This document shows positions 1 through 64,000 of a stretch of 64,000 bases of DNA, in pieces. Location: assembly GCA_021295815.1 (NCBI GenBank), contig JAGWBQ010000007.1:124001-188000 (forward strand). The letters are read 5' to 3'. The notes below the pieces were generated by a model. The model worked only from the letters and a program-made list of their open reading frames with translations. It was not told the DNA's origin and made no database searches. The first letter of the stretch is position 1. Every line of letters begins with the position of its first letter. The position numbers were made by a program, and so were the translations under genes. The DNA is from Gemmatimonadota bacterium. GTDB taxonomy: Bacteria > Gemmatimonadota > Gemmatimonadetes > Longimicrobiales > Gaopeijiaceae.

Positions 1-438
1 GACCGGGAGCCGGAAACGGTCGAAGGAGCGGCGGACCTGAGCACGGGCCTCGTCCGGATCGGCGCTTCCGCCGCCGCGACCCGCCACGTTCACCTTGGTC
101 GCCCAGAAAATGCGATCCTGAATGCCGAGGTCGTTGGCCACTTCGCCCGCCACCTCCTCGGAAGCCCCGTAGGACGGTGCGGTGTCGAACACCGAGCCGC
201 CGTTGTCCACGAAGGTCTGGAGCACGGCCCGGATCGCGCTCACATCGTCGCTTCGAGCCACCCGCGAGAAGGTGGCCGAGCTGCCCAGACCGACGACCGG
301 GAGCATTTCGCTCGTACCGGGGACGGCCCGGGTCATGATTTCCTGACGCGTCAGCGCCTGGAGCAGGGTAGGGGTGAGGGCGAATCCCGCGCCGCTTCCG
401 GCGGTGAGCTTGAGCCAATCGCGTCGTGTGAGCTTCAT
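1..438 (-). CDS. Aldo/keto reductase with Tat-type signal (3' end cut by window edge)
   Basis: The first 146 codons of an aldo/keto reductase, an NAD(P)H-dependent oxidoreductase of carbonyl groups; the rest lies outside the window. It begins MKLTRRDWLK followed by a hydrophobic Ala/Gly/Leu stretch, a twin-arginine export signal, so it probably acts in the periplasm. Family landmarks are the catalytic Asp85 and Tyr90 (VFDTAPSYG) and Lys115 (WATKV), at the spacing expected for the Asp/Tyr/Lys tetrad; the catalytic His is beyond the edge. It lies 144 bases downstream of the SDR gene on the same strand, so co-transcription is possible. The substrate cannot be told. Family call is firm. Confidence 0.85.
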   Translation of the reverse strand, partial: MKLTRRDWLKLTAGSGAGFALTPTLLQALTRQEIMTRAVPGTSEMLPVVGLGSSATFSRVARSDDVSAIRAVLQTFVDNGGSVFDTAPSYGASEEVAGEVANDLGIQDRIFWATKVNVAGRGGGSADPDEARAQVRRSFDRFRLPV

Positions 439-582
439 CGTTCCTTGTTTCTCGGGCCATGGTTTACGAAGGGCGGGCGGCACGAACCCGTCTCCTGCGT
501 CGGGTCTGCGGTTCCCACCGCTAAACAAAAGATGGCCCGGACCGTCCCGGATCACAAGAGACACCGCCCGACCGGCAGTTCG

Positions 583-1539
583 CTACCTTCCCGCCCCCAC
601 TCCCGTCAGTTCTTCGCTCAACCGTCTCAACCTGGCTCGGGCCTCCGGGTCGTAGGTCTGGTCGTTCGCGCGGGCCGGTCGAAGGCCGCTGAAGTACTGA
701 CCACTCTCGAAGTCGTCGGAGTCCACGACCTGCATCACGGCGTCGGCGCCCTCGGCGATTGTGGACCGCGGGGTCACTCCGAGCCGACGCACCATCCCGG
801 TAGGCATGTAGGTGGCCGGATGCAACGAGCCTACGACGATGCCGGTTTCCGCCAGTTCCTCCGCCAGATCGTGCGTGAACATGACTTGGGCGAGCTTGCT
901 CTGGGCGTAGGCGCGGCGACCGCTGAAGTTTCGCTCGATCATCACGTCGTCGAAATCGATCGGCGTCTGGGCTCCCGACGACACGTTGACGATGCGCGAC
1001 GGAGCGCTAGAACGGAGCCTCGGCAAGAGCATCCGTGTCAACAGGAAGGGGGAGAGGTAGTTGACCTGATAACGGTATTCGTGCCCGTCGTCGGTGAGGA
1101 GTCGCTCGTCGGGAGCGGAGCCGAATCCCGCGTTGTTGATGAGGATGTCCATTCGGTCGTAGTCGGCCAGCAACCTCCCCGCGAACCGCCTCACCGCAGC
1201 TAGCGAAGCGAAGTCGGCCCGGTAGAAGCGAGCGCTTCCCGGTCCCGCCGCGTTGATCGCGTCCACCACCTCGGCACCCCGTTCCTCGTTGCGACCGTGC
1301 ACGATGACGTGATCGCCGCGAGCGCCGAGACGGATGGCCAGCTCCCTCCCCAGTCCGGAGGTCGATCCGGTCACAAGCGCGACCCGCTGGCCCGGAGAGG
1401 GCTCTCGGGTGACCTGGGCCCCAACGGAGTCGGTTGCGAAGCCGAGCGGAACGAGGAGCAGGGCGGCTGTGAGGGTGGCCGTGTGGCGGGGCCGAACCTC
1501 GACGCGGCGGGCAAGGGGCGGGGCAGACATGTCGGACAT
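583..1539 (-). CDS. Short-chain dehydrogenase/reductase (SDR) with N-terminal hydrophobic leader
   Basis: A 318-residue classical SDR. The Rossmann cofactor motif TGSTSGLG is at residues 57-64, NNAG at 135-138, the catalytic Ser at 187-188 and the YAQSK active site with Tyr211 and Lys215. Residues about 20-42 form a hydrophobic segment ending in an AQ-type cleavage site, which is unusual because most SDRs are cytosolic; it may be exported or membrane-anchored. Sequence and insertion pattern resemble the retinol dehydrogenase/WW-domain-oxidoreductase-like subgroup. A second ATG lies three codons downstream, so the exact start is uncertain. It sits downstream of the methionine-synthase genes after a 167-base gap. 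Substrate unknown. Confidence 0.88.
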   Translation of the reverse strand: MSDMSAPPLARRVEVRPRHTATLTAALLLVPLGFATDSVGAQVTREPSPGQRVALVTGSTSGLGRELAIRLGARGDHVIVHGRNEERGAEVVDAINAAGPGSARFYRADFASLAAVRRFAGRLLADYDRMDILINNAGFGSAPDERLLTDDGHEYRYQVNYLSPFLLTRMLLPRLRSSAPSRIVNVSSGAQTPIDFDDVMIERNFSGRRAYAQSKLAQVMFTHDLAEELAETGIVVGSLHPATYMPTGMVRRLGVTPRSTIAEGADAVMQVVDSDDFESGQYFSGLRPARANDQTYDPEARARLRRLSEELTGVGAGR

Positions 1540-1706
1540 GGAAACGGATCCTCGCGAAGATGGCGCGGTCGGCGGTGGCGTCCGGTGCTGCTGCGGACGA
1601 CGTCCGCCCCGCGAAGTCTATCCGGTTTCGGCTCGGATCGCCACCGCCGGAGGTTGAAGAGGCGTTGGGGTTGGCTCACGACAATGCTTGAACGTAGCCA
1701 CCCGCC

Positions 1707-2575
1707 TCACCTCCGCATTCCGTTGAACGCGTCCGCCATCGCCCGGATGTGCACGGGGGTGGTCCCGCAGCAGCCTCCGATGAAGCGGGCGCCGGCGTTC
1801 ACGAGCCTGCGGGCGTAACGGGCCATGTACTCCGGGCTCGCCATGTAGATCTTGCGGTCGCTGACGTTCCTCGGCATGCCGGTGTTGGGCTGGGCGGAGA
1901 GCGGGAGCTCGACCTCCTCGGCCATTTCCTCGATGGCGTCGAGGGTGACCGCCGGTCCGACCGAACAGTTGAGTCCGACCACGTCGGCGCCCCCGTCTGC
2001 GAGCGTTGCCGCGATTCGTCCGGGGCTCGCGCCGCAGGCGGTCCGTCCGTCCCCGTTCACGGTCATCTGCGCGAAAACGGGGAGCCGGGTCGCCTCCCGT
2101 GCCGCCGCCAGGGCGGTGGCGATCTCGCTCAGGTCGGAAAAGGTTTCGAGGACCAGGCAGTCGACGCCGCCCTCGAGCAGCCCCTCGAGCTGAGGCAGGA
2201 AGCGCCCCTTCGCCTCTTCGTGCGTTACCGCACCGGCAGGCTCGACCCTGACCCCGAGCGGTCCGATGGCCCCGGCAACGGCGGGGGCGCCGGCCGTACG
2301 CGCCAGTCCGGCCGCTCCTCGATTGATCTCCCGGGTGCGCTTGTCCAGGCCGTAGGCGGAGAGCCGGACCGGGTTCGCCCCGAAGGTGTTCGTCTCCACG
2401 ATCTCGGTACCGGCGGCAACGTATCCGCGGTGGATCTCGGTGATGAGCTCAGGCGCGGATAGGTTGAGTTCGTCGTAGCACACGTTCACGAAGACGCCGC
2501 GTTCGTAGAGGGCCGTTCCCATGCCCCCGTCGAAGAGGTGCGGTCGGCCGTCGGCGATCCAGGAGCGGACCACAT

Positions 2576-2579
<4 letters not shown>
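1707..2579 (-). CDS. Stand-alone homocysteine S-methyltransferase domain protein
   Basis: A 290-residue Pfam-type S-methyl_trans (TIM-barrel) protein expected to move a methyl group to homocysteine, giving methionine. The N-terminal LFDGGMGTAL motif, the mid-protein LNCSVGP cysteine (near residue 204) and the C-terminal GGCCGTTP cysteine pair (near 269-270) supply the three zinc ligands that activate homocysteine. It has only this domain: the methylenetetrahydrofolate-reductase half found in YitJ-type fusions is absent. Its ATG overlaps the metH stop in an ATGA overlap, so it is translationally coupled to metH. It resembles the N-terminal module of MetH and may be a paralogue. The methyl donor (S-methylmethionine, betaine or another) cannot be inferred. 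Confidence 0.85.
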
Positions 2580-6373
<3,794 letters not shown>

Positions 6374-6380
6374 GGAGCCG

Positions 6381-6385
6381 CCTCC
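6381..6385 (-). promoter_or_regulatory. Shine-Dalgarno GGAGG of metH
   Basis: On the minus strand GGAGG is followed by seven bases and then TTG, an ideal spacing. It decides the non-ATG start of metH. The last two bases of this site and the spacer are also one strand of a possible long-range pairing with 6464-6472. Confidence 0.7.
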
Positions 6386-6392
6386 ATGCTGG

Positions 6393-6435
6393 GAGCTCCG
6401 GAGCGGTGCGCACTTGACCGGAGCTCGGGTTTTTT
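6393..6435 (+). terminator. Intrinsic-terminator-shaped hairpin reading on the plus strand, inside the metH leader
   Basis: A perfect 9-bp inverted repeat, GAGCTCCGG (6393-6401) and CCGGAGCTC (6418-6426), is followed by GGG and six T (6430-6435) on the plus strand. No plus-strand gene lies upstream, since metH runs the other way, so it would stop only antisense transcription coming out of metH. On the minus strand the same hairpin belongs to the metH leader and has no T-tract. Confidence 0.45.
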
Positions 6436-6512
6436 AGCTGGTTCGGCGGAGCCCCGTGGTCGGGGCGGCTCCGCGCAGGGCCGCAATACACCGCAAATCA
6501 CCCTTGCTGAAG

Positions 6513-6543
6513 ATAATCTGTACTGTTTGGCGCGTCCGGTCAA
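6513..6543 (-). promoter_or_regulatory. Candidate sigma70-type promoter of metH
   Basis: On the minus strand TTGACC (6543-6538) is followed by CAGATTAT (6520-6513), giving a -10 candidate of CAGATT at 17-base spacing or GATTAT at 19. Transcription would begin near 6506, leaving a leader of about 130 bases that contains the hairpins described for metH. The same TTGACC -35 hexamer occurs in front of the ATP synthase operon. Confidence 0.4.
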
Positions 6544-6629
6544 GGTGGGGAGGGGGCGGTCGTGTTCACCGGGTTGTCCGGTATTCCGCAGCGAGCGTGA
6601 AGGTCATGGCACGGACGTTCATGGTACTT

Positions 6630-9386
6630 CTACCTAGAGAGCCAATAGCTGAGCTTGATCATGAACACGTTGTCCGAGGGCGCGCCGAAGAGCGCGTTCA
6701 TGTCGGAGCCGAAATCGAAGTCTCCGTTGCCGGCGAAATGGTCCCGGCCCTGCGACCAAACAACGTAGAGCAGCGAGCCGGGCACGTATTCCCAGCGGAG
6801 AACGGCGTTGGAACGAAACTGCTTGAAGTTGAAGTCCGGATCGTCGATCGAGGTGTCGACTCCTGAGAGGTCGAAGTGGTGGCGTCCGCCCTCGAGCCTC
6901 GCGTTCAGCGGCTCGAAGCGGTCCTCGTACACTGCGGCCTGCGGGTCCGCGACCCGTTTGAAGTCGGTGTAGCTCCCGCTGCTCACGAAGGGCTGCGCGT
7001 AGACCTGGAGCGAGAGCGTGGGCGTGAAGGCGTGGTCCACGCGGGCGGTGAGTCCGACCGTGGCCTGATCGATCCGTCCGAAGACGTACTCCGACTGCTG
7101 GTTCACGTAGAGGCTGCGAACCCACTGCCGGTCGTTGACCTCCCGCCTGACGTGCCCTCCGATCTGGAGGCTCGTTCGTCCCGAAGGCCTGAAGCGCAGG
7201 TTCGGCGAGGTGCCGAGAGACCAGGAGTCGCTCTCGGGGCGTCTGTTGCCGAACACGGTGGCGCTCGCGCTGACCCGCTTGCGCGAATCGGTGGAAGCTC
7301 CGCTCCAGAAGTTGGTGCCGGATTCGGTGCGGAAGAGGGGGCCGCCTCTGAGGATGCCGTCGGAGAGCGCGGAAGCCGAGTGGTTCACTCCGAACCAGGC
7401 GTTCCAGAAGCTCTTGAACTGGAGGTTGGCGTTCACGTTGCCGCCGACCTCGGTGACTTCGTTCCCGAAGGTGCGGACCGACCACGCGTTCACGTTCGTG
7501 CTCCAGCTCCGGAACGGTCCCTGCGGGGTGCTCCGCTGGTAGCCTCCCCAACCCCAGCCGACGATGTAGTCGGTACTGCGGAGATAGCCGGCGTCGTTGG
7601 TTTCGAAGCCGGGCGTTCTCGCCTGGACCCCCCCGCCGATCCGCCACGGGCTCCCGGCGAACTTCATGATGTCGACGTTCAACGAGCTCCCGGAGAGGCT
7701 CGTGCGGGTCGGGTCGTAGTCGAGGTGTTCCGCGTCCGGACGATGGAAGTAGCGGGCGGATGAACGCTGCGTGCGTGCGATGGCGTCCGCCGAGCCGGTG
7801 ACGACCGATCCGAGCGCGTATCCTGAGACCTGCCAGGCGTCGCCCCTGAAGCGGTGTCGGAAGTCGAGACCGCCGGTGTAGGCGCCGGAGCGGAGATCGA
7901 GCTCTTCGGCGACCGCGCCGTCCCTCCTAAGCGCGGTTCCTATGAAGCCTATCGCCGACCTGCCTTCCCGCAAGTCCTTCTGGAGCCTGAGCACGCCGTA
8001 GTTGGAGAGGGGCTCGACCGGAGTCTCGGTAAGCGCTCCCGTCGCCGGCTGCACCTTGGCGTTCTCTCTCGAGGTCAGGGCGTGCATGGCCCCGATCGAC
8101 CAGCCGGCGGCGGTCTTGCCCGAGAGCTTCCAGGCGCCGAGAATCGTCGTCCGGTCGGGTCGGTCGACGTAGCCGCCACTGGGATCGGCCCGGCCCTGCG
8201 GCGAGCGTCCCACCCGGCGCGGGTAGAAGAGCGATTCGTTCGCCTCGTCGCCGTCGCCCAAGGCGATGGGGAACGAGAAGATCGAAGAACCCTCCAGGAA
8301 GAAGGGGCGTCGCTCGGGATAGAAGGTCTCGAACGCCGTCAGGTTCACCTGGGCCGGGTCGGCCTCCACCTGACCGAAGTCGGGGTTGATGGTCATGTCG
8401 AGCGTGAGATCGGAGGTGACCCCGTACTTGACGTCGGCCCCGAGGGTGCCGAAGGTTCCGTTCGGCTTGTGGAAGGGGTCGGCTTCGTCTCCCTGCACCC
8501 TCTCCAGGCGAGCGAGCGAATAGGGCAGGACTTCGAGCCTTCCGGGAGCTTCGATGTCGCGCAGATCGCGGAGCTCTCCGAACATGCTCACCAGTCCTCC
8601 GTCGGCCCTGGTTATCGGCGCCCAGACGGAGGCCTCCTCGCGCCGGGCGATAACGCGGATGAAGTTGATCCCCCAGGTCTGCACGTCCGCATTGCGGAAA
8701 CGGAGCTGGGAGTATGGGATGCGGAACTCCGCGCTCCATCCTTCCGAATCCCGCGACGTGGCCACGTCCCAGACGGCGTCCCAGCCCGAGTCCTCGTTCA
8801 AGTCGTCGAAACGGTACACGTCGGACTTGACGCCCTTCGGGTTCACCATGAACTGGAAGGCGGTGCGTCGATCGAAGTACGAGTCGACGGCAAGGCCGAG
8901 GAGATCCGAGTAGGAGTCCTGATCGCGCCTGGTCAACTGTCCCACGATCTCGTCGGGTTCGGAGTCGAAGGCCCGCATGGCCACGTAAAGGGCGTTGTCG
9001 CCGTAGAGCACCCGAGCCTCGGTGCGCTCGGAGGCCATCGCACCCTCGTCCGGTTCGATCTGGGAAAAGCCGGTGGCTACCTGCGCCCTCGCCCAAACCG
9101 CCTCGTCGATCACGCCGTCCACCGAGACCTCGCTCCCGTTCACTCGCGTCGCCGTGATGAAGGGGCGCTCGGCGGCGGTTCGACCGTTCGCGATCCTGGC
9201 GGCCGCCGAGCCCTGAGGTGTCGAACCCTTCTCCTGCGAGATCGCCGGAGCCGCGGCGGATGCGGTAAGCGCCACCGCCAGCGCCGCTGGGATCAAGGAC
9301 CGTGACGACGCTCCCGAAGGAGTCTCCCGTCCGCTACATCCGCGGTTTCCCCGCCGCACGCACTTCATCATCGTCGTCATCATCAT
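6630..9386 (-). CDS. DUF5916 outer-membrane protein with CBM9-like N-domain
   Basis: A protein of 918 residues made of a signal peptide, a carbohydrate-binding-family-9-like beta-sandwich (VDGVIDEAVWARA, about residues 80-290) and a long DUF5916 region rich in alternating beta-strands that probably forms an outer-membrane barrel (INPDFGQVEADPAQVNL, PERRPFFLEGS). These proteins are common in Gemmatimonadota and Bacteroidota and have no established biochemical role. I start at the ATG cluster near 9386, preceded by AGGGAGTGAG, rather than at a TTG 29 codons upstream. The C-terminus ends in aromatic YWLSR, typical of barrels. It is upstream of metH on the same strand with 256 bases between. Confidence 0.85.
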   Translation of the reverse strand: MMMTTMMKCVRRGNRGCSGRETPSGASSRSLIPAALAVALTASAAAPAISQEKGSTPQGSAAARIANGRTAAERPFITATRVNGSEVSVDGVIDEAVWARAQVATGFSQIEPDEGAMASERTEARVLYGDNALYVAMRAFDSEPDEIVGQLTRRDQDSYSDLLGLAVDSYFDRRTAFQFMVNPKGVKSDVYRFDDLNEDSGWDAVWDVATSRDSEGWSAEFRIPYSQLRFRNADVQTWGINFIRVIARREEASVWAPITRADGGLVSMFGELRDLRDIEAPGRLEVLPYSLARLERVQGDEADPFHKPNGTFGTLGADVKYGVTSDLTLDMTINPDFGQVEADPAQVNLTAFETFYPERRPFFLEGSSIFSFPIALGDGDEANESLFYPRRVGRSPQGRADPSGGYVDRPDRTTILGAWKLSGKTAAGWSIGAMHALTSRENAKVQPATGALTETPVEPLSNYGVLRLQKDLREGRSAIGFIGTALRRDGAVAEELDLRSGAYTGGLDFRHRFRGDAWQVSGYALGSVVTGSADAIARTQRSSARYFHRPDAEHLDYDPTRTSLSGSSLNVDIMKFAGSPWRIGGGVQARTPGFETNDAGYLRSTDYIVGWGWGGYQRSTPQGPFRSWSTNVNAWSVRTFGNEVTEVGGNVNANLQFKSFWNAWFGVNHSASALSDGILRGGPLFRTESGTNFWSGASTDSRKRVSASATVFGNRRPESDSWSLGTSPNLRFRPSGRTSLQIGGHVRREVNDRQWVRSLYVNQQSEYVFGRIDQATVGLTARVDHAFTPTLSLQVYAQPFVSSGSYTDFKRVADPQAAVYEDRFEPLNARLEGGRHHFDLSGVDTSIDDPDFNFKQFRSNAVLRWEYVPGSLLYVVWSQGRDHFAGNGDFDFGSDMNALFGAPSDNVFMIKLSYWLSR

Positions 9387-9738
9387 CCTCACTCCCTGTC
9401 GGTCACGGTCCTGATAGGTGGATTTCTGGAGATTCGAAGGCCCAGCCCGCCCCTTGGTTGCCTTCGCGCCCAACTACGAGTGTTTGTCCGACGGGTTTCG
9501 GTCGGCCGGTAGGAGGCGAACCCCTCGGCCGGGAACGGCATTTCTCCTGCTCTGCGCCGGCGCGTCCCGACGCCCGCCCGAAGGTCGTCCGCAGCCTGTC
9601 CAATCGGCAACGGTACGGCGCTACCTCGGCCTCGCCGCTCGTGGAGAGATCGGGCGCAGACCGCGCTAGCTTTCTTTGGTGCCGCTTCGGACCGCCGCCG
9701 GCACCCTGACGATCCGCCAATACCGCCGTCCCGTGCCG
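9387..9738. other. Intergenic region between the DUF5916 gene and the dapF-like gene
   Basis: This 352-base divergent spacer must hold promoters for both genes. Apart from the AGGGAGTGAG ribosome-binding sequence of the DUF5916 gene next to 9387, I see no convincing promoter pair, RNA gene or strong hairpin. The dapF-like frame stays open upstream to a TTG near 9676, so part of the right end may be coding. Confidence 0.5.
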
Positions 9739-10734
9739 ATGCCGACTACCGACCCCGAGCAGCCTTCCTCGCCGTCCGCAGCGGCCCGCGAGGTTGAGTA
9801 CGCGTACGGGAGTGCCGTCCGCCCTCGGCTCGGGAACCGTTTCGTTCTCGGCCACGGCCTCGGCAACGACTACCTGGTCTTCACCGCCGCCGAGAACCGG
9901 AACGGCTGGACGGCTTCTCCCGAGGCGGTGCGCCGGGTCTGCGACCGGCATCGCGGTCTCGGCGCCGACGGAATCGTTGCGGTCCTTTCCACCGAGCCCG
10001 CCATCCGGTTGCGCATGTTCAACCCCGACGGGAGCGAGTTCGAGCGGAGCGGCAACGGACTGCGCATCGTCGCCGCCTGGTTGGCAGGTTCCGGGTTCGC
10101 GGCGCAGGGAAGGCCGTTCGACGCCGAGGTCGGAGGCGGTAGCGTCGGGCTCCGCGCCGCTCCGGCGGAGTCGGGTCAATGGGACGTCGAGGTGGAGATG
10201 GGACGAGCCGGTCTGGGGCCCGAGGTCGTGGCGTTCGATCGCGGTCCGGTCCGGCGCACAGGCGGCTCCGATCCGACCGTCGGTGCCCGCGACGCCGCGA
10301 TCGAACTGGAAGAGCCGACCGGCGGCTTTCTCTCCGTGTCGCCGGTGTCGATCGGCAATCCCCACATGGTCGTCTTCGGCGAGAAGCTCTCCGAGGACGT
10401 TCTGGCGAGGATCGGCCCGTGGCTGGCCGCGCACCGGCGCCTCGCGGCCGGAAGCAACGTCCAGCTCGCTCGGGTCGTCGGCGCCGGGGTGATGCGGGCT
10501 TTGATCTGGGAGCGCGGCGTTGGGCGCACTGCGGCGTCGGGGACGAGCGCGGTCGCGGTCGCGGTCGCGGCGGTCGCTCGCGGACTGCAAGTTCCTGGCG
10601 AAATCCGGGTCGAGATGCCGGGCGGATCGCTCTTCGTTTCGGTGAACGAGGATCTCGACGCGCGTCTCCGAGGGCCGGTGGAGATGGTGGCGGAGGGGAG
10701 GCTCGACCGGGGCTTCCTGACTCGGCTGGGCTGA
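9739..10734 (+). CDS. dapF: Diaminopimelate epimerase homologue with both catalytic Cys replaced by Ser
   Basis: Clearly of the DapF fold: GHGLGNDYLVF, RGLGADG, FNPDGSEFE, SIGNPHMVVF and the ERGVGRT loop occur in family order, in about 331 residues (E. coli DapF 274). DapF interconverts LL- and meso-diaminopimelate for lysine and peptidoglycan using two cysteines acting as base and acid. Here the CGNG site reads RSGNGLR and the ACGTG site reads ASGTSA, so both cysteines are serine, as I confirmed in the codons (AGC and TCG). Function as an epimerase is therefore doubtful; it may be a divergent isomerase or an inactive paralogue. The N-terminus is uncertain: I chose the first ATG, but homology begins about 34 residues later. 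Convergent with lptG. Confidence 0.8.
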   Translation: MPTTDPEQPSSPSAAAREVEYAYGSAVRPRLGNRFVLGHGLGNDYLVFTAAENRNGWTASPEAVRRVCDRHRGLGADGIVAVLSTEPAIRLRMFNPDGSEFERSGNGLRIVAAWLAGSGFAAQGRPFDAEVGGGSVGLRAAPAESGQWDVEVEMGRAGLGPEVVAFDRGPVRRTGGSDPTVGARDAAIELEEPTGGFLSVSPVSIGNPHMVVFGEKLSEDVLARIGPWLAAHRRLAAGSNVQLARVVGAGVMRALIWERGVGRTAASGTSAVAVAVAAVARGLQVPGEIRVEMPGGSLFVSVNEDLDARLRGPVEMVAEGRLDRGFLTRLG

Positions 10735-10788
10735 GTTCGTGGCATCCGCCTGGCCGAGTCGGCAGGGAACCGGCCGGTGTGGTGGCTG

Positions 10789-11856
10789 CTACGTCCGCAC
10801 CCTTGACAACAGTATCGCTCCCGCCACGAGAAAAAGGGCGTTGGGCGCCCAGGCGGCGGCCGCGGGCGAGATGGCGCCGGCGAGCCCCAGCGAACCCGAG
10901 AAGCGGTAGACGAGGAGGTAGAGCACCACCGTGGCGAGCGAGAGGCCTATGCCGAAGGGGGCTCCGCCTCTCCTGTTGCTCGTGGCCAGCGGCGCACCGA
11001 AGAGCAGCACAATGAGGGTGGCCAGAGCCAGCGAGGTGTTCTGCTCCTTCTGCACCATAAGGGCGGTGGGGTCGCCTCCCGAGCGCGTCAGAATCTCGGC
11101 GGTGCGGACGAGCTCCCGGTTCGTCATCTCCTCGGGTTCCAACGGTGGCTCCATGAGCGCGCTGGGGCGATCCCGGGCCTGAGACATGCGCAGCCCCTCG
11201 AACTGGAAGGATCGTTCGGTCGAATCCGGGTTCAGGAAGCGGATGTAGCCTCTGCGAAAGTGCCAGCCCAGGTCGGCGTTCCAGTCGCCCTGCTCGGACG
11301 CCATGTAGAGGCCGGGCCTCTCTTCGTCCGCCGGGCGCGCGGTCACCACCGAATAGAGGGAGCTGTCGACGGAATTGAGCCTGCCGATCTGCCAGGAGAG
11401 TCCGTCGTCCGAGCGGAAGGCGAAGTCGGAACGGAAGGTGGAAGTGAAGGTCTGGGCTCGCAGAATGAGTCCGGCCGCCTTGTTGGCGCGCGGTACGACC
11501 TCGGCGAGGCCGAGTGCGAAGATCACCAGCAGGACCCCGGATGCGACTATGGGCAGAACCGAACGCCGGAACGAGATCCCGCCCGACTTCATCGCGACGA
11601 GCTCCCGGTGGGCGCTCATGCCGTGCACGGTGAAGACGCTGGCGAGAAGGGCGGCGATAGGCAGCGCCCAGCTCACGAATCGCGGTATCTGGTAGAGATA
11701 GGCGCGCGCCACCTCGCCTCCGGTCAGACCGCGAGCCATGTAGGTGTCGAGTTCGGCCGCGACGTCGCCAATGATGAAGAGCACCGGGCACACTGCGAGG
11801 CAGATCCCGAATATCCGCAGGAAGGTCAGGGCGGCGAGTCGGTCGAGCAAGCGCAT
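10789..11856 (-). CDS. lptG: LptF/LptG-family permease (second of pair; LptG-like)
   Basis: A 355-residue YjgP/YjgQ-family inner-membrane subunit of the LptB2FG exporter that pulls lipopolysaccharide from the inner membrane towards the Lpt bridge. Three N-terminal membrane helices, a periplasmic beta-jellyroll-like region (about residues 125-265) and three C-terminal helices are visible; MSAHRELVAMKSGGIS is the conserved cytosolic coupling segment. Its ATG lies one base after the lptF stop (TGA G ATG), so the two are translationally coupled. F or G identity is inferred from gene order. No lptB ATPase gene is in the window. Confidence 0.87.
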   Translation of the reverse strand: MRLLDRLAALTFLRIFGICLAVCPVLFIIGDVAAELDTYMARGLTGGEVARAYLYQIPRFVSWALPIAALLASVFTVHGMSAHRELVAMKSGGISFRRSVLPIVASGVLLVIFALGLAEVVPRANKAAGLILRAQTFTSTFRSDFAFRSDDGLSWQIGRLNSVDSSLYSVVTARPADEERPGLYMASEQGDWNADLGWHFRRGYIRFLNPDSTERSFQFEGLRMSQARDRPSALMEPPLEPEEMTNRELVRTAEILTRSGGDPTALMVQKEQNTSLALATLIVLLFGAPLATSNRRGGAPFGIGLSLATVVLYLLVYRFSGSLGLAGAISPAAAAWAPNALFLVAGAILLSRVRT

Positions 11857-11857
11857 C

Positions 11858-13363
11858 TCAGCCTTCCGGCTTCGAGGTCGGGAAGCGCTCCGGCCTCGCG
11901 TGCGCCGGGGGGGCGGGTTGCCCGGAGATACCTGGACGCGAGCGCGATCCCGGAAAGAGCCGGCTTCCGAGCTCCTCGAACCAGCTCGACCTAAGGGCTA
12001 TGCGCGTGCCGCCCATGGTGATCGCCAGCCAGAGTCCCACGCCCAGGAAGATGACGTTGGCGGCCCACATCGTGATGGCGGGGTCGGCGGCGCCTCCGTC
12101 CGCGAGATTTTCCCCACCTATCAGACCGGCCCAGTATATCGAGGCGATTCCCCCCGCCATGGCGACCACCATGCCGATCCCGCCGCTCGGGAAACGGATG
12201 GCGAGCGGCGGTCCGATCAGAGTGAAGATGATGCAGGCCACGGCGAGGGCCGACTTCTTGTGAATCTCGAGCTCGTAACGAGCCTGCGACTGGGAGAGCA
12301 TCCGACCCGTGACGGCGCGCTGACGGGTCCCCAGAATGGTGGTTGAGGCAAAGGCGTCGTCCGCCAGAAGCGAGGAGGGATCGCCGAGTCGGGAGGCCAG
12401 TCCTCTCGTGCCGCGCTCCAGCTCCCGGTCGCGCACTAGAATGTCGGTGGGCGTCCCCCGAGCCAGCGCCAGACGGACCGCGCGCAGCGATGTCTCCCGG
12501 TTCTCAGCCTGGATGGAGTCGAGCTCCGCCTTCTTCTCGTCGGCGCTCTCGCGCAGGAGACCGAAACCCATCTCCCGATCCGAGCGGGAGCTGCCGTACT
12601 GCTCTTCGAACATCGTGCCCACGTTCCGCAGAGGGATCACCTCCCGATCGAAATAGATGCGCCGAAATCCCCCTAGGCGGTCGGCCAGCATCTCGTTCAC
12701 CACGCCGTCTTCGAGGGTGAGGTATAGATCGGTCTCGGCGGCGTTGAACGCCATCTCGCCGCGCTCGGCCCAGGTGACGCGCTTTCGCGAGGGGTTGTTG
12801 GCGTCGAGTATGCCTACCGACTCGAGCTGGTTGGTTTCGGGATCGATACGGTCGGCGGTGAGGAAAAAGACCGCTCCCCGGCCAGTACCGGTAATCTCGG
12901 TCTGGATGCGGTTGACGACCTGTTCCTTCAATTCGAGGGTAGGGCTCTTGCGGCCAATGTTGAAGGTTAGGTTTTTCAGTCGGTGATTTGCTTCAGGGAG
13001 GACGCGATCGTGGAATCCGAGCATGACCACCGTCGCCACCGCGCCCAGAACCAATACCGGGGCGAGGACGCGCGCCGGACTCACGCCGTTGGCCGAGAGC
13101 GCCGTGATCTCGTTGTTCGAGGTCATGTCGCTGAAGCAGTAGAGCACGGCGGCCAGAACCGCGATGGGCAGTGAGAGAGCCACGGTGTGCGGCAGCGAGA
13201 GCACGAGGAACTCGGCGATCACCGTCCACGGCAGCCCTCTGCCGACCAGCGAATCGATCTGGCGGGCCACGGCGTTGAGGAACACCAGCGCCGTCATGGC
13301 TATCAGCGCGAATAGGAACGGTCCGATCTGGGCGCGGATCAGATACCTGGTAAGCACGGTCAT
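11858..13363 (-). CDS. lptF: LptF/LptG-family permease (first of pair; LptF-like)
   Basis: About 501 residues, longer than the usual 360-ish of LptF because of an insert with charged, possibly coiled-coil sequence (SADEKKAELDSIQAENRE) and a proline-rich tail. It begins MTVLTRYLIRAQIGPFLF, the normal family N-terminus, which fixes the start; the conserved SNNEITALSANGVSPAR coupling helix follows the second and third membrane helices. It should partner the downstream LptG-like protein in LPS export. The ATG (13361-13363) overlaps the ATG of sprA on the other strand by two bases, so the two promoters must lie inside each other's coding sequence. Confidence 0.87.
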   Translation of the reverse strand: MTVLTRYLIRAQIGPFLFALIAMTALVFLNAVARQIDSLVGRGLPWTVIAEFLVLSLPHTVALSLPIAVLAAVLYCFSDMTSNNEITALSANGVSPARVLAPVLVLGAVATVVMLGFHDRVLPEANHRLKNLTFNIGRKSPTLELKEQVVNRIQTEITGTGRGAVFFLTADRIDPETNQLESVGILDANNPSRKRVTWAERGEMAFNAAETDLYLTLEDGVVNEMLADRLGGFRRIYFDREVIPLRNVGTMFEEQYGSSRSDREMGFGLLRESADEKKAELDSIQAENRETSLRAVRLALARGTPTDILVRDRELERGTRGLASRLGDPSSLLADDAFASTTILGTRQRAVTGRMLSQSQARYELEIHKKSALAVACIIFTLIGPPLAIRFPSGGIGMVVAMAGGIASIYWAGLIGGENLADGGAADPAITMWAANVIFLGVGLWLAITMGGTRIALRSSWFEELGSRLFPGSRSRPGISGQPAPPAHARPERFPTSKPEG

Positions 13364-16300
13364 GGCGGGCCTTACACCGTTCGTAACGGCCCGGTCCCGA
13401 CTCGCCGGACCGGCGGCGGCGCTGGCGTTCGCGTCGGCCGGGATGGCCGCAGGCTTCGGGGCTGCGGCAGCCTCGGATGGGCTCGCGCCCGCCGCGGTAG
13501 CCCGCCCACCGGTCGCGGATACCGTTCTGCGCAGCGATCTCTCGCTGCCTCCGGCCACCGTCGTTTACGGCATCACGGCCGCGCCGGAAGCTCCCGGGCT
13601 CGATCTGGGGCTCCGCCGCATTCCCATGCGCGGACTCTCCTTCGACCCGCCCACCCTGCGTCGTCCGTCGCTCTTCCCGGCCGGAACCGGGCTTCCGCCG
13701 TTCGCGGTCACCGCCCTTCGCCTCCGAGCCGCGGACCCGCTGAGGACGCCCGTCACCGGGGTCGAGGCGCTGCTGCCGCCCGAGCGTCCCATCCGGCTGG
13801 CCGGCGAGCCGCCGGAGCTGGGCCGGGAGGCGATCACGCGTTTCAGCAACCGTTACGTGGATCTCTCCCTCGATCTGCGCAGCCGACTCGAACTGGGCGG
13901 CGAGTGGAACCGCTTCACGCCCTGCGACGACGCTCTGCGTGAAAGCTGCACCCCCAACCTGGTCCCCCGGCTCAGCCCCGACACTCGATTCGGCGTCCGA
14001 CTGGACGGGAGCGTTCTCGACCGTGTGATGATCGATGTCGACTTCGATCAGGCGCGCGAATTCGGGGGCGAGAACCGCATCAACATCGCATACGAGGGAG
14101 CCGAAGACGACATTCTGAGTTCGCTCAACGTGGGCGACGTCACCTTCGATTTTCCACGCTCGCGCTTCCTCACCGACGCGGTGCCGGCGGGCAACTTCGG
14201 CTTCCGCGCGGACGGCCAGCTCGGTCCGCTCGAGTTTCAGAGCGTGTGGGCCCAGCAACGCGGCGACCTGAACACTCGGGTCTTTCGCCTCTCCGGCATC
14301 GGAGACCGCAGATCCTTCGTTCAGGAGGACACTGTGGACATCGACGACGCCGACTACGCGCGAGGCCAGTTTTTCTACATCGTCGATCCCGTCCAAATCA
14401 CGGACTATCCCCACTTCGACCCGCTTCAGCTTCACACGGCCTCCGCACCGTCCTCGGTCTCGCCTGGAATCGACCCCGTCCAGATCTACCGTCTCGAAGA
14501 CGATCCGGCGCTCCTCCAGCAGGTGGAGGGCTACATCCAGGCCGACGCCGTCGTCGAGGCCGACGGAGAGCGGATCGTGGAGTCGGGCTGGTTCCGTCTC
14601 CTCCTTCCCGGAATCGACTACTTCCTTCACCCCAGCGGTCTCTGGCTCGCCCTCCGGGCTCCCCTGGCGAGCGACGAGATGCTGGCGACGACCTTCGTGA
14701 CCGCGACCGGCGACACGGTCGGGAGCTTCGACCCGGAGGCCGTCCACAACGCGGGCGGGCGACCGCAGCTCCGCCTGCTCAGGGCTCCCGAGGTCTCGCA
14801 CCAGCCCGGCAGTCCGTCATGGCGTCACGAGATGCACAGCGTCTATCGAGTCTCGGGGAGCGACGACGTGGAACCGGGCTCGGTCGGACTCACCGTCTCG
14901 TTGGGAGAGTTGTCGGCCGGCAGGACCTTCAAGCGATCGACGGCCGGGGAGGACGTCACCTTCCTCAGTCTTTTCGGGCTCGACGAGGAAGCCCCGTCCG
15001 ACGAACTCGACCCGGCGGCGGTCTTCTCGCTCAGCGACGACGAATTCGGGGCGATCGCCCCCGTCCGCGGCAGCTACATCTTCTTCCCGGCCCAGAAACC
15101 CTTCGCCCGCCCGCCACCCAGCCCCGTGCTCCGGCTCGACACCGAAGAAGCGGCCCGGTTGCTCGGCGACGACGCCAACTTCCGCATCTACGAGGAGGAG
15201 GACCCCTTCGAGCGCGCCAACGCGGGGCGCTTCCGGCTGCGCATCTCGTATCGTCTGCGCAGCGAGGGCGTCATCTCCTCCTTCTCGCTAGGGGCTCTCG
15301 GGGTCCGGCCCGGAAGCGAGCGCGTCCATCTGGGTGACCGTATCCTCGTTGCCGGCGAAGACTACGATATCGACTACGACCTCGGCCAAGTGACTCTGCT
15401 GGACCCTGAACGCCTCTTCACCGCAGCCCCCGACGCCGAGGTGAGGGTGAGCTGGGAGCAGCAATCTCTCTTTCGGCTGTCTCCCACGCAGGTTCTCGGG
15501 CTCAGGACCCGAGCCGGGCTGGGCGGCGGCGGCGAGATCAACCTGCTGACTCTCTACCGCTCCGAACGGTCTCCATTCCAGAGGCCGACCCTGGGGACCG
15601 AGCCGCGCGCGGCTTTACTGGGCGGCTTAGGCCTCCGCTACGAGGGATCGGCCCTCTGGCTCGACAGACTCATCGGCGGTCTTCCGGGCGTCCGCACGAG
15701 CGGATCGGGCGGATTCGTCTTCGAGGGCGAGATGGCGGCCTCGCTTCCGAACCCGAACACCGCCCGTTTCGCCTTCCTCGACGACTTCGACGGTTCGGCG
15801 CACTCCGCCGTATCCCTCTTCGCTCAGGAATGGCAGCACGGGAGCGCTCCCACGCGGCGGACCGGGGCGGAGGACGTTCTGCCTCGGACCTACGAGGTCG
15901 CCAACGCGGCGGCGCTGGTCTGGCAGCACACCTGGACGCTGAGCTCGCCCTCCGGCGACTCCCTCGGACTCCATGAAGGATACTTCCCGCATCTCGACAT
16001 CGATCGTCGGATCCGCGTGGCCGGCTCGGAGCGCAGAGAGCCGGGACTCCTGCTCTCCTTCCGCGGACGGCCATCGGCGGGTGGTGCGTCGGAGAGCTCC
16101 TGGCGCTCGCTGACGACGGTGCTCGCCACCAGCGGCCTCGACCTGACCCGCACCGAGTTTCTCGAATTCTACGCCGACGGGGACGACGGCGTGACCCTCG
16201 TCATCGACATCGGGACGGTGAGCGAGGACGCCTTCGTGTTCGACGACGCCGGACGGCTCTCGGGAACGAGGAGTTCGGACGGACGGAGATGGGGAGAGGG

Positions 16301-19300
16301 CGAACTCGACCAGGAGGCCGATCCCGGACGCGGCGAGATATGGGGCGACGATGCCGACGCTCGCGGGGTTTGGAACGAGTCCTGCGCAGCCGAGAGGGGC
16401 AGAGTATACCGGATCAGCGATCCGAACGCCGTCTGCACGAAGGGCAACGGACGCGCTGACAGCGAAGACCTCGACAACGACGGCAATCTCGACACGTCCG
16501 AGCGTCATCTGCGTTTCGTCCTGCGGCTCGACGGCTCCTCGGAATTCCTGGCGCGCTCGTCGGCGGAGACCGAGACTCCGTTCGAGCTCTACCGCGTACC
16601 TATCGGCGGCGCGGGCGCGTTCGAAGTGGGTGGGAGCTTCACCGACGCCCATCTGCGCGCCGTGCGCCACATGCGCATCACCGTTGTCGGGACCGGGCGG
16701 AACTCGGTGAGACTGGCGCGCATGCGGCTGGTGGGATCACGTTGGGTGAAACGCGCCGCGACCGGCGTTCTGGCCGGAATAGCGGGCGACGAAAGGGCAT
16801 TCGGGCGGGTCGAGGTCGGCGAGGTGTCGCGGTTGACCGAGGGCGAGCTGTACTCGCCGCCTCCGGGTGTTCTCGAGGCGCTGGCCGATCCGAATCTGGC
16901 CTTCGCGGGTGAGGGGATCGAGTTCAACGAGCGGGCGCTCGCCATCTCCTTCGACGGTCTTGCGTCCGACTCGCGGGCCGAGGTTTACCATCGCTTCACG
17001 CAGCGATCCCGCAACTTCCTCGACTATCGCGAAGCGCGATTGTGGGTGACCGCGAGAAACGGCGACTTCGGGCACTCCGCAGCCCACGGGTTCTTCCTGA
17101 AGGCCGGAACCGACCCGGAGAACTTCTACCTCTTCCGCGCGCGCCTTCCGGAGCCGGGCGGTTCGGAGATGGTCGTGGCCGACGACTGGTTGCCCGAGCT
17201 GCGCATCGACTTCGAGGAATGGCTCGACCTCCGACAGGCCGCCGAAGAGATGCTGATCCGCCGACCGCTCGGCACGCGGGAGGCGCCCATCGAACTCTGG
17301 TCCGCGGACTCGACCTACGCCGTCGTGCTCAGCGACCGCGGACGCGCACCCAGTCTCGCCGCGGTGAGAGAGGTGGCGATCGGAGTTTGGAACGAGGAGG
17401 CGGCGCCCGTATCGGGCGAGGTCTGGGTCAACGAACTCCGCCTGGGAAGCCCGCTGCGCGACTTTGGAGCAGCCAGTTCTCTCGACTTGAGGATAGACGG
17501 GGGCGGGGTGTTTGAAGCGTCGGCGAGCGTGACCGGGCGCGGGGCCTATTTCAGACAGCTCCGCGACGAACCCACGTACCAGGACGACCGCTCGGTCAAC
17601 CTCGTATCGACCCTCGCCCTCGACCGTTTCGCGCCTGCCGCCTGGGGGATCGAGCTGCCCTTGGTCTTCGAGCGAAGGAGCAGCAGACGGGAGCCGCTCC
17701 TGCTCGCCGAATCCGACGTGCGCGCTGATCGAATTCAAGGGCTGCGGGTGCCGCATTCGAACACGACCCGGATCGGACTCTCCTTCCGCAAGAGCTCCAC
17801 CTCCACCGGTCCCGTGGCCGACGGCCTATTCGATGGCGTGGTCGCGCGCGTCTCGTACCTGGCGGCGGACGGCGCCACCATCGCCACCAGCCACGAATCC
17901 TCCAACCTCGACGCCGGGGTGGAGTGGGCGTTGCACCCCGAGGGGCGCTTTCTCCGGCTGGTGCCTTCCTTCGTTCGTGGCGTTCTGGCGGCGCTTCTGC
18001 CCGGGGCCCTGGAGGACAGGGTGCTCGACACTCGCCTGCGGGTGAGCCCGGTGCGCATGTCGGTGGGAGTAGGCTACGCCCGTCACGACGGGTTCGTGGA
18101 GCGCTATCCGCGCATTATAGACCATCCCGACGACGAATTCGCCACCAGGACGCCGGTCGCGCTCGAGGTGCTGGAGACCGTGGCCGACCTGCGCCTCCAG
18201 CCGCTCGGATCGCTTTCCGCCGACATCGCCTTCGTAGCTTCGCGGGATCTGCTGCCGCCCAAGGAGGCTTCGCCCGACCGCCTGGTCCAACGGCTTCTCG
18301 AGAGAGAACGGCTGCTTCCGCTCGGATTGAACCTCGGCTGGGAGACCCACCGGTCGATCATTACCAGCCTGGCCTATTCACCGGAGTTCACCGAATGGCT
18401 CGGAGGCTCCCTGCGGCTGAACACGAGATTTCTGACCGACCGCAGCCCCCAATTCTTCAAGGAAAGCAGTGCCGGACCTCGAAACGCAACTCTCCTGACC
18501 GGCACCCGTGACGCCAGCGCGAGGCGCGATCTGCGCACCGATTTGGTCTTCGATCCGGTCGGGTTCGGCGACGCGCTGCCCGGGTCGGGCTCGGGCGCAT
18601 CGGCTTGGAACGCGATCCGGCGGCTGCTGAGCTCGTTTCAGCCGGTGAACGTCACCTACGACGCCGGGGTCAACTCGCGCTTCGACAGAGATCCGGTCTC
18701 GCCCGGGATTTCGTATCAGTTCGGGTGGGGTTCGGCGGAGGATCTTCGCTTCCTCGACGCGGACACCGCCGCCGCCCTCACCGAGACGAGAGGTTGGGCG
18801 GTTACCGGCGGGCTCGCCTTGCCCGGCGGACTCAGTCTCACCTCCGTCTTCCGCGACACCGATTTCTCCACGCTGGACGCGAGGAGCGACCGACAGGGTC
18901 GTGAACGTCGCTGGCCGGACCTGCGGATGTCGCTGCCTTCCATCGCCATGCCCGGTTGGAGCGGCATGCGCCGACTCGCGCTCTCGGGCGGGATCGCGCG
19001 CAGAACGGTCGAGAGCACCTTCGGAGGCGGACTGCAGCGGAGGTACCAGGAGACGACCGACATCCCGGCCTCGGTGACCGTGGCCTGGCGGGGATCGGTC
19101 ACGACGAGCTACCAGACGAGCATCAGCGCCGGCTCGGCGACCGACCCGACCGGCGAACTCAGGCCCGATCGGCGCAGCCACCGCGTCTCGTTTTCGTCAC
19201 GCTTCCTGCCTCCCTGGGGTTTGGCGGAGCTCCTGGATCGTCCCATCGACATCTCCCTCCTCGGACTGCTCTTCTCGGAGAGCAACTGCCGGCTTACCGC

Positions 19301-19499
19301 GACGGTGGAGGAATGCGTGGCCTTTCTCGACCGCGAGACCCGGTCGCTCTCCCTTTCCCTGGAGGCGGCGGTGAACGAGTTCGAGCTCGGAATGCAATTC
19401 AGCTACGACGACCGGCGCTCCTACGTGGGCCAGCGGCCGGGCGCGACCAACTTCAGGGTTCTGCTCTTCGGCGAGATGCGGGTTTCGTCGGTTCGCTGA
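13362..19499 (+). CDS. sprA: Cell-surface translocon protein SprA (type 9 secretion)
   Basis: About 2045 residues, close to Bacteroidota SprA (about 2400). SprA is the giant outer-membrane barrel through which type 9 secretion substrates pass. SprA-typical stretches are INIAYEGAEDDILSS with VGDVTFDFPRS (near residue 240), FRADGQLGPLEFQ, and FAFLDDFDGS (near 805), with a strand-rich C-terminal half. I chose the ATG giving an N-terminus with arginines, a long Ala-rich hydrophobic run and a plausible signal cleavage; the frame is open further upstream into lptF. No clear Shine-Dalgarno is seen. Other T9SS genes (porV, gldK-N) are not in the window. Confidence 0.9.
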   Translation: MAGLTPFVTARSRLAGPAAALAFASAGMAAGFGAAAASDGLAPAAVARPPVADTVLRSDLSLPPATVVYGITAAPEAPGLDLGLRRIPMRGLSFDPPTLRRPSLFPAGTGLPPFAVTALRLRAADPLRTPVTGVEALLPPERPIRLAGEPPELGREAITRFSNRYVDLSLDLRSRLELGGEWNRFTPCDDALRESCTPNLVPRLSPDTRFGVRLDGSVLDRVMIDVDFDQAREFGGENRINIAYEGAEDDILSSLNVGDVTFDFPRSRFLTDAVPAGNFGFRADGQLGPLEFQSVWAQQRGDLNTRVFRLSGIGDRRSFVQEDTVDIDDADYARGQFFYIVDPVQITDYPHFDPLQLHTASAPSSVSPGIDPVQIYRLEDDPALLQQVEGYIQADAVVEADGERIVESGWFRLLLPGIDYFLHPSGLWLALRAPLASDEMLATTFVTATGDTVGSFDPEAVHNAGGRPQLRLLRAPEVSHQPGSPSWRHEMHSVYRVSGSDDVEPGSVGLTVSLGELSAGRTFKRSTAGEDVTFLSLFGLDEEAPSDELDPAAVFSLSDDEFGAIAPVRGSYIFFPAQKPFARPPPSPVLRLDTEEAARLLGDDANFRIYEEEDPFERANAGRFRLRISYRLRSEGVISSFSLGALGVRPGSERVHLGDRILVAGEDYDIDYDLGQVTLLDPERLFTAAPDAEVRVSWEQQSLFRLSPTQVLGLRTRAGLGGGGEINLLTLYRSERSPFQRPTLGTEPRAALLGGLGLRYEGSALWLDRLIGGLPGVRTSGSGGFVFEGEMAASLPNPNTARFAFLDDFDGSAHSAVSLFAQEWQHGSAPTRRTGAEDVLPRTYEVANAAALVWQHTWTLSSPSGDSLGLHEGYFPHLDIDRRIRVAGSERREPGLLLSFRGRPSAGGASESSWRSLTTVLATSGLDLTRTEFLEFYADGDDGVTLVIDIGTVSEDAFVFDDAGRLSGTRSSDGRRWGEGELDQEADPGRGEIWGDDADARGVWNESCAAERGRVYRISDPNAVCTKGNGRADSEDLDNDGNLDTSERHLRFVLRLDGSSEFLARSSAETETPFELYRVPIGGAGAFEVGGSFTDAHLRAVRHMRITVVGTGRNSVRLARMRLVGSRWVKRAATGVLAGIAGDERAFGRVEVGEVSRLTEGELYSPPPGVLEALADPNLAFAGEGIEFNERALAISFDGLASDSRAEVYHRFTQRSRNFLDYREARLWVTARNGDFGHSAAHGFFLKAGTDPENFYLFRARLPEPGGSEMVVADDWLPELRIDFEEWLDLRQAAEEMLIRRPLGTREAPIELWSADSTYAVVLSDRGRAPSLAAVREVAIGVWNEEAAPVSGEVWVNELRLGSPLRDFGAASSLDLRIDGGGVFEASASVTGRGAYFRQLRDEPTYQDDRSVNLVSTLALDRFAPAAWGIELPLVFERRSSRREPLLLAESDVRADRIQGLRVPHSNTTRIGLSFRKSSTSTGPVADGLFDGVVARVSYLAADGATIATSHESSNLDAGVEWALHPEGRFLRLVPSFVRGVLAALLPGALEDRVLDTRLRVSPVRMSVGVGYARHDGFVERYPRIIDHPDDEFATRTPVALEVLETVADLRLQPLGSLSADIAFVASRDLLPPKEASPDRLVQRLLERERLLPLGLNLGWETHRSIITSLAYSPEFTEWLGGSLRLNTRFLTDRSPQFFKESSAGPRNATLLTGTRDASARRDLRTDLVFDPVGFGDALPGSGSGASAWNAIRRLLSSFQPVNVTYDAGVNSRFDRDPVSPGISYQFGWGSAEDLRFLDADTAAALTETRGWAVTGGLALPGGLSLTSVFRDTDFSTLDARSDRQGRERRWPDLRMSLPSIAMPGWSGMRRLALSGGIARRTVESTFGGGLQRRYQETTDIPASVTVAWRGSVTTSYQTSISAGSATDPTGELRPDRRSHRVSFSSRFLPPWGLAELLDRPIDISLLGLLFSESNCRLTATVEECVAFLDRETRSLSLSLEAAVNEFELGMQFSYDDRRSYVGQRPGATNFRVLLFGEMRVSSVR

Positions 19500-19596
19500 G
19501 AAGGAGGCCCGGCGAGCTCGGACTGGCAGCGGTCGAGAAGCGGACGAGGTCCCAAAACGCCATCGAAATGCCCCGTCCGAACATGCATCTTACAGC

Positions 19597-20265
19597 ATGG
19601 ACAGGGAAATAAAGGCGCTCAAGATCACCGTCGTCGTACTTCTGGCTCTCGCCGCAGGCCGCTGGCTCCTCGCACCTCCTCCTGCGGAGGTCGGCGGCGG
19701 GCCGCCCGTCGGAACACGCGAACTTCTCGACTCCAGCCGCGCCGAGCTCGACGAGGCCCAGGCGCGCAAGGCTCCTCTATCGGAAGGCGAGAAGATCGAC
19801 CCGAACACCGCCGACGACATCGCTCTCGACCGGCTGCCGGGGGTCGGTCCTTCGACCGCGAAGAACATCGTGGCCGACCGGGAGGCCAACGGGCCGTTCT
19901 CGTCGGTGACCGATCTTACGCGGGTGCGCGGCATCGGCCCCGCGACACTTGCCAGGATGACACCCTTCCTCGAGGTGGTCGGCGCACCGTCCGGTGCAGG
20001 CGGCGGAAAAGCGCGACCGCAGGCTCCGTCGCCGACCGAGGGTGCGGTCGGCCCGCCGGTGAGCGGATCCGCCCGGCTTGTGGACGTCAACGTCGCCGGC
20101 GTAGTAGAGCTCCAGAGCCTGCCGGGGATCGGACCGGCGTTGGCGGAGCGCATCGTCGAGGCGAGAAACGAAGCTCGCTTCGAACGGGTGGAGGACCTCC
20201 TGCGGGTGCGCGGCATCGGCCCCGCGATTCTGACCAAGCTGCGCCCGCTGGTGAGCGTCCGATGA
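19597..20265 (+). CDS. ComEA-like protein with two helix-hairpin-helix domains
   Basis: A 222-residue protein: an N-terminal membrane anchor (residues about 9-24), a short linker, and two ComEA-type HhH domains (about 66-130 and 158-220) with the hairpin signatures LPGVGPSTA, VRGIGPATL, LPGIGPALA and VRGIGPAIL. ComEA proteins hold incoming DNA in the periplasm during transformation. Most bacterial ComEA proteins have a single such domain, so the tandem copy is notable. The stop overlaps the pilT start (ATGA), tying it to the type IV pilus motor genes, which fits a DNA-uptake role. Confidence 0.82.
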   Translation: MDREIKALKITVVVLLALAAGRWLLAPPPAEVGGGPPVGTRELLDSSRAELDEAQARKAPLSEGEKIDPNTADDIALDRLPGVGPSTAKNIVADREANGPFSSVTDLTRVRGIGPATLARMTPFLEVVGAPSGAGGGKARPQAPSPTEGAVGPPVSGSARLVDVNVAGVVELQSLPGIGPALAERIVEARNEARFERVEDLLRVRGIGPAILTKLRPLVSVR

Positions 20266-21398
20266 GCGCGCCACGGGTCGGTGGCCGAGCTGGGATCGCC
20301 GCGGAGCCCGATCCCGACCTGAGGCGTCTCCTCGTCCGCATGGGCGAACTCGGCGCATCCGATCTTCATCTCGGCTGCGGGGCTCCGCCGGTGTTCAGGG
20401 TCGACGGGCGTCTGAAGAGGGACGGTGCGAGCGGGGGGGCGGGTGCGGACGGCGACGGACTCTTTCCGGGGAGCGACCGGATCCTCCTCTCCCTGCTCTC
20501 CGAAACCCAACGGAAGATCCTCGAACGCGCCTGTCACGTCGACGCCGCCTTCCGGGTGGAGGGAGAGGCGCGCTACCGGGCCAACATCTTCCATCGCCTG
20601 GGCGGGTTGGCTGCGGCGATCCGCCGCATTCCGCTCGAGATACCGCCTCTGGCAGCGCTCGGTCTCCCGCCGGCGCTCGAGAAGCTCGCGCTGAAGCCCC
20701 ATGGGCTGGTGCTTGTCACGGGGCCTACCGGCTGCGGCAAGTCGACTACCATGGCGGCGCTCGTCGATCGACTGAACCGCGAAAAGGCGCTTCACATAGT
20801 GACGCTGGAGGACCCGATCGAGTTCGTCCACGCCGCGAGGCGGTCGCTCATCACGCAGCGCGAGATCGGTCGCCACGCCCACGACTTCTGCGGCGCCCTC
20901 AAGTACGCGCTCAGGCAGGATCCGGACGTGGTCCTCATCGGCGAGCTGAGGGATCCCGACACGATCGGGGCAGCCCTGACAATGGCTGAGACCGGTCACC
21001 TCGTGCTCGCGACCCTGCACACCAACTCCGCCGTAGAGTCGGTGAGCCGGATGGTCGACGCGTTTCCGGGAGACCAGCGTGATCGGACCAGGTCGCAGCT
21101 CGCGCACGTGCTCGAAGGGGTGCTCACTCAGCGGCTCCTCCCCCGAGCGAACGGGAAGGGGAGGGTGTGCGCCGTCGAACTCATGATCTGCACCTCGGCA
21201 ATCCGCACCGTCATTCGGGACGACAAGCTTCACCAGGCGCAGTCGCTCATCCAGACGAGCCGCGGATCCGGGATGCGCACGATGGCGGAATCGCTTCGCG
21301 CGCTCTGCCTACGCGGCGATCTGGCACCTGAGGAGGCCCTGCGGCACGTGGACGACCAGGGGGCGTTCATGCGGACGCTCGGCGATCCATGGGGGTAG
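20262..21398 (+). CDS. pilT: PilT-family type IV pilus retraction ATPase
   Basis: A 378-residue cytoplasmic hexameric ATPase. The N-terminal ASDLHLGCGAPPVFRVDG is the PilT/PilB N-domain; Walker A is GPTGCGKST at residues 154-162, followed by the Asp box (TLEDPIEF), Walker B (DPDVVLIGELRDP) and His box (GHLVLATLHTN). The C-terminal AIRTVIRD and GMRTMAESL match PilT, and the four-cysteine zinc site of PilB/GspE is absent, so retraction rather than extension is likely. It overlaps comEA by 4 bases and pilC by 10. Confidence 0.9.
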   Translation: MSAPRVGGRAGIAAEPDPDLRRLLVRMGELGASDLHLGCGAPPVFRVDGRLKRDGASGGAGADGDGLFPGSDRILLSLLSETQRKILERACHVDAAFRVEGEARYRANIFHRLGGLAAAIRRIPLEIPPLAALGLPPALEKLALKPHGLVLVTGPTGCGKSTTMAALVDRLNREKALHIVTLEDPIEFVHAARRSLITQREIGRHAHDFCGALKYALRQDPDVVLIGELRDPDTIGAALTMAETGHLVLATLHTNSAVESVSRMVDAFPGDQRDRTRSQLAHVLEGVLTQRLLPRANGKGRVCAVELMICTSAIRTVIRDDKLHQAQSLIQTSRGSGMRTMAESLRALCLRGDLAPEEALRHVDDQGAFMRTLGDPWG

Positions 21399-22456
21399 CC
21401 GCCGCCAAGACCCGGCTGAGGGCTTCGAGCCGCGAGGTGGCGATCTTCGCGCGTCAACTAGCGGTCCTGACCCGCGCCGGCCTGCCTCTGACCCGTTCTC
21501 TCGAGCTGCTTGCCGACCATTCCGGTCACAAGGAGCTCGGGCAGGCCGTCTCCGAGACCCGAAGGGACGTGGAAGGAGGAACGCCGCTGGCGCAGGCCGT
21601 CCGGCACCATCCGCGCGTCTTTTCCGCCCTCTTCGGCAACATGGTCGAGGCCGGCGAGGCGTCGGGCGCTCTCGACACCATGCTGGTCCGGCTGGCCGAC
21701 CTGCTCGAGGCCAACCGAGCCCTGTCGCGCAAAGCGACCGCCGCGCTCGTGTATCCGGCGGCGATCACGGCCGTGGCGGCGGCCGCCATCGCCGTGCTCA
21801 TGACCGTCGTCATACCGACTTTCGAGTCGATGTTCGAGGGGGCGGGCGTCGCGCTGCCGCTCCCGACCCGCACGGTGATCTCTCTCGCCGACTTCCTACG
21901 AGAGCGATGGTGGCAGCTCGCGATCGCGACGCTTTGCCTGGCGGGGGCGGGGCGGCGCTGGTACCGGACCTCGTCGGGCCGCCGGACCGTCGACAGGCTG
22001 GCGCTGCGGATTCCCCTGGCGGGCGACCTCTGGCGAAAGATCACGGTGGTGCGGACGCTGCGCACTCTCGGTACTCTGACCGGCTCCGGCGTACCCGTAG
22101 TCGAGGGCATGCGCATGGCGGCGACGATGGCCGGCAACCGTTTCGTGGAGGAGGCGCTGATGGATGCCCGCAAGGGCGTTGTCTTCGGCGGTACAGTGGC
22201 GGGCTCGCTCGAAGAGACGGATGCGTTTCCGAAAATCGCGACCCAGATGATCGCGGCCGGCGAGGAGTCGGGCGCGCTCGACGAGATGCTCGACCGGGTC
22301 TCGGACCTCTGCGAAGAAGAGGCTCAGGGAGCCCTCACCACGTTTCTGGCCGCCGCCGAACCGGTCCTGACCGTGGCGCTGGGACTCGTGGTGGGCGGCA
22401 TTATCGTCTCCATGTATCTGCCGGTGTTCGACATGGCGGCGACATTAGGGAGGTGA
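21389..22456 (+). CDS. pilC: Type IV pilus/type II secretion inner-membrane platform protein (PilC/GspF)
   Basis: A 355-residue T2SSF-family protein with the two characteristic repeated cytoplasmic domains (FARQLAVLTRAGLPL near the N-terminus and TLGTLTGSGVPV in the second half; VEAGEASGALD and AAGEESGALDE are the paired repeats) and three membrane helices, the last at the C-terminus. It forms the platform on which the pilus ATPases turn. Its start lies 10 bases inside pilT, so the two are coupled. No pilB, pilin or prepilin peptidase gene is nearby. Confidence 0.9.
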   Translation: MGVAAAKTRLRASSREVAIFARQLAVLTRAGLPLTRSLELLADHSGHKELGQAVSETRRDVEGGTPLAQAVRHHPRVFSALFGNMVEAGEASGALDTMLVRLADLLEANRALSRKATAALVYPAAITAVAAAAIAVLMTVVIPTFESMFEGAGVALPLPTRTVISLADFLRERWWQLAIATLCLAGAGRRWYRTSSGRRTVDRLALRIPLAGDLWRKITVVRTLRTLGTLTGSGVPVVEGMRMAATMAGNRFVEEALMDARKGVVFGGTVAGSLEETDAFPKIATQMIAAGEESGALDEMLDRVSDLCEEEAQGALTTFLAAAEPVLTVALGLVVGGIIVSMYLPVFDMAATLGR

Positions 22457-22459
22457 CGA

Positions 22460-22476
22460 TGTAACGACATGTTACA
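22460..22476. promoter_or_regulatory. Perfect dyad TGTAAC-N5-GTTACA upstream of TonB receptor gene
   Basis: Two exact 6-base half-sites separated by GACAT lie just after pilC and 120 bases before the TonB-receptor start. The spacing and symmetry fit a homodimeric helix-turn-helix regulator. No adjacent regulator gene is present, so the protein is unknown. Confidence 0.45.
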
Positions 22477-22595
22477 AAGCCGGTTTACTCGACATACGCC
22501 CGCTCCGCGATTAGCTTCGACTTGTGTAGAGTCGCGGACTCGGCACTAGGATCGGGCACGATGCTCGGTCAGTTCCATCCAGGGAGTGAGAACCG

Positions 22596-25421
22596 ATGGC
22601 AATCGGAAGGAAGAGAGGGACCGTGGTGATCGCGACTGTCGCGCTGCTGGCTCTCGGCACGATCGACGCGGAAGCTCAGGATTCGCAGACCACGCTGGCC
22701 GGGACGGTGACCGGCGAGGGGGGCGCTCCGGTCAGCGGAGCCCAGATCCTGGTGACGGATCAGGCTACCGGGGCGACCACCGGCGGGCTCTCCGGCACCG
22801 ACGGACGTTTCAGCATCCCCGACGTGCGCGCAGGAGGACCGTACAGGGTGGACGTGTTCATGCTGGGGTACGGCCGGCAGACGGTGGAAGGGCTGATGGT
22901 GGAGGCGGGCGGCTCCTTGACGCTCGACTTCGAACTTACCACGGAAGCGATCGCCGTCGACGCGATCGAGATCTTCGCCACAAGGGCCGTCGATCGGCGG
23001 ACGCCGGTGGCGTTCTCCAACGTGCCCAAGGTCCAGATCCAGAACCAGCTCGGATCGCGGGACCTGCCCCTCGTGCTCAACCTGACGCCCAGCGTCTACG
23101 CGACGGCGCAGGGCGGCGGCGCGGGGGACGCCCGCATCAACGTGCGCGGCTTCAGCCAGCGCAACACGGCAGTCATGATCAACGGCGTTCCGGTGAACGA
23201 CATGGAGAACGGCTGGGTCTACTGGTCGAACTGGGACGGCCTCGGAGACGCTTCCACAAGCATCCAGCTCCAACGCGGCCTCTCGGCGGTCAACCTGGCC
23301 ACCCCCTCCATCGGCGGCACGCTCAACGTGATCACCGATCCGGCAGGCCAGGAGGCCAGCTTCTCCTACAAGTCCGAATTGGGGGTGGGAGCGCTCGACG
23401 GCGACGGCGACTGGGGATTGGGCACGAATCTCTTCAAGCAGACCTTCATCCTGAACACCGGCGAGGTCAACGGATTCGCTTTCACCGGTTCTCTGGTGAG
23501 GAAGGTCGGCGAGGGCGTATATCACGGCGTGCAGACCGACGGAGGCGCCGGTCCCTCCGACGCGACCTGGGCGGACGCCTGGGCATATTACGGCGCACTC
23601 TCGTACCAGCTCAACGCCCGCAACCGGATCGATCTCTTCGCCGTGGGCGCACCGCAACGTCACGGCCAGAACCTCTGGAAGCTGAACGCCGGCACCCTCA
23701 GCCACTCGTTCGCCTCGTCGCTGGAAGGTTACGACGCGGCCGCCTTGGAGAAGTTCTCGGAAGCGGGGCGTCAGTGGAGTCCCAACGTGGCCAGCGTCAG
23801 CTGCAACTACCTGGGCCAGCAGTACTCGAGCACGGGTCCGGGCGGCGGTTCGTTACGGGACCGTCGCGACTGCTCGTACCTCAACGAGCGCGAGAACTAC
23901 TTCCACAAGCCTCAGGTGAACCTGAACTGGTACTCGTACTTCGGAGGCGGCCTCACGCTCAGCACCGTCGCCTACTACTCCGGCGGCGCGGGCGGCGGCG
24001 CCGGCACCTACGGATCCATGGCGTGGGACTACCAGTACACCCAGCGCTTCGTGGACTGGGACGCCACGATCGAGCGCAACCGGGCCAACGACAACGGTTC
24101 GCGCGGCATCCTGCGCAACTCGGTGAACAATCAACGGACCCTCGGTGCCATCTCCAAGCTCCGCAAGGACTTCGCCAGCGGACTCACCGCCGAGGTCGGA
24201 GTCGACTGGCGGACCGCCAGGATCGAGCACTACCGAGAGGTCCGCGACCTGCTGGGCGGCACGTTCTACTACTGCCCGTCGTGGTGCGCATCGGATTTCT
24301 GGAGCGAGGACGAGCGGCGTCGCGGCCTTGGTGACAAGGTCGCCTACCACAACGAGAACGCCGTGAACTGGCTGGGCGCCCACGCCCAGGCGGAGTACTC
24401 CACGGAAGGCGGCTCGGTCTACGCCATGGGCGGGATCGCGCAGAACTCCTACGACTTCGAGGATTTCTTCAACGCCGATCCCAACGACCGCAGCCAGACC
24501 CTCAAGATTTCGAGCGGCACCCTGACCGGTTTCCAGGCCAAGGGCGGAGCGGTGCGCAACCTGAACCGGGAGTGGTCGATCTTCACGAACGCAGGCTATG
24601 TGTCGAAGGTGCCGATCTTCGACGGCGTGATCGACGACAATCGCGGGCAGAAGTTCACCGACCCTCAGAACGAGAAATTCCTTTCCTTCGAAGGTGGTCT
24701 GACCTACCGCTCGCTCGACCGCGCCGTTTCCGCGGATATCAACTTCTACCACACCACCTGGCGCGACCGGACCACGAGCCGCTTCATCGCGGATCAGTCG
24801 GAGGCGGGGAACGACCAGATCGTGAACATCTTCGGACTCGACGCTCGCCACCAGGGCATCGAGGCCGAGTTCGCCTACCAGCCCGATGCGTTCGTTCGAT
24901 TCGACGCGGCTCTCTCGCTCGGCAACTGGGAGTACCTGAGCGACGTGGCGGCGCAGGGCGCCATTCCGGGTACGGACCAGACCTGGGACTACAACCTCTA
25001 CCTCGCCGGACTCAAGGTGGCCGACGCACCGCAGACCCAGCTCGCGCTGAGCGCGTCGGTCTTCCCGGCCTCCGGGATGTACCTGGCGGCGGTGATGCGG
25101 GCGTACGGCAACCACTACGCCTCCTTCAATCCGGTCAACAGGACTGACAGCACCGATCGCGCCCAGGCCTGGCAGCCCCCGGGCTACCGGGTCTTCGATT
25201 TCAACTGGTCCTACCGCGTGAACGACCTCTTCCGCATGCGCTGGCAAGGCGACATGCGCTTCTTCGCCAACGTCTACAACGTCTTCGACGCGCTCTACGT
25301 CCAGGACGCCGTCGACAACTCGCGGTTCAACGCGTTCGACTACGACCACGACGCCGACGACGCCGAGATCTTCCTCGGTTATCCAAGGAACTTCAACCTC
25401 GGCGTGCAGGTCAGCTTCTGA
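22596..25421 (+). CDS. TonB-dependent outer-membrane receptor with carboxypeptidase-like regulatory domain
   Basis: A 941-residue receptor: signal peptide (cleavage near DAEAQ), a CarboxypepD_reg-like Ig fold (residues about 30-115), a plug domain (LPLVLNLTPSVYA, RINVRGFSQRNTAVMINGVP) and a C-terminal beta-barrel ending NLGVQVSF. It should import a substrate using TonB energy from the inner membrane. AGGGAGTGAG lies upstream of the ATG. No SusD partner follows, unlike in Bacteroidota polysaccharide loci. A hairpin terminator lies just after the stop, so it is probably a single-gene unit; a perfect dyad upstream may be its operator. The substrate is unknown. Confidence 0.92.
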   Translation: MAIGRKRGTVVIATVALLALGTIDAEAQDSQTTLAGTVTGEGGAPVSGAQILVTDQATGATTGGLSGTDGRFSIPDVRAGGPYRVDVFMLGYGRQTVEGLMVEAGGSLTLDFELTTEAIAVDAIEIFATRAVDRRTPVAFSNVPKVQIQNQLGSRDLPLVLNLTPSVYATAQGGGAGDARINVRGFSQRNTAVMINGVPVNDMENGWVYWSNWDGLGDASTSIQLQRGLSAVNLATPSIGGTLNVITDPAGQEASFSYKSELGVGALDGDGDWGLGTNLFKQTFILNTGEVNGFAFTGSLVRKVGEGVYHGVQTDGGAGPSDATWADAWAYYGALSYQLNARNRIDLFAVGAPQRHGQNLWKLNAGTLSHSFASSLEGYDAAALEKFSEAGRQWSPNVASVSCNYLGQQYSSTGPGGGSLRDRRDCSYLNERENYFHKPQVNLNWYSYFGGGLTLSTVAYYSGGAGGGAGTYGSMAWDYQYTQRFVDWDATIERNRANDNGSRGILRNSVNNQRTLGAISKLRKDFASGLTAEVGVDWRTARIEHYREVRDLLGGTFYYCPSWCASDFWSEDERRRGLGDKVAYHNENAVNWLGAHAQAEYSTEGGSVYAMGGIAQNSYDFEDFFNADPNDRSQTLKISSGTLTGFQAKGGAVRNLNREWSIFTNAGYVSKVPIFDGVIDDNRGQKFTDPQNEKFLSFEGGLTYRSLDRAVSADINFYHTTWRDRTTSRFIADQSEAGNDQIVNIFGLDARHQGIEAEFAYQPDAFVRFDAALSLGNWEYLSDVAAQGAIPGTDQTWDYNLYLAGLKVADAPQTQLALSASVFPASGMYLAAVMRAYGNHYASFNPVNRTDSTDRAQAWQPPGYRVFDFNWSYRVNDLFRMRWQGDMRFFANVYNVFDALYVQDAVDNSRFNAFDYDHDADDAEIFLGYPRNFNLGVQVSF

Positions 25422-25446
25422 TCCGTAATCGGGCATGACCTCCGGA

Positions 25447-25489
25447 GGGAGCCTCGTCGCCCTGCGCGGGCGGCGGGGCTCCCGTGTTT
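25447..25489 (+). terminator. Hairpin terminator after TonB receptor gene
   Basis: GGGAGCC (25447-25453) pairs with GGCTCCC (25477-25483), extended inwards by a GC-rich stem, followed by GTGTTTG. The T-run is short, but the stem is strong and placed 25 bases after the stop. Confidence 0.55.
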
Positions 25490-25515
25490 GAAAGGAACCG
25501 CACGGACTGAACGGC

Positions 25516-26319
25516 GTGCTGGAAATGGTGCTGCTCGCGGCCGCCGGTACGGTCGCCGGGGTCGTCAACGTGGTCGCGGGAGGCGGTTCGCTGCTCACCA
25601 TTCCGCTTCTGATCTTCTTCGGCCTGCCAGCGACCGTCGCCAACGGCACCAACCGGGTGGCGATACTGGTTCAGAACGTGGGGGCGACCGCGAGCTTTCA
25701 CAGGCGGGAGCTCGTGCCCTGGGTGTGGATGCGGATCGCCGCCCCGGCGAGCCTCGTCGGGGCCGGGTTCGGCACCTGGACGGCGATCAGCGTGGGAGAC
25801 CTCGCCCTGCGGCGGATTCTGGCCGTGGTGATGGTCGTGGCGGCCCTCTTCACTATTCGTCGACCCGCCTATCTGCGCGCTTCTTCGGACAAGGACGGCC
25901 GCAGCGGCGACCCGATGGGCTCCGCCGGCGTCCCACCCGGGCGCGGTCCGGCGCTGGCGGGGGTGATCGCGGGCTTCTTTGCGATAGGTTTCTACGGCGG
26001 GCTGATCCAGGCCGGAATCGGCTTTCTGGCCTTGGCGGTCTTCTCGACGCTCGGGGTCGGGCTCATTCGAGCCAATGCCCTCAAGGTGGCCACGATCCTC
26101 GTCTTCACACCCCTCACGCTCGTCATCTTCTGGATGGACGGCTCGGTGGACTGGGGCTTCGGCGCGGCTTTAGCGCTGGGGAACTTCGCGGGTGGCCTCA
26201 TAGGCGTTCGCCTCCAGGTCCTGAAGGGCAACCGGTGGGTGGCGGGTTTCGTGACCGTCGCCGTCATCGGCTTCGCCGTTCGTCTCGTGTTGGAGGACCT
26301 TCTTCGGCTGTTGGACTGA
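25516..26319 (+). CDS. TauE/SafE (TSUP) family membrane permease
   Basis: A 267-residue integral membrane protein with about eight hydrophobic helices in two repeated halves, the N-terminal VNVVAGGGSLLTIPLL and later GFYGGLIQAGIGFLALAVF being the paired TSUP signatures. The family exports sulfite, sulfoacetate or related small anions across the inner membrane; the substrate here is not predictable. The start is taken as GTG; an ATG three codons later is equally possible. It follows the terminator of the TonB-receptor gene and is convergent with the carbonic-anhydrase gene. Confidence 0.88.
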   Translation: MLEMVLLAAAGTVAGVVNVVAGGGSLLTIPLLIFFGLPATVANGTNRVAILVQNVGATASFHRRELVPWVWMRIAAPASLVGAGFGTWTAISVGDLALRRILAVVMVVAALFTIRRPAYLRASSDKDGRSGDPMGSAGVPPGRGPALAGVIAGFFAIGFYGGLIQAGIGFLALAVFSTLGVGLIRANALKVATILVFTPLTLVIFWMDGSVDWGFGAALALGNFAGGLIGVRLQVLKGNRWVAGFVTVAVIGFAVRLVLEDLLRLLD

Positions 26320-26338
26320 GCCCTCCGTTCGGGGCGAT

Positions 26339-26353
26339 GCGCGTGCGACGCGC
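26339..26353. terminator. Short hairpin between convergent genes
   Basis: GCGCGT and ACGCGC pair around a three-base loop in the 43 bases between two convergent stops. There is no T-run on either strand, so termination activity is only a guess. Confidence 0.25.
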
Positions 26354-26362
26354 CCAAGGCCG

Positions 26363-26932
26363 CTAGCGGTAGAGCTCGGTTCGGTACCGGCGGGAGAGTG
26401 CGACGTAGTGGGAGCTCCCGCGAGCCACCCAGGATGCGGAAGCGCCGGAAAGCTGTTTCCTCACCCGGCCGGGCACGCCGGCGACGAGGCTGCGCTCGGG
26501 TATGTCCGCCCCTTCCAACACGACGGTTCCGGCACCCAGGACGCACTGCCTTCCGACCTTCGCATTCTGGAGCACCACCGCTCCCATGCCGACGATCGTG
26601 CCGTCGCCGATCCGGCAGCTCTCGCACATCGCGCCGTGGCCGAAGGTCACGTCCGTGCCTATCACCGTCGGATTCCACTCCCCGACATGCACCACCGCGT
26701 TGTCCTGGATCGAACTCCGGGCGCCCACGGTGATCCCTTTGTCCGGGTGGTCGCCCCGGAGGACGGCTCCGAACCAGACGCTGGCCTCCTCGCCGACGGT
26801 CACGTCGCCGATGATTACGGCAGTGGGCGCGATAAAGGCGGTGGGGGCGATCCGAGGAGTCCTGCCTCGGAATGGAATGACGATCCCTCCCCTCGTCCCT
26901 CCAGGTCGGTGGCTTCCGATCCCGTTCGTCAC
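26363..26932 (-). CDS. Gamma-class carbonic anhydrase-like hexapeptide protein (altered metal ligand)
   Basis: A 189-residue left-handed beta-helix protein of the gamma-carbonic anhydrase/PaaY family, which hydrates CO2 when three His bind zinc or iron. His82 (NAVVHV) and His99 (FGHGA) are present. The third ligand, normally His in GHGAxxHGC, is Glu104 here (GHGAMCESC). Such a site may bind metal differently or serve another function, so catalysis is unproven. Its ATG overlaps the stop of the upstream CorC-like gene by 4 bases (ATGA). Confidence 0.85.
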   Translation of the reverse strand: MTNGIGSHRPGGTRGGIVIPFRGRTPRIAPTAFIAPTAVIIGDVTVGEEASVWFGAVLRGDHPDKGITVGARSSIQDNAVVHVGEWNPTVIGTDVTFGHGAMCESCRIGDGTIVGMGAVVLQNAKVGRQCVLGAGTVVLEGADIPERSLVAGVPGRVRKQLSGASASWVARGSSHYVALSRRYRTELYR

Positions 26933-28170
26933 GCTTCCCCCGACGGCGCACCGAGACGGATCACCCGCGCCCGGGTCACCCGCGAGTCGGTGCGGCCGGT
27001 TATCTCCACTCTCACTTCTCCGAGATCCAACTGCTCCCCGCGTTCGGGAATGCCGCCTCGCCCTTCGAGAATCAGACCATTGAGGGAACGGTGCTCACTT
27101 CTGGGGAAAGTGACCCCGAGGGCCTCGGCTATCTCTCGCAGGTCGGTGCCGCCGCCGCAGAGGAGTTCGTCGGAGCCGGTCCGGATCGGTTCGGCGGCTT
27201 CCAGGTCGGTCTCGTCCTGAATCTCCCCCACCAGTTCCTCGATCACGTCTTCGAGGGTGACGAGGCCGTCGGTGCCCCCGAACTCGTCGGCGACGATGCC
27301 GAGGTGCACGCGGTGGGAGCGGAAGTCCGCCACCAGTTCGGAGCAGGAACGGGAGGGAGCGACGAACAACGGACGACGCGCCAGCTTGCCAAGGCGGTCG
27401 GTGGAATCGCCGGCCGCCAACCGTCTGTAGATGTCGCGAACATGTACGACCCCGGTCACGTCGTCGATCGATTCCCCGTAGACCGGAACCCTGGAGTACG
27501 GTACCTCGGCGAGCTCCTCGTGCACCTCCCGCGTGGTGAGCGACTCCGGCCACGCGAAGATGTCCACTCTGGGCACCATCACGTCTCTGGCGCTCAGCTC
27601 GTCGAGCCTGAAGGCCCTTTCCACAAGCCGGCTCTCGGCCTCCTCGATCACCCCTTCCTCGCGGCCCAGCTCCCGGATTTCGTTCAGCTCGCGCTCGCCC
27701 GACTTCTCGCCGCCATTGTTTCCGGGGGCCGGCACGGCCTTCGAGGCCAGCCTGTCGAGCGGCGCACCTAGGCGACCAAGCATCATCAGGGCGGGAGCGG
27801 CGATCAGTCCCAGGCGGACGGGATGGCGGGCAGCCGTCAGGGGAGCGAGCAGGTTCCGTACGACGATCACTAGTGCGCCGCCGATGACCAGGTCGAGCCA
27901 GCCCGGCCCGTCGCCAAGCGTGAAGGTGCGGTAAAGAAAACCGACTCCGACCGCAGCCAGCGCCAGCGCATCGGCGAGCAGGTGAGCGGTCAGGCTGACC
28001 GCGCCGGCGTTCTCTTGGACCCGGGCGAGGGTGTCCGCCCGGCGGAAGCCCTCCTCCTGGAGAGTGCGCAGCCTCGACCCTCGGATCCCCAGAGCGGCCA
28101 GATGGGCGGTGGTGACTGTGCCCGACGCCGCCAGAAGCGCAACCACCAGGGAGAGGTCGGAACCTACCAT
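26929..28170 (-). CDS. CorC/HlyC-type (CNNM-like) membrane protein with CBS pair
   Basis: A 413-residue protein with a membrane DUF21-type N-domain (about residues 1-135), a CBS domain pair (about 195-320; VMVPRVDIFAWPES, VPVYGESIDDVTGVVHVRDI, EFGGTDGLVTLEDVIEELVGEI) and the C-terminal CorC_HlyC domain (about 330-405). Relatives export or regulate Mg2+/Co2+ across the inner membrane. The N-domain is less conserved than usual and its first helix is short. It lies between moxR and the carbonic-anhydrase gene on the same strand, overlapping the latter. Confidence 0.88.
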   Translation of the reverse strand: MVGSDLSLVVALLAASGTVTTAHLAALGIRGSRLRTLQEEGFRRADTLARVQENAGAVSLTAHLLADALALAAVGVGFLYRTFTLGDGPGWLDLVIGGALVIVVRNLLAPLTAARHPVRLGLIAAPALMMLGRLGAPLDRLASKAVPAPGNNGGEKSGERELNEIRELGREEGVIEEAESRLVERAFRLDELSARDVMVPRVDIFAWPESLTTREVHEELAEVPYSRVPVYGESIDDVTGVVHVRDIYRRLAAGDSTDRLGKLARRPLFVAPSRSCSELVADFRSHRVHLGIVADEFGGTDGLVTLEDVIEELVGEIQDETDLEAAEPIRTGSDELLCGGGTDLREIAEALGVTFPRSEHRSLNGLILEGRGGIPERGEQLDLGEVRVEITGRTDSRVTRARVIRLGAPSGEA

Positions 28171-28219
28171 CGGCGTCCCGGGCCCATTCTACTTGGAGGG
28201 TGGTCGACGATCTCGGCGT

Positions 28220-29239
28220 TCACCTCCAGTCCCGGCTCTCCTCGAGCAGCTCGGCGATAACGTCGCGCGTCCGCCGCCTCGCGGCTTCGGCCTCGAAGTT
28301 GAGAATTAGCCGGTGTGCGAGAACCGCGGGAGCGACGTAGCGGACATCGTCGAACGAAGGAATCGCCGATCCCCGAGAAGCCGCCCTGGCCTTCGCGCCC
28401 AGCACGAGATATTGGGAAGCGCGGGGACCGGCCCCCCAGGACACGTAGCGCGAACACACCTTGGCGGCATCGTTTCCGGGACGGGTGGCCCGCGCCAGCT
28501 TAACCGCGAATCTTATGAGCGAGGGAGGCGCAGGCACGCGGCGAACCAGCCCTTGAAGCTCGACCATCTCCCCGGCCGTCGACACTTTCCGCACCTCGGG
28601 CAAAGGGCCGGCGGTGGTCAGGGTCGCGATCTCCTCCTCCTCCTCGCGGGAAGGATAGTGCACAGGGAGCTCGAGCATGAACCGGTCGAGTTGCGCCTCG
28701 GGCAGGGGATAGGTACCCTCCTGCTCGATGGGGTTTTGCGTGGCGAGGACGAAAAAGGGACGTCCGAGCTCGTAACTCCGGCCTGCGGCGGTAACCGCCC
28801 GTTCCTGCATGGCTTCGAGGAGCGCCGCCTGGGTCTTGGGCGGAGTCCGGTTGATCTCGTCTGCCAGGACTATGTTCGAAAACACCGGCCCGCGCACGAA
28901 GCGGAAGACCCGGCCGCCCGTGGTTCGGTCCTCCTCGATCACCTCCGTGCCCGTAATGTCGGTGGGCATGAGATCGGGGGTGAACTGAATGCGCGAGAAG
29001 TCTAGCTCGAGGGTGGAGGCGACCGTGCGCACAAGAAGCGTCTTCGCCAGCCCGGGTACCCCCACCAGAAGCGCATGTCCGTTGGCGAGCAGGGCGGTCA
29101 GCAGCTCGTCGACAACCTCCCTCTGTCCGACGACCGTGCGCCCGACCTCGCGGCGCATCGCCTCCGAGACCTCGGAGACCCGCTCCAGAAGGCGCACGTC
29201 GCGGTCCGGAGCCGCAAGGGATTGCGTCGCTGAAGACAA
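28220..29239 (-). CDS. MoxR-family AAA+ ATPase
   Basis: A 339-residue AAA_3 ATPase with Walker A GVPGLAKT at residues 60-67, Walker B VLADEIN ending at residue 130, sensor 1 in FVLATQNPIEQEGTYPLPEAQLD-type context and a C-terminal AAA lid. MoxR proteins act as chaperones for metal insertion or assembly of partner complexes. They are normally followed by DUF58 and von Willebrand A genes; here the next gene is the CorC-like protein, 49 bases downstream, and no DUF58 gene is visible. It may be first in a moxR-corC-carbonic anhydrase unit. Confidence 0.92.
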   Translation of the reverse strand: MSSATQSLAAPDRDVRLLERVSEVSEAMRREVGRTVVGQREVVDELLTALLANGHALLVGVPGLAKTLLVRTVASTLELDFSRIQFTPDLMPTDITGTEVIEEDRTTGGRVFRFVRGPVFSNIVLADEINRTPPKTQAALLEAMQERAVTAAGRSYELGRPFFVLATQNPIEQEGTYPLPEAQLDRFMLELPVHYPSREEEEEIATLTTAGPLPEVRKVSTAGEMVELQGLVRRVPAPPSLIRFAVKLARATRPGNDAAKVCSRYVSWGAGPRASQYLVLGAKARAASRGSAIPSFDDVRYVAPAVLAHRLILNFEAEAARRRTRDVIAELLEESRDWR

Positions 29240-29624
29240 GGGTTAGGGTCTCGGTGTGTAGGGTCGAACGCCGCTCAACGCCAGTCTCCCGGGTGTCATG
29301 GCGATTCCCGGGGTGGGTCGGGGGGCATCTCCGTTCCTCAGCAATCTAAGACAATTCGTGTGGGGTCGGTGGAGGCTTGCCCGGGGCCGGGGCTGGACGG
29401 CAGGTCGACGGATCGAGTCTCTGCAGGTCGATGAGAAGATACGGGAAACACGGCCGGATACCAAGGATCGGCTCGGGGACCGGCCCCGGAAGATCCCGCG
29501 TGCCGGTCGGAACCGTGCAGGGCCTTTCTCCGTCGCAGACTACCCGCTCTTGACCTGAACCGCGGCCGAGCGTTACCTTTGACCGCTCTCCGGGATACGC
29601 TCCCGGGGGCGAGGAGGAGCGACG
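29240..29624. other. Intergenic region upstream of the ATP synthase operon
   Basis: A 385-base divergent spacer between moxR (minus) and the atp operon (plus). The right end holds the atp promoter and a strong ribosome-binding site. The left part has no supported ORF or RNA gene; a weak CGGGG/CCCCG hairpin occurs near 29475-29490. The moxR promoter must also be here but I could not pick it out. Confidence 0.6.
29550..29578 (+). promoter_or_regulatory. Sigma70-type promoter of the atp operon
   Basis: TTGACC (29550-29555), exactly 17 bases, then TTACCT (29573-29578). Transcription would start near 29585, leaving about 40 bases before the GTG start of the first gene, which is preceded by the purine-rich GAGGAGGAG at 29611-29619. 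Confidence 0.6.
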
Positions 29625-29885
29625 GTGAAACAGCCCGACAAACGTGCACCCCGCCCCACCGGTGAGCGGAACCGTCCACCGGGGATCCGAGACGCGTTCA
29701 CGGCGGGATTCACGCTCGTGCTCACGGTTCTGCTCTTCCTGGCCGCGGGAGCTTGGGTGGATCACAAGCTCGGAACTTCGCCGATCCTCAGCCTTCTGGG
29801 GGCGGGCGTCGGAGCGGCGGCGGCAATCTACAGGATCGTCCGACAAGCCCGAATCCCACCACGGAGAGACACCGACCGAAGGTGA
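29625..29885 (+). CDS. atpZ: AtpZ-like small membrane protein of the ATP synthase operon
   Basis: An 86-residue protein with two membrane helices (TAGFTLVLTVLLFLAAGAWVD and ILSLLGAGVGAAAAIYRIV regions) matching the AtpZ/AtpI family often found first in F-ATPase operons, where it may help c-ring assembly or Mg2+ uptake. The start is GTG, fixed by GAGGAGGAG five bases upstream. It overlaps the next gene by 4 bases (GTGA). The small size limits certainty about function. Confidence 0.75.
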   Translation: MKQPDKRAPRPTGERNRPPGIRDAFTAGFTLVLTVLLFLAAGAWVDHKLGTSPILSLLGAGVGAAAAIYRIVRQARIPPRRDTDRR

Positions 29886-30277
29886 CGAAAGAAGATCATT
29901 CACCGCGCCGCCGGGCGGAGGCGCGCTACGCCCTCGTCTGCGCGGCGATCGCCGCCGGGGCCGTTCTCTTTTCGTGGCCCTTCCTGGAGGCCCCGGAGCG
30001 GCTCGGACTCGCACTCGCGGCGGCCGTGGCGTGGCTGGTCCAGGCCGGAAGCTTCGTGGTTCTGATCCGGAACCGGGGCGCCGAGCCCGGAAAGTTCGTG
30101 CGGGCCTGGCTGATCGGGCTCGCGGCCCGTGCGGTCGTCGTCATCGCGGCCATCGCAGTGGTAGCTCAGGAGCTGACCGAGGGCGGGGCCACCCTGCTGC
30201 TGGGTCTCGCCACGCTCTTCTTCATCATGCTCCTCGTCGAGTCGCGCTATTTCAGGAAGGCGCGCACCTCCACCTGA
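29882..30277 (+). CDS. atpI: ATP synthase subunit I-like protein
   Basis: A 131-residue hydrophobic protein with about four predicted membrane helices, the size and position of ATP synthase protein I (AtpI), a c-ring assembly chaperone. Sequence identity to the family is low by eye, so the name rests mainly on the topology and the place between atpZ and atpB. The GTG start overlaps the atpZ stop in a GTGA overlap, and its stop shares one base with the atpB ATG. Confidence 0.7.
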   Translation: MTKEDHSPRRRAEARYALVCAAIAAGAVLFSWPFLEAPERLGLALAAAVAWLVQAGSFVVLIRNRGAEPGKFVRAWLIGLAARAVVVIAAIAVVAQELTEGGATLLLGLATLFFIMLLVESRYFRKARTST

Positions 30278-31317
30278 TGCTTACTTCTATCTGCACCGCT
30301 CTGGCGCTTGCGCTCCCGGTGTGGGAGAACGGATTCGCCGCACCTCTCGAGGCGGCCGAAGACTCCTACCCGGCCCACGCCCAAGGCGCATTTCCCGATC
30401 AGGGCGCCTCGTTCGTTCAGGATCAGGAAACCGCCGACGAGCACGCCGCTGACGAAACGGGCGAGGATCCCGACCTCCAGGGGATGCTTTTCCACCATCT
30501 GGCGGACGGCAGGACGATCGACTTCCACATCCTGGGCATCCACGAGACGATCACCCTTCCGGAGAACTGGCAGGTCACCGTAGCGGGCGTTTCCCTGAAT
30601 CTCGCGCCGACCAAGCACACGATCTTTCTCCTGCTGGCGGCATTCCTCTGCCTGGTTCTTCTGGTGCCGGTTGCGCGCAGGGCGAGGGCCGGGTACGACG
30701 AAGGTACGCCCACAGGGCTGTCGAACGCCGTCGAGGGGCTGATCCTCTACTTCCGGAACGAGGTGGTGCGCCGAAACATCGGTCGCGGCGCCGACGGTTA
30801 CACGGGATACATCCTCACCCTCTTCTTCTTCATCCTCTTCATGAATCTGCTCGGCCTCGTCCCCTTCGGGTCGACGGCCACGGGCAACATCATGGTCACC
30901 GGCGCACTGGCTCTCGTGACGCTCGCGGTCGTCGAATGCTCCGGGATGCGCGCGCTCGGCTTCCAAGGCTACATGCGCACCATCTTCCATGCGCCGCCGG
31001 GGCTCAAGGGTCCCATGCTCGTATTGGTCATGGCGATCCTGGTGCCGGTGGAGGCCATCGGCAAGGTCGCCAAGCCCTTCGCCCTCATGATCCGACTCTT
31101 CGCCAACATGTTCGCCGGCCACACCCTGATCCTCTCGCTGCTCGGCCTCATCTTCGTCTTCGCCACGATCGGGCCTGCCCGCTGGGCCATCGCCGGGGTC
31201 TCGGTCGCCATGGTGTCGCTGCTCATGGTCCTCGAGCTCTTCATAGCCCTTCTGCAGGCATATATCTTCGCGATGCTGACCTCCGTCTTCATAGGATCGA
31301 TCCGGCACGCGCACTGA
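30277..31317 (+). CDS. atpB: F0F1 ATP synthase subunit a
   Basis: A 346-residue subunit a, the stator half of the proton channel. The essential Arg is Arg273 in KPFALMIRLFANM, followed by FAGHTLIL; the C-terminal helix with LELFIALLQAYIFAML is also typical. The N-terminus is about 100 residues longer than E. coli subunit a and has a signal-like hydrophobic start followed by an acidic, His-containing stretch (ETADEHAADETGEDPD), so a cleaved leader is possible. The ATG overlaps the preceding stop by one base. Confidence 0.95.
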   Translation: MLTSICTALALALPVWENGFAAPLEAAEDSYPAHAQGAFPDQGASFVQDQETADEHAADETGEDPDLQGMLFHHLADGRTIDFHILGIHETITLPENWQVTVAGVSLNLAPTKHTIFLLLAAFLCLVLLVPVARRARAGYDEGTPTGLSNAVEGLILYFRNEVVRRNIGRGADGYTGYILTLFFFILFMNLLGLVPFGSTATGNIMVTGALALVTLAVVECSGMRALGFQGYMRTIFHAPPGLKGPMLVLVMAILVPVEAIGKVAKPFALMIRLFANMFAGHTLILSLLGLIFVFATIGPARWAIAGVSVAMVSLLMVLELFIALLQAYIFAMLTSVFIGSIRHAH

Positions 31318-31336
31318 TCCCGGTCGCGTCCAGCCT

Positions 31337-31369
31337 CCGGGGCACTCCACCCCCGGGCCGACCCGGCCC
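31337..31369 (+). promoter_or_regulatory. Two consecutive hairpins between atpB and atpE
   Basis: CCGGGG/CCCCGG (31337-31342 with 31351-31356, 8-base loop) and GGGCCG/CGGCCC (31355-31360 with 31364-31369, 3-base loop) overlap by two bases and so compete. There is no T-tract. They lie in the 88-base gap in front of the highly expressed c-subunit gene and could affect mRNA processing or stability. Confidence 0.35.
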
Positions 31370-31393
31370 GACCCCGACGCCACACCAACTTAG

Positions 31394-31681
<288 letters not shown>

Positions 31682-31685
31682 GGCT

Positions 31686-32315
31686 GTGAAGCACCAAGCC
31701 GCAGCTCGGAAGACCGGGCCCCCGGTCCGCCGCCTGGCCGTGCTCCGGAACGGGTCGTACGCGTCGGCGCTCGCGCTCGCCGGCTTGGCGCTGGTTCCCC
31801 AACCGGCGCTGGGCGCCGAAGGCGACCTCTTCGACATCAACGCGGGGCTCATGGTCTGGGTCCTGCTCGTCTTCGGCATCTTGCTGCTCATCCTCAGGCG
31901 TTACGCATGGGGCCCGATCCTAGCTGCGGTCAACGCGCGTGAAGAGAGGATACGCTCGGCGCTCGACGGTGCCGACCAGAGCCGGGACGAGGCTGCGACG
32001 CTCCTCGCCGAGCAACGCGAGCACCTCGCCGAAGCTCGTAGGCGATCCGGCGAAATCGTGGCCGAAGGTCGGGAGGCGGCCGAGAAGGTCAGGGCCCAGA
32101 TCGAAGCCAAGGCCCGGGCCGAAGCCGGGGCGCTCGTGGAGAGAGCCCGCGCCGAGATCGCCAGGGAGCGGGACGCCGCCATAGAGGAGATCCGCAGGGA
32201 GTCGGTCGACATCGCGCTCAAGGCGGCCTCGCACCTGGTTTCACAGCGGCTCGACGGAGAGAGCGACCGCGAGGTCGTGGAGCGCTACCTGAGCGGGATC
32301 GGCAGCGCGTCGTGA
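31686..32315 (+). CDS. atpF: F0F1 ATP synthase subunit b
   Basis: A 209-residue peripheral-stalk subunit: an N-terminal hydrophobic segment with signal-peptide character (ALALAGLALVPQPALGAEG), a membrane helix (GLMVWVLLVFGILLLILRRY) and a long charged coiled-coil with frequent Ala/Glu/Arg heptads. The GTG start is taken four bases after the atpE stop; no strong Shine-Dalgarno is seen. The possible cleavable leader is an extra relative to E. coli b. Its stop overlaps the atpH start (GTGA). Confidence 0.93.
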   Translation: MKHQAAARKTGPPVRRLAVLRNGSYASALALAGLALVPQPALGAEGDLFDINAGLMVWVLLVFGILLLILRRYAWGPILAAVNAREERIRSALDGADQSRDEAATLLAEQREHLAEARRRSGEIVAEGREAAEKVRAQIEAKARAEAGALVERARAEIARERDAAIEEIRRESVDIALKAASHLVSQRLDGESDREVVERYLSGIGSAS

Positions 32316-32863
32316 GGGGTGAAACCGTAGCCGCCAACTACGCGGCGACCCTCTTCGAGCTGGGGCGCAGGCACGATGCCCTGGCCGAATTCGGCGACGG
32401 CCTTGCGGCGGTGGCGGAACTCGTCGAGCAGGAGAAAGACTTCCGCACCTTCCTCGAGACGCCGCGCATCGACGATTCCTCCAGAAAAGACCTCATGCGC
32501 AGGGTCTTCGGCGACCGACTGCCCGGGCTCGTGCTCAACTTCCTCTTCGTCGTCGTCGATCGCGGCAGGCAGCGGCTGCTGATCGCGATCTCGAGTTCCT
32601 ATCAGGCCATGCTCGACGAGCATCTCGGTCGGGAGCACGTGCAGGTCACGCTCGCCCGCCCGGCCGATGACGCCATGCGCGCCGTAATCGCGGAGCGGCT
32701 GACGACGCTTCTTGGACGGGAGGCGATCCCGCACGTCGAGGTTCGCCCGGAGATACTGGGCGGCATCGTGGTCCGGGCCGGAGACGCCATCTACGACGGA
32801 TCGGTACGCGGCAGGCTCAAGCGACTGCGGCATCGTCTGCTCGGCGTGCGCCTCGCACACTAA
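32312..32863 (+). CDS. atpH: F0F1 ATP synthase subunit delta
   Basis: A 183-residue delta (OSCP) subunit linking the b stalk to the top of F1. [18 protein letters not shown] near the N-terminus and the C-terminal [20 protein letters not shown] motif are diagnostic. GTG start in a 4-base overlap with atpF. Confidence 0.94.
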
Positions 32864-32892
32864 ACACTCGCAAATACAAGACCAGGTTCAGA

Positions 32893-34485
<1,593 letters not shown>

Positions 34486-34498
34486 GGGGCGGACGACC

Positions 34499-36902
<2,404 letters not shown>

Positions 36903-36903
36903 G

Positions 36904-37173
36904 ATGCCCCGTCCGCCGCTGGAAGTGAGGGTGGTGTCGCCCGAAAAGGTGGTTTTCGAAGGCCAGGCTTCGGCGGTCGTGGCGCCCGCCTGGGACGGTT
37001 TCGTCGGCATTCTGCCCGGCCACGCGCCCATGCTCGCCCTGCTGGGCGAAGGCGAGCTCAGGGCGGAGCGGCCCGCAGGCGGAACCGAGACGTTCACCGT
37101 CGCGGACGGGGTGCTGAAGGTCGACCAAGGCAGGGTCACGGTGCTCACCGAGCATGCTCGAATTGACGACTGA
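36904..37173 (+). CDS. atpC: F0F1 ATP synthase subunit epsilon, short form
   Basis: An 89-residue epsilon subunit comprising only the N-terminal beta-sandwich (LEVRVVSPEKVVFEG, GFVGILPGHAPMLALLGEG). The usual C-terminal two-helix domain of about 45 residues, which inhibits ATP hydrolysis in many bacteria, is missing. Natural short forms exist in some phyla, so this is likely not a truncation. The ATG lies one base after the atpD stop, and its own stop shares a base with the next start. Confidence 0.93.
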   Translation: MPRPPLEVRVVSPEKVVFEGQASAVVAPAWDGFVGILPGHAPMLALLGEGELRAERPAGGTETFTVADGVLKVDQGRVTVLTEHARIDD

Positions 37174-37991
37174 TGAGGGTCGACCTCCATATCCACACCA
37201 CCGCCTCGGACGGCGCCTGGTCGCCTGAGCGGGTGGTTCGTGGAGCCAGGGAAGGAGGGCTCGACCTGATCGCGATCGCCGATCACGACACGACCTCGGG
37301 CTACTCCACCGCCGAACGGACCGGGCGCGAGGTTCGCGTCCAGGTGGTCCCGGCCGTAGAAGTGAGCGCGACCCACGACAAGACCGACATTCACATCCTG
37401 GGCTATTTCGTGGATTCCGACTCGCCGGGGCTGCTGGCGCAGACGAGCGCCACCGGCGACACCCGCGTCCGACGCATGAAGGAGATGGTCGGGAGACTGA
37501 GGAGCGTCGGGATCGCCATCACCTACGAAGACGTGATCGAGGTCGCCGGGCCCGACCGGGGCTCCTTGGCACGTCCCCACCTGGCCAAGGCGCTGGTGAG
37601 GCGCGGCGCCGCGAGGAACGTCCAGGACGCCTTCGACCGCTACATCGCCGACGGGTCGCCCTTCTATCTACCGGTGGACGTCATGTCGCCCAGGCGCGCG
37701 GTTCAGGTGATCCGGGAAGCGGGCGGAATCGCGGTCTGGGCTCATCCTCCCTTCCGGCTTCTCGACCCCATGCTCCCTTCGCTGGTGCGGGCCGGTCTGG
37801 GCGGACTCGAGGTCTACCGTCCCTCGCACGGTCCCGGCGACGTTCTCCGCCTGGAAGAGCTTTGCCGAACCCACGGTCTGCTCATGAGCGGAGGCTCGGA
37901 CTGGCACAATCCGGATTCCGGCAAAGCGCTCGGAGATTTCTTCGTGGACGCCTTCGAGATCGAGCCCTTGCTCGAGGCCGGGGGAATTTAG
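37173..37991 (+). CDS. PHP-domain phosphoesterase (RNase AM/YciV-like)
   Basis: A 272-residue PHP-family metal hydrolase. Metal-ligand motifs are DLHIHTTASDG at the N-terminus, IADHDT, a Glu in VPAVEVSA, His in DIHILGYF, AHPPF and SGGSDWH near the C-terminus. Length and order match the group that hydrolyses 3',5'-nucleotide bisphosphates or trims RNA from the 5' end. The ATG overlaps the atpC stop by one base, so it is probably co-expressed with ATP synthase, though no functional link is known. Confidence 0.87.
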   Translation: MRVDLHIHTTASDGAWSPERVVRGAREGGLDLIAIADHDTTSGYSTAERTGREVRVQVVPAVEVSATHDKTDIHILGYFVDSDSPGLLAQTSATGDTRVRRMKEMVGRLRSVGIAITYEDVIEVAGPDRGSLARPHLAKALVRRGAARNVQDAFDRYIADGSPFYLPVDVMSPRRAVQVIREAGGIAVWAHPPFRLLDPMLPSLVRAGLGGLEVYRPSHGPGDVLRLEELCRTHGLLMSGGSDWHNPDSGKALGDFFVDAFEIEPLLEAGGI

Positions 37992-37997
37992 GAGGGG

Positions 37998-39941
37998 TTG
38001 TCGAATGAAGCCCCCATTGCACGGTCGCCCGTGACAGCCGCCGGGCAGCAGGTACGAACGCTCGTGCTGGGCGCTCTCGTCGCGGGTGTCGCCGGCTGTG
38101 GGCCGAGCGCCGAAACCGTGCCTCCGGCCGATGTCCTGGGAAGGCGTCCGGCCGACCGATTGTTCGACGATCCCGAACTCCAGCGTGTCACGGACCTGGC
38201 GCTCGCGGGCGACGTGTCCGGGCTCGTCGGGCTTCTGACCGAGGTTCGGCCCGACATTCGGGCACGAGCGGTGTTCTCACTGCCGACTGCGGTCGACCGA
38301 GCCGGTGCAAGCCCGGAGCGCGGACTCGCCGAGGCGCTGGTCGAGCTGATGGACGATCCGGCGCCCTTGGTCAGAAGCGATGTCGTCTTCGCGTTGGGAA
38401 AACTGGATTGGACCAGGGAGGACACGGTGCGGGGGACGGACGCACAAGGGATGGAAACGGCCTCTGGCGCGACGGATGCGGGCTCCGGGACGACAGGTTC
38501 GCTCGTGGTCGGCGCGCTAGCCGGGTATCTGACGACCGAGAACGATCCTGGAGCGCGTGAGCTCGCCTACCGGACTCTCGGCGATCTCGTCTCGCGGGAG
38601 CCCGCTGCGGTCGAAGCTCTCGTCGGTATGAAGGAGGAAGTTCGCGCGGACGAACTCCATCTCTGGCTGGCCGCGCTCGCCAAGATGGGAAACGGCGTCC
38701 TCCCGGTGCCGAGGGAGGTCCGCGACACGCTGACCGCGGAGCTCCTGAGTCCCGACGCCAAAGTCCGGCTCGCTGCCGCGACCTTTTTCTCAGCTGTGCC
38801 TTCCATCCGCTCATGGGGCGGACGCAATCTCTTCCTTCGCCACGCGCTCGACAAGTACGCGCGGGACGATCCTGCGGCGATTCACGTACTCAAGGGTCTG
38901 GCGCCTCTGATGGACGCGATGGACGCGGCACGCTTAAGGGAGTGGGCGGACTCGGCGTCCGACTGGCGCGCGCGCGCCGCCGCGGTGCGCGGCCTGAACC
39001 CGGAGACGATCAGCCTCTTCAGCCTCGTCGACGCGCTCGACGATCCGTCCGCGGCGGTAGCCGGGGCCGCCGGTTCCAGGCTCCGGCATGTGAGACTCGG
39101 AAACGAGACCGGCGAATCGCTCAACGAGTGGTTGGAATCGACCGAGGGACGATTGGGAGCGAAGAGAGCGCTGCTCATCAACCGAGCCTCCTCTCGGGAC
39201 AGCGAGCCCGTCGTCGATTGGGCCACGAAGGCACTGCAGTCCGGGACGCAGGCCGAGCGGGCGGTCGCGGCCGAAGCGCTGGCGTACGTGGCCGACGAGA
39301 AGGCTGCCGGGTTGCTCGCTCGCCTCCGGGACGCTTTGGATCGCCCTCGACCGGCCTGTCCTGCGTCCACCAGCGGGCCGGCGCTCTCCGATTCGGGAGG
39401 GACGGTGGACTGGGCGGGGCTCGCACGAACTCTGCCGTCCGACGGCGAGCACGGGCTCGAGTTCCGGACCACACGCGGCACGGTCACCTTCGAACTCTTC
39501 GCCGAAGAGGCGCCGCTCTCGGTCCAGGCGATCATCGAGCTCGCAAGCGCCGGTCGGCTGGATTGCAGATGGCTCGAACCGGAGGTCATCGGAGAAAGCG
39601 TGCGCTTGCGCCCCGCCGACTGGAACGGTGACGGCGAGGTGCCGTTCGGCGGAACCGACTTGTCGCTCGCGGACCTGCCTGCGGAAATAACCCGTTCCCG
39701 TCCTGGGCGGGGAACGCTGGTTCTCGTCCCCTGGCCGGCGGAGACTCGCGATCAGCTCGGAGTCGAGGTCTCTCCCGGGCTCGTCATGGTCCGTTCCGAG
39801 GTGGTTGACTTGCCAACTCCGGTGACCGTGATCGGTTCCGCAGTGGAAGGACTCGCGGTGCTGGACCGGCTCGAATACCTTGACTTGATCGAGTCGGTCC
39901 GACTTGTCCGCACAACCCCCCGGACCGGGACGTACCCATAA
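37998..39941 (+). CDS. Lipoprotein with HEAT-like repeats and degenerate cyclophilin domain
   Basis: About 640 residues: a lipoprotein signal (GVAGC), helical HEAT-like repeats (PAPLVRSDVVFALGKL and similar, about residues 60-440) and a C-terminal cyclophilin-like domain (about 490-640; TTRGTVTFELFAEEAPLSVQAI). The catalytic FHR region of cyclophilins reads RWLEPEV here, so prolyl isomerase activity is unlikely. The start is unclear: the TTG at 37998 is only two bases after GGAGGGG, whereas an ATG at 38005 has good spacing but is out of frame; a GTG at 38031 is also possible. It follows the PHP gene after six bases. Confidence 0.72.
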   Translation: MSNEAPIARSPVTAAGQQVRTLVLGALVAGVAGCGPSAETVPPADVLGRRPADRLFDDPELQRVTDLALAGDVSGLVGLLTEVRPDIRARAVFSLPTAVDRAGASPERGLAEALVELMDDPAPLVRSDVVFALGKLDWTREDTVRGTDAQGMETASGATDAGSGTTGSLVVGALAGYLTTENDPGARELAYRTLGDLVSREPAAVEALVGMKEEVRADELHLWLAALAKMGNGVLPVPREVRDTLTAELLSPDAKVRLAAATFFSAVPSIRSWGGRNLFLRHALDKYARDDPAAIHVLKGLAPLMDAMDAARLREWADSASDWRARAAAVRGLNPETISLFSLVDALDDPSAAVAGAAGSRLRHVRLGNETGESLNEWLESTEGRLGAKRALLINRASSRDSEPVVDWATKALQSGTQAERAVAAEALAYVADEKAAGLLARLRDALDRPRPACPASTSGPALSDSGGTVDWAGLARTLPSDGEHGLEFRTTRGTVTFELFAEEAPLSVQAIIELASAGRLDCRWLEPEVIGESVRLRPADWNGDGEVPFGGTDLSLADLPAEITRSRPGRGTLVLVPWPAETRDQLGVEVSPGLVMVRSEVVDLPTPVTVIGSAVEGLAVLDRLEYLDLIESVRLVRTTPRTGTYP

Positions 39942-39954
39942 CGCAGGAGGGCTC

Positions 39955-40536
39955 ATGACCCATCGTCCACCGCGCAGCCGGCCGAGCGCCGCTCCAGGCG
40001 CCGGAACCGCCATGCGGGCGCTCTCGCTCGCCTTGCTGATGGCGGTAACGGCCTGTTTCTCCAACAGGCCCGTCTTCGGCGGACGAGGAGGCGTGCAGGA
40101 GACCTTCAACGTTCAAGCGCAGGTGGTGAGCTGGCTGGTCCGGAACTACCAGCCATCGGAGTCTCTCGGGACGGCGAAGGCGTTCTGCGTCGTGGCCGCC
40201 GATCTGGGCGGCAATCAGTTGATTGCGCTCTCCATGGTCACGCGGCCCACCGATTACGATCCTCCCGCAAGGCTGATGGGCCGCTTGCGTTCCAGGGACC
40301 CGGGGGTTCTGCCGATCTCCCGATGTAGGAGAGACGACGAGCTCGTGGAGCGATTGGTCGACGGCGACGACCGGGCGGTGGTGGTGGGCGTGGGTTACCC
40401 TTTCTGGGTGACCGCGAACCTTGCGCGATTGCAGGTCGTGGTGCGCGAAAGCGCAAATGTGAGTTACAGCTACGGGTGCTCGATCGAGCGTGGCAGGGAA
40501 GGATGGGCGGTCAGAAACTGCATCCGGCGCTTATAG
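39955..40536 (+). CDS. Putative lipoprotein of unknown function
   Basis: A 193-residue protein I do not recognise. An internal LALLMAVTAC segment looks like a lipoprotein signal with lipobox Cys, preceded by a 20-residue basic, proline-rich stretch; the internal ATG at 40012 would give a more normal signal, but GGAGGG lies directly before the ATG at 39955. The mature part has no repeats or membrane segments and several cysteines (ISRCRRDDE, GCSIERG, VRNCIRRL). It is 13 bases after the HEAT-cyclophilin gene, so probably in the same operon. Confidence 0.6.
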   Translation: MTHRPPRSRPSAAPGAGTAMRALSLALLMAVTACFSNRPVFGGRGGVQETFNVQAQVVSWLVRNYQPSESLGTAKAFCVVAADLGGNQLIALSMVTRPTDYDPPARLMGRLRSRDPGVLPISRCRRDDELVERLVDGDDRAVVVGVGYPFWVTANLARLQVVVRESANVSYSYGCSIERGREGWAVRNCIRRL

Positions 40537-40555
40537 AGTCCCGTCCGAGACCGCA

Positions 40556-40621
40556 ATCCACGAGAGGTCACAACCCGCGGAGAGGTCGCGATCCACGAGA
40601 GGTCGCGACCTGCAGAGGTCG
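40556..40621. repeat. Two-copy tandem repeat between convergent genes
   Basis: Two imperfect copies (40556-40590 and 40591-40621) each begin ATCCACGAGAGGTC and contain a second AGAGGTCG; the second copy is two bases shorter in the middle and contains the palindrome GGTCGCGACC. It fills most of the 104 bases between the small lipoprotein gene and the TonB receptor on the other strand. Its role is unknown; no T-tract is present. Confidence 0.6.
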
Positions 40622-40640
40622 TTAGACCGCCCGCCCGAAA

Positions 40641-43600
40641 TTACCTGCGTCCTCCCAGGCTCACCTTGACCCCGAGCTGGGCCTGCCACTGGGAATCCGG
40701 GGTCAGCACCGACCACGGCGCGGCGGCCTCCAGATTGCCTTCGGCGTTCTGGGCGGGCAGGGCGCCTCCGGACCATCTTGAGAAGAGCTCTCCCGGCCCC
40801 CCGAACGAGGCGGCCCGGCCGACGGGCTCGAGCAGGGGAACCACGCTGCGGATGGACTGCACCCGCCCCCAGGAGGGATCGAAGAAGGAAAGAAGGTTGA
40901 TCATGTCCAATTCGATCCTGACGTCGGCTCCTCCCGCCCGGATGGGATGGGCGACACGCAGGTCGAGGTTTTGCTGCCAGGGCGCCCTGCAGGCGTTCCG
41001 GTCGAGAATGTCACCGCGGTTGGCGGCCAGACAGGGATCCGCATCGAGCGCGTGCGCCAGAAGAGCCGTGGTCAGGAAGGAGGCCGGGACCTCGCCGGCT
41101 TCGTTCGGTACGTAGAGGGCGTCGTTGAAACGGTCGAAAGCCGGCCCCACCGAGGGATAGCCGTCGCCGTTCAGATCGCCGCGGTACACATAGGTGAACG
41201 GAAGCCCTGACTGGGCGTTGTAGAAGATGCCCAACTCGGTCGGAACGCCCGGTAGGGGCCGACCGTACAAGGCCGCCACGAACTTGTGCGGACGGTCGAA
41301 ATTCGAAGTGCGCAGGAGCGGGTCGTTGACGTTGCCGCCGGTGGCGTTGAACCCGAAATTGGAGATCATGTCGACCTCGGTCAGGCTCTGCTTGTCGAAG
41401 GAGCGCGCGTACGAGTATCCGGCCTGAAAGGCGAGGGCGTCGGTGATCGCCCCGCGTGCCTCGGCGGTGAACGAATATGTCCAGTCCCGGCCCTCGTTCT
41501 TCACCATCAGCACATGATCGAAGTCGTCGAAGTCGCGGTTCGGCTCGAAGCCCAGATTGGTGGCGTTGCCGTAGTGCGGCCGCTCGAGCCCTCCGTAGCC
41601 CTCGAGGGGCCCGAGATCTCTCGTGGGGGAGCCGAGATTTTTCTCCTCCACGGTCACCTGGTTGCGTGCGTGGCTGAAGAGGAAGCCCAGCGATCCGCTC
41701 AGCCTGCTCGTGAACTCGTGATCCACCATCGCCGAGAACTTGTAGTAGCGCGGATATACGAAGTCCTCGTGGAACACCACGATGGGACTCACGAACTCCG
41801 GGTTCCCGTTCAGGCAGGTGTCATGGAGAGTCGTCGGATCGAAGCGTGGAGAGGTGTTGCCTGAGAGCGGATCGTCGTTCCAACGCCCGTTGCAGACCAT
41901 GGTGGTCGTGCGCAGACCGTTGTAGTGGAAAGCGTTGGAGAGCCAGACGTAGGGGAGCTGACCTGTGAAATATCCGGCCCCTCCACGAACCTGGGTCGTG
42001 AGCTCGCCCTCGCTCTGCCAGTTGAAGCCGAAGCGCGGAGAGAGCATGACCGCGACGCTCGGCCTCTTCGAGGTGTCGTAGCGACCTTCCGGTACGATGA
42101 CGAACGTGGTGGTACGTCCGAGCTGCTCGTCGAAGGGAACATTGCGTTCCGGTACGTCGAGGAGCAAAGGAACGTCGGCCCGCAGGCCGAAATGCAGGGT
42201 GAGCCCCTTGCCCGCATCTATCTCGTTCTGCACGTAGGCGCCGGTTTCGAGAACGGAGAAGGCGATGTCCTCGGATTGGCCTGGTCGAAGAATGGTGCGC
42301 TGATACCGCTGTGGAGCGTTGTTGCGCACATCGTCCATGCTGGCGAAGTAGTAGTCCCCGGAGGCTCCGGGCAGGTAGAGGTGGTTTATGGTGTTGAGCG
42401 CCGCGGTGATGCCGATCGTGTATCGGCTTCCCCTGGAGTTGGGGATGGTGAAGGTGTTCCGCAGGCGGTAGCTGGCCTGACGCAGGTCGTTCTTATGCGC
42501 GAAGAACTGCGAACCGGCCCTAAGTGCCCGACTGTACGTGTTGCCGTCGCCCGCCGGGGAGCGGAGGTTGACCTCCAATTGGGGGAAGTCCGAAACCGGA
42601 TCGGTTCCGTCTCTGGTGAACTGATAGCTGAACTCGAGCTCGTTTCCGGCGTTCGCGCCCACCTGGCTGATGAGCTGAGCGGTGAAGACGTTGTTGAGAG
42701 CGGTCCGGCGAACCGAGTTCGAGGAGAGTTCGTAAGCCTCGAACGCGGTACGGTTGGGGGTTTCGTCGTTGCCCGCCACCGCAAAGACGTTGCGCACCAG
42801 AAGCCGGTGCCGGTCGCTGAGCGCGGCATCGACCCTGCCGAAGACGTTGCCGAGCTCCTGGCCGAGGAGGTACGGACCCGGGTCGCCGACATCGACTCCG
42901 TGGCTGGCGTTGAAGTAGTTGCTGAAATCGCCGATGGCCGTGCCCGTCAATTGGGTGAGGGCGGCCGCGTCCCGACCGACGTTGAAGCCGGTGGGCGGCT
43001 GATCGCGAGCCTCGAATTCCGTCGAGACGAAGAAGTGAGCCCTGTTCTCGACGATGGGACCGCCGGCGCTGAACCCGACGAGCTGCCGGTCGACGCCCGA
43101 GGCCGCGACCGGTCCGGTGGGAAGGAAGAGGTCGCCCATTACGGCCTCGTGGCGCCCGACCGCGAAGCCGCTGAACTCCCATTCGTTGGTTCCCACCTTG
43201 GTCACCGCGTTCATGACCCCGCCCGCGAAGCCGGAGAGGCGCACGTCGTAGGGAGCGACCAGCACCTCGTACTGCGCGACGGCGTCGATGGGGAGCATCT
43301 TAGCGCCGGCCTGACCCCCCGGTACGCCTGCGGATGTCAGCCCGAAGAGGTCCTTGTTGGCCACACCGTCGATGAGTACCTGGTTGTAGCGGTCGTTTTG
43401 GCCGCCGATGGAAAAGCCGCCGTCCTCGGTCGTCTTCACCAGCGGCGAGAGGTTGGCGAGCTCCATGACGTCGCGCGACAGGATGGGGACCGACTCCACG
43501 AGACGCTCGTTCAACAAGGTGGAGGGACCCACCTGGCTCGGATTGAAGATGTTGGCGCGATCGGCTTCGACGCTGATCCCCTCCAAGGTGATCGCTCGCT

Positions 43601-44024
43601 GGCTGAGGTAAAGCGTGAGATCCTCGGTCGCGCCCACTTGGAGCCGTATACCTTCAAGCCGGAGCTCGGCGTAGCCGATGTAGCTGACGGTGAGTTCGTA
43701 GGGGCCGCCGGGCTGGAGCAGCAGGATCAGGAACCGCCCGCGCGAGTCGGTCAGTACCGTTTTCTCCACCCCGGTTCCGGTGTGGCGCGCCGTGACCGCA
43801 GCTTCGCCCATGGGAACATCGCCCTCCGATAGGACGGTTCCGCGGATGGCCGAGGTGGTCTGGGACTGTGCGACGAGCTCGCCGACCATGGCCGGAGCGA
43901 ACGCCACGAGCGCCATGAGAACACCTGTCGAGAACAGGTCCCGGATCCGATTCCGGACGGCTTCGGGTCGGGTGGAACGCCGTAGGTTTCCGCAGCGGCT
44001 GGATCTGCTTGAATTGGAGGGCAT
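40641..44024 (-). CDS. Oar-like TonB-dependent receptor
   Basis: A 1127-residue outer-membrane protein: N-terminal signal (hydrophobic run at about residues 32-52), a carboxypeptidase-regulatory-like domain (IRGTVLSEGDVPMGEAAVTA, about 58-145), a plug domain (SIGGQNDRYNQVLIDGVAN, GGVMNAVTKVGTNEWEFSG) and a barrel that ends KVSLGGRR. The order and sequences match the Oar family of Myxococcus and Gemmatimonadota, implicated in uptake of, or signalling by, large or peptide substrates. No Shine-Dalgarno is obvious before the ATG, and the 83 bases to the divergent cytochrome gene hold at least one promoter. Confidence 0.92.
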   Translation of the reverse strand: MPSNSSRSSRCGNLRRSTRPEAVRNRIRDLFSTGVLMALVAFAPAMVGELVAQSQTTSAIRGTVLSEGDVPMGEAAVTARHTGTGVEKTVLTDSRGRFLILLLQPGGPYELTVSYIGYAELRLEGIRLQVGATEDLTLYLSQRAITLEGISVEADRANIFNPSQVGPSTLLNERLVESVPILSRDVMELANLSPLVKTTEDGGFSIGGQNDRYNQVLIDGVANKDLFGLTSAGVPGGQAGAKMLPIDAVAQYEVLVAPYDVRLSGFAGGVMNAVTKVGTNEWEFSGFAVGRHEAVMGDLFLPTGPVAASGVDRQLVGFSAGGPIVENRAHFFVSTEFEARDQPPTGFNVGRDAAALTQLTGTAIGDFSNYFNASHGVDVGDPGPYLLGQELGNVFGRVDAALSDRHRLLVRNVFAVAGNDETPNRTAFEAYELSSNSVRRTALNNVFTAQLISQVGANAGNELEFSYQFTRDGTDPVSDFPQLEVNLRSPAGDGNTYSRALRAGSQFFAHKNDLRQASYRLRNTFTIPNSRGSRYTIGITAALNTINHLYLPGASGDYYFASMDDVRNNAPQRYQRTILRPGQSEDIAFSVLETGAYVQNEIDAGKGLTLHFGLRADVPLLLDVPERNVPFDEQLGRTTTFVIVPEGRYDTSKRPSVAVMLSPRFGFNWQSEGELTTQVRGGAGYFTGQLPYVWLSNAFHYNGLRTTTMVCNGRWNDDPLSGNTSPRFDPTTLHDTCLNGNPEFVSPIVVFHEDFVYPRYYKFSAMVDHEFTSRLSGSLGFLFSHARNQVTVEEKNLGSPTRDLGPLEGYGGLERPHYGNATNLGFEPNRDFDDFDHVLMVKNEGRDWTYSFTAEARGAITDALAFQAGYSYARSFDKQSLTEVDMISNFGFNATGGNVNDPLLRTSNFDRPHKFVAALYGRPLPGVPTELGIFYNAQSGLPFTYVYRGDLNGDGYPSVGPAFDRFNDALYVPNEAGEVPASFLTTALLAHALDADPCLAANRGDILDRNACRAPWQQNLDLRVAHPIRAGGADVRIELDMINLLSFFDPSWGRVQSIRSVVPLLEPVGRAASFGGPGELFSRWSGGALPAQNAEGNLEAAAPWSVLTPDSQWQAQLGVKVSLGGRR

Positions 44025-44107
44025 TTTCGGGTGGTTGGGTTATCTTGGAACCGGGCCGCCGAGCGGCGACTCTTTCCGCAGGGTTAAAGATACTTCAATG
44101 AGACGAC

Positions 44108-47080
44108 ATGACACCCGGAAGAACGGCAGAGGAAGATAGAGAGCGGAGCCGGCCCTCTCTGCTCTCGGGGTGGCTGAGGATTTGGTTGGCGGTCGTTCTC
44201 GGGGTCACCGCCTTCATGGTCGCGAATTCGCTCTACCTCACGCTGGTGCGAATCGCCGATTGGGCCGATCTCGCGCCTTTCGCTCTCGGCGAAGAGCACC
44301 TGCCCACGATCTACCAGGTGATGTTGCTGGGACATACCGGGGTCGGGTTTGCGCTGGCCGCTTTGACACTGGTCTTCGTCGTGGCTCATCTGCCTAGGGT
44401 TTGGAGACGACTGCGTCGAAACGTGGCGCTGAGCGGCGCCCTCGCGGTGACCTTGGCCGTCCTGGTGGTGGCAAGCGGACTCTTCATCCTCACGGAAGCG
44501 GCGAGCCGGGCGAACGCCTGGGCGTGGTGGGTACACGTACTGGGAGCCGGGGCGCTGATCGCCGCCTATCTCATGCACCGAGCTGCCGGCACGGTGAAGT
44601 TCAGCGGGTCGTTCGCGGTACGTTTCGCGGCCAGCTCGGCGGGAATCGCCCTGGTCGGCTTTCTCGTCCACGGCCTTTCAGGAGGAACGAACGCGAGCCC
44701 GGCGTCTTCGGTCCTTGCGGAACCGGCGACCGAACCGAACCCTCGATCCGGCGGATCGCCGCCCGAGCCCGCGAGAGGGGTGCAGCCCGGACCCGGTACC
44801 GGGGGACCACCTATCCCGGCGCTCCCGTCGGTGGACAGTGACTTCTTCCCTTCGCCTGCAAGCGTCGCCTCGGGCTCCTTGCTCGCCCGGGGCTTCCTCA
44901 CGGCCTCGGGATGGGGACCGGACGTGGAGACCGTCCGACGCGAAGTGGAGGAGCAGGGCTTCGCGCGGTCGATTATCGGCGCGGGCGCGTGCGTGACCTG
45001 CCATCCCGACGTGTCCGCTCAGTGGGCGGCCTCGGCTCATCGCTTCTCATCTTTCAACAACCCTTTCTACGTCGCGAGCATCGACGAGCTCAGAAGTTCC
45101 GAAAGAACGAACCCCTGGATCGCGAGACATCTCGAAGTGGCGGGAAAGGAAGAGTTGAAGGCGGGCGTCGTCAAGAGCAGGTGGTGCGCGAGCTGCCACG
45201 ACCCGGCTCTTCTCTTCACCGGGATGATGGACGCGGAAATCGACCGAGGTTCGGTCGAAGCCCAGGCCGGCCTCACATGTCTGGCATGCCACACCGTCCA
45301 TTCGGTCAAGGACCTGACCGGCAACGGCAACTACCAGCTGGCCGAGATGGAATCGCCCTACCTCTTCTCGAAATCCCCTCCTGGAAGCGCGCTCCGCCAG
45401 CTCCACGACTGGACCCTCAAGGCTCGCCCGGCCCCGCACCGGCGGGCGTTGCTGAAGCCCTTCTTCAGGGAGGCCGAGTTCTGCGCAAGCTGTCACAAGG
45501 TGAGCCTGGACGAGCCGGTGAACGAGTACCGCTGGCTGCGTGGTCAGAACGAGTTCGACGCCTGGCACGACAGCGGTGTGGCCGGCAATGCGGCCCGAAC
45601 CTTTTATCTGCCGGGGTCGGTGCGCGGTTGCCGCGACTGCCACATGCCTCCCGAGCCCGCTTCGCTCGGAGACCGTGCGGCTGATCGGGACGGCATGGTC
45701 AGGTCTCACCGCTTCCTGGCGGCCAACACAGCGCTTCCCTTCGTCCGCGGCGACACGGCGATGCTGCGTCTGACCGAGAAATACCTGAGGACCGGTAAGA
45801 TGCGGGTCGATCTCTTCGGGGTTCGCCGGGGGGAGGAGGATGCGGAGGGCGTCTCGCTCGGACTGGGCTCATCGGCCGAGCTGCCGGCGGGGTCGACGGC
45901 GACTCTGGAGGTCGTGGTGCGCAATCTGGGAGTCGGCCATACCTTCCCAGGGGGCACGAACGACTCCAACGAGGCGTGGCTGGAGGTGGTCGTCGCCGAC
46001 TCGACCGGCACCCGCCTGGCGGAGAGCGGAACGATCAGGGGTGACGGCCGGGTGGACTCGCTCGCCCACTTCTTCCGTATCGTCGCGGTGGACTCGCTGG
46101 GCGAGCGCATCTCTCGTCGTAATCCGCAGGACATCCGCGCCGTCGTCTACTCGAATCTCGTCGGACCCGGAAGCGCCCGCTTGGCCCACTACCGCCTGAC
46201 CGTGCCGGAGGAGCTCGTCGGCACGGACGTGCTGGTCACCGTCAGGCTCCTTTGGCGCAAGTTCGACCGTGACTTCACCGAGTTCGCCCATGCCGCCAAC
46301 CCGTCGGGATTCGTCGATCGACCGTTTCCCCCTGAACTGCCGGTCACCGAGATCGCAGCGGATACCGTCCGATTCGCCGTCACGGGGGAGGGTGCGCGGG
46401 CGGAGACGGTCGATGCGCGGACGACTCCCGGCACCGGGGCCGTCGGGCTCCCTGGTTCCGCAGCTCCTTGGGAGCGATTCAACGACTACGGAATCGCTCT
46501 CCTACTCGAAGGCGACACCCGCAGGGCTTCGACGATCTTCTCCGAGGTGGAAAGGCTCGCGCCCGACCGTGTGGACGGGGCGACGAACCTGGCGCGCTCC
46601 GCTCTCGCGGCCGGCGAACTCGAAGCCGCCTACGACGCGCTGGAAAGGGCCGAGGAGCTCGACCCCGGCAATGCCCGCGTGGCGTGGGTGTGGGGCGGCG
46701 CCCTCCAGGAGGACGGCGAGTACGTAGGTGCCGCGGCAGCCTACCGCAGGGTGATCGAGGACTTCCCTCGAGACCGTGCGAGCTGGCGGGAGCTGGGCCG
46801 TTCGCTCTACCTGGGTGGAGAGTTCGAAGAAGCCCTGGAAGCTTTCGATGAGGTGCTCGCGATCGATCCGGAGGACCGGGTCGCGCACTACCACCGCATG
46901 CTCTCCCTGCGGGCCTTGGGTCGAGAGGCGGAGGCGACGCTTGCTCAGGCCGCCTACGAACGCTACGCCATCGACGAATCGGCGCTTGAAATCACCACCG
47001 CTTTCAGGTCTCGCGACCGGGGGAGCAACAACATGGCGCAGGCGATTCGGACCCATGAGCTCGCGGTGAGGCGGAGATGA
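44108..47080 (+). CDS. Five-TM membrane cytochrome c with five haem sites and C-terminal TPR
   Basis: A 990-residue fusion. Residues 20-190 hold five hydrophobic helices carrying His76/His94 and His143/His157 in two of them, a pattern like diheme b-type membrane proteins. Residues 295-512 contain five CXXCH c-haem sites (CVTCH 295, CASCH 360, CLACH 391, CASCH 459, CRDCH 508) in a cytochrome c554-like domain. A beta-rich region (about 590-760) and a TPR array (about 790-960) follow. With an odd helix count the haem part would face the periplasm. It probably carries electrons from the membrane to a periplasmic partner. Its stop overlaps the CRTAC1 gene by 4 bases. Confidence 0.85.
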   Translation: MTPGRTAEEDRERSRPSLLSGWLRIWLAVVLGVTAFMVANSLYLTLVRIADWADLAPFALGEEHLPTIYQVMLLGHTGVGFALAALTLVFVVAHLPRVWRRLRRNVALSGALAVTLAVLVVASGLFILTEAASRANAWAWWVHVLGAGALIAAYLMHRAAGTVKFSGSFAVRFAASSAGIALVGFLVHGLSGGTNASPASSVLAEPATEPNPRSGGSPPEPARGVQPGPGTGGPPIPALPSVDSDFFPSPASVASGSLLARGFLTASGWGPDVETVRREVEEQGFARSIIGAGACVTCHPDVSAQWAASAHRFSSFNNPFYVASIDELRSSERTNPWIARHLEVAGKEELKAGVVKSRWCASCHDPALLFTGMMDAEIDRGSVEAQAGLTCLACHTVHSVKDLTGNGNYQLAEMESPYLFSKSPPGSALRQLHDWTLKARPAPHRRALLKPFFREAEFCASCHKVSLDEPVNEYRWLRGQNEFDAWHDSGVAGNAARTFYLPGSVRGCRDCHMPPEPASLGDRAADRDGMVRSHRFLAANTALPFVRGDTAMLRLTEKYLRTGKMRVDLFGVRRGEEDAEGVSLGLGSSAELPAGSTATLEVVVRNLGVGHTFPGGTNDSNEAWLEVVVADSTGTRLAESGTIRGDGRVDSLAHFFRIVAVDSLGERISRRNPQDIRAVVYSNLVGPGSARLAHYRLTVPEELVGTDVLVTVRLLWRKFDRDFTEFAHAANPSGFVDRPFPPELPVTEIAADTVRFAVTGEGARAETVDARTTPGTGAVGLPGSAAPWERFNDYGIALLLEGDTRRASTIFSEVERLAPDRVDGATNLARSALAAGELEAAYDALERAEELDPGNARVAWVWGGALQEDGEYVGAAAAYRRVIEDFPRDRASWRELGRSLYLGGEFEEALEAFDEVLAIDPEDRVAHYHRMLSLRALGREAEATLAQAAYERYAIDESALEITTAFRSRDRGSNNMAQAIRTHELAVRRR

Positions 47081-49029
47081 ACCGCCTCCGCCGCCCGGTG
47101 CGGGACTGCCGCCGGATCGGGCGTTCAACGGTGGCGCGCCCGCCGTCGAGGGCCCTTCCCCTCACGCTGACCCTCGTCGCGTTCGGATGCGGAGCCGACG
47201 AGGCCGGTGAAGACGCCCGAGGCTACGTGCGCCCGCCCTACGCCGAACGGTCCCGGGTCGACGCGGCGTCAATGCCGGTGTTCACCGACGTGACGGTCGA
47301 GAGCGGCATCGATTTCGTCCACTACACGGGCGCCTACGGCGACAAGCTCATGCCCGAAACGGTCGGTTCCGGCGTGGCGGTCCTCGACTACGACGCCGAC
47401 GCGGCCCCGGATCTGCTCTTCGTAAACTCGGCCGACTGGCCGGGACGGGAAACGGGCGGGCCCCCACCCACCATGCGCCTCTATCGGAACCGGATCGGCG
47501 CGACCGACCGTACGCCGGGATCCGCCGGGACGACCGGACCCGGCGGGGCTGCCGAACCGGGGACGACCTCCCCCGAGTGGACGTGGGAGGACGTGACCGC
47601 GGCAGCGGGACTTCAGATATCCGTCTACGGCATGGGCGCGACGGTGGCGGACTACGACGCCGACGGCGACCCCGATATCTACGTAACCGCGATCGGCCCG
47701 AACCTCCTCCTCCGCAACGACGATGGTGTCTTTACCGAGCGAGCCCGGGAGGCGGGAGTTGCGGGAAGCGCCGAAGACGGTCGTTCGTGGTCGACCGCCG
47801 CGGCCTGGCTCGATTACGACCTCGACGGGTGGATCGACCTCTTCCAGTGCGGCTATGTCCGGTGGACGCCCGAGACCGACATCTACACGACCATCGACGG
47901 AGTGAACAAGTCCTATTCGACCCCGGAGCAGTACGCCGGCGACACTTGCCGACTCTACCGCAACCGAGGCGACGGCACCTTCGCCGATGTGACCGCCCGG
48001 ACCGGTGTCCGGAACCCGGAAGGCAAGAGTCTGGGTGTGGCGATCGCCGATCCCGACGAGGACGGATGGCCGGATATCTTCGTCGCCAACGACACCCAGC
48101 GCAACTTCCTCTACATGAACGACCGAGGGACCTTCACCGACATCGCGGTGCGGGCCGGGGTCGCCTACGACGAGATCGGCCGGGCGCGAGCCGGCATGGG
48201 GATCGACGTGGCCGAGATCGGGGGCAGGGGCCGCTGGGCGATCGTGATCGGCAATTTCGCAGAGGAACCTCTCTCGCTATTCACCCGGATCGGCGACGGC
48301 CTCTACCAGGACCGGGCCGGCCGGGCTCGCCTGACGAGGGCCAGCCTGATCCCGCTGACCTTCGGCGTGCTCTTCGCCGATCTCGACCTCGACGCCGACC
48401 TCGATCTGCTGGTTGCGAACGGCCACATCGAACCGACCGTGGCGGCCGTGCGCCGGGGTCAGAGCTTCGAGCAGTCGCCGCAGCTCTTCCTAGGCGACGG
48501 GAAGGGCGTGTTCGCCGAGATCGGTTCGACTTTGGGGCCCGACTTCGCCGCCCCGATGGTCGCCAGAGGCCTGGTGGCCAACGATCTCGACCGAGACGGG
48601 GACCTTGACGTGGTCTTCACCGCGAACGGCGGACGCCCCCGGGTTCTGCGCAACGATTCACCGAGCGGCAACCGGATCTCCCTTCGTCTGCGCGGGCTCC
48701 ACCCGAACCTCGACGCCCTGGGGACGCTGCTCGAGGTCCATGCCGGCGGAAGGATCCAGCGCAGGTACGTTGCCGCCCGCACGTCGTACCTCTCGCACTC
48801 ACGCCCGAATCCTGCGCTCTTCGGGCTCGGGGCCGGCGAGTTCGCCGACAGCGTGGTGGTGATCTGGCCGCAGTACGGACGGGAAGGAGAGCGAGCGGTC
48901 ACCGTGCTTCGGGAAGTGAGGGCGGGCTCGGAGATCGACGTGACTCAGCCCCCCAGGGCAGGCTCGCCGAGAGAAGTGCGCGGACCGCTTGGCAACGCCG
49001 CCGCCCCACCGGGCGTCTCGGTGCCGTGA
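47077..49029 (+). CDS. CRTAC1-type FG-GAP/ASPIC-UnbV protein
   Basis: A 650-residue exported protein of a seven-bladed propeller type. Calcium-binding FG-GAP/VCBS repeats recur (DYDADAAPDLLF, DYDADGDPDIYV, DPDEDGWPDIFV, DLDLDADLDLLV, DLDRDGDLDVVF), and a C-terminal ASPIC/UnbV domain (GTLLEVHAGGRIQRRYVAA, about 565-630) follows. An N-terminal hydrophobic run ending in FGC may be a lipoprotein signal, though the lipobox is imperfect. It is coupled on both sides, to the cytochrome gene (ATGA) and to hutH (GTGA). The biochemical role of this family is not established; context suggests partnership with the cytochrome. Confidence 0.87.
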   Translation: MNRLRRPVRDCRRIGRSTVARPPSRALPLTLTLVAFGCGADEAGEDARGYVRPPYAERSRVDAASMPVFTDVTVESGIDFVHYTGAYGDKLMPETVGSGVAVLDYDADAAPDLLFVNSADWPGRETGGPPPTMRLYRNRIGATDRTPGSAGTTGPGGAAEPGTTSPEWTWEDVTAAAGLQISVYGMGATVADYDADGDPDIYVTAIGPNLLLRNDDGVFTERAREAGVAGSAEDGRSWSTAAAWLDYDLDGWIDLFQCGYVRWTPETDIYTTIDGVNKSYSTPEQYAGDTCRLYRNRGDGTFADVTARTGVRNPEGKSLGVAIADPDEDGWPDIFVANDTQRNFLYMNDRGTFTDIAVRAGVAYDEIGRARAGMGIDVAEIGGRGRWAIVIGNFAEEPLSLFTRIGDGLYQDRAGRARLTRASLIPLTFGVLFADLDLDADLDLLVANGHIEPTVAAVRRGQSFEQSPQLFLGDGKGVFAEIGSTLGPDFAAPMVARGLVANDLDRDGDLDVVFTANGGRPRVLRNDSPSGNRISLRLRGLHPNLDALGTLLEVHAGGRIQRRYVAARTSYLSHSRPNPALFGLGAGEFADSVVVIWPQYGREGERAVTVLREVRAGSEIDVTQPPRAGSPREVRGPLGNAAAPPGVSVP

Positions 49030-50633
49030 AGGTTGGCGCGGAGGGCGGCGGGGCCGGGTCGAGAGAGCCCCGGGCGGTGGTTGTGGACGGACGCACCCTC
49101 ACTCCCAGCCAGGTGGAGGCGGTCGCCCGCGCAGGAGCGCCGGTTACGCTCGCCGCCGAGGCCGCTCTCAGCGTGAAGGCCTCGCGGGCCGCGCTCGAAC
49201 GGATGCTCGACCGGGAGGAACCCATCTACGGCGTGAGCACCGGCTTCGGACGCCTCGCGAACGTACGCATTCCCCGAGAGAGACAGCGGATCCTGCAGGT
49301 CAACCTGGTGCGCAGCCACGCGGCCGGGACCGGAACGCCCCTGCCGACGGCCCAGGTGCGGGCCATGCTGCTCCTGAGGGCCAACGCGCTGGCCCGCGGC
49401 GAATCCGGATGCAGGCTCGCGGTGGTCGAACGTATCCTCGACCTGCTCAACAACCGGATCCATCCCGTGATCCCCGAGGTGGGCTCGGTGGGCGCGAGCG
49501 GCGACCTGGCTCCGCTCGCGCATATGGCTCTGGCGCTGATCGGAGAGGGAAGCGTGGAGACTGCGGAACGGACGGAAGCGGGGGACCGGATCGAACCGTC
49601 CCGCGCAGCGATGCGCGCAGCTGGTCTGGAACCGCTCGATCTCGTCGAAAAGGAGGGACTCGCACTGGTGAACGGGACTCAGGCGACCACGGGCATCGGC
49701 ATACTCGCGGTCGCCCGCTTCGGTCGGGCCCTCGACACCGCCGACGTCGCCGGAGCCATGTCGCTCGAAGGGCTCAGGGGCACGCCCAGCCCGTTCCGTA
49801 GCCGGATCCACGCCGCCAGACCTCATCCCGGCCAGATCACCTCCGCCCGTCGTCTGCGGGCTCTGCTCGTCGATTCCGAGATCCGCGAGTCGCACCGCGC
49901 CGGTGATGCCAGGGTCCAGGACGCCTACTCGCTCCGCTGCATGCCCCAGGTCCACGGAGCGGCCCGCGAAGCGTACGACTACGCCGAACGGATCCTCGCC
50001 ACCGAGGCCAACTCGACGACGGACAACCCGCTCGTCTTCGCGGAGGAAGGCGAGGTGGTGAGCGGCGGCAACTTCCATGCGCAAATCGTCGCCCAGTGTC
50101 TCGATCTCGTCGCGATAGCGGCCGCGGACCTGGCTTCGATCTCGGAACGCCGGATCGAGCGTCTGCTCAACCCCGACCTCTCCGGGCTGCCGGCATTCCT
50201 GGCGTACGATCCGGGCATATGTTCGGGGATGATGGTGGCGCAGATCGCCGCGGCCGACGCGCTCTCCGAGATGCGGGTCCTGGCCGCTCCCGCAAGCGTC
50301 GATTCCGTTTCGACGAGCGCCGCGCAGGAGGATCACGTATCGATGGGCATGGCGGCCGCGCGCAAGATCCGCCGCAGCGTCCACCTGCTCGAAGTCGTTC
50401 TGGCCGCCGAGGTGCTTTGCGCGACGCAAGCCATCGAATTTCAACGACCGCTGAAGGCGGGAAGGGGGGTCGAGCGGGCCTTCGCTCGGATACGGGGCCG
50501 GATAGGTCCGTATCGGGACGACCGCCCCCTGTCCGAAGATCTCGACGCCGTGATCGAGATAGTGGCTGCGGGCGAGCTGGCCTCGGACGCCCTGCTCGAG
50601 CCGTCGGGGCAGGGCGACGGCCATGAGGATTGA
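49026..50633 (+). CDS. hutH: Histidine ammonia-lyase
   Basis: A 535-residue lyase that removes ammonia from histidine to give urocanate, the first step of histidine use. Ala157-Ser158-Gly159 (GASGDLAPL) would form the MIO electrophile; YGVSTGFG, the NGTQATTG helix, and QDAYSLRCMPQVHGA are conserved active-site blocks. GTG start overlapping the CRTAC1 stop by 4 bases, so it is translated from the same transcript as the cytochrome and CRTAC1 genes. The N-terminus is about 20 residues longer than in Pseudomonas HutH. Confidence 0.95.
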   Translation: MKVGAEGGGAGSREPRAVVVDGRTLTPSQVEAVARAGAPVTLAAEAALSVKASRAALERMLDREEPIYGVSTGFGRLANVRIPRERQRILQVNLVRSHAAGTGTPLPTAQVRAMLLLRANALARGESGCRLAVVERILDLLNNRIHPVIPEVGSVGASGDLAPLAHMALALIGEGSVETAERTEAGDRIEPSRAAMRAAGLEPLDLVEKEGLALVNGTQATTGIGILAVARFGRALDTADVAGAMSLEGLRGTPSPFRSRIHAARPHPGQITSARRLRALLVDSEIRESHRAGDARVQDAYSLRCMPQVHGAAREAYDYAERILATEANSTTDNPLVFAEEGEVVSGGNFHAQIVAQCLDLVAIAAADLASISERRIERLLNPDLSGLPAFLAYDPGICSGMMVAQIAAADALSEMRVLAAPASVDSVSTSAAQEDHVSMGMAAARKIRRSVHLLEVVLAAEVLCATQAIEFQRPLKAGRGVERAFARIRGRIGPYRDDRPLSEDLDAVIEIVAAGELASDALLEPSGQGDGHED

Positions 50634-50681
50634 CGAAAAAATACGGCATCGATTCCACGAACCGAATGGAGGGCGGTAGCC

Positions 50682-52391
50682 ATGGGCGGGACGGCCGACC
50701 ACGAGATGACGGGAACCGAAGACCTCGAGAGGCGATCTGCGGGCCGACACCCGATTCGGGCGCCTGGAGGTGCGAAGATCCGCTGCAAGGGGTGGACCCA
50801 GGAAGCCGCGCTGCGGATGCTGATGAACAACCTCGACCCGGAGGTCGCCGAGAATCCGGACGAGCTCGTCGTCTACGGAGGCAGGGGACGGGCCGCCCGC
50901 GACTGGGCGTCCTTCGACGCGATCGTCAAATGCCTGACGAATCTGGAGAACGACGAGACGCTCCTGGTCCAGTCGGGGAAACCGGTCGGCGTCTTCCGGA
51001 CCGCGCCGGGCGCGCCCCGGGTGCTGATCGCCAACTCCAATCTCGTGGGACGTTGGGCGACCTGGGAGCATTTCGACGAACTCGAGCGACGCGGTCTTAC
51101 GATGTACGGCCAGATGACGGCGGGTTCGTGGATCTACATCGGCACCCAGGGCATCCTCCAGGGCACCTACGAGACCTTCGGCGCGATGGCGCGAACGCAC
51201 TTCGGCGGCTCGCTGGCCGGGCGGTGGATCCTGACTGGCGGACTGGGAGGCATGGGAGGGGCCCAGCCGCTCGCGGCGACCATGAACGGTGCCGCTGCGC
51301 TCGTGGTGGAGGTGGACGGCGCCCGCATCCGACGCAGGATCGAAACCCGCTACTGCGACCGCTCGACCGCCGACCTCGAAGAAGCTCTCGAGTTGGTGAC
51401 GGAGGCGACCGCAGCCCGCGAGGCCCTCTCGGTGGGGCTCGAAGGCAACTGTGCCGAGGTGCTGCCCGAGCTCCTCCGCCGCGGCGCGATTCCCGACATA
51501 GTCACGGACCAGACCTCGGCGCACGACCCTCTGCACGGCTACGTGCCCGCAGGCCTCTCGCCGGCAGCCGCGGCCGATCTGCGCGGAAGCGATCCCGGCG
51601 AGTACCGACGGCGGTCGTTGGCGTCGATCCGCGTACACTGCGAGGCGATCGTGGGGATGATGGAGAAGGGGGCGGTGGCGGTCGATTACGGCAACAACCT
51701 CCGGGGTTACGCCCGCGAGGCCGGGTTCGAGGACGCCTTCAGCTACCCGGGCTTCGTACCCGCGTACGTGCGCCCTCTGTTCTGCGACGGGAAGGGACCT
51801 TTCCGCTGGGCGGCTCTTTCGGGCGATCCGTCCGACATTCGCCGCACCGACGAACTCGTCTTAGGAATGTTCCCCCAGGACCGACACCTCTGCCGCTGGA
51901 TACGCCTCGCTCGCGAGCGCGTGGCCTTTCAGGGGCTGCCCGCCCGCATCTGCTGGCTGGGGCAGGGCGAACGCGCCCGTTTCGGGGTCGCGCTCAACGA
52001 CTTGGTGGCGAGCGGCGAGATCTCGGCGCCAGTGGTGATCGGACGCGATCACCTCGACACGGGTTCCGTAGCCTCCCCGTTTCGTGAAACCGAGTCGATG
52101 CTGGACGGATCGGACGCGGTGGCCGACTGGCCCATCCTCAACGCGCTGCTCAACACCGCCTCGGGAGCGAGCTGGGTCTCGTTCCATCACGGCGGCGGCG
52201 TGGGGATGGGAGACTCTCTCCATGCCGGTCAGGTGCTGGTGGCTGACGGCACGCCCGCCATGCGCGACCGCATCGAGCGCGTACTGACCAACGATCCCGG
52301 TCTCGGCGTGGTGCGGCACGCCGACGCCGGTTACGAGGACGCCGTCGAGACAGCGCGCAGACACGGGCTTGCGATTCCGATGGGGGGGTGA
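50682..52391 (+). CDS. hutU: Urocanate hydratase
   Basis: A 569-residue NAD+-dependent urocanase, converting urocanate to imidazolonepropionate. [20 protein letters not shown] at the N-terminus, [14 protein letters not shown] in the NAD-binding region, YVPAGLSP-type sequence and the C-terminal [15 protein letters not shown] block are diagnostic; length is standard (about 555). It follows hutH by 48 bases and is convergent with hutF. Confidence 0.96.
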
Positions 52392-52428
52392 GCGGGGTGG
52401 AGGGCGACCCGAACCGGACCTGCCGACT

Positions 52429-53946
52429 TCAGCTTTCCGACAGGGTCTTCACCGCCCGGGCGTAGGCAAGGCAAGCCTCCTCGTCGAGGGCGTGGCGTCC
52501 GTCTTTCACAACCCATTCGCCACCGACCATCACGTGGCGGACCGGGTTCTCCGGGCCGGAGAATATCCACGAATCCAGCACGGCGCTTCCATCTCTTTCG
52601 ACCAAGACCGGGTGACCTGCGTCCAGCACCACCAGATCGGCCCTGCGGCCCACGGCCACTTCGCCGCCGTTCCATCCGAGCGCCCGGCAGCCGTCCTTCC
52701 ACGCGTGGTGCAGGAGCCGTCCGCCGGGACCGGCCAAGGCTGACCGGAAGGCGTCGCGCTCACCCGCGGAACCGTCCGAACGATCTCCCCGCCTGGAACC
52801 ACGGACCGGCGGGGAACCAGCCCAGGTTCGCGACTTCGTGGTCAGCCTTCTGCCGTATTCCAAGGTGCGAAGCTCCTCGGCCGGACTCCGCGAGACGTGA
52901 CTGTCGGTGCCGATTCCAAATCGGCCGCCCAGTCTCGAGAACAGCGTCAGCGGAAAGACGCCGTCGCCCAGGTTGGCTTCGGTCGTGGGGCAGAGACCGA
53001 CGACCGCTTCCCGGCCGGCTGTCTCCGCAGCCTCCGCCGGCGAGAGGTGGGTCGCGTGGATCAGACACCAGCCGCCATCGACGGGCGCGTTGGCGAGGAG
53101 CCATTCCACCGGACGCGCTCCCCTCTTCGCCAGGCACTCCTCGACCTCTCGCTCGGGTTCGGCGACGTGGATGTGGACGGGGAAGGTTCCCGCACCCGAG
53201 GCCGCGTCGGGGGCGTGCAGCTGCTCCAGAGCCGTCAGAGTCGACGGGTGCACGGCGCGGAGGCTGTGGAGCGCCAGACCGGTCGAGAGGTTCGGCCCCC
53301 TCGGAAGGGAAGCCGCGATCTCCATCGCTTCTTCGAGTCCGAGCCGGAAGCGCAGTTGAGCGCCGGCCAGAGGTTCGTCGTCGAAGCCGCCGGTCTCGTA
53401 GACCGCCGGCATGTGCACGAGTCCGATGCCCGCCGCTTCCGCGGCATCGACGACCCTTCCGCTCATCTCCGCCGGATCTTCGTAGGGCTCGCCACCGGAC
53501 TGGTGGTGGAGGTAGTGGAACTCCCCCACGCAGGTGAAGCCCGATTTGAGCAGTTCCAGGTAGAGTTGGAGAGCCACCGCGCCCGCGAGTTCCGGCGTGA
53601 GGCGATCGGCGAGGCGGTACATGGCGCGACGCCAGCCCCAGAACTCGGGCCCGGCGGACTCCGCCGTTCCGGCGAGAGCGCGCTGGAAGGCGTGGCTGTG
53701 CAGGTTGACGGCACCGGGCACCGTCCGACCCCGGACCTGCTGCACGGAGGTGTCGGCGCTCTCCGGTTCGATGGCGTCGATTTCGCCCGAAGCCGTGATC
53801 CCGACTCGGACGTCATCCGCCCAATCACCGTCGATCAGGAGACGCTCGAACCGAAGGCGCCTTCTGTCGGAAGCGGGAGCCGGTGGCCGGCGAATAGGAG
53901 CGGTGGCCGTCATCCCGTAATCTCGGGGCGTGCCGCCATTCGTCAA
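52429..53946 (-). CDS. hutF: Formimidoylglutamate deiminase
   Basis: A 505-residue amidohydrolase that turns N-formimino-glutamate into N-formylglutamate, the alternative route to HutG-type hydrolase. Metal ligands are in NLHSHAFQRALAG, HIHVAEPEREVEE, HATHLSP and GTDSHVS. The chosen TTG start has GGAAGG seven bases upstream; an ATG 11 codons in (53913) lacks a ribosome-binding site. Presence of HutF means the downstream enzyme should be N-formylglutamate deformylase, which is not in the window. It sits on the opposite strand to the other hut genes. Confidence 0.93.
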   Translation of the reverse strand: MTNGGTPRDYGMTATAPIRRPPAPASDRRRLRFERLLIDGDWADDVRVGITASGEIDAIEPESADTSVQQVRGRTVPGAVNLHSHAFQRALAGTAESAGPEFWGWRRAMYRLADRLTPELAGAVALQLYLELLKSGFTCVGEFHYLHHQSGGEPYEDPAEMSGRVVDAAEAAGIGLVHMPAVYETGGFDDEPLAGAQLRFRLGLEEAMEIAASLPRGPNLSTGLALHSLRAVHPSTLTALEQLHAPDAASGAGTFPVHIHVAEPEREVEECLAKRGARPVEWLLANAPVDGGWCLIHATHLSPAEAAETAGREAVVGLCPTTEANLGDGVFPLTLFSRLGGRFGIGTDSHVSRSPAEELRTLEYGRRLTTKSRTWAGSPPVRGSRRGDRSDGSAGERDAFRSALAGPGGRLLHHAWKDGCRALGWNGGEVAVGRRADLVVLDAGHPVLVERDGSAVLDSWIFSGPENPVRHVMVGGEWVVKDGRHALDEEACLAYARAVKTLSES

Positions 53947-53966
53947 CCTTGGCCCTTCCGCTCGGA

Positions 53967-53995
53967 TTGCCTAGTCCGCCCTCTTCACATATCTT
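53967..53995 (+). promoter_or_regulatory. Sigma70-type promoter of hutI
   Basis: TTGCCT (53967-53972), 17 bases, TATCTT (53990-53995). The transcript would start near 54003, the first base of the long repeat copy, so the hutI leader consists of that repeat and the palindrome at 54084. Confidence 0.5.
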
Positions 53996-54002
53996 GCCCC
54001 CG

Positions 54003-54054
54003 GCAGCCCGTGGACGAAGCCTCCCACGGCGTTCGAGCCCCGCTGCATCCGCGC
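54003..54054 (+). repeat. 52-bp dispersed repeat, copy 1 (hutI leader)
   Basis: This segment matches 56297-56348 at 44 of 52 positions with no gaps, in the same orientation. Shared cores include GCCTCCCACGGC and CCGCTGCATCCGCGC. Together the two copies bracket hutI and the DNA methyltransferase gene. Copy 1 lies within the untranslated leader of hutI. Confidence 0.7.
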
Positions 54055-54083
54055 CGGAGGCTGCGCGCTCGGTGTTGCTCTTC

Positions 54084-54108
54084 GGGCGAATGGCGTCGCC
54101 ATTCGCCC
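54084..54108. promoter_or_regulatory. 25-bp perfect palindrome in the hutI leader
   Basis: GGGCGAATGGCG (54084-54095), one T, then its exact complement CGCCATTCGCCC (54097-54108). As DNA it could be an operator for a hut regulator; as RNA it would form a very tight hairpin about 80 bases upstream of the hutI start. No regulator gene is nearby. Confidence 0.6.
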
Positions 54109-54184
54109 CTCATCGCGCCTTGCCGCCTCGACGTTCGCTCTCGGCGCTCGCGCGAGTGTTGCCACGAACCGCTAGGCTGACTCG

Positions 54185-55435
54185 ATGATCGACACGTCCG
54201 GTGCAGTACGCGCCCATCCTTGGGATCGCCTCTGGACGGGAATTCACCTGGCGACCATGACCGGGCCCGCGTCCGGTATCGGCGTCGTTCGCGACGGCGC
54301 TCTCGCCTCGTCCAGGGGTCGGATCGCCTGGGTGGGACGCGAGGCCGACCTGCCCGCTCCCGAGAAGAACGACGCTCGCCAGGTCGTTCCCTGCGACGGG
54401 GCGTGGATGACGCCGGGGCTGATCGACTGCCACACCCACATCGTGTTCGGCGGAGATCGACTCGACGACTTTCGCAGACGCCTCGCCGGCGAATCCTATG
54501 TCGAAATTGCGAGAGGCGGAGGCGGGATAGCTTCGACGGTGCGAGCGACCCGGGGGGCTTCGGCGGAGGAGCTGACCCGCAGTGGGCTGCGACGAGTTCG
54601 AGAGCTCCAGGAGTGGGGAGTCACGACCGTCGAGGTCAAATCCGGCTACGGCCTGGACCTCGAGACCGAATTGCGCATGCTCGAGGTGGCGAGCTCGCTC
54701 TCCGTGATCGCAGCCGCGGACGTCTCGCCCACGCTGCTGGCGGCTCATGCGTTTCCGCCGGAGTACCGCGGCCGACGCAAGTCGTACGTCGATCTCGTGG
54801 TGGAGGAAATCGTACCCGCCGCGCTCGACCAGGGACTTGCTCGGGCGGTGGACGTGTTCTGCGAGGAGATCGCCTTCAGCCCGGACGAGGCTAGGCGGGT
54901 CCTGGAGGCGGGGATGGATGGAGGGCTCGCCGGACGGGTGCATGCGGACCAGCTTTCAGCGTCGGGCGGAGCCGAGCTGGCGGCAGCGGTCGGGGCGCGT
55001 TCCGCCGACCACCTGGAGCAGCTCTCGCCGGAAGGCGCGCGTTCCATGGCCGGGGCCGGGGTCGCCGCCGTCCTGCTCCCCGGCGCCGCTCATTTCCTCG
55101 GTGAGACCGCCCGTCCGCCCGTAGGAGCCCTCAGACGTGCGGGCGTCCCCATCGCGGTTGCCAGCGACGCCAACCCGGGGTCGTCTCCCATCACCAACGT
55201 CGGCGTGATCCTCAACCTCGCCTGCGTACTCTTCGGACTCACCCCGGAGGAGGCTCTGCGCGGCTACACGGAAGTCGCGGCTCGGGTGCTCGGTCTCGAG
55301 GCGGATCGCGGCACCCTCGAACCGGGCAAACGGGCCGATCTGGCAATCTGGGACGTGGACGATCCGGCCGAGCTCTGCTACTGGGTGGGCGGACGGCCGC
55401 TCTCGGCGCTGGTCAAGGACGGCGATCCGCTCTGA
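54185..55435 (+). CDS. hutI: Imidazolonepropionase
   Basis: A 416-residue amidohydrolase opening imidazolonepropionate to N-formimino-glutamate. Conserved blocks are LIDCHTHIVFGGDR (metal His pair), EVKSGYGLDLETE, AHAFPPEYRGRR, VHADQLSASGGAELA and the metal-binding Asp in ASDANPGS. Start ATG 54185 is divergent from hutF with its own promoter, and the stop overlaps the next gene's ATG by one base. It completes, with HutH, HutU and HutF, the path from histidine to N-formylglutamate. Confidence 0.96.
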   Translation: MIDTSGAVRAHPWDRLWTGIHLATMTGPASGIGVVRDGALASSRGRIAWVGREADLPAPEKNDARQVVPCDGAWMTPGLIDCHTHIVFGGDRLDDFRRRLAGESYVEIARGGGGIASTVRATRGASAEELTRSGLRRVRELQEWGVTTVEVKSGYGLDLETELRMLEVASSLSVIAAADVSPTLLAAHAFPPEYRGRRKSYVDLVVEEIVPAALDQGLARAVDVFCEEIAFSPDEARRVLEAGMDGGLAGRVHADQLSASGGAELAAAVGARSADHLEQLSPEGARSMAGAGVAAVLLPGAAHFLGETARPPVGALRRAGVPIAVASDANPGSSPITNVGVILNLACVLFGLTPEEALRGYTEVAARVLGLEADRGTLEPGKRADLAIWDVDDPAELCYWVGGRPLSALVKDGDPL

Positions 55436-56307
55436 TGCCTGGCGGGCGGATCATCCTTTCGGACAACCTTCCCGTGCTGAAGCGCATGGAGAACGGCTCT
55501 GCCGAGCTCGTTTACATCGACCCGCCTTTCAACACCGGCCGGCCCCAGACCCGGACCAACGTCAGAGTGGAACGGGATCGTGACGGCGACCGCCGCGGTT
55601 TTCAAGGCCGACGCTATCGCACCTCGGTCGTCCGTCGAAGCAGCTACCCCGATCAGGTCGACGACTATCTCGGCTTCCTGGCGCCGCGACTCGGAGAGGC
55701 GCACCGCGTCCTGGCTCCGACCGGGTCCTTCTTCCTTCATATCGACTACCGCGAAGCCCACTACTGCAAGGTTCTGCTCGACCAGATCTTCGGGCGGGCC
55801 TCGTTCATCAACGAGATCATCTGGGCCTACGACTACGGAGCGCGTTCGAAGAAGAAGTGGCCGACCAAGCACGACACTATCTTTTGGTACACCAAGGATC
55901 CCCGTTCGTACACCTTCAACTACGACGAGATGGACCGCATACCGTACATGGCCCCCGGGCTCGTCGGCAAGGAGAAGGCCGCCCGAGGCAAAACGCCGAC
56001 CGACGTGTGGTGGCACACCATCGTCAGCCCCACGGGCGCAGAAAAAACCGGTTACCCGACCCAGAAGCCGCTCGGCGTCCTGGAACGCATCGTCAAGGTC
56101 CACTCGAATCCGGGCGACACCGTGCTCGACTTCTTCGCCGGGAGCGGGACCACGGGAGAGGCGGCGGCGCGCCACGGGCGGCGTTACGTGCTGGTCGACT
56201 CGAATCCGGAGGCCGCGCGCGTCATGGCCGAGCGCTTGAGCCGGTACGGCCCTGAGCTCGTCGAAGCCCCCGTCCACTCTTCTTCGGTAACAGATTGCAG
56301 CCCATGA
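55435..56307 (+). CDS. Orphan beta-class DNA amino-methyltransferase
   Basis: A 290-residue DNA methyltransferase. The catalytic motif DPPF (in LVYIDPPFNTG) lies near the N-terminus and the AdoMet motif FFAGSGTT near the C-terminus, the beta-class order; TQKPLGVLERIV is motif X-like. DPPF fits an adenine-N6 enzyme, although cytosine-N4 cannot be excluded. The middle (about residues 40-190) carries the likely target-recognition region. No restriction enzyme gene is adjacent. Its ATG shares one base with the hutI stop, so it is translated with hutI, an unexpected place for such a gene. Confidence 0.85.
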   Translation: MPGGRIILSDNLPVLKRMENGSAELVYIDPPFNTGRPQTRTNVRVERDRDGDRRGFQGRRYRTSVVRRSSYPDQVDDYLGFLAPRLGEAHRVLAPTGSFFLHIDYREAHYCKVLLDQIFGRASFINEIIWAYDYGARSKKKWPTKHDTIFWYTKDPRSYTFNYDEMDRIPYMAPGLVGKEKAARGKTPTDVWWHTIVSPTGAEKTGYPTQKPLGVLERIVKVHSNPGDTVLDFFAGSGTTGEAAARHGRRYVLVDSNPEAARVMAERLSRYGPELVEAPVHSSSVTDCSP

Positions 56308-56348
56308 ACAACGCCTCCCACGGCATTCAACCGCCGCTGCATCCGCGC
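56297..56348 (+). repeat. 52-bp dispersed repeat, copy 2
   Basis: Second copy of the element at 54003, overlapping the last 11 bases of the methyltransferase gene and lying just before the signal peptide of the next gene. It contains an in-frame ATG at 56304, which explains why the downstream frame is open further upstream than needed. Confidence 0.7.
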
Positions 56349-56363
56349 TTCCACTCCCCGAAC

Positions 56364-59300
56364 ATGACTCGGCTCGTCCGCATCGTCTCTTCACTGATCC
56401 TCACCTCTCTTCCGGCGCTCGTCGCCACCGCCTGCTCCGAGCCGCCAGCCGATCCGGCCGAGCTCCAGTCCGCCCGCGCCCTGGGTCTCGCCTATCTCGA
56501 GGAGAACCGGCTCGAGGAGGCCGTCGTCGAGTTCCAGCGTCTGATCGAGATGGCGCCTTCCGAACCGCTCGGTCACGCGAACCTGGGGCTGGCCTACCTG
56601 CGCCTGGGCAGGCTCGCGGACGCCGAGGAGCACGTGAGCAGGGCGCTCGAACTGGAGGCCGACGCCGAGGTGTCGATGATCCTGGCGGAGGTGCTGCTGG
56701 CGGACGAGCGTCCGGACGACGCCAGGGCGACGCTGACCGACGCTCTCGACGCGGATTCGCTCCACCTGCGCGTCCTCTACGCCCTCGCCAACCTCGACGC
56801 CGAGTCCGGCGACCCGGCCGCCTCCGCACGGCGGGCCGAACGCCTGAGCCGGTTGGGAGCGGTCGCGCCCGGCAACGCCGCCGTGCGGATCGAGTTCGTC
56901 TCGGCGCTCTTCGCCGCAGGACGGGTGGAGGAGGGCGGCGCGGAACTGGAAGCGGTTCGGCAACTGGTACCGGAGTTTCCGGTGGAGGCGCTCGACCCGT
57001 TCGACGAGGCGCTGCTGGCGGCCGAAGAAGGCGATGCCGGCTCCGCCCTGAACGCCGCCCTAAGCTTCGGGAACGCCATGCGCACCACCCCGGCGTATCA
57101 GCGCGGGCTCACCGAGCTGACGGGGCCCGGCGGAGTACTGGTGGGATTTCCCGTCCTCACCTTCAGCGAGAACCTGGGCGAGGTCCGCTCGCAGGAGGCG
57201 ATCCTGGCCGCCCTCCGCTTCACCGACGCGAGTGCGGCCTTGGGACTCGACACGGAGGACGACGGCGGGAGTGTCGGTGGAGAGGAGAGTGCGAACGGCG
57301 GCGGGAACGGGGCTCTCGCCCTAGGTGATTTCGACGGCGACGGCGACACGGACATCCATGTGGGCGGACGGCTGCTCGAAGACCGGCCGACCGGCTATGT
57401 CGACGTCACGGCCGAGGCGGGGCTCCCGAGCTTCGAAGATCCGACCGGTGTGCGCTTCGCCGACTGGGACAACGACGGCCATCTCGACCTCTACGTGGCG
57501 ACAGCCGACGGAGGACACCTGTTTCGCAACGAAGGGATCGGCTCCTTCACCGACGTCACGGAGTCGCTCGAGGTCGAACTCCCGGCCGGGGAACCCCTTT
57601 TCGGCGACTTCGACCACGACGGCGACCTCGACCTGGTCGTGGCCTGGGCCGGTGGCGGAACGCTGTTCAGAAACGACCTCGACGGCACCTTCACCGATCT
57701 GGGAGAACGGGCGGGTTTCACGACGACGACCGCCCCGGACGTCCCGGCCGCGGATGGGGCGCGGACGATACGCGCCGCGTTTGCCGACCTTGACGACGAC
57801 GACGACCTCGACTTCGTGCTCCCCGATCCTGCCGGCGGCCTGAGGCTGCACGACAACCGCAGGCTGGGACTGTTCGCCGAAGTGGCCGCCGAGCGCGGCC
57901 TGGCGGAGGCGGGGGAGGGGACCGCAGGACTCGACCTGGTGGCTGCCGGCGACTACGACAACGACGGTCGGCCCGACCTTCTGGGAGGCCGGAGCGGCGG
58001 ACCGGGCGTGGTTCTCCTCCGCAACCGGGGAGACGGCACGTTCACCGAGGACACCCGTCCAACCGCCCTCCGGGAAGGCGCCGAAGCCATCTCGGTAACC
58101 GACCTCTCGTTTGTGGACTTCGACAACGACGGCTGGCTCGACATCGTCCTGGGCGGCGAGGCCGACGGCGCATCGACGGGCAGGGCGCTGCTCTTCCGCA
58201 ACGCGGCCGCAGGGCGCTTCGACCCCATGATCGGGATCGTTCCCGATCTGCCCGCTCCGGTACGTCGCATAGCCGCGCGGGATTTCGAAGCCGACGGCGA
58301 CCTGGACCTCTTCGTGTCGCTCGCCGACAACTCCGTCCGTCTTCTCCGCAACGAAGGCGGCAACGCGAACCACTACCTGAAGATCGCGCTCGTCGGCCTC
58401 TCGACCGGAAGCGGCAAGAACAATCACCACGGCATCGGCGCCAAGGTGGAGATCCGCGCGGGCGGGCTCTACCAGACCCGGACCGTGACCGAACCCGAGC
58501 TCCATGTCGGCCTAGGCGGTCACTCCGCGGCGGACGTGGTCAGGGTGCGGTGGACGAACGGGGTGCCGCAGAACCTTTTCTACCCGCGCGCCAACCAGTC
58601 GGTGGTGGAGGAGCAGATCCTCAAGGGGTCGTGTCCGTTCCTCTACGCCTGGGACGGCGAGCGCTTCGCCATGGTCACCGACCTCATGTGGAAGAGCGCC
58701 TTGGGTATGCCGCTGGGGCTGATGGCGCAGGGGCACGCCGAGTTCGCGCCGCCGGGAGCTTCGCAGGAATACCTTCGTCTGCCGAGCGGGGCGCTCGAGG
58801 AGCGCGACGGCACCTACGAGCTCAGGGTGACCGGCGAGCTCTGGGAGATCATCTATATGGACGAGGTCGAACTCATTGCCGTCGACCATCCCGATTCCTT
58901 CGACGTGTACGTGGACGAACGCTTCGCTTTCGTGACCGGGGAGGTGCCGCTCGAGCTGCACCGGGTGAGGGAGCGCCGCCCCTTAGCCGCCGCCGTCGAC
59001 CACCGGGGTAGGGACGTACGGGACCTGCTCGAGCGGGCCGACGACCGCTACGTCGCGGGATTCGTCCCCGAACGTTACCAGGGCGTGAGCCGACTTCACT
59101 CTCTGGAGCTCGACCTGGGACCGGCGGCCGAAGGCGAACAGGTCAAGCTTTTCATGCGCGGCTGGATCTTCCCGACCGACGCATCGATCAACATGGCCCT
59201 CTCGCAGTCCGACGAACTCGCCGCGATCATGCCTTATGTGGAGGTGCCCGACGGAGGCGGCTGGCGCACGGTGGTGACCGACTTCTCGTTTCCCGCAGGG

Positions 59301-59918
59301 AAGGACAAGACGGTCATCCAGGATCTCACCGGTCTCCTCGCGCCGGGGGATCCTCGGGTGCGCATCTCGACCACGATGAACATCTACTGGGACGAGGCCT
59401 TCGTCTCGATCGGCGCGGGTGCGGGACCGACGGAGATCGCTCGTCTGGAGCCCGTCGGCGCGGAACTCCGCTACCACGGCGTGGCCGACCGCTTCCGGAG
59501 AGGCGGACCCGACGGACCTCACTGGGCCTCTTACTATGAAGCGCAGGAGGTGGCGCCCTGGCGACCGATTCTGGGAAATCGGACCCGGTACGGCGATGTT
59601 CGCGAACTGCTTCTCCACGACGACTCCCGCTATCCCGTCATGGGACCCGGCGACGAGATCGTCCTGAGCTTCGACGCCGACGAGCTTCCCGAGCTGCCGG
59701 GGGGCTGGACCCGGGATTTCCTGATCTACACGACGGGCTGGCTGAAGGACGCCGACCTCTCCACCGCCGCCGGGTGGCAGGTGGGTCCGCTGCCCTTCCA
59801 CGGGATGAGCTCGTACCCCTACGGAGCTGACGAGAGCTACCCCTATCCCGCGTTGGCCGACACCCTCCACACCCGGCCGCCCGCCGACTATCCGGCATTG
59901 GCTTCGGAGAGGCGGTGA
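56364..59918 (+). CDS. Giant lipoprotein with TPR, FG-GAP repeats, ASPIC/UnbV and extra C-terminal domain
   Basis: About 1184 residues. An N-terminal lipoprotein signal (LPALVATAC) is followed by TPR helices (about 30-210), FG-GAP/VCBS repeats with DFDGDGDTDIHV, DWDNDGHLDLYV, DFDHDGDLDLVV, DYDNDGRPDLLG and DFDNDGWLDIVL (about 290-660), an ASPIC/UnbV domain (GIGAKVEIRAGGLYQ, about 690-760) and a C-terminal half of about 420 residues that begins CPFLYAWDGERF and is not recognised. I start at the ATG directly before the signal; ATG 56304 and a TTG near 56295 lie in repeat copy 2. Function unknown; likely outer-membrane-attached. Confidence 0.8.
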   Translation: MTRLVRIVSSLILTSLPALVATACSEPPADPAELQSARALGLAYLEENRLEEAVVEFQRLIEMAPSEPLGHANLGLAYLRLGRLADAEEHVSRALELEADAEVSMILAEVLLADERPDDARATLTDALDADSLHLRVLYALANLDAESGDPAASARRAERLSRLGAVAPGNAAVRIEFVSALFAAGRVEEGGAELEAVRQLVPEFPVEALDPFDEALLAAEEGDAGSALNAALSFGNAMRTTPAYQRGLTELTGPGGVLVGFPVLTFSENLGEVRSQEAILAALRFTDASAALGLDTEDDGGSVGGEESANGGGNGALALGDFDGDGDTDIHVGGRLLEDRPTGYVDVTAEAGLPSFEDPTGVRFADWDNDGHLDLYVATADGGHLFRNEGIGSFTDVTESLEVELPAGEPLFGDFDHDGDLDLVVAWAGGGTLFRNDLDGTFTDLGERAGFTTTTAPDVPAADGARTIRAAFADLDDDDDLDFVLPDPAGGLRLHDNRRLGLFAEVAAERGLAEAGEGTAGLDLVAAGDYDNDGRPDLLGGRSGGPGVVLLRNRGDGTFTEDTRPTALREGAEAISVTDLSFVDFDNDGWLDIVLGGEADGASTGRALLFRNAAAGRFDPMIGIVPDLPAPVRRIAARDFEADGDLDLFVSLADNSVRLLRNEGGNANHYLKIALVGLSTGSGKNNHHGIGAKVEIRAGGLYQTRTVTEPELHVGLGGHSAADVVRVRWTNGVPQNLFYPRANQSVVEEQILKGSCPFLYAWDGERFAMVTDLMWKSALGMPLGLMAQGHAEFAPPGASQEYLRLPSGALEERDGTYELRVTGELWEIIYMDEVELIAVDHPDSFDVYVDERFAFVTGEVPLELHRVRERRPLAAAVDHRGRDVRDLLERADDRYVAGFVPERYQGVSRLHSLELDLGPAAEGEQVKLFMRGWIFPTDASINMALSQSDELAAIMPYVEVPDGGGWRTVVTDFSFPAGKDKTVIQDLTGLLAPGDPRVRISTTMNIYWDEAFVSIGAGAGPTEIARLEPVGAELRYHGVADRFRRGGPDGPHWASYYEAQEVAPWRPILGNRTRYGDVRELLLHDDSRYPVMGPGDEIVLSFDADELPELPGGWTRDFLIYTTGWLKDADLSTAAGWQVGPLPFHGMSSYPYGADESYPYPALADTLHTRPPADYPALASERR

Positions 59919-59924
59919 CGGTCG

Positions 59925-62900
59925 TCAGCGTCTGAAGACGATCTCCCGCTCGCCCCGCCAGGTCGTCCGCTCCGTGCGACCGTCCGGCCACCTGACCTCG
60001 ACCGCCACCGAGCCGGAACGCAGCCTGTCGACTCCCAGCACCTGCACGGCTCCGTCGCTCGACCAGAAGCCGGATCCGGCCCGGACCTCCCGCACGGGAC
60101 CCTCGCCGTCCCGGTAGCGAAGGCGGACCCGGGCTCCTACGCCCGACGGGTTCCCCGGACGCCCGACGAGCCGGACCCGTATGCCGGGATCGCCGCCTGC
60201 GTTGCGGTAGAGCGCCGGCGGACCGGCGTTGACGCCGAAGGCGAGATCGGTGCGGGCGTCGCCGTCGAAGTCGGCGGCGGCTAGGCCGCGCTGGTCTCCC
60301 GCTATCGACACTCCCGACTCCAGGGTGCTGAGCGCCGCGAAATCGCCCCGACCGTTCCCCAGCAGGATCAGGCCTCGGCCCGAGTCGTGGCGCTCGGCTC
60401 CGGTGCGATCGGGAAAGAAGTTCTGGGCGAGGGCAATGTCCTCTGCGCCGTCGTGGTTGAAGTCCGCTACTGTGACGCCGTGCGCCGGAGCGAGCTGCGC
60501 GGCCTGCGGCAAGGGTGCGGCCTCGAAGCGATCACCCCGATTCAGGAAGACGGTGTGCTCCAAGGTCGTGATCCTCACTACCTGAGCGGTCTGGGCCGAA
60601 GGTCCGAGGACCTCTTCGAGCGACGCGTCGGCGTATGCGGAGAAGGAGGGAACCGTGCGGGAGCGTACATAGGGCAGCGCACGGCGGAGCTCCGGATAGG
60701 AGATTCGCGGTGCGATGTCGCCGATGCGCGGGTCGTGCTGGGCGAGGAGAAGGTCGAGCGAGCCGCCCCGGTCGAAATCCCCCCAGTGCCCGAACACGGG
60801 TGCGGTCGGAGTCGGTCGCAGGCCGGTGTTCGTCCCCCAGGAGGTGAGAACGAGATCCATCAGGCCGTCGCCGTTCACGTCTCCTGCGGCGACTCCGTTC
60901 CACCAACCGAGATGCGAGCCCAGACCGAGTGCCGCGCTTCGGTCCGTGAGCCGGCCCGATTCGTTGATGTAGACCCGAGGCGAGCCCCAGTCCAGCGCGA
61001 GCGCGAGATCCGGGTCGCCGTCGCCGTCCAGGTCGGAGAAGGTGGCTCCCGAAACCAGCCCCGCCTGGTCCACCGGTTTCGACGCCTCGGGATCGTGTTC
61101 GAGCCGACCTTCCCGACGCAGAAATATTCTCGAGCGGGGAGTAAGGGGATACGCGTGCTGGTAGGCTCGTCCCCCGATGAACAGATCCAGGTCGCCGTCG
61201 CCGTCGATGTCGGCCGAAGCCAGCGGTCCCGTGGACGCGCCGTCGGACTCCAGGGCGGGCCGTAGCGAGGGAGGGTCGGCGGCGGTGGCGACCTGCCATA
61301 CCGGTGGCAGCGAACGGGCCGTCTCCGCGTTTCGCGCCTCCCAGTTCGCCACGCCTGCGAGGACCGATCCGTCGGGTTCGGGCACCAACCCGCTCACGTC
61401 CCATTCGAGGACGGAAGAGACGCGCACCTTGGCGGCGACGAAGCCCGAGCGGTTTTCCGCGACCGTCAGCCTGCCTCCGGCTCCGCCTCCCGAGACGAGA
61501 TCCGGGTCGCCGTCGTCATCGATGTCCACCCAAGCGATCCCCGGTCCCAGGCGGTCGAGGCTGCGGGGGAGGAGGGGCTGCGCCTGCGCGTCGTATGGGT
61601 CGTCGCGGTGGAGATGGGTGACCCGGGCGGAGACGTCCGCGAAGAGCGGCGAAGGGGACCCGGAGGCGGGACCCGGGTCGGCGGCGGACTCCTGCCGTGA
61701 AGGGGCGGGCGGGTCGGTCTCCTGCGTTCCCTCCTGGGGCGCCTGCGAGTCTGCCGAAGCCTCCGTGATCTCGTAGAGTCGGCCGGTCCGGGCCGGCGTG
61801 CGACTCTTGCGGCCGTCGGGCCAGCGAACCGCGATGACGAAGGAATCAGCGTCCAGGGTGGCGAAAACGAGCTGGCCGTCCGCGTGAGAGAGGTAAAGCC
61901 CCCCGGCACCCACCTCGGCTTCGAGGCTCGGTCGTCCCTCTCGTCCGTCCCCCGGCCCTCCTATGCCGTTTGCAGTCGGATTCGGAGCGAGATCCACCAC
62001 CTCTCCGTCGGCGTTCCGTCCCTTCTCGATACGCACGCGCGCTCCTACGGCGTCGGTATTGGGCGGCAAGCCGACGAGTCTCACCGCCACCCGGTGGGCC
62101 GAGGCGTCGTTGCGAAGGACGACCGCCACGTCCCCCAGCCGGTTGATCACCAGGTCGAGGTCGCCGTCGCCGTCCAGATCGCCGGTCGCCAGGCCATGTG
62201 AGATGTCGGGTCCAAGATCGAGACCCCAGTCGTCGGCGAGATCGAACTGACCGCGTCCGTGGTTCCGAAATGCGACGTTCGAGACCCTGAGTTCCGGGAA
62301 GGCGTCGATGACTTTGCGCCAGTCCTCGCCGGTGCCGGCCGGCGCGGCCGTCTCACGCATTCGGACTCCGGTGTCGCCGTCGAGCGGATCCCAGCGATGG
62401 CCGTTGACGGCGACGAGATCGAGATCGCCGTCGAGATCGCCGTCGAAGAGTTCGCTGCCCCAGGTCCAGTCGGAGGCGTCCACCTCGGCCCAGCGCGCCG
62501 CCTCGGCGAAACTGCCGTCGGGTCGGCGGAGCTGAAGTGTGTTCCGGTTCACCTGCATGATCGAAAGGGTGTCTCCGGCCGGCGGCCTGCGCTCGATCAG
62601 CATGGGGACCTGCGTCTTCCGGCGGCGCGTCGAGAGCGGTAGCATGTCGGCGACGAAGATATCCGTCAGACCGTCCGCGTCCACGTCACCGAACGCGATC
62701 GACATGGAGGCGTGGCTCGTCTTGGGCAGCGCGGGCGCACCGACCTCGGCGAAGTGTCCCGTGCCGTCGTTCAACCAGAAGCGGTCCGGGCTTTCGAAGT
62801 CGTTGGCGACGTAGAGATCGGGATCGCCGTCGCCGTCCACGTCGTGAAAACGGGCGCTCAGCCCCCAGTCCCTCGGTTCCCGATCGGCATCTCTCCCGAC

Positions 62901-63842
62901 CCCTTCCGACGAACCGGCCTCGGCACCGAGAAGTCCGAACCTCGGCGCCGTCACTCCTGTGCGGTCGAAGTGACCCGTGCCGTCGTTCAGCCAGAGGTCG
63001 TCCTCCTCGCCGAACTCCCACGACATGACCTCGCCGTTGGAGCCGCGGACGATCTCGTAGTGGTCCCGATACCGTTCGGCGACCTCGACCGACCCGTCGG
63101 GCATGTCGATCAGCACCGGATGCTCGCGTCGCACTTCGGGCGGGAAAACGTCCGCCGCCCTCCACAGCTTGTAGTTGGTCGCGTACAGATCGAGGTCGCC
63201 GTCCAGGTCGATGTCCGCGAGCGCGAGCGTGCTTCCGGCGCGGGCGATGTCGAAACCGGCCTCCGCCGAACCGTCGGAGAAGTGACCCGTGCCGTCGTTC
63301 ACCAGAAGACGCACGTGCGAACCCATGGACGAGACGAGCAGGTCCTGATCGCCGTCGCCGTCCACGTCGGCGAACGCCGCTCCGCTCGGGTGAAGCCCGG
63401 GCATCGACGTTCCGGCGGATTCGTCGGCCCGCTCGAAGCGAAGACCCCCGCGATTGAGGTAGAGGGCGTTGGCGCCGCCGGTGTGGGTCAGGAAGATGTC
63501 CGTTAAGCCGTCACCGTCCACGTCGCCCAGCGCCGTTCCCGCCCCGTTGGCGAGGTGCTGATTCGCCACCAGCAGGTCCGGCTCCGGGTCGTTTCGGAAG
63601 TCGAGTCCGCTCGCCCGCGCCGTCAGCGCCGTGAAGCCTTCACCTTGTGCGCGGTCCACCTCGAGCACACGCCAGCGGACGCCGTCCTCCTCTACCCAGA
63701 CGACTTCCGGCGGGCCACCGCAGCCTGCCGCCAGAAGCCAGGCCGCAACGAGGGCGGTTCGTTTTACGGCACCGCCGGGGACCGCCTCTTTGTCGCCTTG
63801 GCGGGACGTGCTGCTCGGTGTCGGGGTGAGGATCGGACCCAT
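59925..63842 (-). CDS. Giant CRTAC1-type lipoprotein with two UnbV domains
   Basis: A 1305-residue exported protein with a lipobox (LLAAGC). It looks like two CRTAC1 proteins in series: FG-GAP repeats (DVDGDGLTDIFL, DVDGDGDQDLLV, DIDLDGDLDLYA, DLDGDGDLDLVI) to about residue 590 followed by an ASPIC/UnbV domain (AVGARVRIE, RWPDGRKSRT), then a Pro/Ser-rich linker and a second run of repeats (DIDDDGDPDLVS, DIDGDGDLDLFI, DLDGDGDPDLAL, DVNGDGLMDLVL) ending with another UnbV domain (GVGARVRLRYRDGEG, RWPDGRTERTTW). The ATG is preceded by AAGG. It is convergent with the TPR-UnbV gene, with six bases between stops. Role unknown. Confidence 0.85.
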   Translation of the reverse strand: MGPILTPTPSSTSRQGDKEAVPGGAVKRTALVAAWLLAAGCGGPPEVVWVEEDGVRWRVLEVDRAQGEGFTALTARASGLDFRNDPEPDLLVANQHLANGAGTALGDVDGDGLTDIFLTHTGGANALYLNRGGLRFERADESAGTSMPGLHPSGAAFADVDGDGDQDLLVSSMGSHVRLLVNDGTGHFSDGSAEAGFDIARAGSTLALADIDLDGDLDLYATNYKLWRAADVFPPEVRREHPVLIDMPDGSVEVAERYRDHYEIVRGSNGEVMSWEFGEEDDLWLNDGTGHFDRTGVTAPRFGLLGAEAGSSEGVGRDADREPRDWGLSARFHDVDGDGDPDLYVANDFESPDRFWLNDGTGHFAEVGAPALPKTSHASMSIAFGDVDADGLTDIFVADMLPLSTRRRKTQVPMLIERRPPAGDTLSIMQVNRNTLQLRRPDGSFAEAARWAEVDASDWTWGSELFDGDLDGDLDLVAVNGHRWDPLDGDTGVRMRETAAPAGTGEDWRKVIDAFPELRVSNVAFRNHGRGQFDLADDWGLDLGPDISHGLATGDLDGDGDLDLVINRLGDVAVVLRNDASAHRVAVRLVGLPPNTDAVGARVRIEKGRNADGEVVDLAPNPTANGIGGPGDGREGRPSLEAEVGAGGLYLSHADGQLVFATLDADSFVIAVRWPDGRKSRTPARTGRLYEITEASADSQAPQEGTQETDPPAPSRQESAADPGPASGSPSPLFADVSARVTHLHRDDPYDAQAQPLLPRSLDRLGPGIAWVDIDDDGDPDLVSGGGAGGRLTVAENRSGFVAAKVRVSSVLEWDVSGLVPEPDGSVLAGVANWEARNAETARSLPPVWQVATAADPPSLRPALESDGASTGPLASADIDGDGDLDLFIGGRAYQHAYPLTPRSRIFLRREGRLEHDPEASKPVDQAGLVSGATFSDLDGDGDPDLALALDWGSPRVYINESGRLTDRSAALGLGSHLGWWNGVAAGDVNGDGLMDLVLTSWGTNTGLRPTPTAPVFGHWGDFDRGGSLDLLLAQHDPRIGDIAPRISYPELRRALPYVRSRTVPSFSAYADASLEEVLGPSAQTAQVVRITTLEHTVFLNRGDRFEAAPLPQAAQLAPAHGVTVADFNHDGAEDIALAQNFFPDRTGAERHDSGRGLILLGNGRGDFAALSTLESGVSIAGDQRGLAAADFDGDARTDLAFGVNAGPPALYRNAGGDPGIRVRLVGRPGNPSGVGARVRLRYRDGEGPVREVRAGSGFWSSDGAVQVLGVDRLRSGSVAVEVRWPDGRTERTTWRGEREIVFRR

Positions 63843-63930
63843 TTCAACCTTGTGGGCGTAGTTACTGGGGCTTGCAGCGTCAATTGTACCCCGATCCCAT
63901 CGCCCGTGCCCATCTAGCCTTCAGGGAGCC

Positions 63931-64000
63931 ATGCGCCGTTCACCCCTCTTTATCGGAACGGTTTTCGCACTCGCTTCGTCAAGCGTGGCGTGCGAGTCCG
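63931..64000 (+). CDS. Start of a putative lipoprotein gene (cut by window edge)
   Basis: Twenty-three codons from an ATG with AGGGAG just upstream: two arginines, a hydrophobic run and SSVAC, a lipoprotein signal with lipobox Cys. Nothing can be said of the mature protein. It is divergent from the double-UnbV gene, sharing an 88-base spacer in which TACAAT on the minus strand is a possible -10 element. Confidence 0.6.
   Translation, partial: MRRSPLFIGTVFALASSSVACES

What the first reader, a model, noticed from the sequence alone, without database searches (positions are those of the whole stretch)
6374..6474. metH leader with mutually exclusive hairpin and RBS-blocking pairing
The minus-strand leader contains GGAGCCGCC (6472-6464), part of a strong local hairpin, that is also a perfect nine-base complement of GGCGGCTCC (6382-6374) covering the Shine-Dalgarno end and spacer before the TTG start. 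A nine-bp hairpin sits between the two strands. This is switch-like logic in front of a gene often controlled by SAM, SAH or B12 riboswitches, yet the sequence matches none of those that I know. It could be a new regulatory RNA class.
Basis: partly seen in the sequence, partly recalled or inferred. Interest (0 to 1): 0.62.

Follow-up and report, generated by a model that had tools for sequence, protein, structure and literature searches.

The report
SAM-II riboswitch with extra helix

Summary
That pairing is not conserved. Among 44 related metH leaders the longest aptamer-RBS complement averages 4.4 nt, the same as mismatched controls; only this leader reaches 9.

The leader is not a new riboswitch class. 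Bases 6508-6428 (-) form a SAM-II-type pseudoknot aptamer (P1, P2, and every SAM-contacting base described for SAM-V/SAM-II), conserved before metH in 93 of 116 genomes searched in its Gemmatimonadota family. Rfam misses it, partly because a helix (P3) is inserted between the P1 and P2 3' strands. P3 covaries strongly (8 of 9 pairs change on both sides) and occupies the place of P3 in SAM-V, which SAM-II is reported to lack. Orthologous metH leaders in related genomes pass the SAM-II Rfam cut-offs.

Most likely function: SAM-dependent repression of metH. Most relatives place an intrinsic terminator right after the aptamer. Here that hairpin lacks a U-tract, so the output step (termination or translation) is unresolved. 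A new variant of a known kind; ligand binding is inferred.

The parts
6510..6543 (-). putative promoter: -35-like TTGACC (6543-6538) and -10-like GATTAT/TATCTT (6518-6510), TSS predicted near 6505
   Evidence: Seen by eye; relatives share TTGG..TACCTT-like elements upstream of the aptamer. Not found by the consensus scan. Inference.
6478..6503 (-). P1 hairpin of the SAM-II-type aptamer: 6503-6500 (GGGU) pairs with 6481-6478 (GCCC); its loop carries UGAUUU (L1 strand) and the 5' strands of P2
   Evidence: Aligned with 28 relatives: 99.1% of P1 cells paired; core bases invariant
6428..6438 (-). 3' strand of pseudoknot P2: G6438 C6437 pair with C6483 G6484; A6430 C6429 C6428 pair with U6490 G6491 G6492; UAAA 6436-6433 holds the SAM-contacting positions
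   Evidence: P2 cells 97.7-100% paired; C-G to U-A covariation at 6490/6430 in 5 sequences; contact positions by analogy with PMC6061858
6446..6474 (-). P3, the extra helix inserted in loop L3: 6474-6470/6450-6446 and 6466-6461/6456-6451.
   Evidence: Covaries across relatives: 8 of 9 pairs change on both sides; 0 of 500 shuffles as high for covariation score. Fold -20 kcal/mol
6441..6444 (-). GAAC linker after P3, the counterpart of the A-minor strand that crosses the P1 minor groove in SAM-V/SAM-II
   Evidence: The two A's are invariant in the P3-type alignment; role by analogy with PMC6061858
6393..6426 (-). 9-bp hairpin in the place where relatives carry an intrinsic terminator; no U-tract here
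   Evidence: -18.7 kcal/mol; 1 T in the 10 nt after the stem; at least 19 of 32 P3-type leaders have 5 or more T there
6374..6385 (-). Shine-Dalgarno GGAGG (6385-6381) and spacer; 6382-6374 is complementary to 6472-6464
   Evidence: pairing not conserved
2576..6373 (-). metH, cobalamin-dependent methionine synthase (TTG start, 1265 aa), the regulated gene
   Evidence: ORF; Pfam
1707..2579 (-). second homocysteine S-methyltransferase ORF (290 aa), overlaps the end of metH by 4 nt, so probably in the same operon

Best explanation
The leader is a SAM-II-type riboswitch that represses metH when S-adenosylmethionine is plentiful. P1 (6503-6500/6481-6478) and the pseudoknot P2 (6492-6490/6430-6428 and 6484-6483/6438-6437) form the SAM pocket. 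A clade-specific helix P3 (6474-6446) is inserted in loop L3, at the position of P3 in SAM-V, and is probably a structural brace or spacer rather than the switching element. In the family SAM binding most likely keeps the 5' strand of P1 inside the aptamer, so the terminator hairpin right after P2 can form; without SAM that strand (GGGGC) can pair with the terminator's 5' arm (GCCCC). In this genome the hairpin (6426-6393) occupies the terminator's place but has no U-tract, so the last step is either U-poor/Rho-aided termination or an effect on the closely spaced RBS. Shown by computation: homology, aptamer architecture, P3 covariation, terminators in relatives. Inferred: SAM as ligand, OFF direction, output mechanism here.
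For: (a) DNA of the leader matches other genera's leaders exactly upstream of metH, and the motif GGGYGATTTG..GGCRTATTGCGGCCC...GCTAAAAAGCC is visible in most of 30 metH leaders. (b) 28 invariant columns include UUU of GAUUU, AUUGC and GCUAAA, i.e. the counterparts of the SAM-contacting bases U8-U10, A18, U20, G21, U47, A48, A50 in PMC6061858. (c) RF00521 passes its cut-off at the orthologous metH leader of G009 (53.2 bits) and at the metH leaders of G073 and G075; RF01726 passes at the metH leaders of G053 and G049. My model R1, built from P3-type leaders only, finds the same place in G009, and about ten further loci are hit by both models. (d) R1 finds one copy per genome in 93 of 116 family genomes; in the window's genome it hits only this leader, 61.8 bits. 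(e) P3 covariation; P3 is clustered on the MetH tree, 2 changes against 12.6 in shuffles. (f) Terminators follow the aptamer in most P3-type relatives, and the start codon lies 46-54 nt after the aptamer in nearly all. (g) P1 5' strand is more complementary to terminator 5' arms than to shuffled arms (-10.6 vs -8.9 +/- 0.3 kcal/mol). (h) All 44 genome matches of the motif are in Gemmatimonadota. (i) SAM-II is mostly a terminator-type OFF switch of methionine genes (PMC1273637, PMC2258182).
Against: RF00521, RF01726 and RF01826 do not reach threshold on the window itself. SAM-II is described as having no P3. In this leader the hairpin lacks a U-tract and the antiterminator pairing is weak (-4.5 kcal/mol). 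The antiterminator complementarity does not covary between individual sequences (34 of 300 re-dealt sets as good). Forcing the aptamer does not change predicted SD accessibility (0.21 either way). One P2 position here is a G-A mismatch (6482/6439). P1 is nearly invariant, so it gives no covariation support of its own.
Confidence: 0.87

Rival explanations
1. One reading: the P3 5' arm (6472-6464) alternates between the local P3 hairpin and the RBS (6382-6374), so aptamer folding directly opens or closes the ribosome-binding site in this genome.
For: Perfect 9-nt complement, -19.5 kcal/mol; the unconstrained minimum-energy fold chooses the RBS pairing (-70.9) over the fold with P1/P2 forced (-66.5, not counting P2 and SAM energy). 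Chance about 1.5% in shuffles. No U-tract here, so a translational output would fill a gap.
Against: Not conserved: the other 43 metH leaders show 3-7 nt, equal to mismatched controls. If SAM favours local P3, the RBS would open with SAM, the reverse of the usual SAM-II direction. The complement comes from repeated GGAGC/GCTCC modules in a 68% GC leader. No second genome of the genus is held to test it.
Confidence: 0.1
2. A decaying riboswitch: the aptamer is still intact, but the expression platform has been lost (no U-tract, no antiterminator), so metH is constitutive in this genome.
For: 1 T in 10 nt after the hairpin and weak antiterminator; genus g11 of the same family has lost the aptamer altogether before metH.
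Against: All core bases are intact and P3 pairs well; other P3-type leaders (L010, L099, L111, L008) also have U-poor hairpins hard against the RBS with full aptamers, suggesting a working alternative platform.
Confidence: 0.12
3. A variant aptamer that has changed its ligand (for example SAH or another SAM relative) while keeping the SAM-II fold.
For: Precedent: SAM-I variants that bind spermidine (PMC10853860).
Against: All positions that contact SAM are unchanged, whereas that precedent carried changes at the contact positions; and the gene is metH, a methionine gene.
Confidence: 0.04
4. No RNA regulation: the hairpins are an unrelated terminator of the upstream DUF5916 gene plus chance pairing in GC-rich DNA.
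For: Intergenic position; overall fold z only -1.0.
Against: Conservation of primary core and covarying P3 across dozens of genera before metH, including genomes with other upstream sequence.
Confidence: 0.01

Closest known systems
SAM-II riboswitch (SAM_alpha, Rfam RF00521)
   Same: Single P1 stem plus P2 pseudoknot, same core sequence (UGAUUU / UUGC / GCUAAA), methionine genes, terminator after the aptamer in most cases; orthologous metH leaders in related genomes pass the Rfam cut-off
   Different: P3 helix inserted in L3 (L3 19-51 nt in these members); P1 of only 4 pairs in most members; Rfam score below reporting level; gene metH and phylum Gemmatimonadota not mentioned in the SAM-II papers I could read
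SAM-V riboswitch (Rfam RF01826)
   Same: Same pseudoknot core and, in particular, a P3 stem-loop in the same place, followed by A's over the P1 minor groove (PMC6061858)
   Different: No RF01826 match in 39 relatives or the window; SAM-V P3 is 3 bp, here 11; SAM-V P2a covers the SD, here the SD lies about 43 nt further on
SAM-II 'long loops' (Rfam RF01726, Weinberg 2010)
   Same: SAM-II core with enlarged loops; passes its cut-off before metH in another family of the same order (G053, G049)
   Different: No match in the window; described from Bacteroidetes and marine sequences (PMC2864571); whether its loops hold a helix could not be read here
SAH, SAM-I, SAM/SAH and cobalamin riboswitches
   Same: Can precede methionine-cycle genes
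   Different: No match to any of the 4227 Rfam families at the curated cut-off

Membership tests
SAM-II (RF00521) | P1 stem closing a loop that contains the P2 5' strand | tested here: met
   99.1% of P1 cells paired in 29 sequences; window GGGU/GCCC. Nearly invariant, so no covariation.
SAM-II (RF00521) | P2 pseudoknot with the 3' strand after P1 | tested here: met
   97.7% and 100% of P2 cells paired; C-G to U-A at one pair in 5 sequences, the window among them
SAM-II (RF00521) | Conserved SAM-pocket nucleotides | tested here: met
   GAUUU, AUUGC, GCUAAA invariant; mapping to contacts from PMC6061858 made by eye
SAM-II (RF00521) | Homology to recognised members | tested here: met
   Orthologous metH leaders pass RF00521 (G009, G073, G075) or RF01726 (G053, G049); R1 hits the same site in G009
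SAM-II (RF00521) | Window leader scores at or above the Rfam gathering score (operational, not structural) | tested here: not met
   No match at E up to 10
SAM-II (RF00521) | L3 without a helix (P3 absent, as stated in PMC6061858) | tested here: not met
   P3 present and covarying. Hence filed as a variant, not as a standard member
SAM-II (RF00521) | Binds SAM and rejects SAH | not testable with these tools
   Needs in-line probing or ITC
SAM-V (RF01826) | Covariance-model match | tested here: not met
   None in 39 genomes at E up to 1
SAM-V (RF01826) | P3 between P1 and the P2 3' strand | tested here: met
SAM-V (RF01826) | SD inside the 3' end of P2/P2a | tested here: not met
   P2 ends at 6428, SD at 6385-6381
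SAM-II long loops (RF01726) | Covariance-model match of the window leader | tested here: not met
   No match in G000
Intrinsic-terminator expression platform | GC hairpin followed by a U-tract | tested here: not met
   Hairpin met, U-tract absent in the window; U-tract met in at least 19 of 32 P3-type leaders

The most novel reading that the evidence does not exclude
A SAM-II subtype whose extra helix P3 makes it an architectural intermediate between SAM-II and SAM-V, and in which, in this genome, one arm of P3 has been recruited to pair with the ribosome-binding site, replacing the ancestral terminator by a translational output coupled directly to an aptamer helix.
Probability: 0.1. Interest if true: 0.6.

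Novelty: new variant of a known kind. Interest (0 to 1): 0.42.

Why it matters
Standard RNA annotation overlooks this riboswitch in most of a Gemmatimonadota family (93 of 116 genomes searched carry it), because short P1 stems and the P3 insert push it below the Rfam cut-offs. The P3-bearing SAM-II fills the structural gap between SAM-II and SAM-V, for which P3 was one of the stated differences. It gives a testable set of natural insert lengths (5 to 51 nt in L3) for asking how a pseudoknot aptamer tolerates a helix next to its minor groove. It also extends SAM control to cobalamin-dependent methionine synthase. The practical gain is an improved covariance model and correct annotation, not a new ligand class.

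Tried and rejected
Rfam on the window at gathering and at E up to 10: no relevant hit. Sub-threshold RF00521 matches in the own genome (C10:82859, C7:279033) lack the core motif and are spurious. RNAalifold on the MAFFT alignment found only P1, because the variable P3 is hard to align and P2 is a pseudoknot; P3 was tested by naming it. The P1-5'/terminator-arm antiterminator was tested for individual covariation: not significant (34 of 300 re-dealt sets as low), although above shuffled arms. RBS pairing tested over 44 leaders: not conserved. A second genome of the genus was sought: none held. SAM-V model tested: no match. No paper linking SAM-II with Gemmatimonadetes was found, but only open-licence papers are held and the supplements of Weinberg 2010 (SAM-II long loops) could not be read.

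Full report
Observation. The sequence claims are exact: GGAGCCGCC 6472-6464 complements GGCGGCTCC 6382-6374 perfectly; a local hairpin holds the first, and a 9-bp hairpin (6426-6393) lies between. A 9-nt complement to the RBS region occurs in about 1.5% of dinucleotide shuffles of the leader. The whole leader's folding energy is ordinary (z -1.0). The gene is an intact metH.

What it is. A DNA search with the leader hit leaders of other genera of the same family just upstream of their metH. Reading 30 metH leaders showed a shared motif, GGGYGATTTGMGGCRTATTGCGGCCC - variable stretch - AACNAGCTAAAAAGCC. This is the SAM-II core: L1 strand UGAUUU, P2 5' strand with UAUUGC, P1 3' strand, and P2 3' strand GCUAAA. 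In 29 aligned P3-type sequences (the window included) 28 columns are invariant, among them the counterparts of all bases that contact SAM in the closely similar SAM-V/SAM-II pocket (PMC6061858). The mapping of contacts is by eye.

Link to recognised SAM-II. Rfam does not report the window. But RF00521 passes its cut-off at the metH leader of G009 (53.2 bits), G073 and G075, and RF01726 (SAM-II long loops) passes at the metH leaders of G053 and G049. A covariance model built only from P3-type leaders (R1) finds the G009 site too, and other metH leaders that score 15-23 bits with RF00521 score 38-53 bits with R1. The classes are therefore homologous by position, gene and model. R1 finds the element in 93 of 116 family genomes (33 of 40 genera), nearly always once, and in the window's genome only here (61.8 bits). 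Across 298 genomes of the phylum R1 hits half, with about 54-nt matches (no insert) nearly everywhere outside the family. A separate exact-pattern scan of 84,980 species gave 44 matches, all Gemmatimonadota. Other SAM-II copies in relatives appear to precede metY/metB-, metX- and hom-like genes (read from translations, not from a library search).

The extra helix. The stretch between P1 and the P2 3' strand is 5-14 nt in some relatives and 19-51 nt, folding as a hairpin, in others. Eight of nine named P3 pairs show changes on both sides; for the whole structure the covariation score is 0.251 against 0.112 in shuffles (0 of 500) and at most 0.095 when slid (P3 carries nearly all of this signal, as P1 and P2 hardly vary). 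On a MetH tree P3 is clustered (2 changes against 12.6 shuffled). SAM-V has a 3-bp P3 in the same place, followed by A's in the P1 minor groove, and SAM-II was said to lack it. The family here keeps an invariant AA just after P3. So this is a SAM-II core with a SAM-V-like peripheral helix.

How it works. In most P3-type relatives an intrinsic terminator begins a few nt after P2, and the start codon is 46-54 nt from the aptamer. The P1 5' strand GGGGC complements the terminator 5' arm GCCCC better than shuffled arms (-10.6 vs -8.9 kcal/mol), though without sequence-by-sequence covariation. This fits a SAM OFF switch by termination, as reported for most SAM-II. In the window the hairpin stands in the terminator's place but has no U-tract and little antiterminator complementarity; L010, L099, L111 and L008 are similarly U-poor. 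Forcing the aptamer fold does not change predicted SD exposure. The output step here is therefore open.

Over 44 metH leaders the longest aptamer-RBS complement averages 4.4 nt, the same as randomly paired leaders (4.5); the window alone reaches 9. It may still matter in this one genome, since the unconstrained fold uses it, but it would tend to make SAM an activator, and no second genome of the genus is available.

Verdict. A new variant of a known riboswitch class. Aptamer identity is strongly supported by computation; SAM binding, direction of control and output mechanism are inferred.

Noticed in passing
window 1707-2579 (-): The second homocysteine S-methyltransferase is a 290-aa single-domain protein here, whereas in relatives the corresponding frame downstream of metH is mostly about 600-1000 aa, presumably fused to another domain (the fusion partner was not identified).
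   Followed up: no
window 6630-9473 (-): A DUF5916 gene precedes metH; in several relatives (L004, L008, L010, L028) the upstream sequence also appears to end in a similar C-terminus, so the pair looks syntenic although the riboswitch separates them.
   Followed up: partly
L013, L015 (G044, G010; genus g11): metH of this genus has no SAM-II aptamer although most of the family does: an apparent loss.
   Followed up: partly
L010, L099, L111, L008 (downstream of the aptamer): A P3-bearing clade has a hairpin ending in CTTCG/TTTCG with no U-tract, right before the Shine-Dalgarno, like the window; a possible terminator-to-translation shift in the expression platform.
   Followed up: partly
L041 (G009 metH leader): This leader reads GAGTT where nearly all others have GATTT in the L1 strand, yet scores 53 bits with RF00521: a possible change at a ligand-near position.
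   Followed up: no
L040, L042-L045, L047: SAM-II copies over the RF00521 cut-off elsewhere in relatives appear to sit before metY/metB-, metX- and hom-like genes, a SAM-II methionine regulon in Gemmatimonadota.
   Followed up: partly
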